Source: Streptomyces sp. NBC_00271 (GTDB lineage Bacteria > Actinomycetota > Actinomycetes > Streptomycetales > Streptomycetaceae). From it: DNA of 64,000 nucleotides. Made by a program: the position numbers and the translations under genes. The notes below the pieces were generated by a model. That model saw nothing but the letters and a program-made list of their open reading frames with translations, searched no databases and was not told where the DNA came from. The stretch is taken from positions 3,596,001-3,660,000 of the forward strand of contig NZ_CP108070.1 of the NCBI RefSeq assembly GCF_036178845.1, read 5' to 3'. Of this stretch, positions 1-64,000 are shown piece after piece (position 1 is the first letter of the stretch; each line of letters starts with the position of its first letter).

Positions 1-526
1 CCTCCTTGGCGGCCCCGGGGCGCGTCGGGTCCGGCGCGACGAGCACGTCGGTCCAGGCCCGGAAGTCCCGGCGGTACTCCCCCGGAATGCCCAGCAGGTC
101 GCAGATGACGGTGATGGGCAGGGGCGCGGCGTACGCGGTCATCAGGTCGGCGCTGCCGTGCGGACCGAGCACGTCGAGGAGCCGGTCGGCGGTTTCCCGT
201 ACGGGAGTGCGCAGTTGCTCGATGCGGCGTGATGTGAAGGCGCGGACCACCAGGCGCCGGATGCGGGTGTGGTCGGGCGCCTCCATGTTCAGGAGGTTGG
301 CGTCGAGGGCGGGCGGCAGCGACAGCCCCTGGTAACTGCCGGGCAGCGCGTGCTTCTTGTCCATCGACAGCAGCGGGTTCGCGAGCGCCTCGCGGACGTC
401 CTCGTAGCGGGTGACGAGCCAGGCGGGGTTGCCGTCGGTACCGGCGACGCGGTGCACGGGCGCGATGTCGCGCAGGCGGTCGTAGACCGCGTACGGGTGG
501 TCGATGAGGCCTTCTGCGGGGTCCAT
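1..526 (-). CDS. Cytochrome P450, N-terminal part (runs off the window)
   Basis: About 175 residues are visible. The start is an ATG at 524-526 with a GGAGG ribosome binding site just upstream. The protein has the usual bacterial P450 N-terminus: a PYAVYDRLRDIAPVHRV-type opening, a WLVTRYEDVREAL segment, and near residue 85 NMEAPDHTRIRRLVVRAFT, the B'-C region whose His and Arg contact the haem propionates. The oxygen-binding I helix and the Cys haem ligand lie outside the window. P450s are haem monooxygenases fed by ferredoxin; substrate cannot be predicted from this half. No ferredoxin gene is visible on this side. Confidence 0.88.
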   Translation of the reverse strand, partial: MDPAEGLIDHPYAVYDRLRDIAPVHRVAGTDGNPAWLVTRYEDVREALANPLLSMDKKHALPGSYQGLSLPPALDANLLNMEAPDHTRIRRLVVRAFTSRRIEQLRTPVRETADRLLDVLGPHGSADLMTAYAAPLPITVICDLLGIPGEYRRDFRAWTDVLVAPDPTRPGAAKE

Positions 527-738
527 GTCCTCCAGCCTAGGCAGCGTGGATCAGGTGTCGTACTCCTGAATCCGCCTCCCGTGGCCCCGGTCGACGAGCA
601 CGGTGCTCGTCGTGCACGAGCGCGGTGCATCCGGTGATGAGGAGGTCGGCGGGGCCGCTCGCGGAGGGGGTGGTGGCGGAGGGGGCCGGGACGGACGGCG
701 TGATGGCGTCACCGTACGACGGGTCGGGCTCCCGGTGC

Positions 739-2616
739 TCAGCCCGCGAGCGGAACGGGGAGCGCCTGCCCCTCCTTCACCACCAGCCCCGCGCGTTCCC
801 GCCCCTCGGCCAGTTCGTCGAGGAGTGCGGTGATGCGTTCAGTGTGCTGGGGGGTGAGCCGTCCGGTGTCGTCGAGCTGCACGGCGCACGCGGTCGTGGT
901 GTCGACGAGGCGTTCGAGGGTGGCCGCGACCTCGTCCGTTCCCTCGGCGTGCCGGGCCAGCGCGGGGAGTTCGGCGGCGGCGAGGTCGATCGAGGCGCGG
1001 GCCTCGGCGAGCGCGCGGTAGGCCTCACGGCGCAGGGTCCAGCGGCCGGCCCGGTCGTCGGTCGTGCCGTCGTCCAGCACGTGGGCGAGGTAGACGTGCG
1101 CGGCCTCGGCGGCGTGGGTGAGACGGGCCCGTACCCCTCCCCCGCGCTGCCCGAGCGCCGGCAGATGCCCGACGAGCAGCACGATCGCGCAGGCCAGCAG
1201 CGTTTCACCGATCCGGCTCCAGGAGGCCCCCGGCTCCCCGCCCACCATGACGAGGGAGAGCACGAGCACGGTGACGACGGCGGTCTGCGCCGCGAAGTGC
1301 CGGGTGGCGACGGGGATCAGGGCGCCGCACAGCGCCACCAGGGCGACCAGCCCGGCGGGGCGCGGGAGGAGCGCCGCGAACCCGGCGAAGAGGACGGCGC
1401 CGAGCACGGTCCCCGCCGCCCGGCAGATCACGCGTGAGGCGAGCGGTCCGAGGTCGGGCTTGACCAGGAAGACGGCGGTCGCGGGGAGCCAGTACCAGTG
1501 GGAGTGGCTGCCGTACCAGCGGGCGTGGTGCAGGGCCTGTGCCACGGCCACACTGGCGCCGAAGCAGAGGGCGACCCGGAGCCCGTACTCGCGTCCTGCG
1601 GAACCCAGGACCGTGCGGGCGAGGGACGTGGCAGTACGGCGCCGCGAGTGCAGCGCGGTGTCGTCGCCACCCCTGTCGAAGGTGTCGGCCGCGTGCAGGA
1701 GTGCGTCGTCGAGGGCGCGCAGGGCGGGCGCGGAGCGGCTGGGCGCGGGCAGCGGCCCGGTGTGCGTGCTGGTCCGTACGGCGACGGCGAGTCGTCGCGG
1801 CCCTTCGACGGCCCGTGCGGGCACCGCCTCGCCCGCCCAGGCGAGCGCGGTGGCGGCCTCGGCGAGCGGGAGCGCGGCGGCGTACTGCGCGTGCAGCCGC
1901 CGCTCGGCCGCGGAACTGGCGTACGGCCGCAGCCGGGGCCCGCCGAGCGCGTCCTGGGCGTGGTCGAGCGCGGCGGTGAGGGCGACCCGGCGACCGGGCG
2001 CGTCCGGCCCCCCGACCGCTTCGAGCAGCGCGGCGACGGCGTCGTACACACCCCCGACGGCGTCCCGCTCCCCGTCGAAGCGATAGTCGCCCGCGGTGGC
2101 CCCGGGTGTGGGCAGCGCGAGCCGCAGCACGAGCAGCCATCCGGCCCCGCCGACGAAGAAGAGCGCACGCTGCCAGCCGGGCTCGGGCAGCGGCATCCCG
2201 GCCCCGATGGCGGCGGCGACGAGCAGTTGTGTACCCGCTCCGCTCGCGACGGGCCCGACGGCGCTGACCGCTCCAGCGAGCAGCCCGAGCACGGTGAGGA
2301 GAAGGGTGAGCGTCACCGCGCCGACGTGCTGTCCCGCGTACGACCCCACGAGCAGCCCACCGGCTCCCGCGAGCGCCGGTACGCCGAGCCGCCTGACCGC
2401 GGCCCTACGGCTGCCCGGCCGGTCGTTGATCCCGGCGAGCATGGCCCCGAGGGCGGCGACGACACCGACGGACGTACGCCCGCTCAGCACCGCCACGAGC
2501 AGCAGCGGTCCGGCGGCCAGGGCGCCCCGCACGACCGCGCTCCAGGGCACGGGGCCGCGCTGTGCGCGCAGGGCGTGGGCGAGCCAGGGCGGTACGGCGG
2601 CGCTGAGGCGGGACAC
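739..2616 (-). CDS. FUSC-family integral membrane protein
   Basis: 625 residues. Two blocks of hydrophobic helices (residues about 25-165 and 345-470) each precede a soluble helical stretch. This duplicated arrangement is typical of the FUSC/YccS/aromatic acid exporter-like group. Family members are inner-membrane proteins linked to efflux of aromatic or fusaric-type acids, but function is poorly defined in actinomycetes. An arginine-rich loop follows the first helices. The gene stands alone; a short inverted repeat CTACGGTAG lies at 2677-2685, 60 bases before the start, and could be an operator. The family call rests on overall layout rather than one motif. Confidence 0.75.
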   Translation of the reverse strand: MSRLSAAVPPWLAHALRAQRGPVPWSAVVRGALAAGPLLLVAVLSGRTSVGVVAALGAMLAGINDRPGSRRAAVRRLGVPALAGAGGLLVGSYAGQHVGAVTLTLLLTVLGLLAGAVSAVGPVASGAGTQLLVAAAIGAGMPLPEPGWQRALFFVGGAGWLLVLRLALPTPGATAGDYRFDGERDAVGGVYDAVAALLEAVGGPDAPGRRVALTAALDHAQDALGGPRLRPYASSAAERRLHAQYAAALPLAEAATALAWAGEAVPARAVEGPRRLAVAVRTSTHTGPLPAPSRSAPALRALDDALLHAADTFDRGGDDTALHSRRRTATSLARTVLGSAGREYGLRVALCFGASVAVAQALHHARWYGSHSHWYWLPATAVFLVKPDLGPLASRVICRAAGTVLGAVLFAGFAALLPRPAGLVALVALCGALIPVATRHFAAQTAVVTVLVLSLVMVGGEPGASWSRIGETLLACAIVLLVGHLPALGQRGGGVRARLTHAAEAAHVYLAHVLDDGTTDDRAGRWTLRREAYRALAEARASIDLAAAELPALARHAEGTDEVAATLERLVDTTTACAVQLDDTGRLTPQHTERITALLDELAEGRERAGLVVKEGQALPVPLAG

Positions 2617-2904
2617 GGGACTCCTGTCGGGCGAGGGCGGGGGCGCCTTCGGGCGACGTCGGCCGGGCGGTGTACTGCCTACGGTAGATCGCGTTGCTGG
2701 AGGAAATGGAACGTATGTATTTCCGGGAGGTGACGCATCGCGGGGATGCCGCGTTCTTTATGAACGCAACTGCCGGTCGGCCGGGCATTAAGCCGGGAAC
2801 GAAACCGGGGACGAAGCCCGGGATGAAGCCGGGGATGAAATGGAGCGGGTCCGAGGGCGTAGCCGGCCCCCGGACCCTTGTGATGCCACCCATGTCACAC
2901 GCCG
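2617..2904. other. Intergenic region with 12-bp tandem repeats
   Basis: No convincing gene. It holds the upstream region of the FUSC gene and a five-unit 12-bp tandem repeat at 2781-2840. A 98-residue plus-strand reading frame (2694-2990) crosses the repeat, but it runs into the structured RNA region and resembles no family I know. Confidence 0.6.
2781..2840. repeat. Five tandem 12-bp units
   Basis: Units begin at 2781, 2793, 2805, 2817 and 2829 with consensus CCGGGRAYGAAR. The period is a multiple of three, so in plus-strand reading it would give a Pro-Gly-X-Lys series. It sits just beyond the distal end of the permuted tRNA-like RNA. Function unknown. Confidence 0.85.
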
Positions 2905-2936
2905 GCACGCTTGAGAACCCAGGTCAGTCGTTATGT

Positions 2937-3005
2937 CGCCGCGTCCTGCCTTTGGACCACCACGCATCGAGCTGCGCGGACTGGACTTGAACCAGCATTT
3001 CGGCG
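2937..3005 (-). ncRNA. Permuted tRNA-like module 2
   Basis: The outer anticodon-like stem is CGCCG (3005-3001) with CGGCG (2941-2937), 5/5 pairs. The T arm is GCTGG-TTCAAGT-CCAGT (2996-2980), with a canonical T loop and one G-U closing pair. The acceptor-like stem CCGCGCA (2979-2973) pairs 7/7 (one G-U) with TGCGTGG (2966-2960), capped by a six-base loop. Two bases (TG) then lead to a perfect 4-bp D arm, GTCC-AAAGGCA-GGAC (2957-2943). Every tRNA arm is present but the 5' and 3' halves are swapped, so this cannot be a conventional tRNA. Confidence 0.85.
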
Positions 3006-3079
3006 TCCCGGGGCCTGGGCCCGGTCGATCCGGCGATCGGCGGCGAATGCTGAGTCTGGAGCAAGAGTCTGAGATTGAT

Positions 3080-3180
3080 CACGGTCTGCCTCTGCCGAGT
3101 TGGGCTACCGCGGCGTGTGGGCACTCCGTGGAGTGCCGTGTGGTGCCGCGGGGAGGATTCGAACCTCCACTGGAACCGCG
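3080..3180 (-). ncRNA. Permuted tRNA-like module 1
   Basis: Order 5' to 3' on the minus strand: CGGTT (3178-3174) pairs with GACCG (3086-3082) as the anticodon-like stem, extended inward by two more pairs. A five-base variable segment leads to the T arm, GGAGG-TTCGAAT-CCTCC (3168-3152). Then CCGCGGC (3151-3145) pairs 7/7 with GCCGCGG (3114-3108) as the acceptor-like stem, closed by an 8-bp hairpin GGCACTCC/GGAGTGCC (3137-3120). U8-A9-like TA (3107-3106) follows, then a 3-bp D stem GCC/GGC (3105-3103, 3090-3088) whose loop carries the GG pair and A21-like base. ACCA directly follows the acceptor 3' strand, as in a mature tRNA. The TAGCCCAA and D-arm wording matches the tRNA-Leu at 42273. Confidence 0.85.
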
Positions 3181-3218
3181 CATTCACGACAAGCTTCAGG
3201 TTCAGCTTGCGCTCCTCG

Positions 3219-3279
3219 CGCACCCCGGCCGTGGTGCGTTGTGGCCGGGGAGATTCAGAGGCTACCCGAACAGGTAGCC
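3219..3279 (-). promoter_or_regulatory. Hairpins at the stop codon and just after it, upstream of the permuted RNA
   Basis: On the minus strand GGCTACC-tgttcg-GGTAGCC (3279-3260) forms a perfect 7-bp hairpin that includes the TAG stop of the upstream gene. A second stem CCCCGGCC/GGCCGGGG (3250-3243 with 3230-3223) follows; an alternative 6-bp CGCACC/GGTGCG stem (3238-3233 with 3224-3219) competes with it. They could act as a transcript stabiliser, a partial terminator or an RNA-processing site separating the message from the structured RNA. Pairing is seen; role is inferred. Confidence 0.6.
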
Positions 3280-3993
3280 GAACACGGAGTCCCCGACGCG
3301 CTGGTCGACGACGTCCACGCCGTTCGCCTCTTCCCGGGCGAACTTGACGGCCTGCTGCAACTTCTCGACCCGGTCGAGCAGTTCGTTCACGCGTCGCGCG
3401 GGCAGGGCGCCGGAGAACTTCACGGTCGTCCAGTACCCGACGGGAATGTCCTCGTAGTACACCTCGACCTGGGCGGGATGCTTCTCGGTGGCCTCGGCCT
3501 TGACGTGGTTGCGCGGCACCTTCTTGGTCCGCAGCGTCCTGACGGGCTCGGTCTTCCACGCGTCCGTCGACGGGTCCTGGACCCACGACTCGGAGGCGTC
3601 GAGAACGGGCAGCTTGCGCACAAAGGTGTTGAGATCGGTGAGCTGCTTCTCGAGGAAGAGCAGATACGACACGGGCACGTCGGCGACGAGGACCCGCCCG
3701 TCCACCTTCACATCCGCCCGGGCCGTGCAGTTCGCCCAGTCCTTGGTGGCGGTCACGTCGAACAGCCGGGTGAGCGTCCCCGCGGTCTCCCGCAACACGT
3801 CCTCGGCCTGCACCTGCACCCGCGTCGACTCGGGCGGCAGCTGCTCGCCCTCCTCGTCCTTCGGCTGATAGGTCCGCGAGATGCCGGCCAGCAATGCGGG
3901 CTTCTGCAGCCCGTGATGAGCGGCTGTCAGGTCCTGATGGGACTTGGACTTGATGCCCTTCTCCACTGCGATGATCTGATTGAGTTTCGCCAC
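3262..3993 (-). CDS. Conserved protein of unknown function paired with the permuted tRNA-like RNA
   Basis: 243 residues from a GTG (V/M-AKLNQIIAVEKGIKSK...). The frame extends upstream but that part is low-complexity and overlaps the neighbour, so the GTG at 3993 is preferred; its ribosome binding site is weak. No signal peptide or membrane helix. Visible are a Lys-rich N-terminus, an acidic linker near residues 44-52, one cysteine, a beta-rich middle (DVKVDGRVLVADVPVSYLLFLEKQ) and a long amphipathic C-terminal helix (residues about 200-225). I recognise it as an uncharacterised actinobacterial/actinophage-type family; DUF7873 is my unverified recollection. It is not a TROVE/Ro60 protein, which is about 500 residues with a ring of HEAT repeats. 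The tandem tRNA-like RNA lies immediately downstream, suggesting it binds or processes that RNA. Function unknown. Confidence 0.85.
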   Translation of the reverse strand: MAKLNQIIAVEKGIKSKSHQDLTAAHHGLQKPALLAGISRTYQPKDEEGEQLPPESTRVQVQAEDVLRETAGTLTRLFDVTATKDWANCTARADVKVDGRVLVADVPVSYLLFLEKQLTDLNTFVRKLPVLDASESWVQDPSTDAWKTEPVRTLRTKKVPRNHVKAEATEKHPAQVEVYYEDIPVGYWTTVKFSGALPARRVNELLDRVEKLQQAVKFAREEANGVDVVDQRVGDSVFGYLFG

Positions 3994-4034
3994 GTCGGTG
4001 ACGGTAGCAGTGACGACGGGGGCTTTTCGAAGGG

Positions 4035-4874
4035 TTATTCGACACCGGATTCCCGCGCCCGGGGGAGCTCGGCGTCCAGGACCTCCTCGGCCCGGATGAC
4101 CGCCGCGTCCAAGACCGTCTCCGCCCGCCCGAGCATGTGCACCAGCCCTTCCGGCTCGTTCACCCCGCCTCGCACGATCTCGTCGATCCCTCTCAACCCG
4201 GCCCGCTCCAGCAGCCGCTTCTCGTTCGTCACCCACTCCCCACGCGCCGCCAGCACCGCGTGACCGGTCTGCAGGGCGGCGGTCGCCAGCGCTCCCACGA
4301 CCTCCGTGAGACGACCGGCGGGTGCGTGGTTGGCCTTGGCGTAGGCGAGGGTGGCGTGGGCGGTGCCGTGCCAGTGGGCGGAAGCGGAGGTGCGGAGTTT
4401 CGCCGGGTAGGCGGCGGGTCGGGGCAGGTCGCCGCGCAGGACACGGTTGACGGCGAGCTCGGCGACGAGGAGGTAGCTGGGGATTCCGGCGAGATGGAAG
4501 AGGAGCGGCTCCACATGGAACCGCCCCTGCTCCGCCCTCGCCAACTCCCGTTCCACCACGTCGAGATCCCGGTAGTGGACGTCGACACGACGGTCTTCGA
4601 CGGTCAGCCAGGCACCGCCGTTGAACACGCCCCCGCCCCAGCCGCCGATCTCCGAGACTTCACCCTGCCAGCCGACGGCCCGCAGGTCGTCGGGGTCGAA
4701 GGCGCCCCGGTAGTAGATCGCCAGGTCCCAGTCACTGTCGGGACCATGGGTGCCTTGCGCGCGGGAGCCACCGAGGGCGACGGCCCGGACGGTGGGGAGG
4801 GCGGCCAGGCGGTCAGTGACGTGGGCGAGGAACTTGTCGTCGTCGATGTGCGGCGGCTGGGTCGGTGTGGGCAT
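4035..4874 (-). CDS. Nucleotidyltransferase-domain protein
   Basis: 279 residues from the ATG at 4874; a GTG 66 bases upstream would add a poorly conserved stretch. The N-terminal third has the Pol-beta nucleotidyltransferase signature GGSRAQG followed by SDWDLAIYY, supplying the two metal-binding aspartates, with a third candidate acidic residue in VDVHYRDLD. The C-terminal part is helical. Such proteins transfer nucleoside monophosphates to small molecules, proteins or RNA; the group includes aminoglycoside adenylyltransferases and MNT-type antitoxins. No HEPN partner is adjacent. It lies 41 bases upstream of the tRNA-like locus gene on the same strand, so co-transcription is possible. Substrate unknown. 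Confidence 0.8.
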   Translation of the reverse strand: MPTPTQPPHIDDDKFLAHVTDRLAALPTVRAVALGGSRAQGTHGPDSDWDLAIYYRGAFDPDDLRAVGWQGEVSEIGGWGGGVFNGGAWLTVEDRRVDVHYRDLDVVERELARAEQGRFHVEPLLFHLAGIPSYLLVAELAVNRVLRGDLPRPAAYPAKLRTSASAHWHGTAHATLAYAKANHAPAGRLTEVVGALATAALQTGHAVLAARGEWVTNEKRLLERAGLRGIDEIVRGGVNEPEGLVHMLGRAETVLDAAVIRAEEVLDAELPRARESGVE

Positions 4875-5058
4875 GAGGTGAGGATGCGGTCGGGTGACGG
4901 GGCTGTCGAGCCAATATCCGTCGGGAGGCTGGACCGTCACCCTCGCGGGGCAGGGCCTTCGGCTGGGGACGAGTCGGGGCTAAATCGCGTGCGATCGCCC
5001 TCCGTCCGCCCACACCATAGGAAGGTTGCCCGCCCAGTCGAGGATTCGTGGAGTTCCC

Positions 5059-5463
5059 GTGCCCGCTCGCGTCACCGTCCCCAGTCTCTTCCCGCCTCCC
5101 GGCTACGCTCACGTGTCGGTCGTCGAGGCGGGTGCGCGGCTCGCCTTTCTCGCCGGGGCCGTGCCGCTGGACGCGGCGGGGAAGATCGTCGGTGTGGGGG
5201 ATCCCGTGCGGCAGGCCGAGCAGGTGATCGCCAATCTCGGTGAGCAACTCCGTGCGGTGGGCAGTGACTTCGCGCATGTGGTGGCGACCGATGTGTATGT
5301 CGTCAGCGGTGAGCCGAGGGTGCTGTCCGACGTGTGGGGTGTCGTCGAGGCGTCCGGGCTCAGTACGGGACCCCACTCGTCGACACTGCTCGGCGTGGCC
5401 TGCCTCGGGTACACCGGGCAGTTGGTGGAGATCACGGCGACGGCGGTCGTGCCCGAGTACTAG
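5059..5463 (+). CDS. RidA/YjgF/UK114-family protein
   Basis: 134 residues from a GTG at 5059, preceded by GGAG at a good distance; an upstream ATG would add 11 unlikely residues. The sequence follows the RidA fold: LAFLAGAVPLDAAGKIVG, then QAEQVIANLGEQL, and near the end GHSST-like GPHSSTLLGVACLGYTGQLVEITATAV. Canonical RidA deaminates reactive enamine/imine intermediates as a trimer, using an Arg about residue 105; that Arg is not obvious here, so this is a YjgF subgroup member whose reaction is uncertain. It is divergent from the nucleotidyltransferase gene. Confidence 0.85.
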   Translation: MPARVTVPSLFPPPGYAHVSVVEAGARLAFLAGAVPLDAAGKIVGVGDPVRQAEQVIANLGEQLRAVGSDFAHVVATDVYVVSGEPRVLSDVWGVVEASGLSTGPHSSTLLGVACLGYTGQLVEITATAVVPEY

Positions 5464-5488
5464 GCCGAGGCCGAGTCCGAGGCCATAT

Positions 5489-6205
5489 TCACCCTCGGCC
5501 TGCACCCCACACCCTCCGCTTCGGCAGCGGTCGCGCATAGCTGCCCACCCGGCTCGTCCTGAGGCCCAGGGAGACCAGGGACTCCGCGAGTTTGACCGCG
5601 GCGGCGACGCCGTCGACGACCGGGAGGTCCAGTTTCTCCCCGACCGCCCGTTGCAGGCCCGTCATGCCGGCACAGCCGAGGACGAGGACCTCGGCGCCGG
5701 CCTCCCGGGCCCGCTCCGCCGCGGTCACGAACGCCTCCTGTGTGCGCTGGACGTCGCCGAGGTCGAGCACGCCGAGGCCGGTGCCGACGACCGCGGCGCA
5801 GTTCTGGGCGACTCCGGCGGCGTACAGGCTGTCCTCGATCTGGCCGCGTGAGCGCTCCAGGGTGGTGACGACTCCGTAGCGGCGGCCGAGCAGGCAGGCG
5901 AGGTGGGCGGCGGCCTCGGTGATGTCGACGACGGGCACGTCCACGAGTTCGCGCGCGCCCTCGCGTCCGTGTTCGCCGAAGCCCGCCATGACCACGGCGT
6001 CGCGGGGACCCTCGTATGTGCGCAGGGTGTCGAGGACGGCCGCGGCGGAGAGGTAGCTGTCGAGCCAGCCCTCGGCGGACTCGGGTCCCCAGGCGGGGGT
6101 GAGGCCGGTCACGGTGGTGCCCGGGCCTGCGGCGGCCCGGGCACCTCGCACGATCTCCTCGGTCATCTCCTGCGTGGTGTTGCAGTTGGTGACGACGATG
6201 TGCAC
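5489..6205 (-). CDS. Aspartate/glutamate (hydantoin)-type racemase
   Basis: 238 residues from a GTG at 6205 with GGAGG 10 bases upstream. The protein shows the two-cysteine Asp/Glu racemase layout: MHIVVTNCNTT at the N-terminus, VVMAGFGEHG where the first catalytic region lies (a Gly replaces the usual Cys here), and LVLGCAGMTGL with the second Cys near residue 180. Hydantoin racemases and related allantoin racemases interconvert the enantiomers of ring ureides. Only 5 bases separate it from the NCS1 transporter gene, so the pair is an operon for uptake and isomerisation of a hydantoin- or allantoin-like compound. The altered first motif makes the exact reaction uncertain. Confidence 0.82.
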   Translation of the reverse strand: MHIVVTNCNTTQEMTEEIVRGARAAAGPGTTVTGLTPAWGPESAEGWLDSYLSAAAVLDTLRTYEGPRDAVVMAGFGEHGREGARELVDVPVVDITEAAAHLACLLGRRYGVVTTLERSRGQIEDSLYAAGVAQNCAAVVGTGLGVLDLGDVQRTQEAFVTAAERAREAGAEVLVLGCAGMTGLQRAVGEKLDLPVVDGVAAAVKLAESLVSLGLRTSRVGSYARPLPKRRVWGAGRG

Positions 6206-6210
6206 GCCGC

Positions 6211-7686
6211 TCAGACCTCCACGGGCTCGGTGACGGTGGTCTCGTCGGCGGCGCGTTCGGTGCGGCAGAGGGTCATGTACAGGCCCGCGGCCAGCGCGGT
6301 TCCGATGAACCAGGAGTACGGGGCCACGTCGCTGAACGCCTTCACCAGGGCCAGCACCGCGGCGACCGCCGCCGAGGGCAGGAACGCCCACAGGGCCTTG
6401 GGATTGACGCCCTTGCGGTAGTAGTACGGCGATCCGGGCCGGGCGTCGAAGAGCTGGTCGACGTCGATCCTGCCGCGCTTCACCCAGTAGTAGTCGATCA
6501 TGATGACGCCGAAAAGCGGGCCCAGGAAGGCGCCGAGACCGCCGAGGAAGTAGTTGACGACCGTGGGGTTGGAGAAGAGGTTCCAGGGGGTCACGACCAG
6601 TGCGGCGACCGTGCTGATCATGCCGCCGATCTTGAAGGTGATCTTCTGCGGCCAGACGTTCGCCAGGTCGTACGCGGGTGAGACGAAGTTGGCGACGATG
6701 TTGACGCCCATGGTGGCGATGGCGAAGGTCAGGGCGCCGAGGACCAGGACCCAGGTGTTGCCGACCTTGGCGACCAGCAGCGCGGGGTCGGTGATGGCCT
6801 CGCCGAACGCCTCGATGGAACCGGCCGTGACGATGACGGACACGATGACGAAGGCCGTGGAGTTGATCGGCAGGCCCCAGAAGTTGCCGCGCCTGACCGT
6901 CTTGTAGCTGGGGGCGAAGCGCGAGAAGTCGCAGAAGTTGAGCATCAGCGTGCCATAGGTGGCCAGGATCAGGCCGACCGCGCCGAACCACTGGCGCCAC
7001 TGTTCGCCCACGGAGACCGGGTGCGGGGTCGAGGTGAGCGAGATGCTCCAGCCGGCCTTGGCGAGGACCCAGACGGCCAGCGCGATCATGACGAGCCAGA
7101 TGGCCGGGCCGCAGAAGTCCTGGAACTTGCGGACCGACTCCATGCCCTGACTGATGATCATCGCCTGGATCAGCCAGAGGGAGACGAAGGACGTCCAGCC
7201 GAGCGCGTCCAGGCCGAGGAAGGAGTGGTGGGTCCACGACTCCAGGCCGGGCCAGGCGGCGAGCAGCATGACGTTCACGGCGACGGAGGCCAGGTAGGTC
7301 TGGATCCCGTACCACATGATGGCGATGACGGCCCTGATCAGCGCCGGGATGTTGGCGCCCCAGACGCCGAAGCTGATGCGGCTGACGACGGGGAAGGGCA
7401 CGCCGGTGCGCTGGCCGATGCGGCCCATCAGGTTCATGCCTGCGTAGATGATCACGAAGCCGACGAGCAGCGAGGTGAAGATCTGCCAGACGTTCATGCC
7501 GAGGACCAGCAGGCCCGCGGCGAAGGTGTAGTTGCCGAGGTTGTGGACGTCGGACATCCACATGGCGAAGAGGTCGAAGACCTTCCAGTTGCGCTTCTCC
7601 GCGGGTGCGAGGTCTTCGTTGGTGAGCCGGGGGTCGGGGACGAACGCTGGGGTGCCGGTGGCTTCGGCACTGTCGGCGAGGGACAC
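6211..7686 (-). CDS. NCS1-family nucleobase/hydantoin:cation symporter
   Basis: 491 residues, GTG start with GGAGG close upstream. About twelve hydrophobic helices, as in Mhp1, PucI and CodB. Family hallmarks include the N-terminal NEDLAPAEKRNWKVFDLFAMWMSDVHNLGNY, the Asn/Trp-rich first helix, GVWGANIPALIRAVIAIMWYGIQTYL in helix 3, and the PWNLFSNPTVVNYFLGGLGAFLGPLFGVIMIDYY segment. These carriers import hydantoins, allantoin, cytosine or uracil with sodium or protons. It is co-transcribed with the racemase. The GntR gene is divergent and the shared region has a perfect 16-bp palindrome, the probable repressor site. Confidence 0.93.
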   Translation of the reverse strand: MSLADSAEATGTPAFVPDPRLTNEDLAPAEKRNWKVFDLFAMWMSDVHNLGNYTFAAGLLVLGMNVWQIFTSLLVGFVIIYAGMNLMGRIGQRTGVPFPVVSRISFGVWGANIPALIRAVIAIMWYGIQTYLASVAVNVMLLAAWPGLESWTHHSFLGLDALGWTSFVSLWLIQAMIISQGMESVRKFQDFCGPAIWLVMIALAVWVLAKAGWSISLTSTPHPVSVGEQWRQWFGAVGLILATYGTLMLNFCDFSRFAPSYKTVRRGNFWGLPINSTAFVIVSVIVTAGSIEAFGEAITDPALLVAKVGNTWVLVLGALTFAIATMGVNIVANFVSPAYDLANVWPQKITFKIGGMISTVAALVVTPWNLFSNPTVVNYFLGGLGAFLGPLFGVIMIDYYWVKRGRIDVDQLFDARPGSPYYYRKGVNPKALWAFLPSAAVAAVLALVKAFSDVAPYSWFIGTALAAGLYMTLCRTERAADETTVTEPVEV

Positions 7687-7773
7687 GGGGCCTCCATGGG
7701 CGAGGGGACGGAGGACAGCGGTTCGCGTGGGGGGCGGCGGCTGCGGCGCGTACGGGACGGCCCTGCGGAGCGT

Positions 7774-7789
7774 GTTTGGTATACCAAAC
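7774..7789. promoter_or_regulatory. Perfect 16-bp palindrome, probable GntR/FadR operator
   Basis: GTTTGGTATACCAAAC lies in the 194-bp gap between the NCS1 and GntR genes, 85 bases from the transporter start and 92 from the regulator start. FCD-type GntR proteins usually bind sites of the form TTGGTNNACCAA or TTGTNNNNACAA, and this fits. It could control both directions. The palindrome is seen directly; binding is inferred. Confidence 0.75.
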
Positions 7790-7880
7790 TGCCGTCATGG
7801 TCTCGCCGTCAAGCGTTCTGACCGATGTCCGAGCGGTTACGGCTCCGTAAAACACCACCGGAGTCGGCGAAGATGGCCCC

Positions 7881-8564
7881 ATGACGAAGATCGAACCCCT
7901 GGGCGCGGAACGGGAACCCCTGGGCGCGGTCCGCGAACGCGTCCTGGCCGCGCTGCGGCAGGAGATCATCGCGGGGCGGCTGCGCCCCGGGGACCGTCTC
8001 GTCGAACGCGAGCTGGCGGAGCGGTTCGGGGTCTCACGGGTTCCCGTGCGCGAGGCGATCCGCGCGCTCGTGGCGGAGGGGTTCGTGCACTTCGAGACAC
8101 CGCGCCGCACGGTCGTACGCCGGCTCACCCCGACGGACGTGGCCGAACTCTTCGAGCTGCGCGAGGCGCTGGAGGTCTACGCGGCCGGGCTCGCGGCGGC
8201 ACGGGCGACACCGCGGGACCTCGCCGAGCTGGCGGACCTGCTGGACCGTGCGGCGACGGCGACCCGCGCCGACGACGCGGAGGCGATCACCGACATCAAC
8301 ACCCGCTTCCACGACCGCATCCTCGCCATGGCGGGCAACAGCCTGCTGATCTCCGTCATGGAGCCGGTCGACGGCCGACTGCGCTGGCTCACCCGCCAGA
8401 ACGAGGAGTGGCCCCAACTTCTCACCGAACACCACGAGTTGTACGAGTCCATCGCCTCCGGCGACCCGGAGCGCGCCCGCGCGCACGCCCTCGCCCACGT
8501 CCAGGCCAACTACCGGTCGACGGTGCGGCACCTCTTCGGCGAAACAGAGGCTCCCCGAGCCTGA
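7881..8564 (+). CDS. GntR-family regulator (FadR/FCD subfamily)
   Basis: 227 residues. Winged helix at residues about 15-80 (VRERVLAALRQEIIAGRLRPGDRLVERELAERFGVSRVPVREAIRAL), then an all-helical FCD ligand domain from about 85 with metal-binding His/Asp positions (DINTRFHDRI, LTEHHELYESI). Probably a ligand-released repressor of the divergent NCS1/racemase operon, sensing a nucleobase or hydantoin-type metabolite; the palindrome between them is the likely site. The N-terminus carries a short duplication (EPLGAERE-PLGAVRE) from a repeated 15-base segment. The stop codon sits inside the first copy of a 28-bp direct repeat. Confidence 0.93.
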   Translation: MTKIEPLGAEREPLGAVRERVLAALRQEIIAGRLRPGDRLVERELAERFGVSRVPVREAIRALVAEGFVHFETPRRTVVRRLTPTDVAELFELREALEVYAAGLAAARATPRDLAELADLLDRAATATRADDAEAITDINTRFHDRILAMAGNSLLISVMEPVDGRLRWLTRQNEEWPQLLTEHHELYESIASGDPERARAHALAHVQANYRSTVRHLFGETEAPRA

Positions 8565-8618
8565 AGTGGGATAGCGCAGGGCGTACCCGGGCCTGAAGTC
8601 GACTAGCGCAGGGCGTAC
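8559..8618. repeat. 28-bp direct repeat spanning two convergent stop codons
   Basis: Two 28-base copies (8559-8586 and 8591-8618) differ at three positions and are separated by four bases. The first contains the GntR stop codon; the second contains the aminopeptidase stop on the opposite strand. It looks like a local duplication of the end of the aminopeptidase gene. Confidence 0.85.
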
Positions 8619-9565
8619 TTGTCCGTCGCCGCCACCAACGCGTCCACCACACCCCTCGCCCCCATGGTGTGCCCCACGTCGTCGATGACGATCAACTCGC
8701 TGTCGGGCCAGCCGTGGTGGAGCCGCCACACCGTGCCCAGCAGGTTCCCGAAGTCGAGACTGCCCTGGACGAGCGTGCCGGGGATGCCCTTCAGCAGGGG
8801 CGCGTCGCGGATCACGACGCCTTCGTCGTTGCCTTCCCCCAGGAAGTGGTCGTTGCCGAAGTAGTGCGTGACGGTCCGCGCGAACGCCATGCGGAACTCC
8901 GGGTCCTCGTAGCGCTTCTCCGACCGCGGCGGCGCGGGAACGATCGCCGTCTCCCAGTCGGTCCAGGCCCGCGCCGCCCGCGCCCGCACCTCGGGGTCGG
9001 GCGATTCGAGCAGCCGGCTGTAGGCGGCGGCGAGGTTCCCGTCCCGCTCCCCCTCGGGCAGTTCGGCGAGGAACTGCTCGAAGGCCTCGGGGAAGAACCG
9101 TCCAAGTCCCCTGGTCAGCAGGGCCACTTCGGCGTTCGCGCCGGTGGCCACCGCGGTCAGCACCAGTTCGGAGACGACGTCCGGATGCGTCTGCGCGTAC
9201 CGCAGCCCCAGCGCCGACCCCCACGACACGCCCCACACCAGCCACCGCCGGATGCCCAAGTGCCGTCGCAGCAGCTCCAGGTCGCCGATGACATGCGCCG
9301 TCGTGTTGACGGCCATGTCCGTCCCGTACGCGGCGGCGTGCGGCGTGGAGCGTCCGCAGCCGCGCTGGTCGAGCAGCACGATCCGGTACTTGGCGGGGTC
9401 GCAGTAGCGCCGGAACCAAGGACCGCAGCCGGACCCCGGACCGCCGTGCAGCATGACGGCGGGCTTGCCGTCGGGGTTTCCGCAGACCTCCCAGTACACG
9501 CGGTTGCCGTCGCCGACGTCGAGCATGCCGTGGTCGTACGGTTCGATCTCCGGATACAGGCCCAT
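8603..9565 (-). CDS. pip: Prolyl aminopeptidase (proline iminopeptidase)
   Basis: 320 residues, alpha/beta-hydrolase. Recognised by MLHGGPGSGCGPWFRRYCDP (oxyanion region), LLDQRGCGRSTPH, and the nucleophile elbow GVSWGSALGLRYAQ with Ser near residue 110. The cap contains the WTDWE Glu-rich region that binds the free N-terminus, and DVGHTMGARG near the end supplies the catalytic His. It removes N-terminal proline from peptides in the cytoplasm (EC 3.4.11.5). Length matches the family. It ends face to face with the GntR gene, 38 bases apart, where a short direct repeat has formed. Confidence 0.92.
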   Translation of the reverse strand: MGLYPEIEPYDHGMLDVGDGNRVYWEVCGNPDGKPAVMLHGGPGSGCGPWFRRYCDPAKYRIVLLDQRGCGRSTPHAAAYGTDMAVNTTAHVIGDLELLRRHLGIRRWLVWGVSWGSALGLRYAQTHPDVVSELVLTAVATGANAEVALLTRGLGRFFPEAFEQFLAELPEGERDGNLAAAYSRLLESPDPEVRARAARAWTDWETAIVPAPPRSEKRYEDPEFRMAFARTVTHYFGNDHFLGEGNDEGVVIRDAPLLKGIPGTLVQGSLDFGNLLGTVWRLHHGWPDSELIVIDDVGHTMGARGVVDALVAATDKYALR

Positions 9566-9574
9566 CGGGCGAGG

Positions 9575-10405
9575 TTAACCGTCATACGGTCGCGTCGTCA
9601 GCCCCGCCGCCCCCGCCGCCGTACGCAGCACGTCCCGCAGCATGGCGGGCGTCAGCCGTCCGGTGAACGTGTTCCGCTGGCTGACGTGGAAGCACCCGAA
9701 CAGCTCGACGGACCCCGCCGCCGGCCCGTCCTGCGCCTCCAGCGAAACCCTCGCCCCGTGCCCGAACACCGGCCTGGGCCGGGGTACCGTCCATCCCGCC
9801 GCGGCGAAGGCGGGCAACGCGGCCTGCCAGCCGAAGGCTCCCAGCACGACCACCGACCGGAGCGTGGGCCGCAGCAGCTCCAACTCCCGTACGAGCCAGG
9901 GGCGGCAGGTGTCCCGTTCGCCGGGTGTCGGCTTGTTGGCGGGCGGCGCGCAGTGCACGGGCGAGGTGACGCGTACGCCGTACAGCTCCAGTCCGTCGTC
10001 CGCGCTCACCGAGGTCCCGCGCGAGGCGAGCCCCACGTCGTGCAGCGCCGCGTAGAGCACGTCCCCGGAGCGGTCCCCCGTGAACATCCGTCCGGTCCGG
10101 TTCCCGCCGTGGGCGGCGGGTGCGAGCCCGACGATGAGCAGCGAGGCGTCGGCCGGTCCGTAGCCGGGAACGGGGCGGCCCCAGTACGTCTGGTCGGCGA
10201 AGGCTGCGCGTCTGGTGCGGGCGACCTCCTCGCGCCACGCGACCAGCCGCGGACACGCCCGGCACCCGGCGATCCGGGCGTCCAGATCAGTCAGTGCGTC
10301 CAGGTCGTCCAGATCGGTCAGTGCGTCCAGGTCACCCAGTGCGCCCGAGCCGTCCAGGTCGCCGACGATGCCGGGATCGCTCCTGTCGGCCGGGCTGCTG
10401 TCCAT
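9575..10405 (-). CDS. Family-5 (UdgB-type) uracil-DNA glycosylase
   Basis: 276 residues from the ATG at 10405, preceded by GGTGGGG; an upstream GTG is possible. Motif A reads [22 protein letters not shown], the family-5 form without the usual catalytic Asp/Asn, and the C-terminal motif is [13 protein letters not shown]. Cysteines in CRACPRL and in [16 protein letters not shown] match the [4Fe-4S] ligands. UdgB removes uracil, hypoxanthine and other deaminated bases from DNA, which matters in a GC-rich genome. The N-terminus carries an acidic Leu-Asp repeat ([19 protein letters not shown]) from an imperfect internal duplication. Confidence 0.88.
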
Positions 10406-10564
10406 GCCCCCACCGTACGACCGGGCGCCCGGCCCCTCCCCCACCCGGCCCCGGTGGGTCAGTGGTGGGTCGGTCGGTGGGCTGTTCGGCGGGGCGCAGC
10501 CCGGCGGTCGTCCTTACTTCCTCCTGCGAGGCACGCCGGGCCGGGACTCTTCTAGAGTCGAGGC

Positions 10565-11062
10565 ATGGCTTCTGAGGGTGCGGACGTCGAGCGGAACGAC
10601 GAGAAGGTCGACGAGCAGGTCGACGAGCAGGTCGACGAGGAGACGGCGGTGGCCGCCGCCGAGGCCGCCCGTCCGGCGGGCGGCGAGAGCGTGCGGGTCG
10701 ACAGCTGGATCTGGTCCGTACGTCTGGTCAAGACCCGCTCGGCGGGCGCGACCGCGTGCCGGGGCGGACACGTCCGGGTGAACGGGGAACGCGTCAAGCC
10801 CGCGTACGCCGTGCGCGTCGGCGACGAGGTGCGCCTGCGGCAGGGGATCCGGGAACGGGTCGTCGTCGTGAAGCGGGTGATCCGCAAGCGGGTCGGCGCG
10901 CCCGTCGCCGCCGAGTGCTACGTCGACAACAGCCCGCCGCCCCCGCCGCGCGAGGCGATCGCCCCGGCCGGTGTCCGCGACCGCGGAGCGGGCCGCCCGA
11001 CCAAGCGCGACCGCCGCGAGATGGAACGCCTCCGGGGCCTCGGCGGCCCCGACTCGCCCTGA
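10565..11062 (+). CDS. S4-domain RNA-binding protein (Hsp15-like)
   Basis: 165 residues. The central part, VRVDSWIWSVRLVKTRSAGATACRGGHVRVNGERVKPAYAVRVGDEVRL, is an S4 RNA-binding domain as in Hsp15 (HslR), which binds the large ribosomal subunit carrying stalled nascent chains. Ahead of it is an acidic extension with an EQVDEQVDE repeat, and the C-terminal part is basic (GRPTKRDRREMERLRGL). The leader is very short, GAGGC directly before the ATG, so translation may depend on a short or leaderless message. It is divergent from the UDG gene. Confidence 0.87.
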   Translation: MASEGADVERNDEKVDEQVDEQVDEETAVAAAEAARPAGGESVRVDSWIWSVRLVKTRSAGATACRGGHVRVNGERVKPAYAVRVGDEVRLRQGIRERVVVVKRVIRKRVGAPVAAECYVDNSPPPPPREAIAPAGVRDRGAGRPTKRDRREMERLRGLGGPDSP

Positions 11063-11108
11063 CCCGACGTCGTACGGCCGTCATGCGCCGTCTTGCGCCG
11101 TCACCAGG

Positions 11109-11564
11109 TCATACCCGTCGCCGCACCCACCGCACCAGCTCGGTGGTGCGGTCCCTCCTGGCCCACGCGATCAACGCGAGCGGCAGGATCAGGATGAGCG
11201 GGGTCGCCACGTACGGCCCGTGGACGACGGTGACGTTCACGACGAAGGCCCCCACCATCAGCGCGCCGAGCGCCACCGCCGCCACCGAGGACAGCAGCGG
11301 GACCAGCAGGGCGAGGCCTCCGGCGAGTTCGAGCGCGCCGATGAGGTACATCCCCGTGCTGCCCCAGCCGAGCTTGTCGAACGCCTCGGCGGCCGACGGG
11401 TGCGCGATCAGCTTGGGCAGCGCGCTCGCGAACGCGTAGAAGAGACCGAGCACGATCTGCAGCGCGCCCAGCGAGATCCGGGCACCACGGCCACGGGTCT
11501 TCAGCGAAGAGGCGGAGGTGGAGGTGGAGGCGAGCGTGGTGACGGGGACGGCGGTCTCGGACAT
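11109..11564 (-). CDS. DoxX-family membrane protein
   Basis: 151 residues with AGGAG before the ATG. After a Thr/Ser-rich start come four hydrophobic helices with the DoxX pattern: ALQIVLGLFYAFASALPKL, MYLIGALELAGGLALLVPLL, VAAVALGALMVGAFVVNVTVV, TPLILILPLALIAW. DoxX proteins are small quinone-interacting or redox-linked membrane proteins with ill-defined roles. It follows the acyltransferase-like gene in the same direction after 89 bases. Confidence 0.85.
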   Translation of the reverse strand: MSETAVPVTTLASTSTSASSLKTRGRGARISLGALQIVLGLFYAFASALPKLIAHPSAAEAFDKLGWGSTGMYLIGALELAGGLALLVPLLSSVAAVALGALMVGAFVVNVTVVHGPYVATPLILILPLALIAWARRDRTTELVRWVRRRV

Positions 11565-11653
11565 GAGGGTCTCCTGTGCGAAGCGGTACGCGTTGCTGTC
11601 GCAGGGGTAGACCGGGGGCGCGTCCGGAACTCATCGCCGTGGGCCAAAGACGG

Positions 11654-12640
11654 CTACAGCGCGAACCAGCCGTGCCCGACGTACCAGTGCCCGCCCGCGC
11701 GCAGATGGTCCCCCACCGCACGCTCCACCGCGCTCCGGCGCGGCAGCGCGCGCGTGGGCAGCTCCGGATCGCCGAAGACGAAGCCGACCGGCACCCCGTC
11801 GTCCGGGGTCGTCTCCTCGTACGCGAGCCGGAAGCGTTCCTGGAAGCGGATGATGTTCGAGTCCGCCGGGAGATACCGCCCGAGCTGTGGGTCGAGCAGC
11901 CAGGAGTGGCACACGGCGACTTCATGGCGCTCGTCGGGATAGTGCCGGGCGAAGAACTCCCGTGCCAGCGCGAGCGACCGCTCGCAGGCGGCGGGTGACA
12001 GCGGCCCGTGGAAGTCGGGTATGTGCAGGCTCAGACACGCGTCGCCGGGGCCGGCGTCGAGGCCCGCCGCCGCGACGGCCCGCCCCGTGCGCCGGCCGAG
12101 CCGCGAGCGCTGGAACTGCAGCCGGCCCAGCTGGAACAGCTCACCGTGGAAGTGCAGGGCGATCCACCAGGGGAACAGCAGCCCCGGCATCCCGAGCCGT
12201 CTGTGGTGTACGGACACATGCCTGCCGAGGTCGGCCAGGGTGCGCCGGGACACGTCGTCGGGGATGCCGCGCCCCCGGTGGTGGGCCCGGACGTACGGGA
12301 GCGCCGCGATGAAGACGTACAGGTGGAAGCAGCGCCCGAGGGGACCCGCCGACTCGGGGAACGCGGGCGGCTCCCAGCCCTTCCCGATCTCCCCCATGTC
12401 CCGTACGAAGCGGCCGACGCACCGGGCGAGCAGCGTCATCGCCTCCGGGTCGGCCGCCAGCCGGCCGCGCAGCGCGACGAGTTCGTTGATGTGCTCGTGG
12501 GCCACGGTCAGGTCGAGCAGGAGGTCCGGCAGCTCGTCCTCGTCCGGGAGCACCGCCTCCAGCCGGGGAGCGCCCTCGCTCTCCAGGTCCCTCAGCCACT
12601 CGGCGAGTCTCGCGTCCGCCCGCAGCGCCTCCAGCAGCAC
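11654..12640 (-). CDS. Acyltransferase-domain protein (GNAT-like C-terminus), uncertain
   Basis: 328 residues from a GTG with GGGAGG just upstream. It resembles the two-domain actinobacterial proteins annotated as acyltransferase-domain-containing: a helical N-terminal half (to about residue 170) and a C-terminal half with LSLHIPDFHGPLSPAACERSLALAREFFARHYPDERHEVAVCHSWLLDPQLGRYLP, which in related proteins has a GNAT-like fold. No classical acetyl-CoA pyrophosphate loop (R/QxxGxG/A) is visible, so activity is unproven. The next gene downstream is DoxX. Substrate unknown. Confidence 0.6.
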   Translation of the reverse strand: MLLEALRADARLAEWLRDLESEGAPRLEAVLPDEDELPDLLLDLTVAHEHINELVALRGRLAADPEAMTLLARCVGRFVRDMGEIGKGWEPPAFPESAGPLGRCFHLYVFIAALPYVRAHHRGRGIPDDVSRRTLADLGRHVSVHHRRLGMPGLLFPWWIALHFHGELFQLGRLQFQRSRLGRRTGRAVAAAGLDAGPGDACLSLHIPDFHGPLSPAACERSLALAREFFARHYPDERHEVAVCHSWLLDPQLGRYLPADSNIIRFQERFRLAYEETTPDDGVPVGFVFGDPELPTRALPRRSAVERAVGDHLRAGGHWYVGHGWFAL

Positions 12641-12763
12641 CCGCGCCTCCCGTCGGTCCGGCCGCCGCTCGCTCTACGCGGCCCTTGGTCAACGTGCACG
12701 ACGAAGAGTACGTTTCCAGTAGGAGCGATGGTCACGGATCAGCGTCACGGAGTAGTGATCCGT

Positions 12764-13030
12764 ATGCGTACAGGCAGTGAACCGACGACGGCGCGCAGCG
12801 CCCTGCGCATGCGCTTTTGGCTGAGTGTCTGGGGCCTGGTCTGGACGATCTTCGGTACGGCCGCGTTCGCGCTGGTCGGACGCCCCGGCTGGGCGGCCGC
12901 GTGCGGGGTGCTGTGGCTGATCGTCACCGCCGACATGACCATGATCCTGCGCCACATCCATCAGGGGCCGCACTACCAGCCGGGCCGCGACATCCCGCCG
13001 TACCGGCCTCCGGAGCACCGTCACCCGTAG
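12764..13030 (+). CDS. Small membrane protein (DUF6343-like)
   Basis: 88 residues (MRTGSEPTTARSALRMRF...), with an alternative ATG at 12728 giving 100 residues and a closer AGGAG. Two predicted transmembrane helices: WLSVWGLVWTIFGTAAFALVG and WAAACGVLWLIVTADMTMIL. The tail is His/Pro-rich (HIHQGPHYQPGRDIPPYRPPEHRH). The pattern matches a small Streptomyces-restricted family of unknown function. It is divergent from the acyltransferase-like gene. Confidence 0.75.
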   Translation: MRTGSEPTTARSALRMRFWLSVWGLVWTIFGTAAFALVGRPGWAAACGVLWLIVTADMTMILRHIHQGPHYQPGRDIPPYRPPEHRHP

Positions 13031-13068
13031 CGGAGCGGCGACGGCCACGGCGGGTCACGACTTACGAC

Positions 13069-13449
13069 TCACGAGTCGAAGCGCGCCGCTTCCAGGTACT
13101 GGGGCTTCGGGTCGAGCGCCGCCGCCAGCCGGAAGTGCCGCTTCGCCTGGTCGGGGCGGAGCTGGCGCTCATAGGTCCGGGCAAGCGCGAAGTGCGCGAA
13201 CGCGTTGTCCGGCTCGCGCTCCAGGACGATCGTGAACTCCAGCTCGGCGGGCCGCAATTGCGCGGCGGCGAAGAAGGCACGCGCGCGCAGCAGCCGGGCG
13301 GCGGTGTTCTCCGGGTGCGCGGCGATCACTGGATCGAGCAGCTTCACCGCGCCCCGCGGGTCCCGCGCGGCGAGCAGTTGCTCAGCGGCACGGAAGTCGA
13401 TGACATGCGTCTCCGGAGTACGTCCGGTCGATCCGCTGGTCTCGGGCAC
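13069..13449 (-). CDS. TPR-repeat protein
   Basis: 126 residues from a GTG at 13449 with AAGGA eight bases upstream; the frame opens further but without a good site. After VIDFRAAEQLLAARDPRGAVKLLDPVIAAHPENTAARLLRARAFFAAAQL come two to three tetratricopeptide units, including AELEFTIVLEREPDNAFAHFALARTYERQLRPDQAKRHFRLAAALDP. TPRs are protein-protein interaction scaffolds. It lies 50 bases after coaE on the same strand, an arrangement I recall from other Streptomyces genomes. Partner unknown. Confidence 0.88.
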   Translation of the reverse strand: MPETSGSTGRTPETHVIDFRAAEQLLAARDPRGAVKLLDPVIAAHPENTAARLLRARAFFAAAQLRPAELEFTIVLEREPDNAFAHFALARTYERQLRPDQAKRHFRLAAALDPKPQYLEAARFDS

Positions 13450-13499
13450 GGCAGAGTCCTTCCCTCGCTGAACGGGTTCAACGCCCCCGTCGAGGACGG

Positions 13500-14108
13500 C
13501 TATTCCTTGCGGGCGTACGCCCGGCGGACGAGATCCGCCCAAACCTCCCGTACGCGCGCCTCCAGCTCCTCCAGGGGGGCATCGTTGTCGATGACGACAT
13601 CCGCGATCCCCAGCCGCTGCTCGCGGGTGGCCTGGGCGGCCATGCGGGCGCGGGCGTCCGCCTCGGTCATGCCGCGCAGCCGCACGAGACGGTCGAGCTG
13701 GGTCTCGGGGCTGGCGTCGACGACGACCACGAGGTCGTACAGCGGCCTGAGGGCGTTCTCGGCGAGCAGCGGGACGTCGTGGATCACGACGGCGTCCTCG
13801 GCCGCGGCACTTTCCAGCTCGCGGGAGCGGGCGCCCACCAGGGGGTGCACGATCGAGTTCAGGACGGCGAGCTTCTCCGGGTCGGCGAAGACGATCGAGC
13901 CCAGTTTGGGGCGGTCCAGACCGCCGTCGGGTGCGAGCACGTCCTGCCCGAAGGCGTCGACGACGGCCGCGAGCCCGGGGGTTCCCGGTGCGACGACCTC
14001 CCGCGCGATCAGATCCGCGTCGATCAGCACCGCGCCGAGCCGCACGAGCAGCCTCGACACCTCACTCTTGCCGGCACCGATACCGCCGGTCAGGCCAACC
14101 TTCAGCAT
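13500..14108 (-). CDS. coaE: Dephospho-CoA kinase
   Basis: 202 residues. The Walker A loop [11 protein letters not shown] is at the extreme N-terminus, followed by [19 protein letters not shown] (CoaE-type Asp plus Arg) and [23 protein letters not shown]. CoaE phosphorylates the ribose 3'-hydroxyl of dephospho-CoA with ATP, the last step of coenzyme A synthesis. The length is normal for the single-domain form; some actinobacteria carry a fused GrpB-type C-terminal domain, absent here. It precedes the TPR gene and probably shares its transcript. Confidence 0.96.
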
Positions 14109-14144
14109 GACCGAGAGCTTAGGGCCTGCCGGTGACGAGCCCCC

Positions 14145-14167
14145 CACGGCCCCTAAAGGGGCCTGTG
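14145..14167 (-). terminator. Hairpin between the PAC2 gene and coaE
   Basis: GGCCCCT-AA-AGGGGCC (14148-14163) is a 7-bp perfect hairpin extendable with one bulge. It lies about 55 bases beyond the PAC2 stop and 40 bases before coaE. No T-run follows, so a terminator is possible but not certain. Confidence 0.4.
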
Positions 14168-14218
14168 TGAAGGCACGAAGGGGCCTACCTGCACCCCCCG
14201 CCCTACGGGCGTCGCCCC

Positions 14219-15157
14219 TTACGCGTCACCCTCGCGCTCCGCCAGGAAGCGCTCGAACTCCAACCCGATCTCGTCCGCCGACGGGATGTCCACCGGCTCC
14301 GCGAGCATGTTGCCCCGCGTCTCGGCGCCCGCGGCGGCGTCGTACTGGTGCTCGAGGCCCTGGACGAGGGCCACGAGCTCCTCGTCGCCCTCCTGGATCT
14401 GCCGGTCGATCTCCGTCTGGGTGCGGTGCGCCTCGGTGCGCAGGGAGTGCGCTATGGCGGGGAGCACCAGGCCCGTGGCGCCCGTGATGGCCTCCAGGAC
14501 GGTCAGCGCCGCGTCCGGGTACGGGGAGCGGGCGATGTAGTGCGGGACGTGCGCGGCGACGCCCAGGACGTCGTGTCCGGCCTCCATGAGGCGGTACTCG
14601 ACGAGGGATTCGGCGCTGCCGGGGACCTGCGCCTCGTCGAAGGGGCTGCGGTGGCCCGGCACCAGGTCGGTGCGGTTGCCGTGCGGGGTGAGGCCCACGG
14701 GGCGGGTGTGCGGGACGCCCATCGGAATGCCGTGGAAGTTCACCGACAGCCGGACGCCGAGCCGCTCCACGATCTGCTGGACGGCGGCGGCGAAGCGCTC
14801 CCACTCGACGTCCGGCTCGGGTCCCGACAGCAGCAGGAAGGGCGCGCCCGTGGCGTCCTGGACGAGCCGCACGTCGAGCGTGGGCTCCTCGTAGTCCGTC
14901 CAGCGGTCGCGCTTGAACGTCAGCAGCGGGCGGCGCGCCCGGTAGTCCACGAGCCGGTCGTGGTCGAAACGGGCCACGACCTGGTGGGGGAGCGAGTCGA
15001 GCAGACGGTCGACGATCTGGTCGCCCGTTTCACCCGCGTCGATGTATCCGTCGAAGTGGTAGAGCATGACCAGACCGGCCGACTCCTGGGCGAGTGCCAT
15101 GTCCACCACGGCCAGGCCCTTCGGCTCCCATGCGTACAAACCCTGCGGATCAAGCAC
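14219..15157 (-). CDS. PAC2-family protein
   Basis: 312 residues from a GTG at 15157 with GGAGGAG nine bases upstream. The protein starts [19 protein letters not shown] and contains [50 protein letters not shown] and the long C-terminal helical tail seen in actinobacterial PAC2 proteins. PAC2 domains are related to proteasome-assembly chaperone 2. In actinobacteria, which have a 20S proteasome, such proteins are common, but whether they help proteasome assembly is unproven. The gene is alone between coaE and the amine oxidase gene. Confidence 0.9.
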
Positions 15158-15304
15158 TGTGACCGCTCCTCCTCGTGTTCGTACTCCACAACGTGGTGAG
15201 GATCGCGAGCATTCCCCGGACCGCACCTTTTACGGCTCGGTTCGCCTCCGGGGCGCACAGACGCGCCCCTTCGGCTCACCCGCCGGGTTCGTCGCCCCGC
15301 ATGC

Positions 15305-16912
15305 CTACGCCGACAGCACGCGCGCGTGCAGCGCGGTGACCGCCTTGCGGGCGGAGGTGAACGCGCCGTGCTGCCAGGCGTCGGTGTAGCTGAGCCAGTC
15401 GCCCGCGAAGTAGACGCGCCCCGTGGGCTCGTTCAGCGGTTTGTAGCGGACGTCGTCGGGGCCGCCTGGGGTGTTGTGCCAGGCGGCCTCCAGATGCGGT
15501 GTCTGGCGCCAGTGGTGCGAGAAGGAGGACGCGAGTTCGGTGCGGTACTTCTCGCCGTAGATCTTCACCCCGGCCGCCACGGCGCGCTTCTCGCGCTCCT
15601 TGGGGGTGAGTTCGGCGTACGAGTCGGCGTCGCCGTCGTAGTTGTAGTAGCCGATCATCACGCCGCGCGCGCCGTGGAAGCCGTACGAGGGGTGCCAGAT
15701 GTGCGTGACGTCCTGGTCGGTCTCGGTGATACCGCCGTAGATGTGGTGATCGAGCTCCCACCAGCGGGAACGGTACTCGAGCCCGATCTTCGCCGCCGAC
15801 GAGGGAGTGATCGCCTCCAGGGCGCTCTGCACACCGGAGCCGAGGTTGTGCGGGATCCTGGCGAGGATGTTGGGCGGGAGGGCGCCCACGCAGTAGTCGG
15901 CGTCGATCACCTTCGTACGGCCCGACTGGGTGTAAGTGACCGAAACGCCGCTCCCCTTGTCGGTGATTTGGGAGACCACGGCCCCGGTGCGGATGTGGTG
16001 CTCGCCTATCGCCCTGGTGAGCGCGCGCGGTATCTGATCCATGCCGCCCACCGGCTGGAACATCAGCATCGCCTGGTCGAAGCCGAACTCGAAGGAGAAG
16101 TAGCGGCCGACACCGGACGCGAGGACGTCGGAGGCCGACGGGACGTCACCGAGGAGCACTCCGGAGGTACCCGCGGCGGCCGGGACGGTCGTGTATCCGC
16201 GGCGCTCGCCGCCCTCGTACGTCAGCTTGTCGCCCAGTTCGCCCCAGTCCTTGAGGAACTCGACGAGCCTCTCCTGGTCGGTGGCGGTCAGCTCCTTGTC
16301 CAGGGCTCCCTTGTCGGTGGCCTTGGCGAGCAACTCGGAGACGTAGCCGTACACGTCGGCCTTCGCCGTGCGGTACCGCACGGGCTTCTTCATCCCGGTG
16401 GACTCGTTGAAGAGGTAGGCGTCCGCGTTGACGTTGGTGAACACCTCGATGGGGACGCCGAGTTCGCGGCAGTAGTCGAGGGTGATCATCCACTGGGGGA
16501 TGCGGGCGGGGCCGCAGTTCATGTACTGGCCGTCGCTGAAGCGGGCCGTCTGCATGTTGCCGTGGAGGTCGGTGGTCGTATCGCCGCCGCGGACCGTGAA
16601 GTTGCGGCCGCCGGTGCGGCCTCTGGCCTCCAGGACCGTACAGTCGTAGCCCGCCTTGCCGAGTTCGTACGCGCAGGCCAGGCCCGCGATGCCGCCGCCG
16701 ACTACGACCACCTTGGCGGCGCCGCGGCCGGTGAGGGTGAAGTCGCCCGGCCGCGGGGCGCGGAAGGGCTGTTCGCGCTGGGCCGCCTCGGCCGTGGGCG
16801 CGAGGCCGAGGGCACCCATGGTGGCGAGCATGGTGCCCGCGCCGCCCGTGAGTCCCACGTTGCGCAGGAAGGAACGCCGACTCGTGCCAGGACCGCTCTG
16901 AGGTTGTGCCAT
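15305..16912 (-). CDS. Secreted flavin-dependent amine/L-amino acid oxidase
   Basis: 535 residues. A twin-arginine signal (SRRSFLRNVGLTGGAGTML, cleavage near APTAEAA) indicates export in folded form with FAD already bound. The dinucleotide fold is KVVVVGGGIAGLACAYELGKAGYDCTVLEARGRTGGR near residues 67-100, with the second FAD region near the C-terminus (GRVYFAGDWLSYTDAWQHGAF). These enzymes oxidise amines or L-amino acids to imines, releasing hydrogen peroxide and ammonia. Length and layout fit the bacterial L-amino acid/monoamine oxidase group. GGGGAG precedes the ATG. Confidence 0.92.
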   Translation of the reverse strand: MAQPQSGPGTSRRSFLRNVGLTGGAGTMLATMGALGLAPTAEAAQREQPFRAPRPGDFTLTGRGAAKVVVVGGGIAGLACAYELGKAGYDCTVLEARGRTGGRNFTVRGGDTTTDLHGNMQTARFSDGQYMNCGPARIPQWMITLDYCRELGVPIEVFTNVNADAYLFNESTGMKKPVRYRTAKADVYGYVSELLAKATDKGALDKELTATDQERLVEFLKDWGELGDKLTYEGGERRGYTTVPAAAGTSGVLLGDVPSASDVLASGVGRYFSFEFGFDQAMLMFQPVGGMDQIPRALTRAIGEHHIRTGAVVSQITDKGSGVSVTYTQSGRTKVIDADYCVGALPPNILARIPHNLGSGVQSALEAITPSSAAKIGLEYRSRWWELDHHIYGGITETDQDVTHIWHPSYGFHGARGVMIGYYNYDGDADSYAELTPKEREKRAVAAGVKIYGEKYRTELASSFSHHWRQTPHLEAAWHNTPGGPDDVRYKPLNEPTGRVYFAGDWLSYTDAWQHGAFTSARKAVTALHARVLSA

Positions 16913-17061
16913 GACGGGAGCTCCCCTTTCGATCTTGAACGACCGGGGAAGCCTCCCAATGGCGGGTTACGGCCCGTCAGTTACTCGTGTATCCCGCACG
17001 TTTCTGCAACCGCACACGTGCGGCCCGCTGGACGGCCGGGGGACGAAGGGGGAGCAAACGC

Positions 17062-17099
17062 ACTGCGGGCCCGCACCCCGAAGGGTGCGGGCCCGCAGT
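17062..17099 (-). terminator. Strong hairpin terminator after rpsA
   Basis: A perfect 17-bp stem (17062-17078 with 17083-17099) around the tetraloop CGAA lies 28 bases past the rpsA stop. There is no clear T-run, as is common in Streptomyces terminators. Confidence 0.85.
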
Positions 17100-17126
17100 C
17101 ACGTGCTACTGGCTAGCGGTGAGCTT

Positions 17127-18626
17127 TCAGCTCTGGCCGCCGGCGAGCTTCTCGCGGAGCGCAGCCAGGGCCTCGTCCGACGCCAGGGCGCCGGAGGTGT
17201 CGTCCGACTCCGAGGAGTACGAACCGCCACCGGAGGCAGCCGGAGCCGCACCCGTGGAGGTGGCACCCTCGGCCTCGGCCTGAGCGTCGGCCTCGCGGGA
17301 CTTGATGACCTGAGCCTGGTGCTGCTCGAAGCGCGACTGCGCCTCGGCGTACTGGTGCTCCCACGCCTCGCGCTGGGTCTCGTAGCCCTCGAGCCAGTCG
17401 TTGGTCTCGGGGTCGAAGCCCTCGGGGTAGATGTAGTTGCCCTGGTCGTCGTAGGACGCGGCCATGCCGTACAGGGTCGGGTCGAACTCGACCGAGGCCG
17501 GGTCGGCACCGAAGGACTCGTTGGCCTGCTTCAGCGAGAGGCTGATGCGGCGGCGCTCGAGGTCGATGTCGATGACCTTGACGAAGATCTCGTCGTTGAC
17601 CTGGACGACCTGCTCCGGGATCTCCACGTGGCGCTCGGCCAGCTCGGAGATGTGGACCAGACCCTCGATGCCCTCGTCCACGCGGACGAACGCACCGAAC
17701 GGAACGAGCTTGGTGACCTTACCCGGGACGACCTGACCGATCTGGTGCGTACGGGCGAACTGCTGCCACGGGTCTTCCTGCGTCGCCTTGAGCGACAGGG
17801 AGACGCGCTCGCGGTCCATGTCGACGTCGAGGACCTCGACGGTGACTTCCTGGCCGACCTCGACAACCTCGGAGGGGTGGTCGATGTGCTTCCAGGAGAG
17901 CTCGGAGACGTGCACGAGACCGTCGACGCCACCCAGGTCCACGAAGGCACCGAAGTTGACGATCGAGGAGACGACGCCGGAGCGGACCTGACCCTTCTGG
18001 AGGGTGGTGAGGAACGTCTGGCGAACCTCGGACTGGGTCTGCTCCAGCCAGGCACGGCGGGACAGGACCACGTTGTTGCGGTTCTTGTCCAGCTCGATGA
18101 TCTTGGCCTCGAGCTCCTTGCCCACGTAGGGCTGGAGGTCGCGGACACGGCGCATCTCGACGAGGGAAGCCGGCAGGAAGCCACGGAGGCCGATGTCGAG
18201 GATGAGTCCACCCTTGACGACCTCGATGACGGTACCGGTGACGATGCCGTCCTCTTCCTTGATCTTCTCGATGGTGCCCCAGGCGCGCTCGTACTGGGCG
18301 CGCTTCTTCGAGAGGATCAGGCGGCCTTCCTTGTCCTCCTTCTGGAGAACAAGGGCTTCGATCTCGTCACCGACGGCGACGACCTCGTTCGGGTCGACGT
18401 CGTGCTTGATCGAGAGCTCGCGGCTCGGGATGACACCTTCGGTCTTGTAACCGATGTCGAGCAGGACCTCGTCCCGGTCGACCTTCACGATGACGCCGTC
18501 GACGATGTCGCCGTCGTTGAAGTACTTGATCGTCTCGTCGATCGCGGCGAGGAAGGCTTCCTCGTTACCGATGTCGTTGACCGCAACCTGCGGAGTGGTG
18601 GCGGTGGTCTCGGTGCTGCTCGTCAT
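17127..18626 (-). CDS. rpsA: 30S ribosomal protein S1
   Basis: 499 residues. Four S1 (OB-fold) RNA-binding repeats are visible: residues about 35-105 (DGDIVDGVIVKVDRDEVLLDIGYKTEGVIP), 120-185 (GIVTGTVIEVVKGGLILDIGLRGFLPASL), 205-275 (VRSGVVSSIVNFGAFVDLGGVDGLVHVSEL) and 290-360 (GQVVPGKVTKLVPFGAFVRVDEGIEGLVHISEL). The tail is Ala/Ser/Gly-rich. S1 helps bring structured messages to the 30S subunit. The actinobacterial form has four repeats rather than the six of E. coli. A consensus promoter lies about 200 bases upstream and a strong terminator follows. Confidence 0.97.
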   Translation of the reverse strand: MTSSTETTATTPQVAVNDIGNEEAFLAAIDETIKYFNDGDIVDGVIVKVDRDEVLLDIGYKTEGVIPSRELSIKHDVDPNEVVAVGDEIEALVLQKEDKEGRLILSKKRAQYERAWGTIEKIKEEDGIVTGTVIEVVKGGLILDIGLRGFLPASLVEMRRVRDLQPYVGKELEAKIIELDKNRNNVVLSRRAWLEQTQSEVRQTFLTTLQKGQVRSGVVSSIVNFGAFVDLGGVDGLVHVSELSWKHIDHPSEVVEVGQEVTVEVLDVDMDRERVSLSLKATQEDPWQQFARTHQIGQVVPGKVTKLVPFGAFVRVDEGIEGLVHISELAERHVEIPEQVVQVNDEIFVKVIDIDLERRRISLSLKQANESFGADPASVEFDPTLYGMAASYDDQGNYIYPEGFDPETNDWLEGYETQREAWEHQYAEAQSRFEQHQAQVIKSREADAQAEAEGATSTGAAPAASGGGSYSSESDDTSGALASDEALAALREKLAGGQS

Positions 18627-18963
18627 GTGGGAAAGGGCTCCGGTACGGACAGAGAGTCGTAGGTACTGCTTACGCCGGGAGCCCGTTTCGCCCTGTAGAA
18701 GCCGGACAGCCAAGGAAGCGCCGAACCCGATTGCCCGGTGGCGCCTCGAAAACCGAGGGGACATACATACAGATGCGAGCGCAGCCTGCTACGTCTGAGG
18801 AGCGCAGGCCCGCAGCGCAACTTGTAGCATACGGGGGCAGCCGGGCAGGGTCAATGCGCGAAGGCGCACACCCGGGGCGGATCGCCGCAATCCCGGCACA
18901 AAACCTGTCTCACGAGGCCACGCGGGCCATAGGCAACCCCTGCCGTGACACTCCCGAGACCGG
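18627..18963. other. Divergent region between rpsA and the methyltransferase gene
   Basis: 337 bases without a gene. It holds the rpsA promoter (18826-18854, minus) and about 190 bases of rpsA leader, long enough for leader regulation; I see no named riboswitch or S1-binding pseudoknot. The plus side must contain the methyltransferase promoter, not recognised. Confidence 0.6.
18826..18854 (-). promoter_or_regulatory. Housekeeping-type promoter of rpsA
   Basis: On the minus strand TTGACC (18854-18849), a 17-base spacer and TATGCT (18831-18826) form a near-consensus sigma-70/HrdB promoter. Transcription would begin near 18819, leaving a leader of roughly 190 bases before the rpsA ATG. Confidence 0.78.
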
Positions 18964-19845
18964 TTGGAGCCGCAGACTAATACGAGGGAGCCGATCATCC
19001 AAGAGCCCCAGATCCACGAACCGGAACACTCCGAGGTCCCGGAGCCCGAACATGCCGAGCCGGAGGCGACCCGGCGCGACGCCGGCGTCACGGAGAGCTC
19101 CCGCGCCAACCGCGGCTGGTGGGACCGGAACGCGGACGACTACCAGACAGAACACGGCACGTTCCTCGGGGACGACCGTTTCGTATGGGGCCCCGAGGGC
19201 CTCGACGAGGTGGAGGCCGAGCTGCTCGGCCCGCCGGAGGACCTCAAGGGCAAGGACATCCTGGAGATCGGTGCCGGCGCGGCCCAGTGCTCGCGCTGGC
19301 TGGCCGCCCAGGGGGCCCGTCCGGTCGCCCTGGACCTCTCCCACCGCCAGCTCCAGCACGCGCTGCGCATAGGCGGCGGGGTGCCCCTCGTGGAGGCCGA
19401 CGCGGGCGCGCTGCCCTTCGCCGACGGCTCCTTCGACCTCGCGTGCTCGGCGTACGGCGCGTTGCCGTTCGTCGCCGACCCGGTGCGTGTCCTGAAGGAG
19501 GTCCACCGGGTGCTGCGCCCCGGCGGCCGCTTCGTCTTCTCCGTGACGCACCCGATCCGCTGGGCCTTCCCGGACGAGCCCGGCCCCGAGGGTCTGTCCG
19601 TCTCGTCGTCCTACTTCGACCGCACTCCCTACGTCGAGCAGGACGAGGAGGGCCGCGCGGTGTACGTCGAGCACCACAGGACGGTCGGCGACCGGGTACG
19701 GGACGTGGTGGCGGGGGGCTTCCGGCTGCTCGACCTGGTCGAGCCGCAGTGGCCCGCCTGGAACACCCAGGAGTGGGGCGGCTGGTCCCCGCTGCGCGGA
19801 AACCTGATCCCCGGTACGGCGATCTTCGTGTGCGTACGAGACTGA
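18964..19845 (+). CDS. Class I SAM-dependent methyltransferase
   Basis: 293 residues counted from a TTG at 18964; the true start is uncertain, since the first 45 residues are a Glu-Pro-rich repetitive leader (EPQIHEPEHSEVPEPEHAEPE). The catalytic domain starts around NRGWWDRNADDYQTEHG. Motif I is DILEIGAGAAQCSRWLAAQGA, followed by ALDLS (acidic ribose contact) and VLKEVHRVLRPGGRFVFS (motif III region), placing it in the Methyltransf_11 group. A HPIRW segment and a tryptophan-rich C-terminus are shared by small-molecule methylating relatives. It ends five bases before hrpB. Substrate unknown. Confidence 0.88.
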   Translation: MEPQTNTREPIIQEPQIHEPEHSEVPEPEHAEPEATRRDAGVTESSRANRGWWDRNADDYQTEHGTFLGDDRFVWGPEGLDEVEAELLGPPEDLKGKDILEIGAGAAQCSRWLAAQGARPVALDLSHRQLQHALRIGGGVPLVEADAGALPFADGSFDLACSAYGALPFVADPVRVLKEVHRVLRPGGRFVFSVTHPIRWAFPDEPGPEGLSVSSSYFDRTPYVEQDEEGRAVYVEHHRTVGDRVRDVVAGGFRLLDLVEPQWPAWNTQEWGGWSPLRGNLIPGTAIFVCVRD

Positions 19846-19849
19846 ACGG

Positions 19850-22417
19850 GTGATCCGTTACGACGCCCTGGACGCGCTGCCCGTACGCGGCGCCCTGCCC
19901 GCCCTGGACGACGCCCTGGAGGACGGCGGCAGCGCCGTGCTCGTGGCGCCGCCCGGGACCGGCAAGACGACCCTCGTGCCGCTGGCGCTCGCCGGACTCC
20001 TCGGCGGCCCGGGTGACGGACGGCCGGCGCGCCGGGTCGTGGTCGCCGAGCCGCGGCGGATCGCCGCCCGGGCCGCCGCGCGGCGGATGGCGTGGCTGCT
20101 CGGCGAGAAGGTCGGGGAGAGCGTCGGGTTCACCGTGCGCGGGGAGCGGGTCGTGGGGCCACGCGCGCGTGTGGAGGTCGTCACGACGGGTGTCCTCCTC
20201 CAACGGCTCCAGCGGGACCAGGAGCTCGCGGGCGTCGACGTGGTGGTGCTCGACGAGTGCCACGAACGTCATCTGGACGCCGACACGGTCGCCGCGTTCC
20301 TCCTGGACGTACGGGCCACGCTCCGTCCCGAGCTGCGGCTCGTGGCGGCGTCGGCGACCACGGACGCGGCGGGGTGGGCGCGGCTGCTCGGCGACGCGCC
20401 CGTCGTCGCGGCGCAGGGCGTCTCGTATCCGGTGGAGGTGGAGTGGGCGCCTCCGGTACGTCCGGTACGACCGCCGCACGGCATGCGTGTCGACCCGGCG
20501 CTGCTGACGCATGTCGCGTCGGTGGTGCGACGGGCACTGACGGAGTGCGAGGGGGACGTCCTCTGCTTCCTCCCCGGGGTCGGGGAGATCGCGCGGGTGG
20601 CGGGCGGGCTGGGGGATCTGGGCGGCCGGGTCGACGTGCTGCAGGTGCACGGGCGGGCGCCCGCCGCCGTGCAGGACGCGGTGCTGTCACCGGGGACCGT
20701 GGACCGGCGCCGGGTGGTCCTGGCGACCTCCGTGGCGGAGTCGTCCCTGACGGTTCCGGGGGTACGGGTGGTCGTCGACTCCGGGCTGGCGCGGGAGCCG
20801 CGGGTGGACCACGCGCGCGGGCTGAGCGCGCTGGCGACGGTACGGGCCTCGCAGGCGGCCGGACGGCAGCGGGCGGGGCGGGCCGGGCGTGAGGCGCCGG
20901 GGCGGGTGTACCGCTGCTGGACGGAAGCCGAGGACGCCCGTCTGCCGCGATTTCCCGCCCCGGAGATCAAGGTGGCCGACCTGACGGCGTTCGCCCTGCA
21001 GGCGGCCTGCTGGGGCGACCCCGGGGCTACGGGGCTGGCGCTCCTGGACCCGCCGCCGGGCGGGGCGATGGCGGCGGCGCGGTCCGTCCTGTCGGCGGTG
21101 GGTGCCGTGGACGCGGCCGGTCGGGCCACGGAACGGGGGGTGCGCATGTCCCGGCTGGGCCTGCACCCCCGGCTCGCCCGGGCGCTGCTGGACGCGGCCC
21201 CCGTGGTGGGCGCCGACCGCGCCGCCGAAGTGGTCGCCCTCCTGAGCGAGGAGCCGCCCCGCGAGTACGGCGACGACCTGGCAGCGGCCTGGAGGCTGGC
21301 CCGACGCGGCGGCGACCCCTACGCGTCCCGCTGGCGCACCGAATCCCGGCGCCTGCGCTCCGCTTCGACGGGACTTTCCCACCCACCCGCCCAGGACAGC
21401 GCCCGCGGTGCCGGGCTCGAAGGTGGTCCGTGGCCGGCCGGCGGCGGCGATCGCGTGGTCGCGCTGGTGGCTGCCCTGACGTTCCCCGAGCGGCTCGCGC
21501 AGGCGCAGGGCGGCTCCTACCTCATGCTGAACGGCACCCGTGCCGACATCGGCGACGGCTCGGCTCTGCGCGGCGCGCCCTGGCTGGCGGTCGCCGTGGC
21601 CGATCGGCCCGTCGGGGCCGGGCACGCGCGTGTGCGGCTTGCCGCCGTCGTCGACGAGGAGACGGCACGGCGGGCCGCGGCGCCCCTGCACACCGAGGGG
21701 GACGAGGTCCACTGGGCCGACGGCGATGTCGTCGCGCGGCGGGTCGAGCGGCTCGGGGCCGTGGAGCTGGCGGTGCGTCCGCTGAAGAAGGCCGACCCCG
21801 GGCTCGTACGGGAAGCGTTGCTCGAAGGGCTGCGGGAGGACGGGTTCGGGCTGTTGCGGTGGTCCCCGGATGCCGAGGGGCTGCGGCGGCGGCTCGGGTT
21901 TCTGCGGCTGCACCTGGGCGACCCCTGGCCCGACGTGTCCGACGACGCGCTCCACGCGCGCGTGGACGAGTGGCTGGAGCCGGAGCTCGGCCGTGCCCGG
22001 CGGCGGGCCGATCTGGCGCGGATCGATGCCGGGCAGGCGCTGAACCGGCTGCTGCCCTGGGCCACGGGGGACGCGGCCCGGCTGGACGAGCTCGCGCCCG
22101 AACGGATCGAGGTGCCCAGTGGGTCCAGGATCCGGATCGACTACGCCAACCCCGAGCAGCCGGTGCTCGCCGTCAAGCTGCAGGAGATGTTCGGGCTGCA
22201 CGAGTCACCGGCCGTCGCCGGGGTGCCCGTGCTCGTCCACCTGCTCTCGCCCGCCGGTCGCCCCGCCGCCGTCACCGCCGACCTCGCCTCCTTCTGGAAG
22301 GACGGGTACAAGGCGGTGCGGGCGGAGCTGCGGGGCCGCTACCCCAAGCATCCGTGGCCCGAGGACCCGGCCACCGCCGAGCCGACGCGGCACACGAACG
22401 CGCGGCTCAGGCGTTGA
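19850..22417 (+). CDS. hrpB: ATP-dependent RNA helicase HrpB
   Basis: 855 residues from a GTG five bases after the methyltransferase stop, so probably co-transcribed. DEAH-box superfamily 2: Walker A PPGTGKTTL (Lys39), Walker B DECHERH, motif III SATTD, motif VI QAAGRQRAGRAGRE. The helicase-associated domain and the C-terminal HrpB-specific domain (from about residue 680, PWPDVSDDALHARVDEWLEP and FWKDGYKAVRAELRGRYPKHPWPEDP) are intact. HrpB is widespread in bacteria but its RNA substrate is not well established. Its 3' end overlaps the convergent DUF3068 gene by 11 bases. Confidence 0.95.
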   Translation: MIRYDALDALPVRGALPALDDALEDGGSAVLVAPPGTGKTTLVPLALAGLLGGPGDGRPARRVVVAEPRRIAARAAARRMAWLLGEKVGESVGFTVRGERVVGPRARVEVVTTGVLLQRLQRDQELAGVDVVVLDECHERHLDADTVAAFLLDVRATLRPELRLVAASATTDAAGWARLLGDAPVVAAQGVSYPVEVEWAPPVRPVRPPHGMRVDPALLTHVASVVRRALTECEGDVLCFLPGVGEIARVAGGLGDLGGRVDVLQVHGRAPAAVQDAVLSPGTVDRRRVVLATSVAESSLTVPGVRVVVDSGLAREPRVDHARGLSALATVRASQAAGRQRAGRAGREAPGRVYRCWTEAEDARLPRFPAPEIKVADLTAFALQAACWGDPGATGLALLDPPPGGAMAAARSVLSAVGAVDAAGRATERGVRMSRLGLHPRLARALLDAAPVVGADRAAEVVALLSEEPPREYGDDLAAAWRLARRGGDPYASRWRTESRRLRSASTGLSHPPAQDSARGAGLEGGPWPAGGGDRVVALVAALTFPERLAQAQGGSYLMLNGTRADIGDGSALRGAPWLAVAVADRPVGAGHARVRLAAVVDEETARRAAAPLHTEGDEVHWADGDVVARRVERLGAVELAVRPLKKADPGLVREALLEGLREDGFGLLRWSPDAEGLRRRLGFLRLHLGDPWPDVSDDALHARVDEWLEPELGRARRRADLARIDAGQALNRLLPWATGDAARLDELAPERIEVPSGSRIRIDYANPEQPVLAVKLQEMFGLHESPAVAGVPVLVHLLSPAGRPAAVTADLASFWKDGYKAVRAELRGRYPKHPWPEDPATAEPTRHTNARLRR

Positions 22418-23399
22418 CCGGCTCCGGTTCCGCCGCCTCCGTGGGGGCCGGGTCGCCCGGGCGGCGGCTGCGCGCCTCCAGGTAGAGGGAGAGGGACAGC
22501 AGAGCCGCGCCCAGGATCAGGAAGCCCCACGGCAGATACGACGTCAGCAGCAGGATCAGGGTGCGGTTGGACTTGACCAGGGCGACGGTGTGCTTGATGT
22601 AGTCCTCGCGCATCTTCACGTGTCCGGCGAAGGCGGTCACCTTGTCGCGGTCCCCGAGGAGGGTGCCGCCCCGCAGCTCCTCCTTGTGGATCTCCTCGCC
22701 GTAGACCGGCGCCCCGGTGACCGGTTCCACCCAGAACTTGCGGACGGTCGTGTACCAGCGTGTCGTGCCCGTCTTGGCGACCGACTCCGCAGTGATGCCC
22801 TGGACGGGCATGACCTTGGGGAACTTGACCTTCGTCCAGGGAATGGTCTGCTCGAAGTAGTACACCTTGACGCCGCGGAAGGTCTGGGTGCCCTTGTAGT
22901 GGATGGGGGCCGAGGTACGGGTCTGCGCGTCGAAGTACTCGTAGTCCCGCTTCTCCGTGTGGAAGGGCCACTTGAACTCGATGCCCTCGCGTGTGACGGG
23001 GTCGCCGTCGACGGACTCGCCGGTGGCGTGGACGGGGTCCTGGCTGTGCGCGTCGAAGATGTAGCGCTCGGGGAGCTTGGAGACCATCTTCCCGTCCGGG
23101 CCCTGCACATAGGAGAGGCTGTCCCAGACGACGACGTCGCGGCCCGCCGTCCTCTCGATGCGGTCGGAGGCCTCGACGTCGCCCTTCAGGGTCTGCACGA
23201 TGGTGACCTTGGGGACCTTCTTCGCCTGCATGGTGCCGTAGTCGAGCAGGGTCGCGTCCTTCGCCTCCAGGACCATGTCCTGGTACTGGTTGGCAGGGAT
23301 CTTCGCCAGCCGCGGGAAGGCGTACCAGCGCAGCAGCGGGGACAGCGCCGCGAAGAACACGGCGAAGGCGAGCAGGATCAGGCTGGCCTTGCGACGCAT
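22407..23399 (-). CDS. DUF3068 membrane-anchored protein
   Basis: 330 residues. One N-terminal helix (ASLILLAFAVFFAALSPLL) and one near the C-terminus (TLILLLTSYLPWGFLILGAALLSLSLYL) frame a large, probably extracytoplasmic domain with several TxxGTxxWxxxxRKFWVEPVTGAPVYGEE-like segments typical of DUF3068. The family is actinobacterial; related corynebacterial proteins include porin-associated ones, but no function is established for the Streptomyces members. The SPW_0924-like small gene lies 39 bases upstream on the same strand. Confidence 0.88.
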   Translation of the reverse strand: MRRKASLILLAFAVFFAALSPLLRWYAFPRLAKIPANQYQDMVLEAKDATLLDYGTMQAKKVPKVTIVQTLKGDVEASDRIERTAGRDVVVWDSLSYVQGPDGKMVSKLPERYIFDAHSQDPVHATGESVDGDPVTREGIEFKWPFHTEKRDYEYFDAQTRTSAPIHYKGTQTFRGVKVYYFEQTIPWTKVKFPKVMPVQGITAESVAKTGTTRWYTTVRKFWVEPVTGAPVYGEEIHKEELRGGTLLGDRDKVTAFAGHVKMREDYIKHTVALVKSNRTLILLLTSYLPWGFLILGAALLSLSLYLEARSRRPGDPAPTEAAEPEPVNA

Positions 23400-23438
23400 C
23401 TCGGCGTCCCTCCCTGAGAGTTGCGGATGTCCCGAGCG

Positions 23439-23573
23439 CTACGGGTGCGCGGGCACGGTCGTCAGCAGCGGCTTGGGCGAGGTCTTGCCTGCCGGTGAGC
23501 CCATGGCCGTGATCGTGAGCACCAGGGCGAACGCCACGGCGAGACCGGTCGCGGCGGCGATGAGGGCGCGCAT
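23439..23573 (-). CDS. SPW_0924-like small hydrophobic peptide
   Basis: 44 residues, MRALIAAATGLAVAFALVLT at the N-terminus then ITAMGSPAGKTSPKPLLTTV and PAHP. GGGAGG lies seven bases before the ATG. One hydrophobic segment looks like a signal anchor or uncleaved signal, leaving a short Pro/Lys-rich outer tail. It matches my memory of the tiny Streptomyces family named after SPW_0924. The position directly ahead of the DUF3068 gene suggests co-expression. Function unknown. Confidence 0.8.
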   Translation of the reverse strand: MRALIAAATGLAVAFALVLTITAMGSPAGKTSPKPLLTTVPAHP

Positions 23574-23675
23574 GCGGGGCCTCCCGGGGGACGGCGGATC
23601 GAGAACTGATACCTCGTCAGATCCGGCACCGTAGCAACGGCGGGGCGAGATGAGAACACATTGCGCACACGAACG

Positions 23676-23711
23676 AGGGCGCCCCTCCGCCTGTCGGCGG
23701 AGGGGCGCCCT
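23676..23711 (-). terminator. Hairpin terminator after the lytic transglycosylase gene
   Basis: A perfect 16-bp stem (23676-23691 with 23696-23711) around TGTC lies 15 bases past the transglycosylase stop. Confidence 0.82.
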
Positions 23712-23726
23712 TGACGCGCGTACGGC

Positions 23727-25430
23727 CTACGAGGCGGCTGCGGCGACCTTCAGCTCGACCGTCAGCACCGCGCCGCCCGTGGTGTTGACGCGGAGCAGGA
23801 ACGTGCCGGTCGCGTCGTCCGCGTACAGCTTGGGGAGCTTGAGCACACCGTCGGCGTCCGTCGTGAGGTCCGTGAGGGTGCGGATCGTCTTGCCGTCCGC
23901 GTCCTTGAAGTACGGGCCCTTGTCGTTCTCGGTCGGGTCGTCCGCCGACTTGATGAGCGTCGCGGTGGCCGCGACCTTGCCCGCGACGGCTCCCTTGTAG
24001 GTGGCCTTCAGCTCGACCTGGTCGGCGAACTCGCCGCCCGGCACACAGGTCAGCGGGGTGTCGCCGGTGCGGGTGAGGGTGTCGGCCTGGCGCGGGGTGA
24101 CGGTGGCCGTGTAGTCGAGGCCGCCCAGCACACGGCCCACGACGGTGGCGCGGACGGTGAAGTCGCCGGTCTTCTCCCCCGCCACGAGTGCGGGCGCGGT
24201 GGCCGTGCCCGCGCTGCCGGTGACGACCGTGGCAACACTCTCGCCGCCGGTGAAGGTGGCGTCCGTGTCACCGATGATCGTGAACCGCACCCGGACCTTC
24301 GCCACACCCTTGCTCGCCTTGGACTCGGCCCGCACGGCGACCTTGGCGCCGAAGGCGCTGCCCGCCGTCGCCGTGAGCTTCCCGGTGTCCGCGTCCTCCA
24401 GATGGTCCACCGTCTGGGTGGGCGTGGGAGGCGTCGGGCTCGGCGCGGGCGAAGTCGGCGCGGGCGGCTTCGGGGTGGGGCTCGTCGAGCCGCCACCGCC
24501 TGGCTTGGGGGTACTCGGTGTGCTCGGTGTGCTCGGTGTGCTCGGTGTCGCGGGCGTGGACGGGTTGGGGCTCGCGGGGTCGCTGTTGCTGCTGTGCGAG
24601 GGCAGGGTGCCCGTGCCGTCCGGGACCTCGTGAGTGCCCTTGCGGTAGTACTCCAGCCACGACAGAACCGTGTTGAGGTACTCCGTCGAGTTGTTGTAGT
24701 TCAGGATCGCGGCGTTCATCTGCGACTGCACGGACAGGTCCCGGTCGAACCGGCACAGGTAGTGGCCGGCCGCGAGCGCCGCGTCGTAGACGTTGTTGGG
24801 GTCCTTCTTGCCGTCGCTGTTGCCGTCGCGGCCCGCCCACTCCCAGGTGGAGGGGATGAACTGCATGGGGCCCACGGCCCGGTCGTAGGCAGGATCGCCG
24901 TCGTACGCGCCGTTGTCGGTGTCGGCTATCAGCGCGAAGCCGTTGCCGTCGAGCTTGGGGCCGAGGATCGGCGAGTACGTCGTGCCGCTCGCGTCGACCC
25001 GGCCGCCGCGGGCCTGGCCGGACTCGACCTTGCCGATGGCGGCGAGGAGCTGCCAGGGCAGGTTGCAGCCCGGCTTGGAGGCGCGCAGTTCGGCCTCGGC
25101 CTTCTTGTAGGCGTCGAGGACGGTCGCGGGGATGCCGGCCTCGCCGTCGCCCACGGAGACGGTCGTGCCGGTGGTCGGACTCGCCGACGGGCTCGGGTTG
25201 GGGCTCTTCAGCGGCGGAAGGTCGGTGTAGTACGGCGAGTCGCCGGTCGCGCCGCCGCCTTCGCCACCGGTGTTCGCGTCGCCCGACGGCTGGGCGGAGC
25301 CGGCGGACTGTCTGCCGAGGTCGTCGGTGGTCACTCCGGGTGCCTGGGAAGCAGACAGGGCCGCGACCGCGACCGCGGCCACGGCGGTGGTCGTCGCTCC
25401 CTTGCGCAGTCTGCCGAAATGCGCCGCCAT
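23727..25430 (-). CDS. Secreted lytic transglycosylase with Ser/Thr/Pro linker and beta-rich C-terminal domains
   Basis: 567 residues; GGGAGGGG precedes the ATG. Signal peptide at residues 1-30. An SLT/MltB-type domain at about 110-260 has AAIGKVESGQARGG (catalytic Glu), AVGPMQFIPSTWEWAGRD and LCRFDRDLSVQSQMNAAILNYNNS. Then a low-complexity linker of Ser-Thr-Pro repeats (DNA 9-bp tandem repeats near 24510-24550) and two immunoglobulin-like or invasin-like domains. It should cleave peptidoglycan glycan strands with 1,6-anhydro product formation at the surface. A 7-bp hairpin CGGGCAC/GTGCCCG lies at 25521-25540 in the leader. Confidence 0.9.
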   Translation of the reverse strand: MAAHFGRLRKGATTTAVAAVAVAALSASQAPGVTTDDLGRQSAGSAQPSGDANTGGEGGGATGDSPYYTDLPPLKSPNPSPSASPTTGTTVSVGDGEAGIPATVLDAYKKAEAELRASKPGCNLPWQLLAAIGKVESGQARGGRVDASGTTYSPILGPKLDGNGFALIADTDNGAYDGDPAYDRAVGPMQFIPSTWEWAGRDGNSDGKKDPNNVYDAALAAGHYLCRFDRDLSVQSQMNAAILNYNNSTEYLNTVLSWLEYYRKGTHEVPDGTGTLPSHSSNSDPASPNPSTPATPSTPSTPSTPSTPKPGGGGSTSPTPKPPAPTSPAPSPTPPTPTQTVDHLEDADTGKLTATAGSAFGAKVAVRAESKASKGVAKVRVRFTIIGDTDATFTGGESVATVVTGSAGTATAPALVAGEKTGDFTVRATVVGRVLGGLDYTATVTPRQADTLTRTGDTPLTCVPGGEFADQVELKATYKGAVAGKVAATATLIKSADDPTENDKGPYFKDADGKTIRTLTDLTTDADGVLKLPKLYADDATGTFLLRVNTTGGAVLTVELKVAAAAS

Positions 25431-25687
25431 TTGAGTGAACCCCTCCCGTGGACGACCGTCCGCGCACCGCGCGTTCGCTGGCTCAGTGACCCAGGCGACC
25501 CTACGACAACTTCCGTCGCCCGGGCACCCGTTCGTGCCCGATTTTCACCGGTTGGCCATGTGGGATTGTCCAAGAGAACACGCACCGCCGGGTGGAGCCC
25601 GCGGACATTTTCATACGTCCCTCATACTGAGCGTCGGAGATCACCGGGGCCGACATATCAGACCAACGTCTGCCACAGGGGGACGCT

Positions 25688-26542
25688 TTGCCCTTCACCC
25701 TCAGCCACGCGGCGGCCGTACTGCCCGCCCTGCGCGGCGACGGAAGCGGCCGCGGCCGCCTCGCGCCCGCGGCACTCGTGGCCGGTTCCTTCGCCCCCGA
25801 CATGACCTACTACGCGGCGAGCGTGGTCCCCGGAGCGATGGAGTTCGGCGATTTCACGCACTCGTTCACCGGTGTCCTCACCTTCGACGTACTCGTCGCC
25901 TGCGTGTTGGTGGGTGCCTGGCTGGTACTGCGCGAACCCTTGGTGGCGCTGTTGCCACGGGCCCGTCAGGGCCGTCCCGCGGCTCTGCTGCGCTGCGGGA
26001 CACCGCGCGGGCCGGTGCGCTCCTCGACCGCACTGTGGTGGTACGCCTCCGCGGTGCTCGGCGCGCTGACACACGTCGTGTGGGACGCGTTCACGCACCA
26101 CGACCGGTGGGGGGTTCGGCTGGTCCCCGTCCTGTCGCGGAACGCCGACGGCACGCCGGTGTTCACCTACGCGCAGTACGGCAGTTCGCTGGTGGGGGCC
26201 GTCTTGATCGTGGCCTTCGTGAGTGTCGCGCTGCGCCGGGCGCCCTCGGCCGAACCGGTGGGGGTGCCGGTGCTTTCGCGTTCCGACCGGTGGCTGGCCG
26301 CCGCCGTCATCGGCGGCTGCGGGCTGATGGGCGCCGTGCAGCGGGCGTCACGCTGGTGGGCGTACTGGGGCACCCGCGCGAAGCCCTGGGAGTTGATCCC
26401 GGCGCTCTGCTTCGGCGCGGGCGCGGGTCTCGTGCTCGGGCTCGCGCTGTACGCCGTCGGGGTCAGGGTGTGGCGCCCCGCTCCGGCTCGTCCCAGCCCG
26501 GCACCGGTCCGCGCGGCGCCGAACCGTCCGACACCTCGCTGA
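25688..26542 (+). CDS. DUF4184 membrane protein
   Basis: 284 residues from a TTG with AGGGGGA upstream. It opens with the DUF4184 signature PFTLSHAAAVLPALR, then FAPDMTYYAA and GDFTHSFTGVLTFDVLVACVLVGAWLVL, then VVWDAFTHHDRWG. Five to six transmembrane helices. The His/Asp positions (SHA, DFTHS, HVVWDAFTHHDR) resemble the metal-dependent hydrolase-like membrane family including YfhO/YdjM-type proteins, but no activity is known. The 3' end overlaps the convergent serine hydrolase gene by 80 bases. Confidence 0.85.
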   Translation: MPFTLSHAAAVLPALRGDGSGRGRLAPAALVAGSFAPDMTYYAASVVPGAMEFGDFTHSFTGVLTFDVLVACVLVGAWLVLREPLVALLPRARQGRPAALLRCGTPRGPVRSSTALWWYASAVLGALTHVVWDAFTHHDRWGVRLVPVLSRNADGTPVFTYAQYGSSLVGAVLIVAFVSVALRRAPSAEPVGVPVLSRSDRWLAAAVIGGCGLMGAVQRASRWWAYWGTRAKPWELIPALCFGAGAGLVLGLALYAVGVRVWRPAPARPSPAPVRAAPNRPTPR

Positions 26543-27425
26543 TCCCGTTCTCCGGAGTGAAGCCCTGGACGGCGCCGCGCCCACGGTTGAGGCCGCGGTG
26601 GACGGCCTGGGCGATGCGCTCGATGGTGCGGACCCCGTACGCCATCGTCGGGTTGTCGTGCGACAGGACGACGATGCGGTACGTGCGGTCGGAGCCGGTG
26701 AACACGCCGACGCTGTGGACGCGCCAGCCGTGGGTGGACCGGGGCAGCCAGCCGTTCTTGATGTGCGCCTGCAGGCCGCGCGGCATGCCGGCGGGGACGC
26801 CCCAGCGCTGGTCGCCGCGGACCTGGCTGAGCAGTTTCAGGCCGTAGGCGCGGCTCTTCAGGAAGGAGCCGGCGCCTGTGAGCACGCCCAGCAGCCGCAT
26901 CTGGTCGGCGGCCGTGGTGCGGGTCAGGCCCCAGTAGCCTGCCGGGCCGAGCTCGGTGCGGCGCGTTCCGACACGGTCCAGGAAACGGCCGAGGCAGGTG
27001 CGGCCCAGGTCTCTCCACAGATGCTGGGCCGCGGTGTTGTCCGAGATGGTGATCATGGGGCGTACGTTGGCGAGCTCCCAGTTCGTGAGGGTGCGGCCCA
27101 GCTCGTCCGCGCGGTGCAGGGTGGCCTCCATGATCGTGAGCTTGGCGACGCTCGCCGAGTCGTACTGGCGCTCGCTCGCGAGGGCGCAGGTCAGGTCGCT
27201 GCTGTCGTCGCGCACCGCCACGGCGACGGTGCCCTGGCGTGACGACAGCACCGTCCTGATGTCGCGGGACATCCGGGCGGCGAGCTCGGGGTTGCGGGTG
27301 GATCGGCAGGCCGCGGGCACCTGGGCGGTGCTCGCGCTCGCGGCCACCGCGGATACTGGCGCGAGCAGCGCCGAGACGACGGCTGTGGCCATGGCCGTGC
27401 GACGGTTGAGCATGCTTATACCCAT
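26463..27425 (-). CDS. Exported serine hydrolase (class A beta-lactamase fold)
   Basis: 320 residues from an ATG at 27425, with AAGGA upstream and a signal peptide (NRRTAMATAVVSALLAPVSAVAASAS). Class A-like motifs: YDSASVAKLTIME (SxxK, nucleophile Ser and Lys), SDNTAAQHL (SDN) and a region near HIKNGWLPR that may serve as KTG (KNG). A typical omega-loop ExxLN is not obvious, so beta-lactam hydrolysis is doubtful and a D-Ala-D-Ala-type role or unknown ester hydrolysis is possible. The gene has no neighbour within a kilobase upstream, only repeats. Confidence 0.85.
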   Translation of the reverse strand: MGISMLNRRTAMATAVVSALLAPVSAVAASASTAQVPAACRSTRNPELAARMSRDIRTVLSSRQGTVAVAVRDDSSDLTCALASERQYDSASVAKLTIMEATLHRADELGRTLTNWELANVRPMITISDNTAAQHLWRDLGRTCLGRFLDRVGTRRTELGPAGYWGLTRTTAADQMRLLGVLTGAGSFLKSRAYGLKLLSQVRGDQRWGVPAGMPRGLQAHIKNGWLPRSTHGWRVHSVGVFTGSDRTYRIVVLSHDNPTMAYGVRTIERIAQAVHRGLNRGRGAVQGFTPENGISEVSDGSAPRGPVPGWDEPERGATP

Positions 27426-27613
27426 GCCCGCATCCTTGCGGTCCCTTAGCACGGGGGGCGTCTTTGCGAGGGCCACGCGAGTGACGGTTCCCTCCGGGGG
27501 TTGAGCGGACACCCCCTTCCCTGCGCTTCCGGCCCACCGAAGAAGGCTCATGCCCTACGGGCAACCAACGGAAGGACACCACCCTCCGGGCAGCTCACAG
27601 GAACCGACGTCGA

Positions 27614-27967
27614 CTTGCCCTGCGGGCGGATCGCACGGCGGAGCGCGGGGCGACTTTCCCCGAGGGCGGCTCGCACAGCGGAGCGCGGGCGACTTTCCCC
27701 GCGGGCGGCTCGCACAGCGGAGCGCGGGCGACTTTCCCCGCGGGCGGCTCGCACGACGCAGCGCGGGCGACTCTCCCTGCGGCGGCTCGCACGACGGGGC
27801 TGAGCTGACATTCCCTGCGGGCGGCTCGCACAGCGGAGCGGGGGACCACTTTCCCTGCGGGCGGCTGGCAAAGCGGAGCGCGGGGCGACTTTCCCTGCGG
27901 CGGCTCGCGCGACGGGGCGCGGGGCGACTCTCCCTGCGGGCGGCTCGCGCAGCGGAGCGCGGGACGG
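27614..27967. repeat. Field of about nine 38-40 bp tandem repeats (type A)
   Basis: Units start with CTTTCCCYGCGGGCGGCTCG and continue with a CACRRCGGAGCGCGGG-like part. They run head to tail from 27614; the cleanest, at 27656-27772, are 39 bases each. The multiple-of-three period produces long spurious reading frames. No spacers, so not a CRISPR. The field lies between the serine hydrolase gene's upstream side and polA's 3' end. Confidence 0.85.
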
Positions 27968-28116
27968 CTTGCGCCGCGAGCGGCCGCGAGGGGGGTGCCC
28001 TGTGGGCGGGGGCTTCCCCGAGCGGGGGTGGGACATCTGTCCACACCGGCGCGCAAGCCGCCCGCAGGGCACCCGACGCACGGAGTGGGCGGAGCCACGA
28101 CCAGCGCCGCACGGGA

Positions 28117-28545
28117 CCAAGCCGGCCGGGCGCCGGGGCCGAGACCCAAGGCCGGGATCGGGACCGGGATCGAAGCCGGAGCCGGGACCCTGGGCCGGGA
28201 CCGGGCCCTAGGCCGGGGCCCGGGGCGCCAGGCCGAGGCCGGAACCGGAGGCCGGGGCCCTGGGCCGAGACCGGGGTCAAGGCCGGGACTCGACGCCGGG
28301 ACCCGTGGGCCGGGGTCGAGGCCGGGACCCGACGCCGGAACCCTGGGCCGAACCGACGCCGGGGCCGTACGCCGGAACCCTGGGCCGGGGCCGTACGCCA
28401 GGGCCCTGGGCCGGGGCCGCGACCCGACGTCGGGACCCGCCGCCGGAACCCTGGGCCGGGACCGACGCCAGGGCCGTACGCCGGAACCCTGGGCCGGGAC
28501 CGGCGTCGGGGTCCTGGGTCGGGGATTCAGGGGTCCGTTCGCCGG
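28117..28545. repeat. Degenerate GC repeat field (type B)
   Basis: Short units built on GCCGGRACCCTGGGCCGGG recur with variable spacing, for example near 28334, 28371, 28442 and 28481, with GCCGTACGCC and GACGCCGG variants between. The field ends three bases short of the polA stop codon. Distinct in sequence from the type A field before it. Confidence 0.8.
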
Positions 28546-28548
28546 AGG

Positions 28549-31278
28549 CTAGTGTGCTGCGGATTCCCAGTCGGGGCCCGCGCCGACGGAGACGTCGAGG
28601 GGCGCCCGGAGATGAACGGCGGACGCCATCTCGCGGCGGACTAGTTCCTCGGTCTTCGCCCGCTCTCCGGGAGCGATCTCCAGGACGATTTCGTCGTGGA
28701 CCTGGAGGAGCATGCGGGACTTGAGCCCGGCCTCGCGCAGCGCCCGGTCCACGTTCAGCATCGCGATCTTGACGATGTCCGCGGCCGTGCCCTGGATGGG
28801 AGCGTTGAGCGCCATGCGCTCGGCGGCCTCCCGACGCTGCCGGTTGTCGCTGTTGAGGTCGGGCAGATAGCGGCGGCGCCCGAAGAGCGTCGCCGTGTAG
28901 CCCGTGGCGCGGGCCTCGTCGACCGCCCGGCGCAGATAGTCCCGCACGCCTCCGAAACGCTCGAAGTACGTGTCCATCAACGCACGCGCCTCACCCGCGT
29001 CGATGTTCAGCTGCTGGGAGAGACCGAACGCCGACAGCCCGTAGGCGAGGCCGTACGACATCGCCTTGATCTTGCGCCGCATCTCCGCGTCGACCGCCGA
29101 ACGCTCGACCGAGAACACCTGCGACGCCACCGTCGTGTGCAGGTCCTCGCCCGACGTGAACGCCTCCAACAGGCCCTCGTCCTCGGACAGATGGGCCATC
29201 ACGCGCAGTTCGATCTGGCTGTAGTCGGCCGTCATGAGGGACTCGAAGCCCTCGCCGACCACGAAGCCGCGGCGGATCGCGCGGCCCTCCTCCGTACGGA
29301 CCGGGATGTTCTGCAGGTTCGGGTCCACCGACGAGAGCCGGCCCGTCGCGGCCACCGTCTGGTTGAACGTGGTGTGGATGCGGCCGTCCGCGGCGATCGT
29401 CTTGATCAGGCCCTCGACCGTCACCCGCAGCCTGGCCTGCTCACGGTGGCGCAGCATGATGACCGGCAGCTCGTGGTCGGTCTGCGTGGCCAGCCAGGCC
29501 AGCGCGTCCGCGTCCGTCGTGTAACCGGTCTTCGTCTTCTTCGTCTTGGGCAGGTCCAGCTCGCCGAAGAAGACCTCCTGGAGCTGCTTGGGCGAGCCGA
29601 GGTTGAACTCGTGCCCGACAGAGGCGTGGGCCTCCTTCACCGCCTGCTGCACGGCGCCGGCGAACATCTGCTCCATGGCTTCCAGGTGCGCCCGGTCCGC
29701 CGCGATGCCGTGCCGCTCCAGCCGGGCCAGCAGCGCCGACGTCGGCAGCTCCATGTCGCGCAGCAGCTCGGCCGCGCCGACCTCCGCCAGCTTCTCGCCG
29801 AACGCCTCGCCCAGGTCGAGGATCGTGCGGGCCTGCACCATCAGCGCCTCGGCCTCGGCCTGGTCGTCCGCGCCGAAGGCCAGCTGACCGTCGGTCGCCG
29901 CGGCGGGCCCCAGCTCCCGGCCCAGATACTCCAGGGACAGCGCGTCCAGCGCGAAGGAGCGGCGGCCCGGCTTCACCAGATACGCGGCGAGCGCGGTGTC
30001 CATGGACACGCCCTCGATCGTCCACCCGTGCTCGGCGAAGACCCGCATCGCACCCTTGGCGTTGTGCAGCACCTTGGGCTTCTTGGGGTCGGCGAGCCAC
30101 TTCGCGAACGCATTCTCGTCGGTCTCGTCCAGCCGCGAGGGGTCGAACCACGCCGCCGCCCCGTCCGCCGCGGCCAGCGCGACCTCGGCCACCGAACCCG
30201 AACCCAGCGCCCACGTGTCGACGGTGGCCAGACCCAGGACCGCCTTGCCGTCGTGCTCGGCGAGCCACGGCTTCAGCTCGCCCGCGCCCAGAACCGCCCC
30301 GTCCAGCTCGACACCCTCGACGACCGGAGCGGCCGCCTCGGCCTCCTCCGTCCCGGGGTCGACGGCGAAGAGCCGCTCACGCAGGGAGGGGTTGCGGATC
30401 TCCAGGGTGTCCAGGACCATCACGACAGCCGTACGGTCGTACGCCGCGCGCTCCAGGTCGGTGACCGTCTTCGGGAGCTCGACGTCCTTCACCATCTCCG
30501 TGAGACGGCGGTTGAGCTTCACCGCCTCCAGGTGGTCGCGGAGGTTCTGCCCCGCCTTGCCCTTGACCTCGTCGACGCGCTCGACGAGGTCCGCGAACGA
30601 ACCGAACTGGTTGATCCACTTCGCGGCCGTCTTCTCGCCGACGCCGGGGATGCCCGGCAGGTTGTCCGACGGGTCGCCGCGCAGCGCCGCGAAGTCGGGG
30701 TACTGCGCCGGCGTCAACCCGTACTTCTCGACGACCTTCTCCGGAGTGAAGCGGGTCAGCTCGGAGACGCCCTTCGTCGGGTACAGCACCGTCGTGTGCT
30801 CGGACACCAGCTGGAAGGAGTCGCGGTCACCGGTGACGATCAGGACCTCGAAGCCCTCGGCCTCGGCCTGCGTGGCGAGCGTCGCGATGATGTCGTCGGC
30901 CTCGAAGCCGTCGACCGCGAACCGCTGCGCGTGCATCGCGTCCAGCAGCTCGCCGATCAGCTCGACCTGTCCCTTGAACTCGTCCGGGGTCTTCGAACGG
31001 TTCGCCTTGTACTCCGTGAACTCCTCGGAGCGCCACGTCTTGCGCGAGACGTCGAACGCCACCGCGAAATGCGTGGGCGCCTCGTCGCGCAGCGTGTTCG
31101 CCAGCATCGACGCGAAACCATAGATCGCGTTCGTCGGCTGACCCGTCGCGGTCGTGAAATTCTCCGCGGGCAGCGCGAAGAACGCGCGGTACGCCAGCGA
31201 GTGCCCATCCATGAGCATCAGCCGCGGACGGCCCGCACCTGCGGTTTTCTCGGTCTTCTTCGATGCTGTTTCTGCCAC
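28549..31278 (-). CDS. polA: DNA polymerase I
   Basis: 909 residues from a GTG at 31278 (M/V-AETASKKTEKT). Domains: 5'-3' exonuclease at residues about 20-310 (LMLMDGHSLAYRAFFALP; DDIIATLA; PGVGEKTAAKW helix-hairpin-helix), a 3'-5' exonuclease-like region at 330-520, and family-A polymerase at 530-909 (DYSQIELRVMAHLS motif A, the O helix after RRKIKAMSYGLAYG, QVHDEIVLE motif C). It removes RNA primers and fills gaps in replication and repair. The 3'-5' region lacks the canonical DxE and the later Asp (HNAKGAMRV replaces NxxxDxxxL), so proofreading should be absent, as known for other actinobacterial PolA. The stop lies next to the type B repeats. Confidence 0.97.
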   Translation of the reverse strand: MAETASKKTEKTAGAGRPRLMLMDGHSLAYRAFFALPAENFTTATGQPTNAIYGFASMLANTLRDEAPTHFAVAFDVSRKTWRSEEFTEYKANRSKTPDEFKGQVELIGELLDAMHAQRFAVDGFEADDIIATLATQAEAEGFEVLIVTGDRDSFQLVSEHTTVLYPTKGVSELTRFTPEKVVEKYGLTPAQYPDFAALRGDPSDNLPGIPGVGEKTAAKWINQFGSFADLVERVDEVKGKAGQNLRDHLEAVKLNRRLTEMVKDVELPKTVTDLERAAYDRTAVVMVLDTLEIRNPSLRERLFAVDPGTEEAEAAAPVVEGVELDGAVLGAGELKPWLAEHDGKAVLGLATVDTWALGSGSVAEVALAAADGAAAWFDPSRLDETDENAFAKWLADPKKPKVLHNAKGAMRVFAEHGWTIEGVSMDTALAAYLVKPGRRSFALDALSLEYLGRELGPAAATDGQLAFGADDQAEAEALMVQARTILDLGEAFGEKLAEVGAAELLRDMELPTSALLARLERHGIAADRAHLEAMEQMFAGAVQQAVKEAHASVGHEFNLGSPKQLQEVFFGELDLPKTKKTKTGYTTDADALAWLATQTDHELPVIMLRHREQARLRVTVEGLIKTIAADGRIHTTFNQTVAATGRLSSVDPNLQNIPVRTEEGRAIRRGFVVGEGFESLMTADYSQIELRVMAHLSEDEGLLEAFTSGEDLHTTVASQVFSVERSAVDAEMRRKIKAMSYGLAYGLSAFGLSQQLNIDAGEARALMDTYFERFGGVRDYLRRAVDEARATGYTATLFGRRRYLPDLNSDNRQRREAAERMALNAPIQGTAADIVKIAMLNVDRALREAGLKSRMLLQVHDEIVLEIAPGERAKTEELVRREMASAVHLRAPLDVSVGAGPDWESAAH

Positions 31279-31400
31279 GCCCCCGATCCTCGCACGCCCC
31301 ACTGACAGTGCGGACCTCCCGGGACCGGCCGCCCTCGTCGTCACCGGCGCGTGCGAGGATCGCCGACGTACTTCATACGTGCATGCGAAGGGGTCCCGTG

Positions 31401-33680
<2,280 letters not shown>

Positions 33681-33734
33681 GCGTTTGCTCAGCCAGTCAG
33701 CCAGAGAGATCGACGACGATCGGAGCCGGCCCCC

Positions 33735-34220
33735 ATGGGCGAGCAGAGTCACGTGAAGTTCCCGCAAGAGGTCATCGACGAGTACGCCGCACTCGGCGTC
33801 GACCTGCCCGCCCTCTTCTCGGCAGGCCACCTCGGCACCCGCATGGGCGTACAGATCATCGAGGCCTCCGCGGACCGGGTCGTCGGCACCATGCCGGTGG
33901 AGGGCAACACCCAGCCGTACGGCCTCCTGCACGGCGGCGCCTCCGCCGTCCTCGCGGAGACCCTCGGCTCGGTCGGCTCCATGCTCCACGGCGGCAGCTC
34001 CAAGATCGCCGTCGGCGTCGACCTGAACTGCACCCACCACCGGGGCGCCCGCTCCGGCCTCGTCACCGGCGTGGCGACCCCCGTACACCGCGGGCGCACG
34101 ACAGCGACGTACGAGATCGTCATCACCGACGAGAACGACAAGCGCGTCTGCACCGCCCGCCTCACCTGCCTCCTGCGCGACGTCAACCCCACCGACGCCG
34201 CCCCCGCACGCGAGGCCTGA
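33735..34220 (+). CDS. PaaI-type hotdog thioesterase
   Basis: 161 residues. The hotdog-fold signature is VEGNTQPYGLLHGGASAVLAETLGSVGSMLHG, with HGG at residues 66-68, followed by VGVDLNCTHHRGAR and a beta-rich tail. These enzymes hydrolyse aromatic or short acyl-CoA thioesters. GGAG lies upstream of the ATG. It follows the molybdopterin oxidoreductase gene, possibly on the same transcript; the metabolic link is not obvious. Confidence 0.88.
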   Translation: MGEQSHVKFPQEVIDEYAALGVDLPALFSAGHLGTRMGVQIIEASADRVVGTMPVEGNTQPYGLLHGGASAVLAETLGSVGSMLHGGSSKIAVGVDLNCTHHRGARSGLVTGVATPVHRGRTTATYEIVITDENDKRVCTARLTCLLRDVNPTDAAPAREA

Positions 34221-35045
34221 CCCACCACTCACCGGAACTGGCGTACGGCGAGCAAGGGGGCAGGAGACATCTGCCCCCTACTCACCACTCACCGGCAGTC
34301 GGGTACGGCGGGCAGGGGACGGGGCGGAGGTGTCCGCCCGCAGCGGCTGGCGCGTCAACACCAGCCCTTCCGGGACCGACCGATTCCGCGCCTGACCGAG
34401 GACGGATACCTCCGCCCCGGCCCCGACCCCCCACACACCCCTTCCGCGCGCCTCGCCCGCCCCCGCCCGTCCCCACCCGCCGCAACCGCACTCCAATACG
34501 CCGGAGTTATCGGAAATCAGCGGCAACTCACCACTTTTTCAGGCGACTTAACACGCCTTCACGAGACTGCACGCCCGGACACCGCACCCGATGCGCCCAA
34601 TACCGTGCACGCCGGCCGAACTCCGAGTTTCCTTTTCTCGACGTAACGCTGCGTAACACGCACGCAATACGGCATCAGAGTCCCCTCTTCGACGGCCCGC
34701 ACTCCCGGCGACCTCCCCCGGCGACTCCACGCGACCTGCGACGGCGCACGACCGCGACCTTCCCCTACGCGCAACCGGAAGTGCGGATTCTCAACATGTG
34801 GAACGAGAAGAAATTCCGCCAAATCGGCCGAGAATACCCGTCCCTGAAGCTCATCAACCGGCACGTCATAACAAGAAAGTCACAAGCCAGCCCACGGCGA
34901 TGCCCGGGCCCACAGACAGGCTTAGAGTCACGGCCAGTCACCGCGCCGCCGGGCGCGTCTGCAGCACGGCTCGGTATCACCCAGTACGGCCCGGCGAGAC
35001 ACACGGCAGCTCAGCAGGGCTGCTGCGCCAGGGAGAGGATTCAAC
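34221..35045. other. 825-bp gap between the thioesterase gene and livK
   Basis: No gene I can support. The first 100 bases contain the terminator and an imperfect direct repeat (CACTCACCGG...GTACGGCG...GGGCAGG at about 34227 and 34286). From about 34480 the DNA is markedly less GC-rich, which fits a regulated promoter region for livK; a TAGAGT hexamer at 34922-34927 might be a -10. Minus-strand frames here (such as 34559-34864) look like chance. Confidence 0.6.
34256..34278 (+). terminator. Hairpin terminator after the thioesterase gene
   Basis: GGGGGCAG-gagacat-CTGCCCCC: an 8-bp perfect stem 35 bases past the stop codon. Confidence 0.78.
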
Positions 35046-36266
35046 GTGCGACAGCGTTCTTTGGTCATACTCACCTCCGTGCTCACCACCGGAGCACTCA
35101 CGCTGACCGCCTGCGGTTCGCGTGACGACAGCGGGGACAAGAGCAGCAGCAGCAAGACCGAGATCATCATCGGCGTTGACGCTCCGCTGACCGGTCAGAA
35201 CTCCGCAACCGGCCTCGGCATCCAGGGCGGCGTACAGATCGCCGTCGACGACGCCAACAAGAACAACACCGTCCCCGGCGTGACCTTCAAGGTCCAGGCG
35301 CTCGACGACAAGGCGATCCCGGCCAGCGGCCAGCAGAACGCCACCGCCCTCGTCAACAACGAGAAGGTCCTCGGCGTCGTCGGCCCGCTGAACTCCGGTG
35401 TGGCCACGCAGATGCAGCAGGTCTTCGCGGCCGCCAACCTGGTCGAGGTCTCGCCCTCCAACACGGCGCCCGAGCTCACCCAGGGCAAGAACTGGCAGAC
35501 CTCGAAGTCGCGCCCGTTCAAGACGTACTTCCGCACGGCCACCACCGACGCCCTCCAGGGCGGCTTCGCGGCCGAGTACGCGTCCACCACGCTCAAGAAG
35601 AAGAACGTCTTCGTCGTCGACGACAAGCAGACCTACGGCGCGGGCCTGGCCAAGCTGTTCAAGGCCGGCTTCACCAAGAACGGCGGCAAGGTCGCCGGCG
35701 AGGACCACGTCAACACCGGCGACACCGACTTCTCCGCCCTCGTCACCAAGATCAAGAAGTCCAAGGCCGACCTGGTCTACTACGGCGGCCAGTACGACGA
35801 GTCGGAGAAGCTCACCAAGCAGCTCAAGGACGGCGGAGTCAAGGTCCCGCTGTTCGGTGGTGACGGCATGTTCAGCGACACCTACATCCAGACCGCCGGC
35901 AAGACCTCCGAGGGCGACCTGGTCACCTCGGTCGGCCAGCCCGTCGACTCCCTGCCCTCCGCCGCGGACTTCATCAAGAAGTACAAGGCCTCCGGCCTCA
36001 AGGGCGACTACGGCACGTACGGCGGCTACTCCTACGACGCCGCGACCGCCATCATCAAGGCGATCGCCAACGTCGTGAAGGACGGCAAGGTCCCCGACGG
36101 CGCCCGCGCCAAGATCGTGGACGAGGTCCAGAAGACGAAGTTCGAGGGCATCGCCGGCCCCGTCTCCTTCGACGAGTACGGCGACACCACCAACAAGCAG
36201 CTCACCGTCTACCAGGTCGTCAACGGCAAGTGGAAGGCCGTCAAGAGCGGCACGTTCAACGGCTGA
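35046..36266 (+). CDS. livK: Branched-chain amino acid ABC transporter, substrate-binding lipoprotein
   Basis: 406 residues from a GTG with GGAGAGG eight bases upstream. A lipoprotein signal with lipobox LTAC (Cys near residue 23) and a Ser/Lys-rich linker lead to a type-I periplasmic-binding fold: IIIGVDAPLTGQNSATGLGIQGGVQIAVDDAN, then VLGVVGPLNSGVATQM and VFVVDDKQTYGAGLAKLFKAG. It captures Leu, Ile or Val, or a related amino acid, at the cell surface and delivers it to LivH/LivM. First gene of the livKHMGF operon, separated from the rest by 204 bases containing repeats and a hairpin that could lower downstream expression. Confidence 0.95.
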   Translation: MRQRSLVILTSVLTTGALTLTACGSRDDSGDKSSSSKTEIIIGVDAPLTGQNSATGLGIQGGVQIAVDDANKNNTVPGVTFKVQALDDKAIPASGQQNATALVNNEKVLGVVGPLNSGVATQMQQVFAAANLVEVSPSNTAPELTQGKNWQTSKSRPFKTYFRTATTDALQGGFAAEYASTTLKKKNVFVVDDKQTYGAGLAKLFKAGFTKNGGKVAGEDHVNTGDTDFSALVTKIKKSKADLVYYGGQYDESEKLTKQLKDGGVKVPLFGGDGMFSDTYIQTAGKTSEGDLVTSVGQPVDSLPSAADFIKKYKASGLKGDYGTYGGYSYDAATAIIKAIANVVKDGKVPDGARAKIVDEVQKTKFEGIAGPVSFDEYGDTTNKQLTVYQVVNGKWKAVKSGTFNG

Positions 36267-36360
36267 TCCGATCCGATCCCAGCTGATTTCAGCCAACTCC
36301 GGCTGAGGCCGGCCAAGTCCGGCTGATCCCAGCCAACTCCAGCTGATCCCAGCTGATTCG
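36267..36360 (+). repeat. Degenerate CAGCTGAT/CAGCCAACTC repeats after livK
   Basis: Short variants of CCAGCTGAT and CAGCCAACTC alternate about nine times between the livK stop and the hairpin at 36385. They could fold into several small stems. Function unknown. Confidence 0.6.
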
Positions 36361-36384
36361 AGATCCGCCGCTAGCTACACCCCA

Positions 36385-36422
36385 GGGCCGCGCGGCCAAG
36401 ACCACACGTCACCGCGCGGCCC
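36385..36422 (+). terminator. Hairpin between livK and livH, possible attenuating terminator
   Basis: GGGCCGCGCGG (36385-36395) pairs with CCGCGCGGCCC (36412-36422), 11 perfect bp around a 16-base loop, 48 bases before livH. Partial termination or mRNA stabilisation here would explain excess binding protein over permease, a common pattern in ABC operons. Confidence 0.55.
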
Positions 36423-36470
36423 GCCCCATATCCCCCCGTTCACTCTCCCCACCCACATGGAGGCCATGCG

Positions 36471-37403
36471 GTGAACACCCTGCCGCAGCAGCTGGCCAAC
36501 GGGCTGTTCCTCGGCTCGATGTACGGGCTGATCGCCATCGGCTACACGATGGTGTACGGCATCGTCCAGCTCATCAACTTCGCCCACGGCGAGATCTTCA
36601 TGACCGGAGGCTTCGGCGCACTCACGGTCTACCTCTACGTCCTGCCCGACGGCACATCCATGTGGATAGCCCTCCCAGCGATGCTCATCGGCGGCGGTCT
36701 CGTCGCCGTCCTCATCGCCGTCGGGGCGGAACGGTTCGCCTACCGACCACTGCGCGGCGCGCCACGCCTGGCACCCCTCATCACCGCCATCGGCCTCTCC
36801 CTCGCGCTCCAGCAGGCCGTCTTCAACTGGTACCCGAACGCGAAGACCGACCGCAACTTCCCCCAGATCGAAGCCGGTCCCTGGCACATCGGGTCCATCA
36901 GCATCAGCAGCGGCTCGCTCTTCGTCATCGTCGCCGCCCCGCTCTGCATGGCGGCCCTCGCCCTCTTCGTCAGCATGTCCCGCACCGGCCGCGCCATGCA
37001 GGCCACCGCCCAAGACCCTGACACCGCCCAGCTCATGGGCATCGACACCAACAAGATCATCGTGATCGCCTTCGCCATCGGCGGCTTCTTCGCCGCCGTC
37101 GCCGCCGTCTCCTACGGCCTGCGCTACGGCTCGATCCAGTACAACATGGGCTTCCAGATGGGCCTCAAGGCCTTCACCGCCGCGGTCCTCGGCGGCATCG
37201 GCAACATCTACGGCGCCATGATCGGCGGCCTCGTCCTCGGCCTCGCCGAGACCATGGCCACCTCCTACATCGACGGCATCCCCGGTATGCAGCAGCTCGG
37301 CGGCGGCGGCTGGTCCTCCGTCTGGGCCTTCGTCCTCCTCATCCTCGTACTGCTGTTCAGGCCACAGGGCCTGGTCGGCGAACGCGTCGCGGACAGGGCG
37401 TGA
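36471..37403 (+). CDS. livH: Branched-chain amino acid ABC permease LivH
   Basis: 310 residues from a GTG with GGAGG upstream. About eight hydrophobic helices with LivH hallmarks: ANGLFLGSMYGLIAIGYTMVYGIVQLINFAHGEIFM at the start, AERFAYRPLRGAPRLAPLITAIGLSLALQQ, AQLMGIDTNKIIVIAFAIGGFFAAVAAVS, and GLKAFTAAVLGGIGNIYGAMIGGLVLGLAE. It forms the membrane channel with LivM. Its stop overlaps the livM GTG start (GTGA), indicating translational coupling. Confidence 0.95.
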   Translation: MNTLPQQLANGLFLGSMYGLIAIGYTMVYGIVQLINFAHGEIFMTGGFGALTVYLYVLPDGTSMWIALPAMLIGGGLVAVLIAVGAERFAYRPLRGAPRLAPLITAIGLSLALQQAVFNWYPNAKTDRNFPQIEAGPWHIGSISISSGSLFVIVAAPLCMAALALFVSMSRTGRAMQATAQDPDTAQLMGIDTNKIIVIAFAIGGFFAAVAAVSYGLRYGSIQYNMGFQMGLKAFTAAVLGGIGNIYGAMIGGLVLGLAETMATSYIDGIPGMQQLGGGGWSSVWAFVLLILVLLFRPQGLVGERVADRA

Positions 37404-39205
37404 CCACCATGGCAACCACCGAGAACACCGCAGAGAACACCGCCGAGGTCACCGAGACCGCACGCGGCCTGATCGCACTCCCCCAGACCGCCGCACGCGC
37501 CCTCATCGCCGTCGGCGCCGTCGCCACCATCGCCAGCACCTTCATGTCGTGGACCTACACGGCCGACTTCCCCGGGGACCTCACCTACTACGGCTCCCCG
37601 GCCGGCCTCCAGATCCTCGACCTCGTCGCCGGCGCGATCACCCTGCTCTTCGCGCTCACCCTCTTCGACGTCCGCGGCCTGCGCTGGCTCAACCCGGCAG
37701 GCGCCACCGCGCCCGTCGTCCTCGCCGCCGCCTCCGCGTTCGCCGTCAGCTGGTTCAGCGCCATCGCCATCGCCGTCGACCTCAAGGGCCTCGTCGCCCT
37801 CGACCCCGGCGCCTACGTCACCGCCATCGGCTCCCTGATCGCCCTCGTCGGCACCCTCGCCCTGCCGAGCCCCGGCGACACCTTCAAGGACTGGGTCAGC
37901 AAGCCCGACCACATCCCCGCGGCCCAGAAGCTCCCCGGCTGGGCCGAGCGCCTCGTCATCACCGCCGCCACCGCCGTCGCCCTGATCGTCTTCACCTACG
38001 GCATCGGCGTCGACCCCGAGGCCAGCGAGACCTTCATCGGCTACCTGCTGCTCGTCGTCCTCGGCACCTGGGCACTCCAAGCCGCCGGACTCTTCGACCG
38101 CTTCGCCACGCTCAACGCCCGCCACAAGGGATTCGCCACCTCCATGGCGTTCCTCGCCGCGGCGGTCTTCCCCTTCGTCGAGAACAACGAGCACAACGCC
38201 AACCTCGGCGTGAACATCCTCGTCGTCGCCACCGTCGCCCTCGGCCTGAACATCGTCGTCGGCCTCACCGGACTCCTCGACCTCGGATACGTCGCCTTCC
38301 TCGGCGTCGGCGCCTACGCCGCGGCCCTCGTCTCGGGCTCCGAGTTCTCCCGCTTCTCCGGCGTCCAGTTCCCCTTCTGGGCCGCCATGCTCACCGGCAT
38401 GGCCGCGTCGCTCGTCTTCGGCGTCCTCATCGGCGCCCCCACCCTGCGACTGCGCGGCGACTACCTCGCCATCGTCACCCTCGGCTTCGGAGAGATCTTC
38501 CGCATCACCGTCAACAACCTCGACGGCTCCTCCGGACCCAACATCACCAACGGCCCCAACGGCATCTCGATGATCCCGGACCTCGACATCTTCGGGTTCA
38601 ACCTCGGGAACTCGCACGACATCGGCTCGATCACCCTCGGCCGCTTCGCGAACTACTTCCTGCTGATGCTGATCATCACCGGCATCGTCGTGATCGTCTT
38701 CAACCGCGCCGCCGACTCCCGTATCGGCCGCTCCTGGATCGCCATCCGCGAGGACGAGACCGCCGCGACCGCCATGGGCATCAACGGCTTCCGCGTCAAG
38801 CTCATCGCCTTCGCCCTCGGCGCCTCCCTCGCCGGCCTCGCCGGCACGGTCAGCGCCCACGTCGGCTACAGCGTCAACCCGGCCCCGTACCAGTTCGCCG
38901 GCTCCGTACCGCCCAACTCCGCCTTCCTGCTGGCCGCGGTCGTCCTCGGCGGCATGGGCACGGTCAACGGCCCCATCCTCGGCGCCACCCTGCTCTACCT
39001 CCTCCCCGAGAAGCTCGGCTTCCTGAAGGAGTACCAGCTCTTCGCCTTCGGCATCGCGCTCGTGATCCTCATGCGCTTCCGCCCCGAAGGCATCATCGCC
39101 AACCGCCGCCGCCAGCTCGAATTCCACGAGTCCGACGACAGCATCGACATACCCGAACAGGGCCTGCCCGACTCCACCGTCGGCGTCACCAAGGCAGGGG
39201 CGTGA
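37400..39205 (+). CDS. livM: Branched-chain amino acid ABC permease LivM with extended N-terminus
   Basis: 601 residues from the GTG overlapping the livH stop (an ATG nine bases on is the alternative). The LivM core starts near residue 265: LGVNILVVATVALGLNIVVGLTGLLDLGYVAFLGVGAYAAAL, and later RLRGDYLAIVTLGFGEIFRITVNN and IREDETAATAMGINGFRVKLIAFALGASLAGLAG. Ahead of it is an extra block of about 250 residues with five to six further hydrophobic helices, making the protein far longer than a typical LivM (about 300-420). Followed directly by livG. Confidence 0.94.
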   Translation: MTTMATTENTAENTAEVTETARGLIALPQTAARALIAVGAVATIASTFMSWTYTADFPGDLTYYGSPAGLQILDLVAGAITLLFALTLFDVRGLRWLNPAGATAPVVLAAASAFAVSWFSAIAIAVDLKGLVALDPGAYVTAIGSLIALVGTLALPSPGDTFKDWVSKPDHIPAAQKLPGWAERLVITAATAVALIVFTYGIGVDPEASETFIGYLLLVVLGTWALQAAGLFDRFATLNARHKGFATSMAFLAAAVFPFVENNEHNANLGVNILVVATVALGLNIVVGLTGLLDLGYVAFLGVGAYAAALVSGSEFSRFSGVQFPFWAAMLTGMAASLVFGVLIGAPTLRLRGDYLAIVTLGFGEIFRITVNNLDGSSGPNITNGPNGISMIPDLDIFGFNLGNSHDIGSITLGRFANYFLLMLIITGIVVIVFNRAADSRIGRSWIAIREDETAATAMGINGFRVKLIAFALGASLAGLAGTVSAHVGYSVNPAPYQFAGSVPPNSAFLLAAVVLGGMGTVNGPILGATLLYLLPEKLGFLKEYQLFAFGIALVILMRFRPEGIIANRRRQLEFHESDDSIDIPEQGLPDSTVGVTKAGA

Positions 39206-39210
39206 CCCAC

Positions 39211-40167
39211 ATGACCACCACCACGGCCACCAGCCCCGTACTCGAGGCCAGCGGCGTCACCATGCGCTTCGGCGGCCTCACCGCCGTACGCAACGTCGAC
39301 CTCACCGTCAACTCGGGCGAGATCGTCGGCCTCATCGGCCCCAACGGCGCCGGCAAGACGACCTTCTTCAACTGCCTCACCGGCCTGTACGTGCCGACCG
39401 AGGGCAAGGTCGCCTACAAGGGCACCGTCCTCCCGCCCAAGCCCCACCTCGTCACCAGCGCCGGCATCGCCCGCACCTTCCAGAACATCCGGCTCTTCGC
39501 CAACATGACCGTCCTGGAGAACGTGCTCGTCGGCCGCCACACCAGGACCAAGGAAGGCCTCTGGTCGGCCCTCCTGCGCGGCCCCGGCTTCCGCAAGGCA
39601 GAAGCCGCCTCCCGCGAACGCGCCATGGAACTGCTGGAGTTCATCGGCCTCGACCACAAGGCCGACCACCTCTCCCGCAACCTCCCCTACGGCGAACAGC
39701 GCAAGCTCGAAATCGCCCGCGCCATGGCGAGCGAACCGGGACTGCTGCTCCTCGACGAGCCCACGGCCGGCATGAACCCCCAGGAGACACGCGCGACCGA
39801 AGACCTCGTCTTCGCCATCCGCGACAGGGGCATCGCCGTCCTCGTCATCGAGCACGACATGCGCTTCATCTTCAACCTGTCCGACCGCGTCGCCTGCCTC
39901 GTCCAGGGCGAGAAGCTCGTCGAGGGCACCTCCGAGGTCGTCCAGGGCGACGAGCGCGTCATCGCCGCCTACCTCGGCACCCCCTTCGAGGGCGCCCCCG
40001 GCGCGGAAGAACTCGCCGAGGTCGAAGCCGCCGAGGCGGCGGAGGCCACGGACACTCCCGAGCCCGCGGAAGCCTCCGAGACTCCCGAGGCCACCGAGAC
40101 TCCTGAGGCCGCCGAGAGCGACGCCGCCGCGGAGGGCACCACCAGCAAGGAAGGAAACGCCCAGTGA
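39211..40167 (+). CDS. livG: Branched-chain amino acid ABC ATPase LivG with acidic tail
   Basis: 318 residues from an ATG at 39211; a GTG nine bases upstream overlaps the livM stop and is also possible. Walker A GPNGAGKTT, the LivG-type GIARTFQNIRLFANMTVLENVLVG, signature LPYGEQRKLEIARA, Walker B LLLLDEPTAGMNP and the switch H in VLVIEHDM. After the usual C-terminus (VIAAYLG, about residue 255) comes a tail of some 55 residues, almost all Ala, Glu, Pro, Thr and Ser in short ETPE/AEA repeats. The tail is unusual for LivG. The stop overlaps the livF GTG (GTGA). Confidence 0.95.
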   Translation: MTTTTATSPVLEASGVTMRFGGLTAVRNVDLTVNSGEIVGLIGPNGAGKTTFFNCLTGLYVPTEGKVAYKGTVLPPKPHLVTSAGIARTFQNIRLFANMTVLENVLVGRHTRTKEGLWSALLRGPGFRKAEAASRERAMELLEFIGLDHKADHLSRNLPYGEQRKLEIARAMASEPGLLLLDEPTAGMNPQETRATEDLVFAIRDRGIAVLVIEHDMRFIFNLSDRVACLVQGEKLVEGTSEVVQGDERVIAAYLGTPFEGAPGAEELAEVEAAEAAEATDTPEPAEASETPEATETPEAAESDAAAEGTTSKEGNAQ

Positions 40168-40880
40168 CCGCACTGCTCGAGGTCGAAGACCTCAAGGTCG
40201 CCTACGGCAAGATCGAAGCCGTCAAGGGCATCTCCTTCTCCGTCGAAGCCGGCCAGATCGTCACCCTCATCGGCACCAACGGCGCCGGCAAGACGACCAC
40301 CCTGCGCACCCTATCCGGGCTCCTCAAGCCCACCGCGGGCCGCATCACCTTCGACGGCAAACCCCTCAGCAACATCCCCGCCCACAAGATCGTCTCCCTG
40401 GGCCTCGCCCACTCCCCCGAGGGACGCCACATCTTCCCCCGGCTGACGATCACCGAGAACCTCCAGCTCGGCGCGTTCCTGCGCACCGACAAGGCGGGCA
40501 TCGAGAAGGACATCCAGCGCGCCTACGACCTCTTCCCCATCCTGGGTGAACGCCGCAAGCAGGCCGCGGGAACCCTCTCCGGCGGCGAGCAGCAGATGCT
40601 GGCCATGGGCCGCGCGCTCATGTCCCAGCCCAAGCTGCTCATGCTCGACGAACCCTCCATGGGCCTCTCGCCGATCATGATGCAGAAGATCATGGCCACC
40701 ATCGCCGAACTCAAGGCCGACGGTACGACCATCCTCCTCGTCGAGCAGAACGCCCAGGCGGCGCTCTCCCTCGCCGATCAGGGACACGTCATGGAGGTCG
40801 GCAACATCGTCCTCTCCGGCACCGGACAGGACCTGCTGCACGACGAGTCGGTACGCAAGGCCTACCTGGGCGAGGACTGA
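40164..40880 (+). CDS. livF: Branched-chain amino acid ABC ATPase LivF
   Basis: 238 residues, GTG start overlapping the livG stop. Walker A GTNGAGKTT, Q-loop region LGLAHSPEGRHIFPRLTITENLQLGAF (LivF signature), LSGGEQQMLAMGRALMSQPKLLMLDEPSMGLSPIM, and ILLVEQNAQAALSLADQGHVMEVG. It pairs with LivG as the ATPase heterodimer driving LivHM. Last gene of the operon; a strong terminator follows 38 bases later. Confidence 0.96.
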   Translation: MTALLEVEDLKVAYGKIEAVKGISFSVEAGQIVTLIGTNGAGKTTTLRTLSGLLKPTAGRITFDGKPLSNIPAHKIVSLGLAHSPEGRHIFPRLTITENLQLGAFLRTDKAGIEKDIQRAYDLFPILGERRKQAAGTLSGGEQQMLAMGRALMSQPKLLMLDEPSMGLSPIMMQKIMATIAELKADGTTILLVEQNAQAALSLADQGHVMEVGNIVLSGTGQDLLHDESVRKAYLGED

Positions 40881-40918
40881 GACCAGGCTCCGGCCGTACG
40901 ACCGTACAGCCGCTGTAC

Positions 40919-40959
40919 GAAGAGGCCCGCGGCCCCCAGTCGGGGGCGCGGGCCTCTTC
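40919..40959 (+). terminator. Terminator of the liv operon
   Basis: GAAGAGGCCCGC/GCGGGCCTCTTC arms with an inner GCCCCC/GGGGGC around AGTC make an 18-bp stem with one bulged G. It may also serve the convergent DUF2267 gene, which ends 43 bases further on. Confidence 0.85.
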
Positions 40960-41001
40960 GTCACTCACCGATACCGCTCGCCCATACCGCTCGCCGGGCA
41001 A

Positions 41002-41385
41002 TCAGCCGACGAAATTCTCGATCGGCCTGGAGAAGTCGGCACCGAGTTGCGACATCGCGTGACCGAACTCCTTCTCACTGATCGCCTCACGGAGCGTGAC
41101 CAGCACGGCACGGACGCCGCCGTCGGCCTCGTCGGGCTTGAGCACGTTGCGCTGGGCCACACGCCGCACGAGCTCGTCGTAGTCGAAGCGCTCGATCTCC
41201 GCGGTGGCACCGCGCCGAACGGACTCCGCCAGACCCTCCGGGAGCTCCAGCGCCAGGTTTCGTGCCTCGCCCGAGCTCAGCCGATGGGCGAGCGTCTCGA
41301 GCGTGGCACGCGTGAGATCGGCCGACTCCTGCCGAGTCAGACCCGTACGTTCCGACACCGCTTGGACGAACGCCTTCTCTTCCAC
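41002..41385 (-). CDS. DUF2267 protein
   Basis: 127 residues from a GTG with AAAGGAGA upstream. It matches the DUF2267 pattern of two similar helical halves: FVQAVSERTGLTRQESADLTRATLETLAHRLSSGEARNLALELPEGLAESV and FDYDELVRRVAQRNVLKPDEADGGVRAVLVTLREAISEKEFGHAMSQLGADF. Cytoplasmic, widely distributed, function unknown; related proteins are sometimes stress-induced. The ANTAR regulator gene lies 137 bases upstream on the same strand. Confidence 0.88.
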   Translation of the reverse strand: MEEKAFVQAVSERTGLTRQESADLTRATLETLAHRLSSGEARNLALELPEGLAESVRRGATAEIERFDYDELVRRVAQRNVLKPDEADGGVRAVLVTLREAISEKEFGHAMSQLGADFSRPIENFVG

Positions 41386-41522
41386 GCGCTGTCTCCTTTG
41401 CTGCCTTGCCGATCCGAAGGCCACGCGGCCCCGAAACCAGCCTGACACGCGGTCGCCGGGCTCGCGCGGGCAAGCCACGACACCCCGAAGCGGGGCGCCG
41501 CCGCTCCCTAGGCCCTGTCGAC

Positions 41523-42173
41523 CTAGCCCTTGGAGGACTTCTTCTCCTCGGCGTCCGCGATGACCGCCTCGGCGACCTGCTGCATGGACATACGGCGGTC
41601 CATGGAGGTCTTCTGGATCCACCGGAACGCGGCGGGCTCGGTCAGCCCGTACTGCGTCTGCAGCACGGACTTGGCCCGGTCGACCAGCTTCCGCGTCTCC
41701 AGGCGCTGGCTGAGGTCCGCGACCTCCTTCTCCAGTTGCTTCAACTCCGTGAACCGCGAGACGGCCATCTCGATCGCGGGTACGACGTCGCTCTTGCTGA
41801 AGGGCTTCACGAGGTACGCCATCGCGCCTGCGTCACGGGCCCGCTCGACGAGGTCGCGCTGCGAGAACGCGGTGAGCATCAGCACGGGGGCGATGCTCTC
41901 CTCGGCGATCTTCTCGGCCGCCGAGATCCCGTCCAGCTTGGGCATCTTGACGTCGAGGATCACGAGGTCGGGCCGGTGCTCACGGGCCAGCTCGACGGCC
42001 TGCTCCCCGTCCCCCGCCTCGCCCACGACGGCGTAGCCCTCTTCCTCGAGCATCTCTTTGAGGTCGAGGCGGATCAGCGCCTCGTCCTCGGCGATGACGA
42101 CACGGGTCGTCAGCGGAGGCACGTGCGACTTGTCGTCGTCGGCGACGGGCTGGGGCGACTCGGGGGCGGTCAC
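41523..42173 (-). CDS. ANTAR-domain response regulator (PdtaR-like)
   Basis: 216 residues from a GTG with GAGGAG upstream. Receiver domain at residues 25-140: VVIAEDEALIRLDLKEMLEEEGY with acidic pocket, phospho-acceptor in LVILDVKMPKLDG, and Lys in YLVKPF. The C-terminal ANTAR domain (about 150-210) has LETRKLVDRAKSVLQTQYGLTEPAAFRWIQKTSMDRRMSMQQVAEAVI. ANTAR proteins bind dual hairpins in messages and prevent termination. The M. tuberculosis relative PdtaR pairs with PdtaS kinase; no kinase is adjacent here. It sits just upstream of the tRNA-Leu on the other strand. Confidence 0.93.
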   Translation of the reverse strand: MTAPESPQPVADDDKSHVPPLTTRVVIAEDEALIRLDLKEMLEEEGYAVVGEAGDGEQAVELAREHRPDLVILDVKMPKLDGISAAEKIAEESIAPVLMLTAFSQRDLVERARDAGAMAYLVKPFSKSDVVPAIEMAVSRFTELKQLEKEVADLSQRLETRKLVDRAKSVLQTQYGLTEPAAFRWIQKTSMDRRMSMQQVAEAVIADAEEKKSSKG

Positions 42174-42272
42174 GGGGGCTCCTCGTTCAGGGGCGGGTAC
42201 TGCTCCCAAGAGCCTACCTAGCTGCGGTATGGTGGACGGGCAGCGGGTCGGGGTAAACCTTCGATTCAGCGG

Positions 42273-42347
42273 GCCCCGGTAGCCCAATTGGCAGCAGGCA
42301 ATGGATTCAAAACCCATACAGTGTCGGTTCGAGTCCGACTCGGGGCA
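42273..42347 (+). tRNA. tRNA-Leu (anticodon CAA), short variable arm
   Basis: Acceptor GCCCCGG (42273-42279) pairs with TCGGGGC (42340-42346, one G-U pair); discriminator A at 42347, no encoded CCA. D arm GCC...GGC with a GG-containing loop; anticodon stem ATGGA/CCCAT with one mismatch at the loop edge; anticodon CAA at 42308-42310; T arm GTCGG-TTCGAGT-CCGAC. The anticodon reads leucine TTG, but leucine tRNAs normally have a long variable arm and this has only about six bases. A T-run and terminator follow. Confidence 0.85.
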
Positions 42348-42376
42348 CTTTTCCTTGGATTCCAAGGTCACCACGG

Positions 42377-42415
42377 AAAAGCGGATGTTCTCGTTCTCGT
42401 GAACATCCGCTTTTT
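42377..42415 (+). terminator. Intrinsic terminator after tRNA-Leu
   Basis: AAAAGCGGATGTTC and GAACATCCGCTTTT form a 14-bp stem around a ten-base loop, ending in T5. It is an unusually classic rho-independent terminator for this genome. Confidence 0.87.
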
Positions 42416-42453
42416 GCTGCGCACGGTCGCGATCACTCACCCAGAGTTACCAC

Positions 42454-43230
42454 ATGTACGACATGGGCACACGCGAGCGAGCTCTGGCACTTGTCGCTCA
42501 GGGGCGCAGCCTGAACTCCGTGAGCAAGGAGACCGGGGTATCCAGGTCAGCGATCCGTTGCTGGCAATCGCGCATCGACCCCTTACCGCGCATGCAGCGC
42601 ACGCCGTGCTCAAGATGCGGCCCAGCGACTGAGCCGCCCTCCAACACGGCGGCCTACAGCTACCTCTTGGGGCTCTACCTCGGTGACGGCTGTATCAGCC
42701 CCGGAATGCGAGCGGGCTACGTTCTCCGCATCGCATGCGCCGACACTTGGCCAGGCCTCATCGAAACTTGCGCTGCCGCCATCGAAGCCATCAACCCCAG
42801 CAAGAAGTCGAACCGGGTCCAAGCAGTCGGGTACGTCTCGGTCGTCGGATACAGCCAGCACTGGCCCTGCCTCTTCCCCCAGCACGGCCCAGGCAAGAAG
42901 CACGAGCGCCCGATCGCCCTCGAACACTGGCAACAGGAAATCGTCGACGCTCATCCCTGGGAATTCATCCGCGGGCTCATCCACTCCGATGGCTGTCGCA
43001 TCACGAACTGGACGACCCGCCTCGTCGCCGGTGAGCGCAAGCGCTACGAGTACCCCCGGTATTTCTTCACCAACAAGTCCGACGACATCCGGAAGCTCTT
43101 TACCGACGCCCTCGACCGGGTGGGCGTCGAGTGGACGACGCTGGCGCGCGCCAGCGACCCGTTCAACATCTCCGTCGCCCGCAAAGCCTCCGTCGCTCTC
43201 ATGGACGCCCACGTCGGTCCCAAGTACTGA
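42454..43230 (+). CDS. HTH protein with two LAGLIDADG-like motifs, TTA codon
   Basis: 258 residues. The N-terminal 40 residues form a helix-turn-helix (GTRERALALVAQGRSLNSVSKETGVSRSAIRCWQ). A Cys pair follows (CSRC). Residues from about 65 carry two LAGLIDADG-type helices, YLLGLYLGDGCIS and FIRGLIHSDGCRI, each with the Asp-Gly needed for catalysis or structure, as in monomeric homing endonucleases. The leucine at residue 44 (42583-42585) is a TTA codon, so translation should depend on the bldA tRNA. Codon use (CGA, GTA, TCA, AGA) is less GC-biased than neighbours, suggesting transfer. It sits just behind a tRNA gene. Whether it is a nuclease or a regulator is open. Confidence 0.8.
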   Translation: MYDMGTRERALALVAQGRSLNSVSKETGVSRSAIRCWQSRIDPLPRMQRTPCSRCGPATEPPSNTAAYSYLLGLYLGDGCISPGMRAGYVLRIACADTWPGLIETCAAAIEAINPSKKSNRVQAVGYVSVVGYSQHWPCLFPQHGPGKKHERPIALEHWQQEIVDAHPWEFIRGLIHSDGCRITNWTTRLVAGERKRYEYPRYFFTNKSDDIRKLFTDALDRVGVEWTTLARASDPFNISVARKASVALMDAHVGPKY

Positions 43231-43239
43231 CAGCCGGGC

Positions 43240-44676
43240 CTACTTGGGGCTGTCGTCCTCTCCGATGTGGTGGACGCGTACGAGGTTCGTGGTGCCGGAG
43301 ACGCCGGGCGGGGAGCCGGCGGTGATGACGACGATGTCGCCCTTCTTGCAGCGGCCGTACTTCAGGAGGAGTTCGTCCACCTGGTCGACCATCGCGTCGG
43401 TGGAGCCGACGTGCGGTCCCAGGAACGTTTCCACGCCCCAGGTCAGGTTCAGCTGGGAGCGGGTGGCCTCGTCGGGGGTGAAGGCCAGCAGGGGGATCGG
43501 GGAGCGGTAGCGGGAGAGACGGCGGACCGTGTCGCCGGACTGAGTGAAGGCGACGAGGAACTTGGCGCCGAGGAAGTCGCCCATCTCCGCCGCCGCGCGG
43601 GCGACCGCACCGCCCTGGGTGCGGGGCTTGTTGCGGTCGGTCAGGGGCGGCAGGCCCTTGGCGAGGATGTCCTCCTCGGCGGCCTCGACGATGCGGGACA
43701 TCGTCCGGACGGTTTCCACGGGGTACTTGCCGACGCTGGTCTCGCCGGAGAGCATCACGGCGTCCGTGCCGTCGATGACGGCGTTGGCGACGTCGGACGC
43801 CTCGGCTCGCGTGGGGCGGGAGTTGTCGATCATCGAGTCGAGCATCTGGGTGGCGACGATGACCGGCTTGGCGTTGCGCTTGGCCAGCTTGATGGCGCGC
43901 TTCTGGACGATCGGGACCTGCTCGAGGGGCATTTCGACGCCCAGGTCTCCGCGGGCGACCATGATGCCGTCGAAGGCGGCGACGATGTCGTCGATCGCGT
44001 CGACGGCCTGGGGCTTCTCGACCTTGGCGATGACGGGGAGGCGGCGGCCTTCCTCGTCCATGATGCGGTGGACGTCGTCGATGTCGCGGCCGCTGCGGAC
44101 GAAGGAGAGGGCGATGACGTCGAAGCCGGTGCGCAGGGCCCAGCGGAGGTCCGCTTCGTCCTTGTCGGAGAGGGCGGGGACGGAGACGGCGACGCCGGGA
44201 AGGTTGAGGCCCTTGTGGTCGGAGACCATGCCGCCTTCGACGACGGTGGTGTGGACGCGGGGGCCGTCGACGGCGGTGACTTCGAGGCAGACCTTGCCGT
44301 CGTCGACGAGGATGCGTTCGCCGAGGGTGACGTCGGCCGCGAGGCCCGAGTACGTCGTGCCGCAGGAGAGGCGGTCGCCCTCGGCGCCTTCTTCGACGGT
44401 GATGGTGAAGGTGTCTCCGCGTTCAAGGAGTACGGGGCCTTCGGTGAAACGGCCGAGTCGGATCTTCGGGCCTTGAAGGTCGGCGAGCAGTCCGACGCTG
44501 CGGCCGGTCTCGTCGGCGGCCTTTCGCACGCGCTGGTAGCGCTCCTCGTGTTCGGCGTAGGTGCCGTGGCTGAGGTTGAAGCGGGCTACGTCCATTCCGG
44601 CGTCGACCAGGGCTTTGAGCTGGTCGTACGAGTCGGTGGCGGGGCCCAATGTACAGACGATTTTTGCTCGGCGCAT
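43240..44676 (-). CDS. pyk: Pyruvate kinase
   Basis: 478 residues. Starts MRRAKIVCTLGPATDSYDQLKALVDAGMDVARFNLSHG; active-site block VIAKVEKPQAVDAIDDIVAAFDGIMVARGDLGVEMPLEQVPIVQKR with the catalytic Lys and metal-binding Glu/Asp; MLDSMIDNSRPTRAEASDVANAVIDGTDAVMLSGETSVGKYP; C-terminal regulatory domain ends VRVHHIGE. Converts phosphoenolpyruvate and ADP to pyruvate and ATP. The 217-base region upstream (44677-44893) is comparatively AT-rich, fitting a promoter region, though I cannot fix the hexamers. Confidence 0.97.
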   Translation of the reverse strand: MRRAKIVCTLGPATDSYDQLKALVDAGMDVARFNLSHGTYAEHEERYQRVRKAADETGRSVGLLADLQGPKIRLGRFTEGPVLLERGDTFTITVEEGAEGDRLSCGTTYSGLAADVTLGERILVDDGKVCLEVTAVDGPRVHTTVVEGGMVSDHKGLNLPGVAVSVPALSDKDEADLRWALRTGFDVIALSFVRSGRDIDDVHRIMDEEGRRLPVIAKVEKPQAVDAIDDIVAAFDGIMVARGDLGVEMPLEQVPIVQKRAIKLAKRNAKPVIVATQMLDSMIDNSRPTRAEASDVANAVIDGTDAVMLSGETSVGKYPVETVRTMSRIVEAAEEDILAKGLPPLTDRNKPRTQGGAVARAAAEMGDFLGAKFLVAFTQSGDTVRRLSRYRSPIPLLAFTPDEATRSQLNLTWGVETFLGPHVGSTDAMVDQVDELLLKYGRCKKGDIVVITAGSPPGVSGTTNLVRVHHIGEDDSPK

Positions 44677-44893
44677 GGTTCGAGCCTAGGCCTTACCGGT
44701 CGGTAGAGAATTGGTCCAGCATGACTACTCAACAACCTTTACGTGAAGCCTTATTGACAACAGTTGAATTGTGCGCCGGGGTGCTCTGATGAGCGGCTTG
44801 GTCGCTTTGCACACCCCGGCTGCATGGATCCAGTACTGCATATTTCCACTGCATATATCTATAGCGAAATGGGGAACCTCCCGAACCCGCGCT

Positions 44894-45607
44894 TTACAGC
44901 TCCGGCGGGGCCATCGTGAATCGGGCGTTGACCTGGGCGTAGACGTGTTGGCGCTCGGGTTCGAGGTCGAGGGGGGCGGCTTCTTCGGGGGTGCCGCCGG
45001 CGAAGGACATGGAACGCATGGCGCGGCCGGGGGCCGCCGGGTAGGGCTGGGTGTTCTCGGCGCCGATGTCGGCGAGTTCGACGAGGGCGGCGAGGGTGGT
45101 ACCGAGGGCTTCGGCGTATTCGCGAGCCCGTTGGACGGCTTCGCGGACCGCCTGCTGTCGGGCTTGGCGGTGGGAGGGCGAGTCGGGGCGCAGGGCCCAC
45201 CAGGGGCCGTCGACCCGGGTGAGGTCGAGGTCCGCGAGGCGTGTCGTCAGCTCGCCGAGTGCGGTGAAGTCGGTGAGTTCGGCGGTGAGGTGGACGCGGC
45301 CGTGGTAGGCGCGGACGCGTTCGCCGCGGCCGTGTTTCGTGAGTTCCGGGCTGATGGAGAAGGCGCCGGTTTCGAGGCGTTCGACGGCGTCTCCGTAGGA
45401 CTTCACGAGGTCCATGGCCGTCGCGTTGCGGCGGGTGAGGTCGGCGAGGGCCTCGCGTCGGTCGGTGCCGCGGGCGCTGACGGTGATGCCGATGCGGGCG
45501 ATCTCGGGGTCGACTTCGAGGTGGGCTTCGCCGCGGACGGCGATGCGGGGTGATGCGGGGGTTCCGTAGGGGACTGCGGGTCGGGGTTCCTCTGCGGTGG
45601 GGGCCAT
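44894..45607 (-). CDS. SIMPL-domain (DUF541/YggE-like) protein
   Basis: 237 residues from the ATG at 45607. The core reads RIAVRGEAHLEVDPEIARIGITVSARGTDRREALADLTRRNATAMDLVKSYGD, typical of SIMPL/DUF541 proteins, with the second half RQQAVREAVQRAREYAEALGTTLAALVELADIG. No signal peptide is evident, unlike periplasmic E. coli YggE. Relatives assemble as rings and have been linked to oxidative stress and signalling, but there is no defined activity. It faces the nucleotidase gene head to head. Confidence 0.87.
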   Translation of the reverse strand: MAPTAEEPRPAVPYGTPASPRIAVRGEAHLEVDPEIARIGITVSARGTDRREALADLTRRNATAMDLVKSYGDAVERLETGAFSISPELTKHGRGERVRAYHGRVHLTAELTDFTALGELTTRLADLDLTRVDGPWWALRPDSPSHRQARQQAVREAVQRAREYAEALGTTLAALVELADIGAENTQPYPAAPGRAMRSMSFAGGTPEEAAPLDLEPERQHVYAQVNARFTMAPPEL

Positions 45608-45745
45608 ACGCCCCACTCTGTCACCGGAAGGGTGGGCATGGTGCCCGGTGGTCACCAGATGGAAACCTCCCAGACCTGTTCTGGAGTGTCATGCGTAGGT
45701 CAGAATCTACGCGCGTCGTTGACCAATTCCCAAGGAGCCATAGAC

Positions 45746-47560
45746 ATGCCGTTGAACCGCCGGAAGTTCCTGAAGAAGTCCGCCGTGACGGGTGCGGGGG
45801 TGGCGTTGACCGGTGCGGTCGCGGCTCCGTCCGCGCAGGCGGCGACCTCGGCGGCGGCAGGGGGTGGGAAGAAGCCTGTGAAGCGGCACTCCCTCACCGT
45901 CATGGGCACGACGGACCTGCACGGACATGTCTTCAACTGGGACTACTTCAAGGACGCGGAATACAAGGACACGGCGGGCAACGCGCAGGGTCTGGCGCGG
46001 ATCTCGACGCTGGTGAACGAGATCCGCAAGGAGAAGGGGCGTTGCAACACGCTCCTTCTGGACGCGGGCGACACGATCCAGGGCACCCCGCTGACGTACT
46101 ACTTCGCGAAGGTGGACCCGATCACCGCCAAGGGCGGTCCGGTGCACCCGATGGCGCAGGCGATGAACGCGATCGGCTATGACGCGGTGGCGCTGGGCAA
46201 CCACGAGTTCAACTACGGCATCGAGACCCTGCGGAAGTTCGAGTCGCAGTGCCGCTTCCCGCTGCTGGGTGCGAACGCGCTGGACGCGAAGACGCTGAAG
46301 CCGGCTTTCCCGCCGTACTTCATGAAGACGTTCCACGTGCCGGGTGCCCCCTCGGTGAAGGTGGCGGTGCTCGGTCTGACGAACCCGGGTATCGCGATCT
46401 GGGACAAGGCGTACGTCCAGGGGAAGTTGACGTTCCCGGGTCTGGAGGAGCAGGCGGCGAAGTGGGTGCCGAAGCTGCGGTCGATGGGTGCCGACGTGGT
46501 CGTGGTGTCGGCGCACTCCGGTTCGTCCGGCACGTCCTCCTACGGTGACCAGCTGCCGTACGTCGAGAACTCGGCGGCGCTCGTCGCCCAGCAGGTGCCG
46601 GGGATCGACGCGATTCTCGTCGGGCACGCGCACGTGGAGATCCCGGAGCTGAAGGTCACCAACACCAAGACCGGCAGGACCGTGGTGCTGTCGGAGCCGC
46701 TGGCGTACGCGGAGCGGCTGTCGGTGTTCGACTTCGAGCTGGTCCTCGAGAAGGGGAAGTGGCAGGTCGAGTCGGTGGCGGCCACGGTCCGCAACTCGAA
46801 CTCGGTCGCCGACGACCCGAAGATCACCCGGCTGCTGAAGGACGAGCACGACCTGGTGGTGGCGTACGTCAACCAGGTGGTCGGCACGGCCACGGACACG
46901 CTGACGACGGTCGAAGCGCGTTACAAGGACGCCCCGATCATCGACCTGATCACCAAGGTGCAGGAGGACGTGGTCAAGGCGGCGCTGGTGGGCACGGAGT
47001 ACGCGTCGCTGCCCGTGATCGCGCAGGCCTCGCCGTTCTCGCGCACCTCCGAGATCCCGGCCGGCAAGGTGACGATCCGGGATCTGTCGAGCCTGTACGT
47101 GTATGACAACACGCTGGTCGCGAAGGTGCTGACGGGGGCGCAGGTGCGGGCGTACCTGGAGTACTCGGCGAACTACTTCGTGCGGACGGCGGCCGGTGCG
47201 GTGATCGACACGGAGAAGCTGACCAACGCGAACAACCGTCCGGACTACAACTACGACTATGTGTCGGGGCTCCGGTACGACATCGACATCGCGCAGGTGG
47301 AGGGTTCGCGGATCAAGAACCTGACGTACAACGGTGCGGCGCTGGACGACGCGCAGCAGTTCGTGTTCGCGGTGAACAACTACCGGGCGAACGGTGGCGG
47401 CGCCTTCCCGCACGTGGCGTCCGCGAAGGAGGTCTGGTCGGAGTCGACGGAGATCCGTACGCGGATCGCCGAGTGGGTGACCGCGAAGGGTGTGCTCGAC
47501 CCGAAGGAGTTCGCTTCGGTGGACTGGAAGCTCACGCGGGACGGCACGCCTGTTTTCTAG
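45746..47560 (+). CDS. Tat-exported 5'-nucleotidase/2',3'-cyclic phosphodiesterase family protein
   Basis: 604 residues, AAGGAG 10 bases before the ATG. Twin-arginine signal NRRKFLKKSAVTGAGVALTGA, cleavage near SAQAA. Metallophosphoesterase domain: VMGTTDLHGHVFNWDYF (metal ligands), LLLDAGDTIQGTPLTYYFA, ALGNHEFNYG, VVVSAHSGSSG and ILVGHAHVEIPE. The C-terminal 5'-nucleotidase substrate domain includes SLYVYDNTLVAKVLTGAQVRAYLE and FAVNNYRANGGGAFPHV. It should dephosphorylate extracellular nucleotides, recovering nucleosides and phosphate. Convergent with the siderophore hydroxylase gene, with a shared terminator. Confidence 0.95.
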   Translation: MPLNRRKFLKKSAVTGAGVALTGAVAAPSAQAATSAAAGGGKKPVKRHSLTVMGTTDLHGHVFNWDYFKDAEYKDTAGNAQGLARISTLVNEIRKEKGRCNTLLLDAGDTIQGTPLTYYFAKVDPITAKGGPVHPMAQAMNAIGYDAVALGNHEFNYGIETLRKFESQCRFPLLGANALDAKTLKPAFPPYFMKTFHVPGAPSVKVAVLGLTNPGIAIWDKAYVQGKLTFPGLEEQAAKWVPKLRSMGADVVVVSAHSGSSGTSSYGDQLPYVENSAALVAQQVPGIDAILVGHAHVEIPELKVTNTKTGRTVVLSEPLAYAERLSVFDFELVLEKGKWQVESVAATVRNSNSVADDPKITRLLKDEHDLVVAYVNQVVGTATDTLTTVEARYKDAPIIDLITKVQEDVVKAALVGTEYASLPVIAQASPFSRTSEIPAGKVTIRDLSSLYVYDNTLVAKVLTGAQVRAYLEYSANYFVRTAAGAVIDTEKLTNANNRPDYNYDYVSGLRYDIDIAQVEGSRIKNLTYNGAALDDAQQFVFAVNNYRANGGGAFPHVASAKEVWSESTEIRTRIAEWVTAKGVLDPKEFASVDWKLTRDGTPVF

Positions 47561-47589
47561 CCCGCCTGTTGCGGCACGCTTGTCTTGTG

Positions 47590-47622
47590 GACCCCGGGCG
47601 CATGTCCGGGGTCTTCTTCTTA
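47590..47622 (+). terminator. Terminator between the nucleotidase and hydroxylase genes
   Basis: GACCCCGG-gcgcatgt-CCGGGGTC followed by TTCTTCTT, 30 bases past the nucleotidase stop. The tail overlaps the stop of the convergent gene. Confidence 0.8.
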
Positions 47623-49041
47623 CCGTCCGTCGACGAGCGGGGTGAGGGTCTGGGCGGTGTGGCGGGCGAGCGGGACCTGGGACTGGGGTTCGAGTCCGAA
47701 GGTGGTGAAGGCCGTACGGCGCGGCAGCGGGTAGGGGTCCTTGCCCGTCAGCGAGTTGAGGATGGTGGCGCTGCGCCAGGCGGCGAGGCCGAGGTCGGGG
47801 GCGCCGACGCCATGGGTGTGGAGTTCGGCGTTCTGGACGTAGACGCGGCCGGTGACGGAGGGGTCGAGGGTCAGGCGGAACTGGTCGTCGATGCGGGGGC
47901 GTTCGGCGCTGTCGCGGTGCAGGTAGGGGTCGAGTCCGGCGAGGATCTGGCCGAGGGGGCGTTCGCGGTAGCCGGTGGCGAGGACCACGGCGTCGGTGAC
48001 GAGGCGGGTGCGGGCGCCCTGCTGGCCGTGTTCGAGGTGGAGTTCGACCTTGGTGGTGGCGACGCGGCCCGCGGTGCGGACGGTGACGGCGGGGGTGAGG
48101 ACGGCGTCGGGCCAGCCGCCGTGGAGGGTGCGGCGGTAGAGCTCGTCGTGGATGGCGGCGATGGTGTCGGCGTCGATGCCCTTGTGGAGTTGCCATTGGG
48201 CGGCGACGAGCCGGTCGCGTACGGGCTCGGTGAGGGCGTGGAAGTAGCGGGTGTAGTCGGGGGTGAAGTGTTCGAGGCCGAGCTTGGAGTACTCCATCGG
48301 GGCGAAGGCCTCGGTGCGGGCGAGCCAGTGGATCTTCTCGCGGCCGGCGGGCCGGTTGCGCAGGAGGTCGAGGAAGACCTCGGCGCCCGACTGCCCCGCG
48401 CCGATGACGGTGATGTGTTCGGCGGTGAGGAAGTGTTCGCGGTGGGCGAGGTAGTCCGCGGCGTGGATGACGGGGACGCCGGGGGTATCGACGAGGGGTT
48501 TGAGGGGCTCGGGGATGTGGGGTGCGGTGCCGACGCCGAGGACGATGTTGCGGGTGTAGGTACGGCCGAGGGCCTCGGCTTCTCCCTCGCTGTCGAGCTG
48601 GGTGAAGTCGACTTCGAACAGGGTGCGTTCGGGGTTCCAGCGGACGGCGTCGACCTGGTGGCCGAAGTGGAGTCCGGGGAGGCGGCCGGCGACCCAGCGG
48701 CAGTAGGCGTCGTACTCGGCGCGCTGCATGTGGAAGCGCTCGGCGAAGTAGAAGGGGAAGAGGCGGTCGCGGTCCTTGAGGTAGTTGAGGAAGGACCAGG
48801 GGCTGGCGGGGTCGGCGAGGGTGACCAGGTCGGCGAGGAAGGGGACTTGGAGGGTGGCGCCGTCGATGAGCAGGCCCGGGTGCCAGTCGAAGCCGGGGCG
48901 CTGTTCGTAGAAGACGCTGTCGAGTTCGGGGAGGGGGTGGGCGAGGGCGGCGAGGGAGAGGTTGAACGGGCCGATGCCGATGCCCACGAGGTCGCGGGGC
49001 GCGTCGGGCTCGTGGCGTGGGGGGAGGGGCGTCGGGCTCAT
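47620..49041 (-). CDS. L-lysine/L-ornithine N-monooxygenase (siderophore type)
   Basis: 473 residues. SidA/IucD/PvdA family: FAD site VGIGIGPFNLSLAALAHP near the N-terminus, substrate region YEQRPGFDWHPGLLIDGATLQVPFLADLVTLADP, NADPH site ITVIGAGQSGAEVFLDLLRN, and C-terminal VLATGYRERP. These enzymes N-hydroxylate lysine, ornithine or a derived diamine such as cadaverine to build hydroxamate siderophores. Translationally coupled to the decarboxylase (ATGA overlap). No synthetase, acyltransferase or transporter gene is next to the pair, so the product is unclear. Confidence 0.92.
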   Translation of the reverse strand: MSPTPLPPRHEPDAPRDLVGIGIGPFNLSLAALAHPLPELDSVFYEQRPGFDWHPGLLIDGATLQVPFLADLVTLADPASPWSFLNYLKDRDRLFPFYFAERFHMQRAEYDAYCRWVAGRLPGLHFGHQVDAVRWNPERTLFEVDFTQLDSEGEAEALGRTYTRNIVLGVGTAPHIPEPLKPLVDTPGVPVIHAADYLAHREHFLTAEHITVIGAGQSGAEVFLDLLRNRPAGREKIHWLARTEAFAPMEYSKLGLEHFTPDYTRYFHALTEPVRDRLVAAQWQLHKGIDADTIAAIHDELYRRTLHGGWPDAVLTPAVTVRTAGRVATTKVELHLEHGQQGARTRLVTDAVVLATGYRERPLGQILAGLDPYLHRDSAERPRIDDQFRLTLDPSVTGRVYVQNAELHTHGVGAPDLGLAAWRSATILNSLTGKDPYPLPRRTAFTTFGLEPQSQVPLARHTAQTLTPLVDGR

Positions 49042-50402
49042 CGGGGTGTGTGTCCTTCCACCAGTTTCAGGAGCGCGGCCAGGTCGCTCGTCCGGGTGTG
49101 GGGGTTGAGGAGGGTGGCTTTGAGCCAGAGCCGGTCGTCGAGCAGGGCTCGGCCGAGGACGGCGCGTCCTTCGTGGAGCAGGATGCGGCGTACGGCGGCG
49201 ACGGCTTCGTCGGAGGCCTCGGCGGGGCGGAACAGGACGGTGCTGAGGGTGGGCGGGTCGTAGAGCTCGAAGCCGGGGTGTGCTTCGACGAGGTCCGCCA
49301 GCTCGACGGCGCGGGCGCAGACCTGGTCGACGAGCGCGCCGAGTCCCGCTCGCCCCAGGGTTTTGAGGGTGACGGCGACTTTGAGGATGTCGGGGCGTCG
49401 GCTGGTGCGCAGGGAGCGGCCGAGGAGGTCGGGGAGGCCCGCTTCGGTGTCGTCGTCGGCATTGAGGTAGTCGGCGCGGTGGCTCAGGGCGTCGAGGTCG
49501 TGGGGGTCCTTGACGACGAGGAGGCCTGCGGCGACGGGCTGCCAGCCGAGTTTGTGCAGGTCGAGGGTGACGGTGTGGGCGCGGTCGAGTCCGTGGAGTT
49601 TGCCGCGGTGGTGGTCGCTGAAGAGGAGGCCTCCGCCGTAGGCGGCGTCGATGTGGAGGCGGGTGCCGTGGGCTTCGCAGAGGTCGGCGATGTCGGGCAG
49701 GGGGTCGATGAGTCCGGCGTCGGTGGTGCCTGCGGTGGCGGCCACGAGGAGGGAGCCGCGGAGGCCTTGGAGTTCGGTGAGGGCTTCGTCGAGGGCGGCG
49801 AGGTCCATGGTGCCGGCGGGGGCGGGGACGACGACGGGGTCGGGCAGGCCGAGGAGCCAGGCGGCGCGGGGCAGGGAGTGGTGGGCGTTGGCGCCGTGGA
49901 TGAGCCGCACACCGGCGTGTGCCTCCCGGGCGAGGAGGAGGGCGAGTTGATTGGACTCGGTGCCGCCGGTGGTGACCAGGGCATCACCGGCGCCGATCTC
50001 CTGGGCCAGGGCCCGGGTGACGAGTGCCTCCAGTTCCGAGGCGGCCGGGGCCTGGTCCCAGGAGTCCATGGAGGGGTTGAGGGCGGAGGCGGCGAGGTCG
50101 GCGGCGGTGGCGACGGCGAGGGGTGGGCAGTGCAGGTGGGCGGCGCACAGGGGGTCGGCGGGGTCGGCCGCGCCCTCGGCGAGAGCCCGTACGACGACGC
50201 GTAGGGCGTCTTCGGTTCCCTGCTCGGGCAGTACGTCGCCGACCGCGTCCCGTACGCGCCGGGCCACGCTCTCCGGTCCGCCGGCGGGCAGTGGTCCCCC
50301 GCGTGCCTCGCCGCCCTCGCGCAGTGCGTCGAGGACGGTGTCGAGCAGCGGCCGCAGCGCGCCGGGACCTTCGGGGCCTGAGGCGAGGGGCGGCGTGCTC
50401 AT
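49038..50402 (-). CDS. PLP-dependent group II decarboxylase (lysine/diaminobutyrate type)
   Basis: 454 residues. Group II decarboxylase motifs: LHCPPLAVATAADLAASALNPSMDSWDQAPAASELE, TTGGTESNQLALLLARE, AATAGTTDAGLIDPLPDIADLCEAHGTRLHIDAAYGGGLLFSDHHR and the PLP-binding TLDLHKLGWQPVAAG (Lys). DesA-type enzymes decarboxylate lysine to cadaverine for desferrioxamine; diaminobutyrate and aromatic amino acid decarboxylases are close alternatives. Its stop overlaps the hydroxylase start, supporting a shared pathway of decarboxylation plus N-hydroxylation. I found no iron-box palindrome upstream. Confidence 0.9.
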   Translation of the reverse strand: MSTPPLASGPEGPGALRPLLDTVLDALREGGEARGGPLPAGGPESVARRVRDAVGDVLPEQGTEDALRVVVRALAEGAADPADPLCAAHLHCPPLAVATAADLAASALNPSMDSWDQAPAASELEALVTRALAQEIGAGDALVTTGGTESNQLALLLAREAHAGVRLIHGANAHHSLPRAAWLLGLPDPVVVPAPAGTMDLAALDEALTELQGLRGSLLVAATAGTTDAGLIDPLPDIADLCEAHGTRLHIDAAYGGGLLFSDHHRGKLHGLDRAHTVTLDLHKLGWQPVAAGLLVVKDPHDLDALSHRADYLNADDDTEAGLPDLLGRSLRTSRRPDILKVAVTLKTLGRAGLGALVDQVCARAVELADLVEAHPGFELYDPPTLSTVLFRPAEASDEAVAAVRRILLHEGRAVLGRALLDDRLWLKATLLNPHTRTSDLAALLKLVEGHTPR

Positions 50403-50595
50403 GGGGTGTCCTCCGGTGGGCGCGCGGCAGGGGGAGTACCAGCCTGTACGGGGATGGGCCTGCGCGCCCTGAAAGGTCAACGATCCGACCCGAATGGGGG
50501 TACTGGTGGACGGAGAAAATGTGAGTGGGGGGCGAAGCTGCTAGACGCCACGCCGGAACCGGAGCCACCTTTCCTCGCCCCCGCCGCCCCTACCC

Positions 50596-50631
50596 TCCCC
50601 CAAGCTCTCGGCTTCGCTCGAGCAGGGGGGA
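50596..50631 (-). terminator. Streptomyces intergenic hairpin, probable pepN terminator
   Basis: TCCCCC (50596-50601) and GGGGGGA (50625-50631) bracket an inner imperfect stem GCTCtCG/CGcTCGAGC. It matches a hairpin I recall as common in Streptomyces intergenic DNA. It lies about 280 bases downstream of the pepN stop. Confidence 0.55.
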
Positions 50632-50786
50632 CCCCCATCATCCCTGAGGGCTGCCGCCCCCAGACCCCCGCATCGGCCTGAACGGCCTCGTCCTCAAACG
50701 CCGGACAGGCTGAGTGATGCGGGCCGGGGTGGGTGGGGTGCGGTCACCGGCCTCGCCCTGGAACGCCGGACGACCCGGGGCTTTTA

Positions 50787-50816
50787 GGGGCGCGGGGAAC
50801 TGCGCGACCAGCCCCC
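50787..50816. repeat. SIRE-like 30-bp intergenic element, copy 1
   Basis: GGGGCGCGGGGAACTGCGCG followed by ACCAGCCCCC. GGGGC/GCCCC ends make it self-complementary. Three further copies lie at 57988, 58078 and 58167. Confidence 0.8.
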
Positions 50817-50909
50817 ACCCACCCGCAGCCAAACGAATCAGGGCGGGCGGGGGACGCGGGGCGAAGCCCCCGCCTCAGGGGCGCCGGCCACCCGCGGACA
50901 CGGGCGTGG

Positions 50910-53399
50910 TTATGCGGCTCGTACCTTCAAGGCTCGTGTCAGGTCGTCGAGTTGGTCGACGAGTTTGCGGCGGAGGGCGGGGATGGGGTCGGCGTCACGA
51001 AGGCACGCTTCGCCGAGGGCGAGGGTTTCGGGGGTGACGGCGTGGACGGGGAACGCGTAGCGCCCGGCGGCCTCGGCGATGGCGGGGCCGCGCCGCGTGG
51101 AGACGGCGACGGCGTCGGCCCAGTAGCGCTCGACGTACTCCCGGACGAGGTGGGTCTGTTCGGGCTGCCAGAAGCCCTGGGCGGTGGCGATGAAGAGGTA
51201 GTTGGAGAGGTGGTCGGAGGTGAACATCTCCTCCCAGGCGCGGCGCTTGGCCTCGGGGTCGGGCAGCGCGGCGCGGCAGCGGGCGGCGCCTTCCTGGCCG
51301 GTGGCGCTGGGGTCCTGGACGAGCTCGGCCTCGATGACGGCGTCGTCGATGGCTCCGAGGACGGCGAGCCGGCCGAGGACGCGCCAGCGCAGTTCGGGGT
51401 CGAGTTCGGGTCCGCCGGGGACGGTGCCTTCGGAGAACCAGGCGCTGATGGTGTCGGGGTGGGCTGCGACGTCGATGTAGTGGCGCACGGCGGTGAGGCG
51501 CAGGCCGGGGTGGGAGCCGTCCTCGGTGCGGCGGATGAGGTCGCGGCAGAGGTCGGTGAGCGTGGCGAGGGCGGTGGGGCGGTCCTCGGCGGGGAGGTAG
51601 CGGTCGGCAACCTGGGCGGCGGCGAACGACAGGACGCCCTGGACGAGGGCGAGGTCGCTCTCGTGCGGGAGGTGGGCGCGGGCGGCGTCGATGTAGGCCA
51701 TGGCGGGCAGTTCGCCGTCGCGGACAGCGTCGCGCAGGGCGTTCCAGACGACCGCGCGGGTGAGGGGTTCGGGCAGTCCGGCGAGGGCGGTGCGCACGGT
51801 CTGGAAGGACTCGGGGTCGAAGCGGACCTTGGCGTAGGAGAGGTCGCCGTCGTTGAGGAGGAGCAGGGCGGGGCGCTTGCCGACCACGGTCGGCTCGCTC
51901 CCCGGGACGTCGGCTTCGAGGCGGTCGCGCAGGGCGAGGCGGCCTTCGACGCCGAGGTCGTTGTCGTAGAGGCCCACGGCGATGCGGTGCGGGCGGCTGC
52001 CGTGGTGTTCGACGGTGAGGGTGTGGGTGCCGTCGGGTCCGGCGGTGAGGGTGGGGGTGAGGGTGTCGACGCCGGTGGTGCGCAGCCAGGAGTCGGCCCA
52101 GGCGTGGACGTCGCGTTCGGTGGCGGAGGCGAGGTTGTCGATGAAGTCGGCGAGGGTGGCGTTGGCGAACTTGTGGCGGGCGAAGTGTGTGTTGATGCCG
52201 GCCAGGAAGTCCTTCTCGCCGAGCCAGGTGACGAGTTGGCGCAGGGCGGAGGCGCCCTTGGCGTAGGAGATGCCGTCGAAGTTGAGCATGGCGGACGCGG
52301 TGTCGGGGACGGCGTCCGGGTCGGGGGCGACGGGGTGGGTGGAGGGGCGCTGGTCGGCGTCGTAGCCCCAGGGTTTGCGGGTGACGCCGAAGTCGGTCCA
52401 GGTGTCGGTGAAGCGGGTGGCTTCGGTGACGGTCTGGTAGCCCATGTACTCGGCGAAGGACTCGTTCAGCCAGATGTCGTCCCACCAGCGCAGGGTGACG
52501 AGGTCGCCGAACCACATGTGGGCCATTTCGTGGGCGATGACCATGGCGCGGTTCTGGCGTTCGGTGTCGGTGACGGCGGAGCGGTAGACGAACTCCTCGC
52601 GGAAGGTGACGAGGCCGGGGTTCTCCATGGCGCCGGCGTTGAACTCGGGGACGAACGCCTGGTCGTAGGAGTCGAAGGGGTAGGGCTCGTCGAACTTCTC
52701 GTGGTAGCGGTCGAAGCAGGCGCGGGTGATGTCGAGGATCTCGTCGGCGTCGGCGTCGAGGTGGGGGGCGAGCGAGCGGCGGCAGTGGATGCCGAAGGGC
52801 AGGCCGCGGTGCTCGGTGCGGACGGAGTGCCAGGGGCCGGCGGCGACGGCGACGAGGTAGGTGGAGATGAGGGGGGTGGGGGCGGCCTGCCAGCGGCCTT
52901 CACCGAGGTGTTCGGTGATGCCGTTGGCGAGGACGGTCCAGCCTTCGGGGGCCGTCACGGTCAGGTCGAAAACGGCCTTCAGGTCGGGCTGGTCGAAGGC
53001 GGCGAAGACGCGCTGGACGTCTTCCATGAACAGCTGGGTGTAGAGGTAGGTCTCGCCGTCGGTGGGGTCGGTGAAGCGGTGCATGCCCTCGCCGGTGCGG
53101 GAGTAGCGCATCCGTGCGTCGACGCGCAGTTCGTGCTCGCCCGCGGTGAGGCCCTTGAGGGGCAGCCGGTTCTCGTCGAGGGTCTCGGGGTCGAGGGGCT
53201 GTCCGTCGAGGGTGACGGAGCGCAGTTCGGCGGGCTTCAGCTCGACGAAGGTGTCCGCGTCGGCGCGGGCGGTGAACCGGATGACGGTCAGGGAGTCGAA
53301 GGTCTCGTCCCCGTGGGTCACGTCGAGTGCGATCCCGTAGTGGTGGACGTCGAGGAGCTGGGCACGGGTCTGCGCTTCGTCGCGCGTCAGTACGGACAT
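50910..53399 (-). CDS. pepN: Aminopeptidase N (M1 family)
   Basis: 829 residues from the ATG at 53399; an ATG nine bases upstream is possible. The N-terminal beta domain begins MSVLTRDEAQTRAQLLDVHHYGIALDV; GAMENPGLVTFREEFVY is the exopeptidase GAMEN motif, VIAHEMAHMWFGDLVTLRWWDDIWLNESFAEYMG is the HExxH-(18)-E zinc site. A long helical C-terminal domain (ERAP1-like) completes the enzyme. It removes N-terminal residues from peptides in the cytoplasm with broad specificity. Length is standard for the actinobacterial PepN. Alone in its orientation, downstream of a response regulator gene. Confidence 0.95.
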   Translation of the reverse strand: MSVLTRDEAQTRAQLLDVHHYGIALDVTHGDETFDSLTVIRFTARADADTFVELKPAELRSVTLDGQPLDPETLDENRLPLKGLTAGEHELRVDARMRYSRTGEGMHRFTDPTDGETYLYTQLFMEDVQRVFAAFDQPDLKAVFDLTVTAPEGWTVLANGITEHLGEGRWQAAPTPLISTYLVAVAAGPWHSVRTEHRGLPFGIHCRRSLAPHLDADADEILDITRACFDRYHEKFDEPYPFDSYDQAFVPEFNAGAMENPGLVTFREEFVYRSAVTDTERQNRAMVIAHEMAHMWFGDLVTLRWWDDIWLNESFAEYMGYQTVTEATRFTDTWTDFGVTRKPWGYDADQRPSTHPVAPDPDAVPDTASAMLNFDGISYAKGASALRQLVTWLGEKDFLAGINTHFARHKFANATLADFIDNLASATERDVHAWADSWLRTTGVDTLTPTLTAGPDGTHTLTVEHHGSRPHRIAVGLYDNDLGVEGRLALRDRLEADVPGSEPTVVGKRPALLLLNDGDLSYAKVRFDPESFQTVRTALAGLPEPLTRAVVWNALRDAVRDGELPAMAYIDAARAHLPHESDLALVQGVLSFAAAQVADRYLPAEDRPTALATLTDLCRDLIRRTEDGSHPGLRLTAVRHYIDVAAHPDTISAWFSEGTVPGGPELDPELRWRVLGRLAVLGAIDDAVIEAELVQDPSATGQEGAARCRAALPDPEAKRRAWEEMFTSDHLSNYLFIATAQGFWQPEQTHLVREYVERYWADAVAVSTRRGPAIAEAAGRYAFPVHAVTPETLALGEACLRDADPIPALRRKLVDQLDDLTRALKVRAA

Positions 53400-53490
53400 G
53401 GGGGACATGCTGCCTGATGGCTCGGACAGGACACAGGGCCTGCCCGGTATACGGCGTTTGTTCGGCATGGTTACGGCGGGATCGGCACAC

Positions 53491-54054
53491 TCAGGCGGTG
53501 CGGTCCTGCTCCCGTACGTCCCGTACGTCACGCGCCTCCCGTGCGTCGGTGTGGCCGTCGCGTTGCAGGGGGACGCGGGTGTCGGGGTGGAGACGGCCCG
53601 GAGCGGGCGGTGAGGCGCGTTTCTCGGTCCGGGCGCGTAACTCGCGCACCTCCGCCTCCAGGGCCCGGCGGCGCTGGTGGGTGTCGTACAGGTAGCGGAC
53701 CTTGGTGCGCAGGGTCCAGGGGTCGACGGGCTTCAGGACGAGGTCGGCGACGCCGAGGGCGAACGCGGTGGCGGACAGTTCGGTGTCCGGTCCGAAGCCG
53801 GTGAGCAGGATGACCGGGATGTGCTGGGTCTGTTCCACGCGGCGCATGTAGCGCACGACGTCGAGGCCGTTGACGCCGGGCATGCGCACGTCGAGGAGGA
53901 GCAGTCCGACCTGGCCGCGCAGCACTTCCTTGAGGGCGTCGTCGCCGCTGGTCGCGCGGGTCACGCGGTGGCCCAACGGGGCGAGGGCGCTTTCGAGCGC
54001 GTACAGCGTGTCCTCGTGGTCGTCGACGATGAGGATCTTGGCATCCGACGGCAT
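53491..54054 (-). CDS. Response regulator with receiver domain only
   Basis: 187 residues; GAGGGGAC precedes the ATG. Receiver domain at 5-125: ILIVDDHEDTLYALESALAPLGH, LLLLDVRMPGVNGLDV (phospho-acceptor), VILLTGF, LVLKPVDPW. After it a coiled region YDTHQRRRALEAEVRELRARTEKR and a charged disordered tail with Arg/Asp repeats (DAREARDVRDVREQDR). No DNA-binding or output domain, so it likely acts through a partner. No kinase is adjacent. Chorismate mutase and AraC genes lie upstream on the same strand. Confidence 0.9.
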   Translation of the reverse strand: MPSDAKILIVDDHEDTLYALESALAPLGHRVTRATSGDDALKEVLRGQVGLLLLDVRMPGVNGLDVVRYMRRVEQTQHIPVILLTGFGPDTELSATAFALGVADLVLKPVDPWTLRTKVRYLYDTHQRRRALEAEVRELRARTEKRASPPAPGRLHPDTRVPLQRDGHTDAREARDVRDVREQDRTA

Positions 54055-54227
54055 GGCCCGACGTCCCCTCGATCGGCCACATGCCGGCCCGGGCCGGTAC
54101 GGGCGGGGGCGGGTGCCACGGGTGGCGGGTGCCCTGGGGCCCGTACGGACGGTCGGCTGGCATGTGCCATTGGCCTGACACCTGACAGGGAGTGCTCACG
54201 CAGGATGCACGCTGGGGGCGCCCGGTG

Positions 54228-54596
54228 TCACTCCCCCGTGGCCGCCGCGCCCCGCCCGGCGCCGTCCGCGATGCTCTCGTGGTGGCGGATGACCTCGGCG
54301 ATGATGAAATTCAGCAACTTTTCCGCGAAGGCCGGATCCAGCTTGGCGCTCTCGGCCAGGCGGCGCAGCCGGGCGATCTGGTGGGCCTCGCGGGACGGGT
54401 CGGCGGGCGGCAGCTGGTGGGCGGCCTTGAGATGGCCGACCTGTTGGGTGCATTTGAAGCGTTCGGCGAGCATGTGGACGACGGCGGCGTCGATGTTGTC
54501 GATGCTGTCGCGCAGCCGGGCGAGTTCCGCGCGCACGGCGGGGTCGACCTCGCCGCCCGCCCCGTCGTTCGTGTTGCTGGTGTTGCTGGTGGTCAT
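54228..54596 (-). CDS. Chorismate mutase (AroQ type)
   Basis: 122 residues from the ATG at 54596; a TTG nine bases upstream is possible. All-helical AroQ pattern: LARLRDSIDNIDAAVVHMLAERFKCTQQVGHLKAAHQLPPADPSREAHQIARLRRLAESAKLDPAFAEKLLNFIIAEVIRHHESIA, with the conserved Arg, Lys and Asp-Arg-Glu positions for chorismate. Converts chorismate to prephenate for Phe/Tyr synthesis. Only 11 bases separate it from the AraC-type gene upstream, suggesting a shared message although the functions do not obviously connect. Confidence 0.92.
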   Translation of the reverse strand: MTTSNTSNTNDGAGGEVDPAVRAELARLRDSIDNIDAAVVHMLAERFKCTQQVGHLKAAHQLPPADPSREAHQIARLRRLAESAKLDPAFAEKLLNFIIAEVIRHHESIADGAGRGAAATGE

Positions 54597-54607
54597 GAGG
54601 AGCAACT

Positions 54608-55492
54608 TTACGTGGCGTGCGGGGGCTCGATCATGGGCGGATCGTCGGGGTCGGGTATGCGGTCGCTCCAGCCGCCGGGGAGGGTGCGGCCCTGCTGTTC
54701 GCGGAAGCGGACGGGGGCCATGCCGACACGGCGGGTGAACAGGCGGGAGAAGTAGGCGGGGTCGTCGTAGCCGACGCGTCGGGCGACCGCGGCGACGGGC
54801 AGTTCGGTGGCGGCGAGGAGTTCCTTGGCGCGGCCCAGGCGGATGCCGAGGAGGTAGTCCTTGGGGCTGCGGCCGGCGCCGCGGCGGACGGCGGCGCGCA
54901 GTTCGGCGGGGGTCATGCCGTGCCGGGCCGCGTGCTCGGCGACGGACAGTGGCTGGAACGCGTCACGGGCGAGGGCGTGCAGGACGGGGTCGCCGTCGGG
55001 TGCGAGGTCGGCGCGGGCGCGGCGCAGGGCGACGAGGAGTTCGTGGACGGCGGCGCCGGTCTCGACTTCGAGGAGGGGGTTGCCGCGGCGGGCGGCGCGG
55101 GCGATGCGGCCGACGGTGGCGCGGGCGCCGGTGGCGTCGGAGAGCGGCACGACGGGGCGGTCGGGTTCGATGTAGCCGAGTTCGGTGTACGTGGCGGTGG
55201 CGGGCCCGGTGAAGTCGACGAAGCACTCGTCCCAGCTGGGGTCGGGTCCGTAGTGGTGGGGTACGCCGGGGGTGAGCCAGAGCAGGGCGGGCGCGGTGAC
55301 GGTGTGGTGGTGTCCGTCGGGGCCCCGGAACCAGCCGCCGCCCGCGCTGACGACGACGGCCACGTGGTGGTCGAGGGTGCGGGGCCCGACGGTGGGCAGT
55401 TCGCCGTGCTGCAGGCCTACGCCGAGGCAGGCGAGGCCGAGCCGGTGGTGGACGGGGGCGGGGGAGAAATAGCGCATCCAGGTGTGGTGCAT
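54608..55492 (-). CDS. AraC-family regulator
   Basis: 294 residues; GGGAGG precedes the ATG. N-terminal cupin-type sensor domain (HHVAVVVSAGGGWFRGPDGHHHTVTAPALLWLTPGVPHHYGPDP) and C-terminal double HTH: LSVAEHAARHGMTPAELRAAVRRGAGRSPKDYLLGIRLGRAKELLAATELPVAAVARRVGYDDPAYFSRLFTRRVGMAPVRFREQ. It is divergent from the GH35 beta-galactosidase gene and most likely activates it in response to a galactoside. A tandem 29-bp repeat between the two genes is a candidate binding site. Confidence 0.93.
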   Translation of the reverse strand: MHHTWMRYFSPAPVHHRLGLACLGVGLQHGELPTVGPRTLDHHVAVVVSAGGGWFRGPDGHHHTVTAPALLWLTPGVPHHYGPDPSWDECFVDFTGPATATYTELGYIEPDRPVVPLSDATGARATVGRIARAARRGNPLLEVETGAAVHELLVALRRARADLAPDGDPVLHALARDAFQPLSVAEHAARHGMTPAELRAAVRRGAGRSPKDYLLGIRLGRAKELLAATELPVAAVARRVGYDDPAYFSRLFTRRVGMAPVRFREQQGRTLPGGWSDRIPDPDDPPMIEPPHAT

Positions 55493-55506
55493 CCGCGCGC
55501 CTCCCC

Positions 55507-55564
55507 TCCTTCGCGCCGTTGCCGCCGGCGTCACTTCCTTCGCGCCCTCGCCGCCGGCGTCACT
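55507..55564. promoter_or_regulatory. Tandem 29-bp direct repeat between AraC and beta-galactosidase genes
   Basis: Two adjacent copies (55507-55535, 55536-55564) of TCCTTCGCGCC...GCCGCCGGCGTCACT differ at two or three bases. AraC-family activators usually bind two directly repeated half-sites, and the location 14 bases upstream of the AraC-gene start and about 67 upstream of the enzyme gene fits. Binding is inferred. Confidence 0.55.
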
Positions 55565-55630
55565 CTTTGGTCCAACCAGAGCTGATCTTTGTCCATGGAC
55601 GCGGCCGCCGCCAGAGGTGAGGGTGAGCGC

Positions 55631-57400
55631 ATGAGCGAGTTCACGGTGGGGGACACGGATTTTCTGCTGGACGGGCGCCCGGTGCGGCTGCTGTCCGGCG
55701 CGTTGCACTACTTCCGGGTGCACGAGGAGCAGTGGGGGCATCGGCTGGGGATGCTGCGGGCGATGGGGCTCAACTGTGTGGAGACGTACGTCCCGTGGAA
55801 TCTGCACGAGCCGCGCCCGGGCGAGTACCGCGACGTCCAGGCGCTGGGCCGGTTCCTGGACGCCGTGCGGGAGGCGGGCCTGTGGGCGATCGTGCGCCCC
55901 GGCCCGTACATCTGCGCGGAGTGGGAGAACGGGGGGCTGCCGCACTGGCTGACGGGGAGGCCGCGCACCAGGGACGAGGAGTACATGGGGCACGTGGAGC
56001 GCTGGTTCCACCAGGTGCTGCGCGAGATCGTGCCGCGGCAGATCGACCGCGGCGGGCCGGTGCTGATGGTGCAGGTCGAGAACGAGTACGGAAGTTACGG
56101 CTCCGACCAGGTGTATCTGCGGCGCCTGGCGGACGTGCTGCGCGCCAAGGGTGTGAGCGTTCCGCTGGTCACCTCGGACGGTCCCGAGGACCACATGCTC
56201 ACCGGCGGTTCGATCCCCGGTGTCCTCGCGACCGTCAACTTCGGCTCCCGCGCACGCGCGGCCTTCGAGGTGCTGCGCCGGCACCGACCCGAGGGGCCGC
56301 TGATGTGCATGGAGTTCTGGTGCGGTTGGTTCGACCACTGGGGCGGTGAGCACGTCGTACGGGATGCGGGGGACGCGGCACAGGCGCTGCGCGAGATCCT
56401 GGAGTGCGGGGCTTCGGTCAACCTGTACATGGCGCACGGGGGTACCAACTTCGCGGGCTGGGCGGGGGCGAACCGGGGCGGGGGCGCGCTGCACGAGGGT
56501 CCCTTGGAGCCCGACGTCACCTCCTACGACTACGACGCGCCCATCGACGAACTCGGGCGTCCCACCGAGAAGTTCTGGCGCTTCAGGGAGGTCCTGGGCG
56601 CGTACGCGGACGGGCCGCTGCCGGAGCTGCCGCCCGCGCCCGCGCCGCTCGGTGCGGGCGCGGTCGTGGACCTTCGGGAGTGGGCCGCCCTGGACGCCGT
56701 GCTGGAGACACTGGGTGGGCGGGACGCCGAGTACCCCGTCCCGCCCACCTTCGAGGAATTGGACGTCGACCGGGGCCTGGTGAAGTACGAGGTGACCGTC
56801 CCCGGTCCGCGGGGGCCGTACCCCCTCCTGCTGCGCGGGCTGCGGGACCTGGCGGTGGTGTACGTGGATGGTGTGGCGGTCGGTGTGCTCACCGAGGACG
56901 ATCCGGGGGTCAAGGAGCCTGTCGCGGGGCACGCGCGCGTGGAGGCGTGGGTGGAGTCGCTGGGGAGGGTCAACTACGGTCCGCGTTCGGGTGAGCCGAA
57001 GGGCATCACCGGGGGGATGTTGCACGAGCGGCAGTATCTGCACGGGGTGCGGGCGCGGGGGCTGCGTCTTGACGCGTTCGACGCCGGGGGCGTGGGGCGG
57101 GTGCCGTTCGGGGGGTTGCCCGCGGAGGGCGGGCGTGGGCTGTACCGGGGCGCCGTGGAGGTGCGTGGCGTCGGGGACGCCTTCCTGGAACTTCCGGGTT
57201 GGACGCGGGGGTTCGTGTGGGTCAACGGGTTCTGTCTCGGGCGGTACTGGTCGGTGGGGCCGCAGCGGTCGTTGTACGTTCCCGGGCCGGTGCTGCGTGA
57301 GGGGGCCAACGAGGTGTGGGTCCTGGAGCTCCAGGAGACGTCGCCGACTGCGCCGGTCCTGAGGTGCCCTGAGGCGGCTGCGTCCTTGCCGGGCCGATGA
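55631..57400 (+). CDS. GH35 beta-galactosidase
   Basis: 589 residues from the ATG at 55631 with GAGGTGAGGG upstream; an earlier TTG would add 14 residues. TIM-barrel with family-35 signatures: GALHYFRVHEEQWGHRLGMLRAMGLNCVETYVPWNLHEP, the acid/base Glu in GPVLMVQVENEYGSYG and nucleophile Glu in LMCMEFWCGWFDHWGG; GGTNFAGWAG follows. C-terminal beta-sandwich domains include WTRGFVWVNGFCLGRYWSVGPQRSLYVPGPVL. No signal peptide, so a cytoplasmic enzyme releasing terminal beta-galactose from imported oligosaccharides. Probably regulated by the divergent AraC-type protein. Confidence 0.94.
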   Translation: MSEFTVGDTDFLLDGRPVRLLSGALHYFRVHEEQWGHRLGMLRAMGLNCVETYVPWNLHEPRPGEYRDVQALGRFLDAVREAGLWAIVRPGPYICAEWENGGLPHWLTGRPRTRDEEYMGHVERWFHQVLREIVPRQIDRGGPVLMVQVENEYGSYGSDQVYLRRLADVLRAKGVSVPLVTSDGPEDHMLTGGSIPGVLATVNFGSRARAAFEVLRRHRPEGPLMCMEFWCGWFDHWGGEHVVRDAGDAAQALREILECGASVNLYMAHGGTNFAGWAGANRGGGALHEGPLEPDVTSYDYDAPIDELGRPTEKFWRFREVLGAYADGPLPELPPAPAPLGAGAVVDLREWAALDAVLETLGGRDAEYPVPPTFEELDVDRGLVKYEVTVPGPRGPYPLLLRGLRDLAVVYVDGVAVGVLTEDDPGVKEPVAGHARVEAWVESLGRVNYGPRSGEPKGITGGMLHERQYLHGVRARGLRLDAFDAGGVGRVPFGGLPAEGGRGLYRGAVEVRGVGDAFLELPGWTRGFVWVNGFCLGRYWSVGPQRSLYVPGPVLREGANEVWVLELQETSPTAPVLRCPEAAASLPGR

Positions 57401-57469
57401 GCCTCGACCGAGCGCCCCGGCGACGACAACCGCCTTCCCTCGCCCCCGCCGCCCCTACCCGTCCCATCC

Positions 57470-57488
57470 CTGGGGGCTCCGCCCCCAG
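57470..57488 (+). terminator. Hairpin after the beta-galactosidase gene
   Basis: CTGGGGGC-tcc-GCCCCCAG, 8 perfect bp, 70 bases past the stop codon. A weaker relative occurs near 50640. Confidence 0.6.
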
Positions 57489-57509
57489 ACCCCCCATCGG
57501 CCTGAACGG

Positions 57510-57935
57510 CCTCGTCCTCAAACGCCGTACGGGCTGAAGACACGGGCCGGGGTGGGTGGGATGCGCCCCCCGACCCCGACCTCAGACACCGGACGGGCTG
57601 AAGACACGGGCCGGGGGTGGGCGGGATGCGGCCCCCGACCTCGTGCTCAGTCGCCGGACGGGCTGAAGGACGCGGGCCGGGGTGGATGGGATGCGGCCTT
57701 CGACCACGGCCACGGGCGCCGGACGGGCCGAATGATGCGTGCCGGGGTGGGAGGGATGCGGCCTTCGACCACGGCCACGGGCGCCGGACGGGCCGAATGA
57801 TGCGTGCCGGGGTGGGAGGGATGCGGCCTTCAGCCACGGCCACGGGCGCCGGACGGGCCGAATGATGCGTGCCGGGGCGGGTGGGATGCGGCCTTCGGCC
57901 ACGGTCGCCGGACCGGCTGAATGGCGCGGGCCAGG
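57510..57935. repeat. Six to seven tandem 65-bp repeats
   Basis: Units begin with GCCGGACGGGCTGAA or GCCGGACGGGCCGAA and contain GCCGGGGTGGGWGGGATGCGGCC. Exact 65-base periodicity is clear at 57716, 57781 and 57846; outer units are more divergent (start near 57525, 57590, 57652, end near 57935). The 57401-58244 gap holds only this field, the terminator hairpin and three SIRE-like elements; no gene. Confidence 0.88.
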
Positions 57936-57987
57936 TGGGTGGGGGCAGGGCCCGCGCCCCTCGAACCCCGGACGACCGAGGTTTTCA

Positions 57988-58196
57988 GGGGCGCGGGGAA
58001 CTGCGCAATCAGCCCCCACCGGCCGACAGCCGAAGAACCCCCGGCGGCCGGGGGATATGGGGCGCAGCCCCACCCGAGGGGCGCGGGGAACTGCGCGACC
58101 GGCCCCCGCCCACCCGCACCCGAACGACTACAACCGGACGGGGAATCGGGGCGCAGCCCAGTCCGAGGGGCGCGGGGAACGGCGCGATCAGGCACC
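57988..58196. repeat. Three SIRE-like intergenic elements, copies 2-4
   Basis: Copies at 57988-58017, 58078-58107 and 58167-58196 share GGGGCGCGGGGAACTGCGCG with small changes. Each is followed by a spacer carrying a GGGGCGCAGCCC motif, giving a period of about 90 bases. Same element as at 50787. Confidence 0.82.
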
Positions 58197-58244
58197 GCCC
58201 GCCCGCGCCCAAGGAACTCACCCGGGATCGGAGGGGCGCAGCCC

Positions 58245-59141
<897 letters not shown>

Positions 59142-59257
59142 TTAGACACCGGAGCGCTCCGACAAGGACCCCATTTCGGCCAGCCGCGCCCCGCCGCCCA
59201 CCGCAGCGGCGCTTAGAGTGGAATGCAGGAGGCCCGGCGTCTTCAGGGGGTACGGAC

Positions 59258-60154
59258 GTGGCGAACGGCGGACCCGTCGAGCACGGCTTCCCGCATCTGG
59301 ACACGGTGCGGGCATCGATCACCGCGCTCTACAAGCGGCTCTCGTACGACACCATCCACACCTTCGCGACCAGCGTGGCCCCCGCCGACGTGGCCTTCGG
59401 CGACATCGACGACCTGCATCTGGGCGCGCAGCGCGTGGCCCGCGAGATGGTGCACCACTACCACCTCCCGGACGCCCGGCTGATCATCGGCTTCCGCGAG
59501 ATGACCCAGGCGGCCAACGTCGAACTCACTGCGGGCCCCGAGTACTTCGTCGAACTGAACGACCGCTTCCGCTCCCACCGCCGGGACATCGGCGCGGCCC
59601 TCGCCCACGAGGTGATGCACGTCTATCTGCACCGCCTCGACCTCTACTTCCCCGGCACGCGCGACAACGAGATCCTCACGGACACCGCGGCGACCTACCT
59701 CGGCGCGGGCTGGCTGCTTCTCGACGCCTACCGGGAGGACGCCGACTCCTCACAGAAACTCGGCTACCTCACCCCGGAGGAGTTCGGCTACGTCCTCGCC
59801 AAACGCGCCCTGGTCTTCGACGAGGACCCCTCGATCTGGTTCACCAGCCCGCAGGCGTACACGGCGTACACGCAGGGCATGGCGCAGGCCCGCCGTGACG
59901 AGCAGCAGCCCCCGCTGACCGCGGCCGGCTGGGCGGGCCGCCGCCGCTACGCGAAGGACCGGAGGCACGCCCAGGACCAGCACACACCGGGCCCGCACCC
60001 GGGTGTCCGCTACGCGTTCAGCCCCGACAGCCGCGGGCCCCTGCGCGTCTCCTTCCCTTGCCCGACCTGTCACCAGCGGATCCGCGTGCCGGTCCGGGGC
60101 CGGGTACGGGCGCGCTGCACGCTGTGCAGGACGGTGCTGGAGTGCGACACGTAG
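59258..60154 (+). CDS. HExxH zinc metalloprotease-like protein with C-terminal zinc ribbon
   Basis: 298 residues from a GTG with AGGGGG upstream. HEVMH at residues 117-121 fits a gluzincin/zincin site, with a downstream NEILTDTAATYLG as possible third-ligand region. The last 35 residues form a CPTC...CTLC zinc ribbon. No signal peptide. I do not recognise a named family; a metal-dependent peptidase acting on cytoplasmic or nucleic acid-bound targets is the best guess. It precedes the ankyrin gene by 95 bases and is divergent from trypsin. Confidence 0.8.
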   Translation: MANGGPVEHGFPHLDTVRASITALYKRLSYDTIHTFATSVAPADVAFGDIDDLHLGAQRVAREMVHHYHLPDARLIIGFREMTQAANVELTAGPEYFVELNDRFRSHRRDIGAALAHEVMHVYLHRLDLYFPGTRDNEILTDTAATYLGAGWLLLDAYREDADSSQKLGYLTPEEFGYVLAKRALVFDEDPSIWFTSPQAYTAYTQGMAQARRDEQQPPLTAAGWAGRRRYAKDRRHAQDQHTPGPHPGVRYAFSPDSRGPLRVSFPCPTCHQRIRVPVRGRVRARCTLCRTVLECDT

Positions 60155-60249
60155 GACATGCGACACACGCGGGTGTGCGTGGGGGGAGGTGAGACACAAC
60201 ACCCCCAAAGACTTTGCCTCTCGCGTCCTTCGCGAGCGAGGGTCGAAGG

Positions 60250-61293
60250 ATGAGCACGAACGACCCCGCGGCACACCTCTTCACGGCTGTGCACGAGGGT
60301 GACGAGGACGCGGTGGTACGGCTGCTGCGCTCCGGTGTGAGCCCGGACGCGGTGGACGAGGACGGCCAGACGGCGCTGTATCTCGCGGCGGTGAGCGACC
60401 GGCCCGGCGTCGTACGACTGCTGCTGGTGGCCGGCGCCGCGCCCGACCGGCTCAGCCAGGGCACGGACGCGCCGCTGTGCGGGGCGGCGTGCGGTGGGCA
60501 CACGGAGGTCGTACGCGCCCTGCTGGCGGCCGGGGCCGCGCCGGACACGGTGGAGGAGTTCGGGTTCACGGCGCTGACGTGGGCGGTGCGGCTGGGGCGG
60601 GTCGCGGTGGTGAGGGAGCTTCTCGTGGCGGGCGCGGACCCCGACCGCCCGGGCCCGACCGGTGAACCCCCGCTCGTCGCGGCCGCCCGCCGTGGCTCGC
60701 CCGGCTGTGTACGCGCCCTCCTGCGGCACGGAGCGCGGGCGCGGTCGGCGGCGCTCGCCGAGGCCCACCGCCGGCTCACCGTCGATGTGGAGACCGAGGT
60801 GCGCGCGGGCCTGGAAGAGACCTGGGGCCCGGGCCACCCCTCCGTCACCCACCGCTACCCGCAGGACGGCGGCATCACCGTGGAGGTCCAACTCCTTGAC
60901 CCCGCCGGGAATCCCGTCGCGAGCAACGACCAGCAGACGGGCCACGCCGCGATAGCGACCATCCTCGAATCCGCCCTCGGCATCACCGCGCCCGCCGCCG
61001 AACTGGCCGCCCGCGCCCTGCGCCCCGCCGACCCCGACAACGACGACTGGACCGAGGCGGCGACGGCGCTGGGCCTGCGCGGCGACGAGGAGACGTTCCG
61101 GGCGGCGGTCGAGTGGTGCGCCGCCCCCGACCCCCTCCGCCAGGCCTTCGGCGCGGACGTACTGGGCCGCCTGGGCAACCCCCACGGCCTGCCGATCCTG
61201 CGCGTCCTCACCGGCGCGACCGTCCCCGTGATCCGCGACCGGGCGGCGAGCGCGCTGGCGCGGCTCGACTCCCCCGGCCCGTCCGGTCCTTGA
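60250..61293 (+). CDS. Ankyrin-repeat protein
   Basis: 347 residues. Four to five ankyrin repeats in the first 175 residues (for example DGQTALYLAAVSDRPGVVRLLLVAGAAPD, TDAPLCGAACGGHTEVVRALLAAGAAPD, GFTALTWAVRLGRVAVVRELLVAGADPD), then an unrelated helical half with two HEAT-like stretches (ALGLRGDEETFRAAVEWCAAPDPLRQAFGADVLGRLGN, LTGATVPVIRDRAASALARL). Both modules mediate protein binding. GAGGG and a small CTCGCG/CGCGAG hairpin lie just before the ATG. Probably a partner of the preceding metalloprotease-like protein; function unknown. Confidence 0.88.
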   Translation: MSTNDPAAHLFTAVHEGDEDAVVRLLRSGVSPDAVDEDGQTALYLAAVSDRPGVVRLLLVAGAAPDRLSQGTDAPLCGAACGGHTEVVRALLAAGAAPDTVEEFGFTALTWAVRLGRVAVVRELLVAGADPDRPGPTGEPPLVAAARRGSPGCVRALLRHGARARSAALAEAHRRLTVDVETEVRAGLEETWGPGHPSVTHRYPQDGGITVEVQLLDPAGNPVASNDQQTGHAAIATILESALGITAPAAELAARALRPADPDNDDWTEAATALGLRGDEETFRAAVEWCAAPDPLRQAFGADVLGRLGNPHGLPILRVLTGATVPVIRDRAASALARLDSPGPSGP

Positions 61294-61305
61294 ACCACGC
61301 GGCCC

Positions 61306-62229
61306 TCAGGGATACCCCGCCCCGTACACCGCCCCCGGAACCTCCGCCTCCGCCAGCAGCTTCAGGGCCGTGTCGCCTGCCTCGGACGGGGTCCAGCGGG
61401 CGCCCTTGTCCGCGGTGGGGCCCGGCCGCCAGCCCTCCATGACGGTGATGCGGCCGCCCTCGGTCTCGAAGACGCGGCCGGTGACTCCGGTGCTCGCGCA
61501 CGCGCCGAGCCAGACGACGAGGGGGGAGACGTTCTCGGGGGCCATCGCGTCGAAGGATTCGGCGTCGGGGGCCGCCATGGTGTCCGCGAAGGTGCGTTCG
61601 GTCATCCGGGTGCGGGCCGCGGGGGCGATCGCGTTGACCTGGACGCCGTAGCGGCCCAGTTCGGCCGCGGCGACCAGGGTCAGGCCGATGATCCCGGCCT
61701 TGGCGGCGCTGTAGTTGCCCTGTCCGACCGAACCCAACAGACCCGCCCCGCTGCTGGTGTTGACGACCCTGGCCCGGGGCGTGCGGCCGTCCTTCGCCTC
61801 CGCCCGCCAGTGCGCCGCCGCGTGCTTCAGCGGCAGGAAGTGGCCCTTGAGGTGGACGCGCAGCACGGCGTCCCAGTCGTCCTCGTCGAGGTTGACGAGC
61901 ATCCGGTCGCGCAGGAACCCCGCGTTGTTGACGAGGGTGTCCAGGCGTCCGTACGTCTCCAGCGCGGTGCGTACGAGGGAGGCGGCCCCGTCGGTGGTGG
62001 CGATGTCGCCGCCGTGGGCCACCGCCTGTCCGCCCGCCGCCCGGATCTCCGCCACGACCCGCGCGGCCGGGCTGTCGGGGCCGGGCGTGCCGTCGAGGCC
62101 CACCCCGAGGTCGTTCACGACGACCCGCGCGCCCTCGGCGGCGTACGCGAGCGCGTGCGCGCGGCCGAGTCCGCGCCCGGCGCCCGTGACGATCACGACC
62201 CGCCCCTCGCACAGCAGCGGTCCACTCAT
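61306..62229 (-). CDS. SDR oxidoreductase, steroid catabolism-type (Rv3548c-like position)
   Basis: 307 residues. Classical SDR: VVIVTGAGRGLGRAHALAYAAEGARVVVNDLGVGLDG (NAD site of the 17-beta-HSD4/fabG-like type), LVNNAGF, VVNTSSGAGLLGSVGQGNYSAAKAGIIGL (Ser, Tyr, Lys catalytic residues). The extended C-terminal part (to 307) matches the 3-hydroxyacyl-CoA dehydrogenase-like SDRs of steroid or fatty-acid breakdown. It begins one base after the stop of the upstream SDR gene, so they are translationally coupled. Likely acts on CoA-linked steroid ring fragments, by context. Confidence 0.9.
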   Translation of the reverse strand: MSGPLLCEGRVVIVTGAGRGLGRAHALAYAAEGARVVVNDLGVGLDGTPGPDSPAARVVAEIRAAGGQAVAHGGDIATTDGAASLVRTALETYGRLDTLVNNAGFLRDRMLVNLDEDDWDAVLRVHLKGHFLPLKHAAAHWRAEAKDGRTPRARVVNTSSGAGLLGSVGQGNYSAAKAGIIGLTLVAAAELGRYGVQVNAIAPAARTRMTERTFADTMAAPDAESFDAMAPENVSPLVVWLGACASTGVTGRVFETEGGRITVMEGWRPGPTADKGARWTPSEAGDTALKLLAEAEVPGAVYGAGYP

Positions 62230-62230
62230 C

Positions 62231-63025
62231 TCAGTCCTCCTTGCCCGACGTGTCGAATGTGCCGGACGTACCGGACGTGCCGGCCTTGTTGGCGGTCGCC
62301 GCGTCCAGGAAGGCGGGCCGCTCGCCGCCGCCGTGGACGAGCAACGAGGCCCCGCTGATGTACCTCGCCGCGTCCGAGGCGAGGAAGACCGCGGCCCCGC
62401 CGATGTCGGACGGGTCGGCGAGGCGGCCCAGCGGGACGGTGCGGGAGACGGCCGCGATGCCGTCCTCGCCGCCGTAGTGCAGATGGGAGAGCTCGGTGCG
62501 GACCATGCCGACGACGAGGGTGTTGACCCGGACGTCGGGAGCCCACTCGACGGCCATCGAACGGGCCAGGTTCGCAAGGCCCGCCTTGGCCGCCCCGTAC
62601 GCCGCCGACCCGGGCGAGGGCCGCGCCCCGCTCACGCTGCCGATCATCACGATCGATCCCCGGGCCCGCCTGAGGTGCTCGTACGCGGCGAGCGAGGCGG
62701 TCAGCGGCACGACGAGGTTCAGCTCGATCACGCGCGCGTGGCGCCCGGCGTCCGCCTCCGTCAGTGGCCGGTAGGGCGCGCCGCCCGCGTTGTTCACCAG
62801 CACGTCGAGCCGGGGCAGCGCGGCGAAGAAGGCGTGCACGGCGGCCGGGTCGCGGAGGTCCACCGGCACGAACTCCGTGCCCTCCAGCGGTACGTCGGGG
62901 GGCCTGCGGGCACAGACCACCACGTCCGCGCCCGCCTCGACGAACGCCCGGGCGATCCCGGCCCCCACCCCACGGGTGCCGCCCGTGACGACGACGATCC
63001 TGCCCCCGAGATCCAGGTTGTCCAC
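62231..63025 (-). CDS. SDR oxidoreductase (Rv3549c-like position)
   Basis: 264 residues from a GTG with GGGAGG upstream. SDR motifs: IVVVTGGTRGVGAGIARAFVEAGADVVVCARRP, LVNNAGGAPY, IVMIGSVSGARPSPGSAAYGAAKAGLANLARSMA (Ser-Tyr-Lys), and a C-terminal substrate region ending GGGERPAFLDA. The last 20 residues are a Thr/Ser/Gly repeat tail that looks like added low complexity. First gene of the two-SDR operon, divergent from echA20. By position it corresponds to the SDR of the mycobacterial KstR2 steroid locus; substrate not proven. Confidence 0.9.
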   Translation of the reverse strand: MDNLDLGGRIVVVTGGTRGVGAGIARAFVEAGADVVVCARRPPDVPLEGTEFVPVDLRDPAAVHAFFAALPRLDVLVNNAGGAPYRPLTEADAGRHARVIELNLVVPLTASLAAYEHLRRARGSIVMIGSVSGARPSPGSAAYGAAKAGLANLARSMAVEWAPDVRVNTLVVGMVRTELSHLHYGGEDGIAAVSRTVPLGRLADPSDIGGAAVFLASDAARYISGASLLVHGGGERPAFLDAATANKAGTSGTSGTFDTSGKED

Positions 63026-63075
63026 AGGGCCTCCCGCCCGGATGCATTCACTGCTAGCTTCGAGAGTGCGCCTAA

Positions 63076-63085
63076 CAAACGTTTG
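63076..63085. promoter_or_regulatory. Short palindrome in the divergent SDR/echA20 promoter region
   Basis: CAAACGTTTG, a perfect 10-bp palindrome within CCTAACAAACGTTTGGTGGA, lies centrally in the 99-bp gap. A TetR-family repressor (KstR2 role) would be the expected regulator, but its gene is not in the window and the site differs from the KstR2 consensus I remember. Confidence 0.5.
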
Positions 63086-63124
63086 GTGGAATGGCTCTGA
63101 GGTGGAAAGGTAGCTGATGCGTCC

Positions 63125-63889
63125 ATGGGTGTCTCCACCTCGTCCCCGGAAAAGGGGATTTCCGTCGTCACGGTCGACTTCCCACCGGTGAACGCGCTGC
63201 CGGTGCGCGGCTGGTTCGACCTGGCCGACGCCCTGCGCGCGGCGGGCCGCGACCCCGGCGTCCGGTGCGTCGTGCTGACGGCCGAGGGGCGCGGTTTCAA
63301 CGCGGGCGTGGACATCAAGGAGATGCAGCGCGAGACCAGGGACAGCGGAGGCCATCGCGCGCTCATAGGGGCCAACCGCGGCTGTTTCGAGGCCTTCGCC
63401 GCGGTCTACGAGTGCGAGGTCCCCGTCGTCGCGGCGGTGCACGGCTTCTGTCTGGGCGGTGGGATCGGGCTGGTGGGGAACGCGGACGCGATCGTGGCGA
63501 GCGAGGACGCCACGTTCGGCCTGCCCGAGCTGGACCGCGGCGCCCTGGGCGCGGCCACGCATCTGGCCCGCCTGGTCCCGGGCCACCTGATGCGCGCGCT
63601 GTACTACACCTCGCGCACGGCGACCGCCGCCGAGCTGCACGCGCACGGCTCGGTGTGGCGGGTCGTGCCGCGCGAGGAACTGCCGGTCGCCGCGCTGGAG
63701 CTGGCGCGTGAGATAGCCGCCAAGGACGGCGAGCTGATCCGGCTCGCGAAGGCCGCGCTCAACGGCATCGACCCCGTGGACGTGCGCCGCAGCTACCGAT
63801 TCGAGCAGGGCTTCACCTTCGAGGCGAACCTCGGCGGGGTCGCCGACCGTGTCCGCGACACCTTCGGAAAGGAGGGGGTCGACAGGTGA
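63125..63889 (+). CDS. echA20: Enoyl-CoA hydratase-family protein, EchA20-like
   Basis: 254 residues. Crotonase fold: SVVTVDFPPVNALPVRGWFDLADALRAAGRDPGVRCVVLTAEGRGFNAGVDIKEMQR, oxyanion HGFCLGGGIGLVGNADAIVASEDATFGLPELDRGALGAATHL. EchA20 opens ring D of the steroid-derived HIEC-CoA in Mtb and Rhodococcus, acting before IpdAB opens ring C. The DRGALGAATHLARLVP stretch matches my memory of that subgroup. Its stop overlaps the ipdA start (GTGA), reinforcing the call. Confidence 0.85.
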   Translation: MGVSTSSPEKGISVVTVDFPPVNALPVRGWFDLADALRAAGRDPGVRCVVLTAEGRGFNAGVDIKEMQRETRDSGGHRALIGANRGCFEAFAAVYECEVPVVAAVHGFCLGGGIGLVGNADAIVASEDATFGLPELDRGALGAATHLARLVPGHLMRALYYTSRTATAAELHAHGSVWRVVPREELPVAALELAREIAAKDGELIRLAKAALNGIDPVDVRRSYRFEQGFTFEANLGGVADRVRDTFGKEGVDR

Positions 63890-64000
63890 GCGACAAGACG
63901 ATGACCACCGACGAGGTGGTCTCCCGGCTCCACAGCGGGATGACTCTCGGCATCGGCGGCTGGGGCTCGCGCCGCAAGCCGATGGCCCTGGTGAGAGCAC
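63886..64000 (+). CDS. ipdA: CoA-transferase-type IpdA subunit, N-terminal part (runs off the window)
   Basis: The first 38 residues are visible from a GTG: VSDKTMTTDEVVSRLHSGMT then LGIGGWGSRRKPMALVRA. GMTxGIGGWGSRRKPMA is the N-terminal signature of IpdA, the alpha subunit of the COCHEA-CoA hydrolase (steroid ring C opening), a relative of family I CoA transferases. The overlap with the EchA20-like gene and the divergent SDR pair fit the mycobacterial order echA20-ipdA-ipdB. Confidence 0.82.
   Translation, partial: MSDKTMTTDEVVSRLHSGMTLGIGGWGSRRKPMALVRA

Follow-up and report, generated by a model that had tools for sequence, protein, structure and literature searches.

Circularly permuted tRNA-like domains are known in bacteria from YrlA RNAs (Rfam RF02553), described for D. 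radiodurans and Salmonella. In these, T arm, closed acceptor stem and D arm follow each other in this order, and the domain is carried by a stem at the anticodon position. YrlA RNAs are 90–150 nt long; PNPase is reported to bind their tRNA-like domain, in which DusA and TruB introduce modifications, while the stem binds the Ro60 homologue (PMC8394870). The topology of the modules dealt with here is known already from this Ro60–YrlA system. Three further groups of RNAs share single features with them. tmRNA likewise combines a tRNA-like part within a larger RNA with a protein partner, in its case SmpB, but contains a reading frame for a tag. GOLLD and ROOL are large structured RNAs from phages, some of them near tRNA genes, and we know of no permuted tRNA modules in either. 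In the permuted tRNA genes of red algae the 3' half also precedes the 5' half, but their mature products keep an anticodon whereas the modules here are without a closed anticodon loop.

The locus lies within a window of 64,000 nt from Streptomyces sp. NBC_00271, to which all positions refer unless stated otherwise. On its minus strand a structured RNA of ~400 nt with two circularly permuted tRNA-like modules is predicted from the sequence. The initial annotation had linked it to YrlA and other Y RNAs. This held for the topology of the tRNA-mimic domain, and RF02553 could be aligned to module 1 at 24.5 bits under permissive settings; it did not hold for membership in the family, for which the gathering cut-off is 69. 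No Rfam match at gathering level was found at the locus, neither Rfam nor ARAGORN called a tRNA there, and GOLLD and ROOL gave no match at this threshold in the window and nine phage or viral loci. The beta_tmRNA model matches module 1 in part (25.6 bits, cut-off 84), with only the T/acceptor/D portion aligned. Also the genomic setting is different from that of YrlA. As stated before, no Ro60 gene is present at the locus: the neighbour is a gene for a DUF7873 protein, and the only TROVE match in this genome is ~112 kb away. Thus, the RNA resembles the tRNA-mimic domain of YrlA but differs from the family in its score, its neighbour and, as detailed below, its occurrence also in genomes that gave no TROVE match. 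Its size, the duplicated module, the core helices P3 and P4 and a 3' hairpin set it further apart, as does the CCA that roughly every second viral module retains. In the literature covered by our search, to which key YrlA papers did not belong, we came across no description of these RNAs, whether of the family as such, of the tandem modules, of the core or of a link to DUF7873.

Just upstream of the TROVE gene two YrlA-like RNAs are located (genome positions ~3485440–3485860, minus strand), the second of which has, judged by eye, a Leu-like D arm. The highest score of the YrlA model in this genome, 40.8 bits, belongs to tandem tRNA-Asn genes (genome positions 4258474–4258624). Since tandem tRNAs mimic a permuted module, they are a source of false positives in searches with the YrlA model.

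Architecture of the predicted RNA

Directly upstream of the RNA, on the same strand, is the DUF7873 gene (3262–3993, minus strand), which has a GTG start with the codon at 3993. Its product of 243 aa, the commonest length among the DUF7873 homologues listed, matches Pfam PF25283 at 401.8 bits, far above the gathering cut-off of 27. Among 7,997 candidates scored, 6,865 were relatives. Named Streptomyces contigs carry copies of up to 100% identity. The AlphaFold2 model is confident (pLDDT 91.6, pTM 0.66) and consists of long helices and strands; no confident relative was found. The charge of the protein is near neutral (33 K+R, 35 D+E). Just upstream of it, at 4035–4940 (minus strand), a nucleotidyltransferase of the NTP_transf_2 type is encoded, with weak matches to the MntA antitoxin and PADLOC PDC-S09; in 26 of the 80 Streptomyces loci the flanks that were fetched include a homologue.

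The initial annotation had placed the RNA at 2905–3214. Both modules are inside these limits, but the RNA is larger and spans ~3250–2847 (minus strand), including core helices, internal loops and a 3' hairpin. At its 5' end, after the DUF7873 stop codon, two hairpins were recognized in the sequence by eye (3209–3250), CCCCGGCC/GGCCGGGG and GCGC-GAGGA-GCGC, and hairpins like these are visible in several phage loci. Module 1 follows at 3082–3178. Its anticodon-position stem pairs 3178–3174 with 3086–3082 and is followed by the T arm (3168–3152), the acceptor stem (3151–3145 with 3114–3108) and the D arm (3105–3088), all identified by the finder described below and backed by covariation. The acceptor loop (3115–3144) starts with ACCA, i.e. 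discriminator plus CCA, and viral copies are enriched in NCCA at exactly this place. A linker with the conserved elements CUCAGACU...GCUCCAGACUCAGCAUU (3038–3081) leads to the core.

The core consists of two helices, both found by RNAalifold and covariation. P3 pairs 3030–3037 with 2898–2905, the outermost two of its eight pairs being weak, and P4 pairs 3014–3022 with 2915–2923. Between them the alignment is conserved on both sides of an internal loop: AUCGACC on the 5' side (3023–3029), which we propose as a contact site of DUF7873, and UCAAGCGUG on the 3' side (2906–2914), where many relatives have UUAAACG. Within P4 lies module 2 (2937–3005), recovered by finder, covariation and RNAalifold. 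Its anticodon-position stem pairs 3005–3001 with 2941–2937, and its T arm (2996–2980), acceptor stem (2979–2973 with 2966–2960) and D arm (2957–2943) are in the same order as in module 1. The view that one helix encloses both modules was borne out only in part: in the minimum-energy fold a short outer stem does close both, but the covariation-backed P3 and P4 enclose module 2 only.

Behind P3 follows a hairpin (2847–2877) with a conserved GGNUAY loop, here GGCUAC at 2864–2859, which is likely to be near the 3' end of the RNA. Downstream of module 2 such a hairpin recurs in 91 of 98 Streptomyces-type regions and in 39 of 71 viral ones, where shuffled sequences lead one to expect 1.0 and 1.5, respectively. 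Just beyond it, at ~2782–2840 (minus strand), short imperfect direct repeats of the ccccggcttcatcc type can be seen by eye.

Comparative evidence for the structure

A module finder of our own, which looks for a T arm, a loop-closed acceptor stem, a D arm and an anticodon-position stem in that order, recovered two modules in the 700 nt after the DUF7873 gene of the window. Their tandem arrangement on the minus strand, the order of their parts and the number of pairs were the same as those of the initial annotation: T 5/5, acceptor 7/7 and anticodon-position 5/5 in both, with D stems of 3/3 in module 1 and 4/4 in module 2. Pairing to this extent is, as had been claimed, above chance, as the same finder, run on 560 dinucleotide-shuffled downstream regions and on 112 opposite strands, reported 12 modules in the former and a single one in the latter. 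The minimum free energy is unremarkable (z = -1.54; equalled or surpassed by 6 of 100 shuffles). With an ordinary folding energy it is the comparative data that carry the case for structure.

Compensatory changes, proposed before as a check on the stems, were found in both modules and also in P3/P4. For module 2 (45 sequences) the covariation score is 0.772 versus 0.231 after shuffling (reached in 0 of 500 shuffles), with two-sided changes in 21 of 21 pairs; for module 1 it is 0.571 versus 0.168 (0 of 500), with two-sided changes in 18 of 20 pairs. Both sets lean towards structure because the finder had required pairing, and the anticodon-position stem pairs in only 65–66% of their cells. The T loops keep UUCRA in the modules counted, which is itself a requirement of the finder. 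P3 and P4 lie outside the modules and played no part in the selection of sequences. Together they reach 0.629 versus 0.256 shuffled (0 of 500), with 16 of 17 pairs changed on both sides; a slid control stays at or below 0.166, a comparison that favours P3/P4 somewhat because the helix limits were drawn from the same alignment. From the alignment alone (A5, 29 sequences spanning core and module 2), RNAalifold predicts the T, acceptor and D stems of module 2 together with P3 and P4, and 29 of its 33 pairs show two-sided change.

Occurrence of the RNA together with DUF7873

From the 29 A5 sequences we built a covariance model of core and module 2 (R1; 184 positions, 38 pairs) and searched related and phage genomes, as had also been proposed. 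The RNA was found together with DUF7873 in Streptomyces, in a draw from the phylum and in viruses. Among 61 genomes of the same genus, full-length matches (at least 89.7 bits) occur in exactly the 32 which possess DUF7873. In none of the 29 genomes without DUF7873 was a full-length match found; these had partial matches of at most 54.8 bits or none listed. In the phylum draw of 296 genomes, DUF7873 and the RNA are present in the same six. Partial matches in the genome studied here include the tandem tRNA-Asn genes and a YrlA beside TROVE, and in other genomes of the genus many are within ~1.5 kb of a TROVE match.

These data bear on the idea that the RNA is a YrlA-family Y RNA which acts with Ro60 in trans, DUF7873 being a bystander. 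The common module topology, the Rfam alignment and the one TROVE gene in the genome would fit, yet the score is under the cut-off, and TROVE does not follow the RNA. DUF7873 and TROVE occur together in 22 of the 61 genomes, DUF7873 alone in 10, TROVE alone in 17 and neither in 12, so 10 of the 32 carriers yielded no TROVE match at the threshold used and 17 of the 29 non-carriers did; single absences may be misses since TROVE matches cover a short part of the model. Moreover, the TROVE-side YrlA-like RNAs of this genome match R1 only at module positions 75–135, and it is DUF7873 that is found in the same genomes as the RNA in both the genus and the phylum draw. We regard an action with Ro60 in trans as very improbable.

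In all 81 Streptomyces-type loci (80 fetched ones and the window) at least one module is located in the up to 700 nt after DUF7873; the finder sees two in 52 and one in 29. This strict finder gave two modules in 11, one in 16 and none in 3 of 30 IMG/VR loci, which include five near-identical pairs, and 61 further loci have three modules (2 loci), two (25), one (27) or none (7). In five of the ten finder-negative loci (L030, L031, L196, L204, L224) the RNA can be recognized by eye, either with variant loops or past an inserted frame, and three (L024, L181, L248) have full-length R1 matches at unusual places; only L192 and L235 stay without the RNA. In L030 and L031 the frame between DUF7873 and the RNA is unrelated and, by eye, possibly an HNH-type nuclease, and in L181 an unrelated reading frame appears to break into module 1.

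Among 50,697 phage records 73 encode DUF7873, every copy with less than 60% identity. By host these are phages of Vibrio (29), Gordonia (12), Rhizobium (12), Klebsiella (7), Serratia (6), Arthrobacter (3), Pseudanabaena (2), Rhodococcus (1) and Microcoleus (1). We examined the loci of 14 of these records. Finder, model or reading gave two modules for Mimi, Phendrix, NiceHouse, Keelan, Ziko (module 1 by eye only), Pam2, FBKp24 and KpLz-2_45; for three Rhizobium phages and one Vibrio phage they gave a single module, which occupies the position of module 2. PA-SR01 has no module within 700 nt, with a full-length R1 match (58 bits) further downstream; the Microcoleus phage, which has only a partial match ~2 kb downstream, was left out of the counts. 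Altogether, full-length R1 matches are present in 72 of the 80 DUF7873 loci from viruses and phages, whereby L020 and L206 are one contig entered twice, L158 was part of the R1 training set and some others are near training rows. The eight of these 80 loci in which a full-length match was not found are L039, L163, L165, L169, L170, L172, L192 and L235, and in L039, L165, L169, L170 and L172 partial module matches are present within ~0.8 kb after DUF7873. The range covers Streptomyces and, in a one- or two-module form, phages of Gordonia, Arthrobacter, Rhodococcus, Rhizobium, Vibrio, Klebsiella and Pseudanabaena. The connection with DUF7873, the core helices, the 3' hairpin and this phage distribution go beyond what had been annotated initially.

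In most loci listed the first T arm begins ~40–200 nt past the stop codon, a spacing that would suit a cis-acting 3' element which regulates or stabilises the DUF7873 mRNA. But the RNA is upstream of the gene in L248 (2746–2927 of that locus) and on the opposite strand in L024 (7949–8130), which argues for a separate RNA gene and not a 3' UTR, and in L030 and L181 reading frames separate the two. We consider a cis-acting role improbable. In L168, a 160.7 kb plasmid of S. flavofungini, DUF7873 and a two-module RNA are followed by annotated transposases; plasmid location and transposases suggest mobility of the pair.

Module turnover, acceptor ends and possible function

Modules come and go as units. 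In a set of 114 Streptomyces-type loci (30 with one module, 77 with two, 7 unassigned) the distance from the stop codon to module 2 has a median of 200 nt (148–243) in one-module and of 263 nt (235–308) in two-module loci. In 14 of the 30 one-module loci the segment replacing module 1 could be isolated by pattern; it contains a stem of 4–9 pairs.

When the modules were compared with a library of 352 tRNAs, 43 of which are tRNA-Leu, tRNA-Leu was the closest to the 5' half of module 1 for 40 of 48 viral modules and for 64 of 69 of the Streptomyces type. RNase P reads NCCA, U at -1 and G at +1, and these signals are frequent in the viral copies. NCCA stands at the place of tRNA positions 74–76 in 52 of 106 IMG/VR modules (2.6 expected; at most 2 of 106 at seven other offsets) and in 11 of 19 named-phage modules, and in viral modules position -1 is U in 77 of 119 (24% across the rest of the loop) and position +1 is G in 101 of 119. 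In Streptomyces-type modules NCCA is found in 19 of 121 and U at -1 in 24 of 120. The modules may owe this pattern in part to an origin from tRNA genes; that it persists although the acceptor stems change suggests selection.

With such signals and tRNA-like arms, and with its Leu-like 5' half in module 1, the locus might be thought to hold permuted tRNA genes, each module giving rise to a functional tRNA, for instance through RNase P cleavage and joining of the ends. For the 3' half of module 1, however, tRNA-Leu is the closest in only 13 of 48 viral modules and 41 of 69 of the Streptomyces type, and no clear parent is seen for module 2. Furthermore, the anticodon loop is not closed, and outside the module 2 stem lie P4 and P3. 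The host genome of 12.3 Mb, which has one DUF7873 match, already has 79 tRNA matches, and the modules are therefore unlikely to be needed as tRNAs. Such a processing into tRNAs appears to us hardly credible.

We favour another interpretation, to which we assign a probability of about 0.5: the predicted RNA of ~400 nt, which in the cellular genomes searched occurs only with DUF7873, likely is bound by this protein at its core, and its modules would dock tRNA-reading enzymes. That DUF7873 binds RNA is suggested by the co-occurrence of the two. By analogy to YrlA, the protein would hold the conserved core in a DUF7873–RNA particle and the modules would dock enzymes which recognize the tRNA elbow, the acceptor stem and the CCA end, so that the RNA could act as a scaffold for tRNA-handling enzymes. 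In phages the first candidate for a docked enzyme would be RNase P, because many phage copies keep NCCA, U-1 and G+1. As the Streptomyces copies are mostly without NCCA and the U at -1, docking without cleavage may be expected there.

More tentative, and in our opinion rather doubtful, is an extension of this docking model to a new class of phage-borne RNP, composed of DUF7873 and a two-headed permuted-tRNA RNA whose first head is tRNA-Leu-like. The acceptor loops might be RNase P sites which are opened during infection, and the resulting free-CCA mimics might capture or redirect RNase P, the CCA-adding enzyme or EF-Tu; Streptomyces would have domesticated the pair, with loss of the cleavage signals.

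Alternatively, the RNA may have originated as an anti-defence decoy of phages which soaks up tRNA-attacking nucleases or toxins and was later kept by Streptomyces. At least one tRNA gene outside the RNA is present on the fetched stretch in 15 of 30 IMG/VR loci and 5 of 10 named loci (one of them cellular), compared to 3 of 80 Streptomyces loci, and according to Hughes et al. (PMC7790460) the tRNA-like domain of YrlA may inhibit an anticodon nuclease. On the other hand, anticodon nucleases have no evident target here since the modules lack a closed anticodon loop, and a conserved core together with a constant neighbour protein would exceed the needs of a decoy. We think that a decoy is unlikely.

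Permuted tRNA mimicry is seen here beside a protein family unrelated to Ro60, often duplicated and with a conserved core, and DUF7873 gains a testable RNA partner. The named laboratory phages permit a direct identification of the RNA, the protein and the enzyme partners, and the natural one-module copies, as well as loops with or without a CCA end, make the modularity testable.

Finally, the RNA accounts for some false tRNA annotations, as in the fetched loci ARAGORN made 75 calls that overlap with the RNA region. In Klebsiella phage FBKp24 (L165) a 'tRNA-Sup-TTA' is annotated at 4012–4091 of that locus, inside the two-module RNA stretch.
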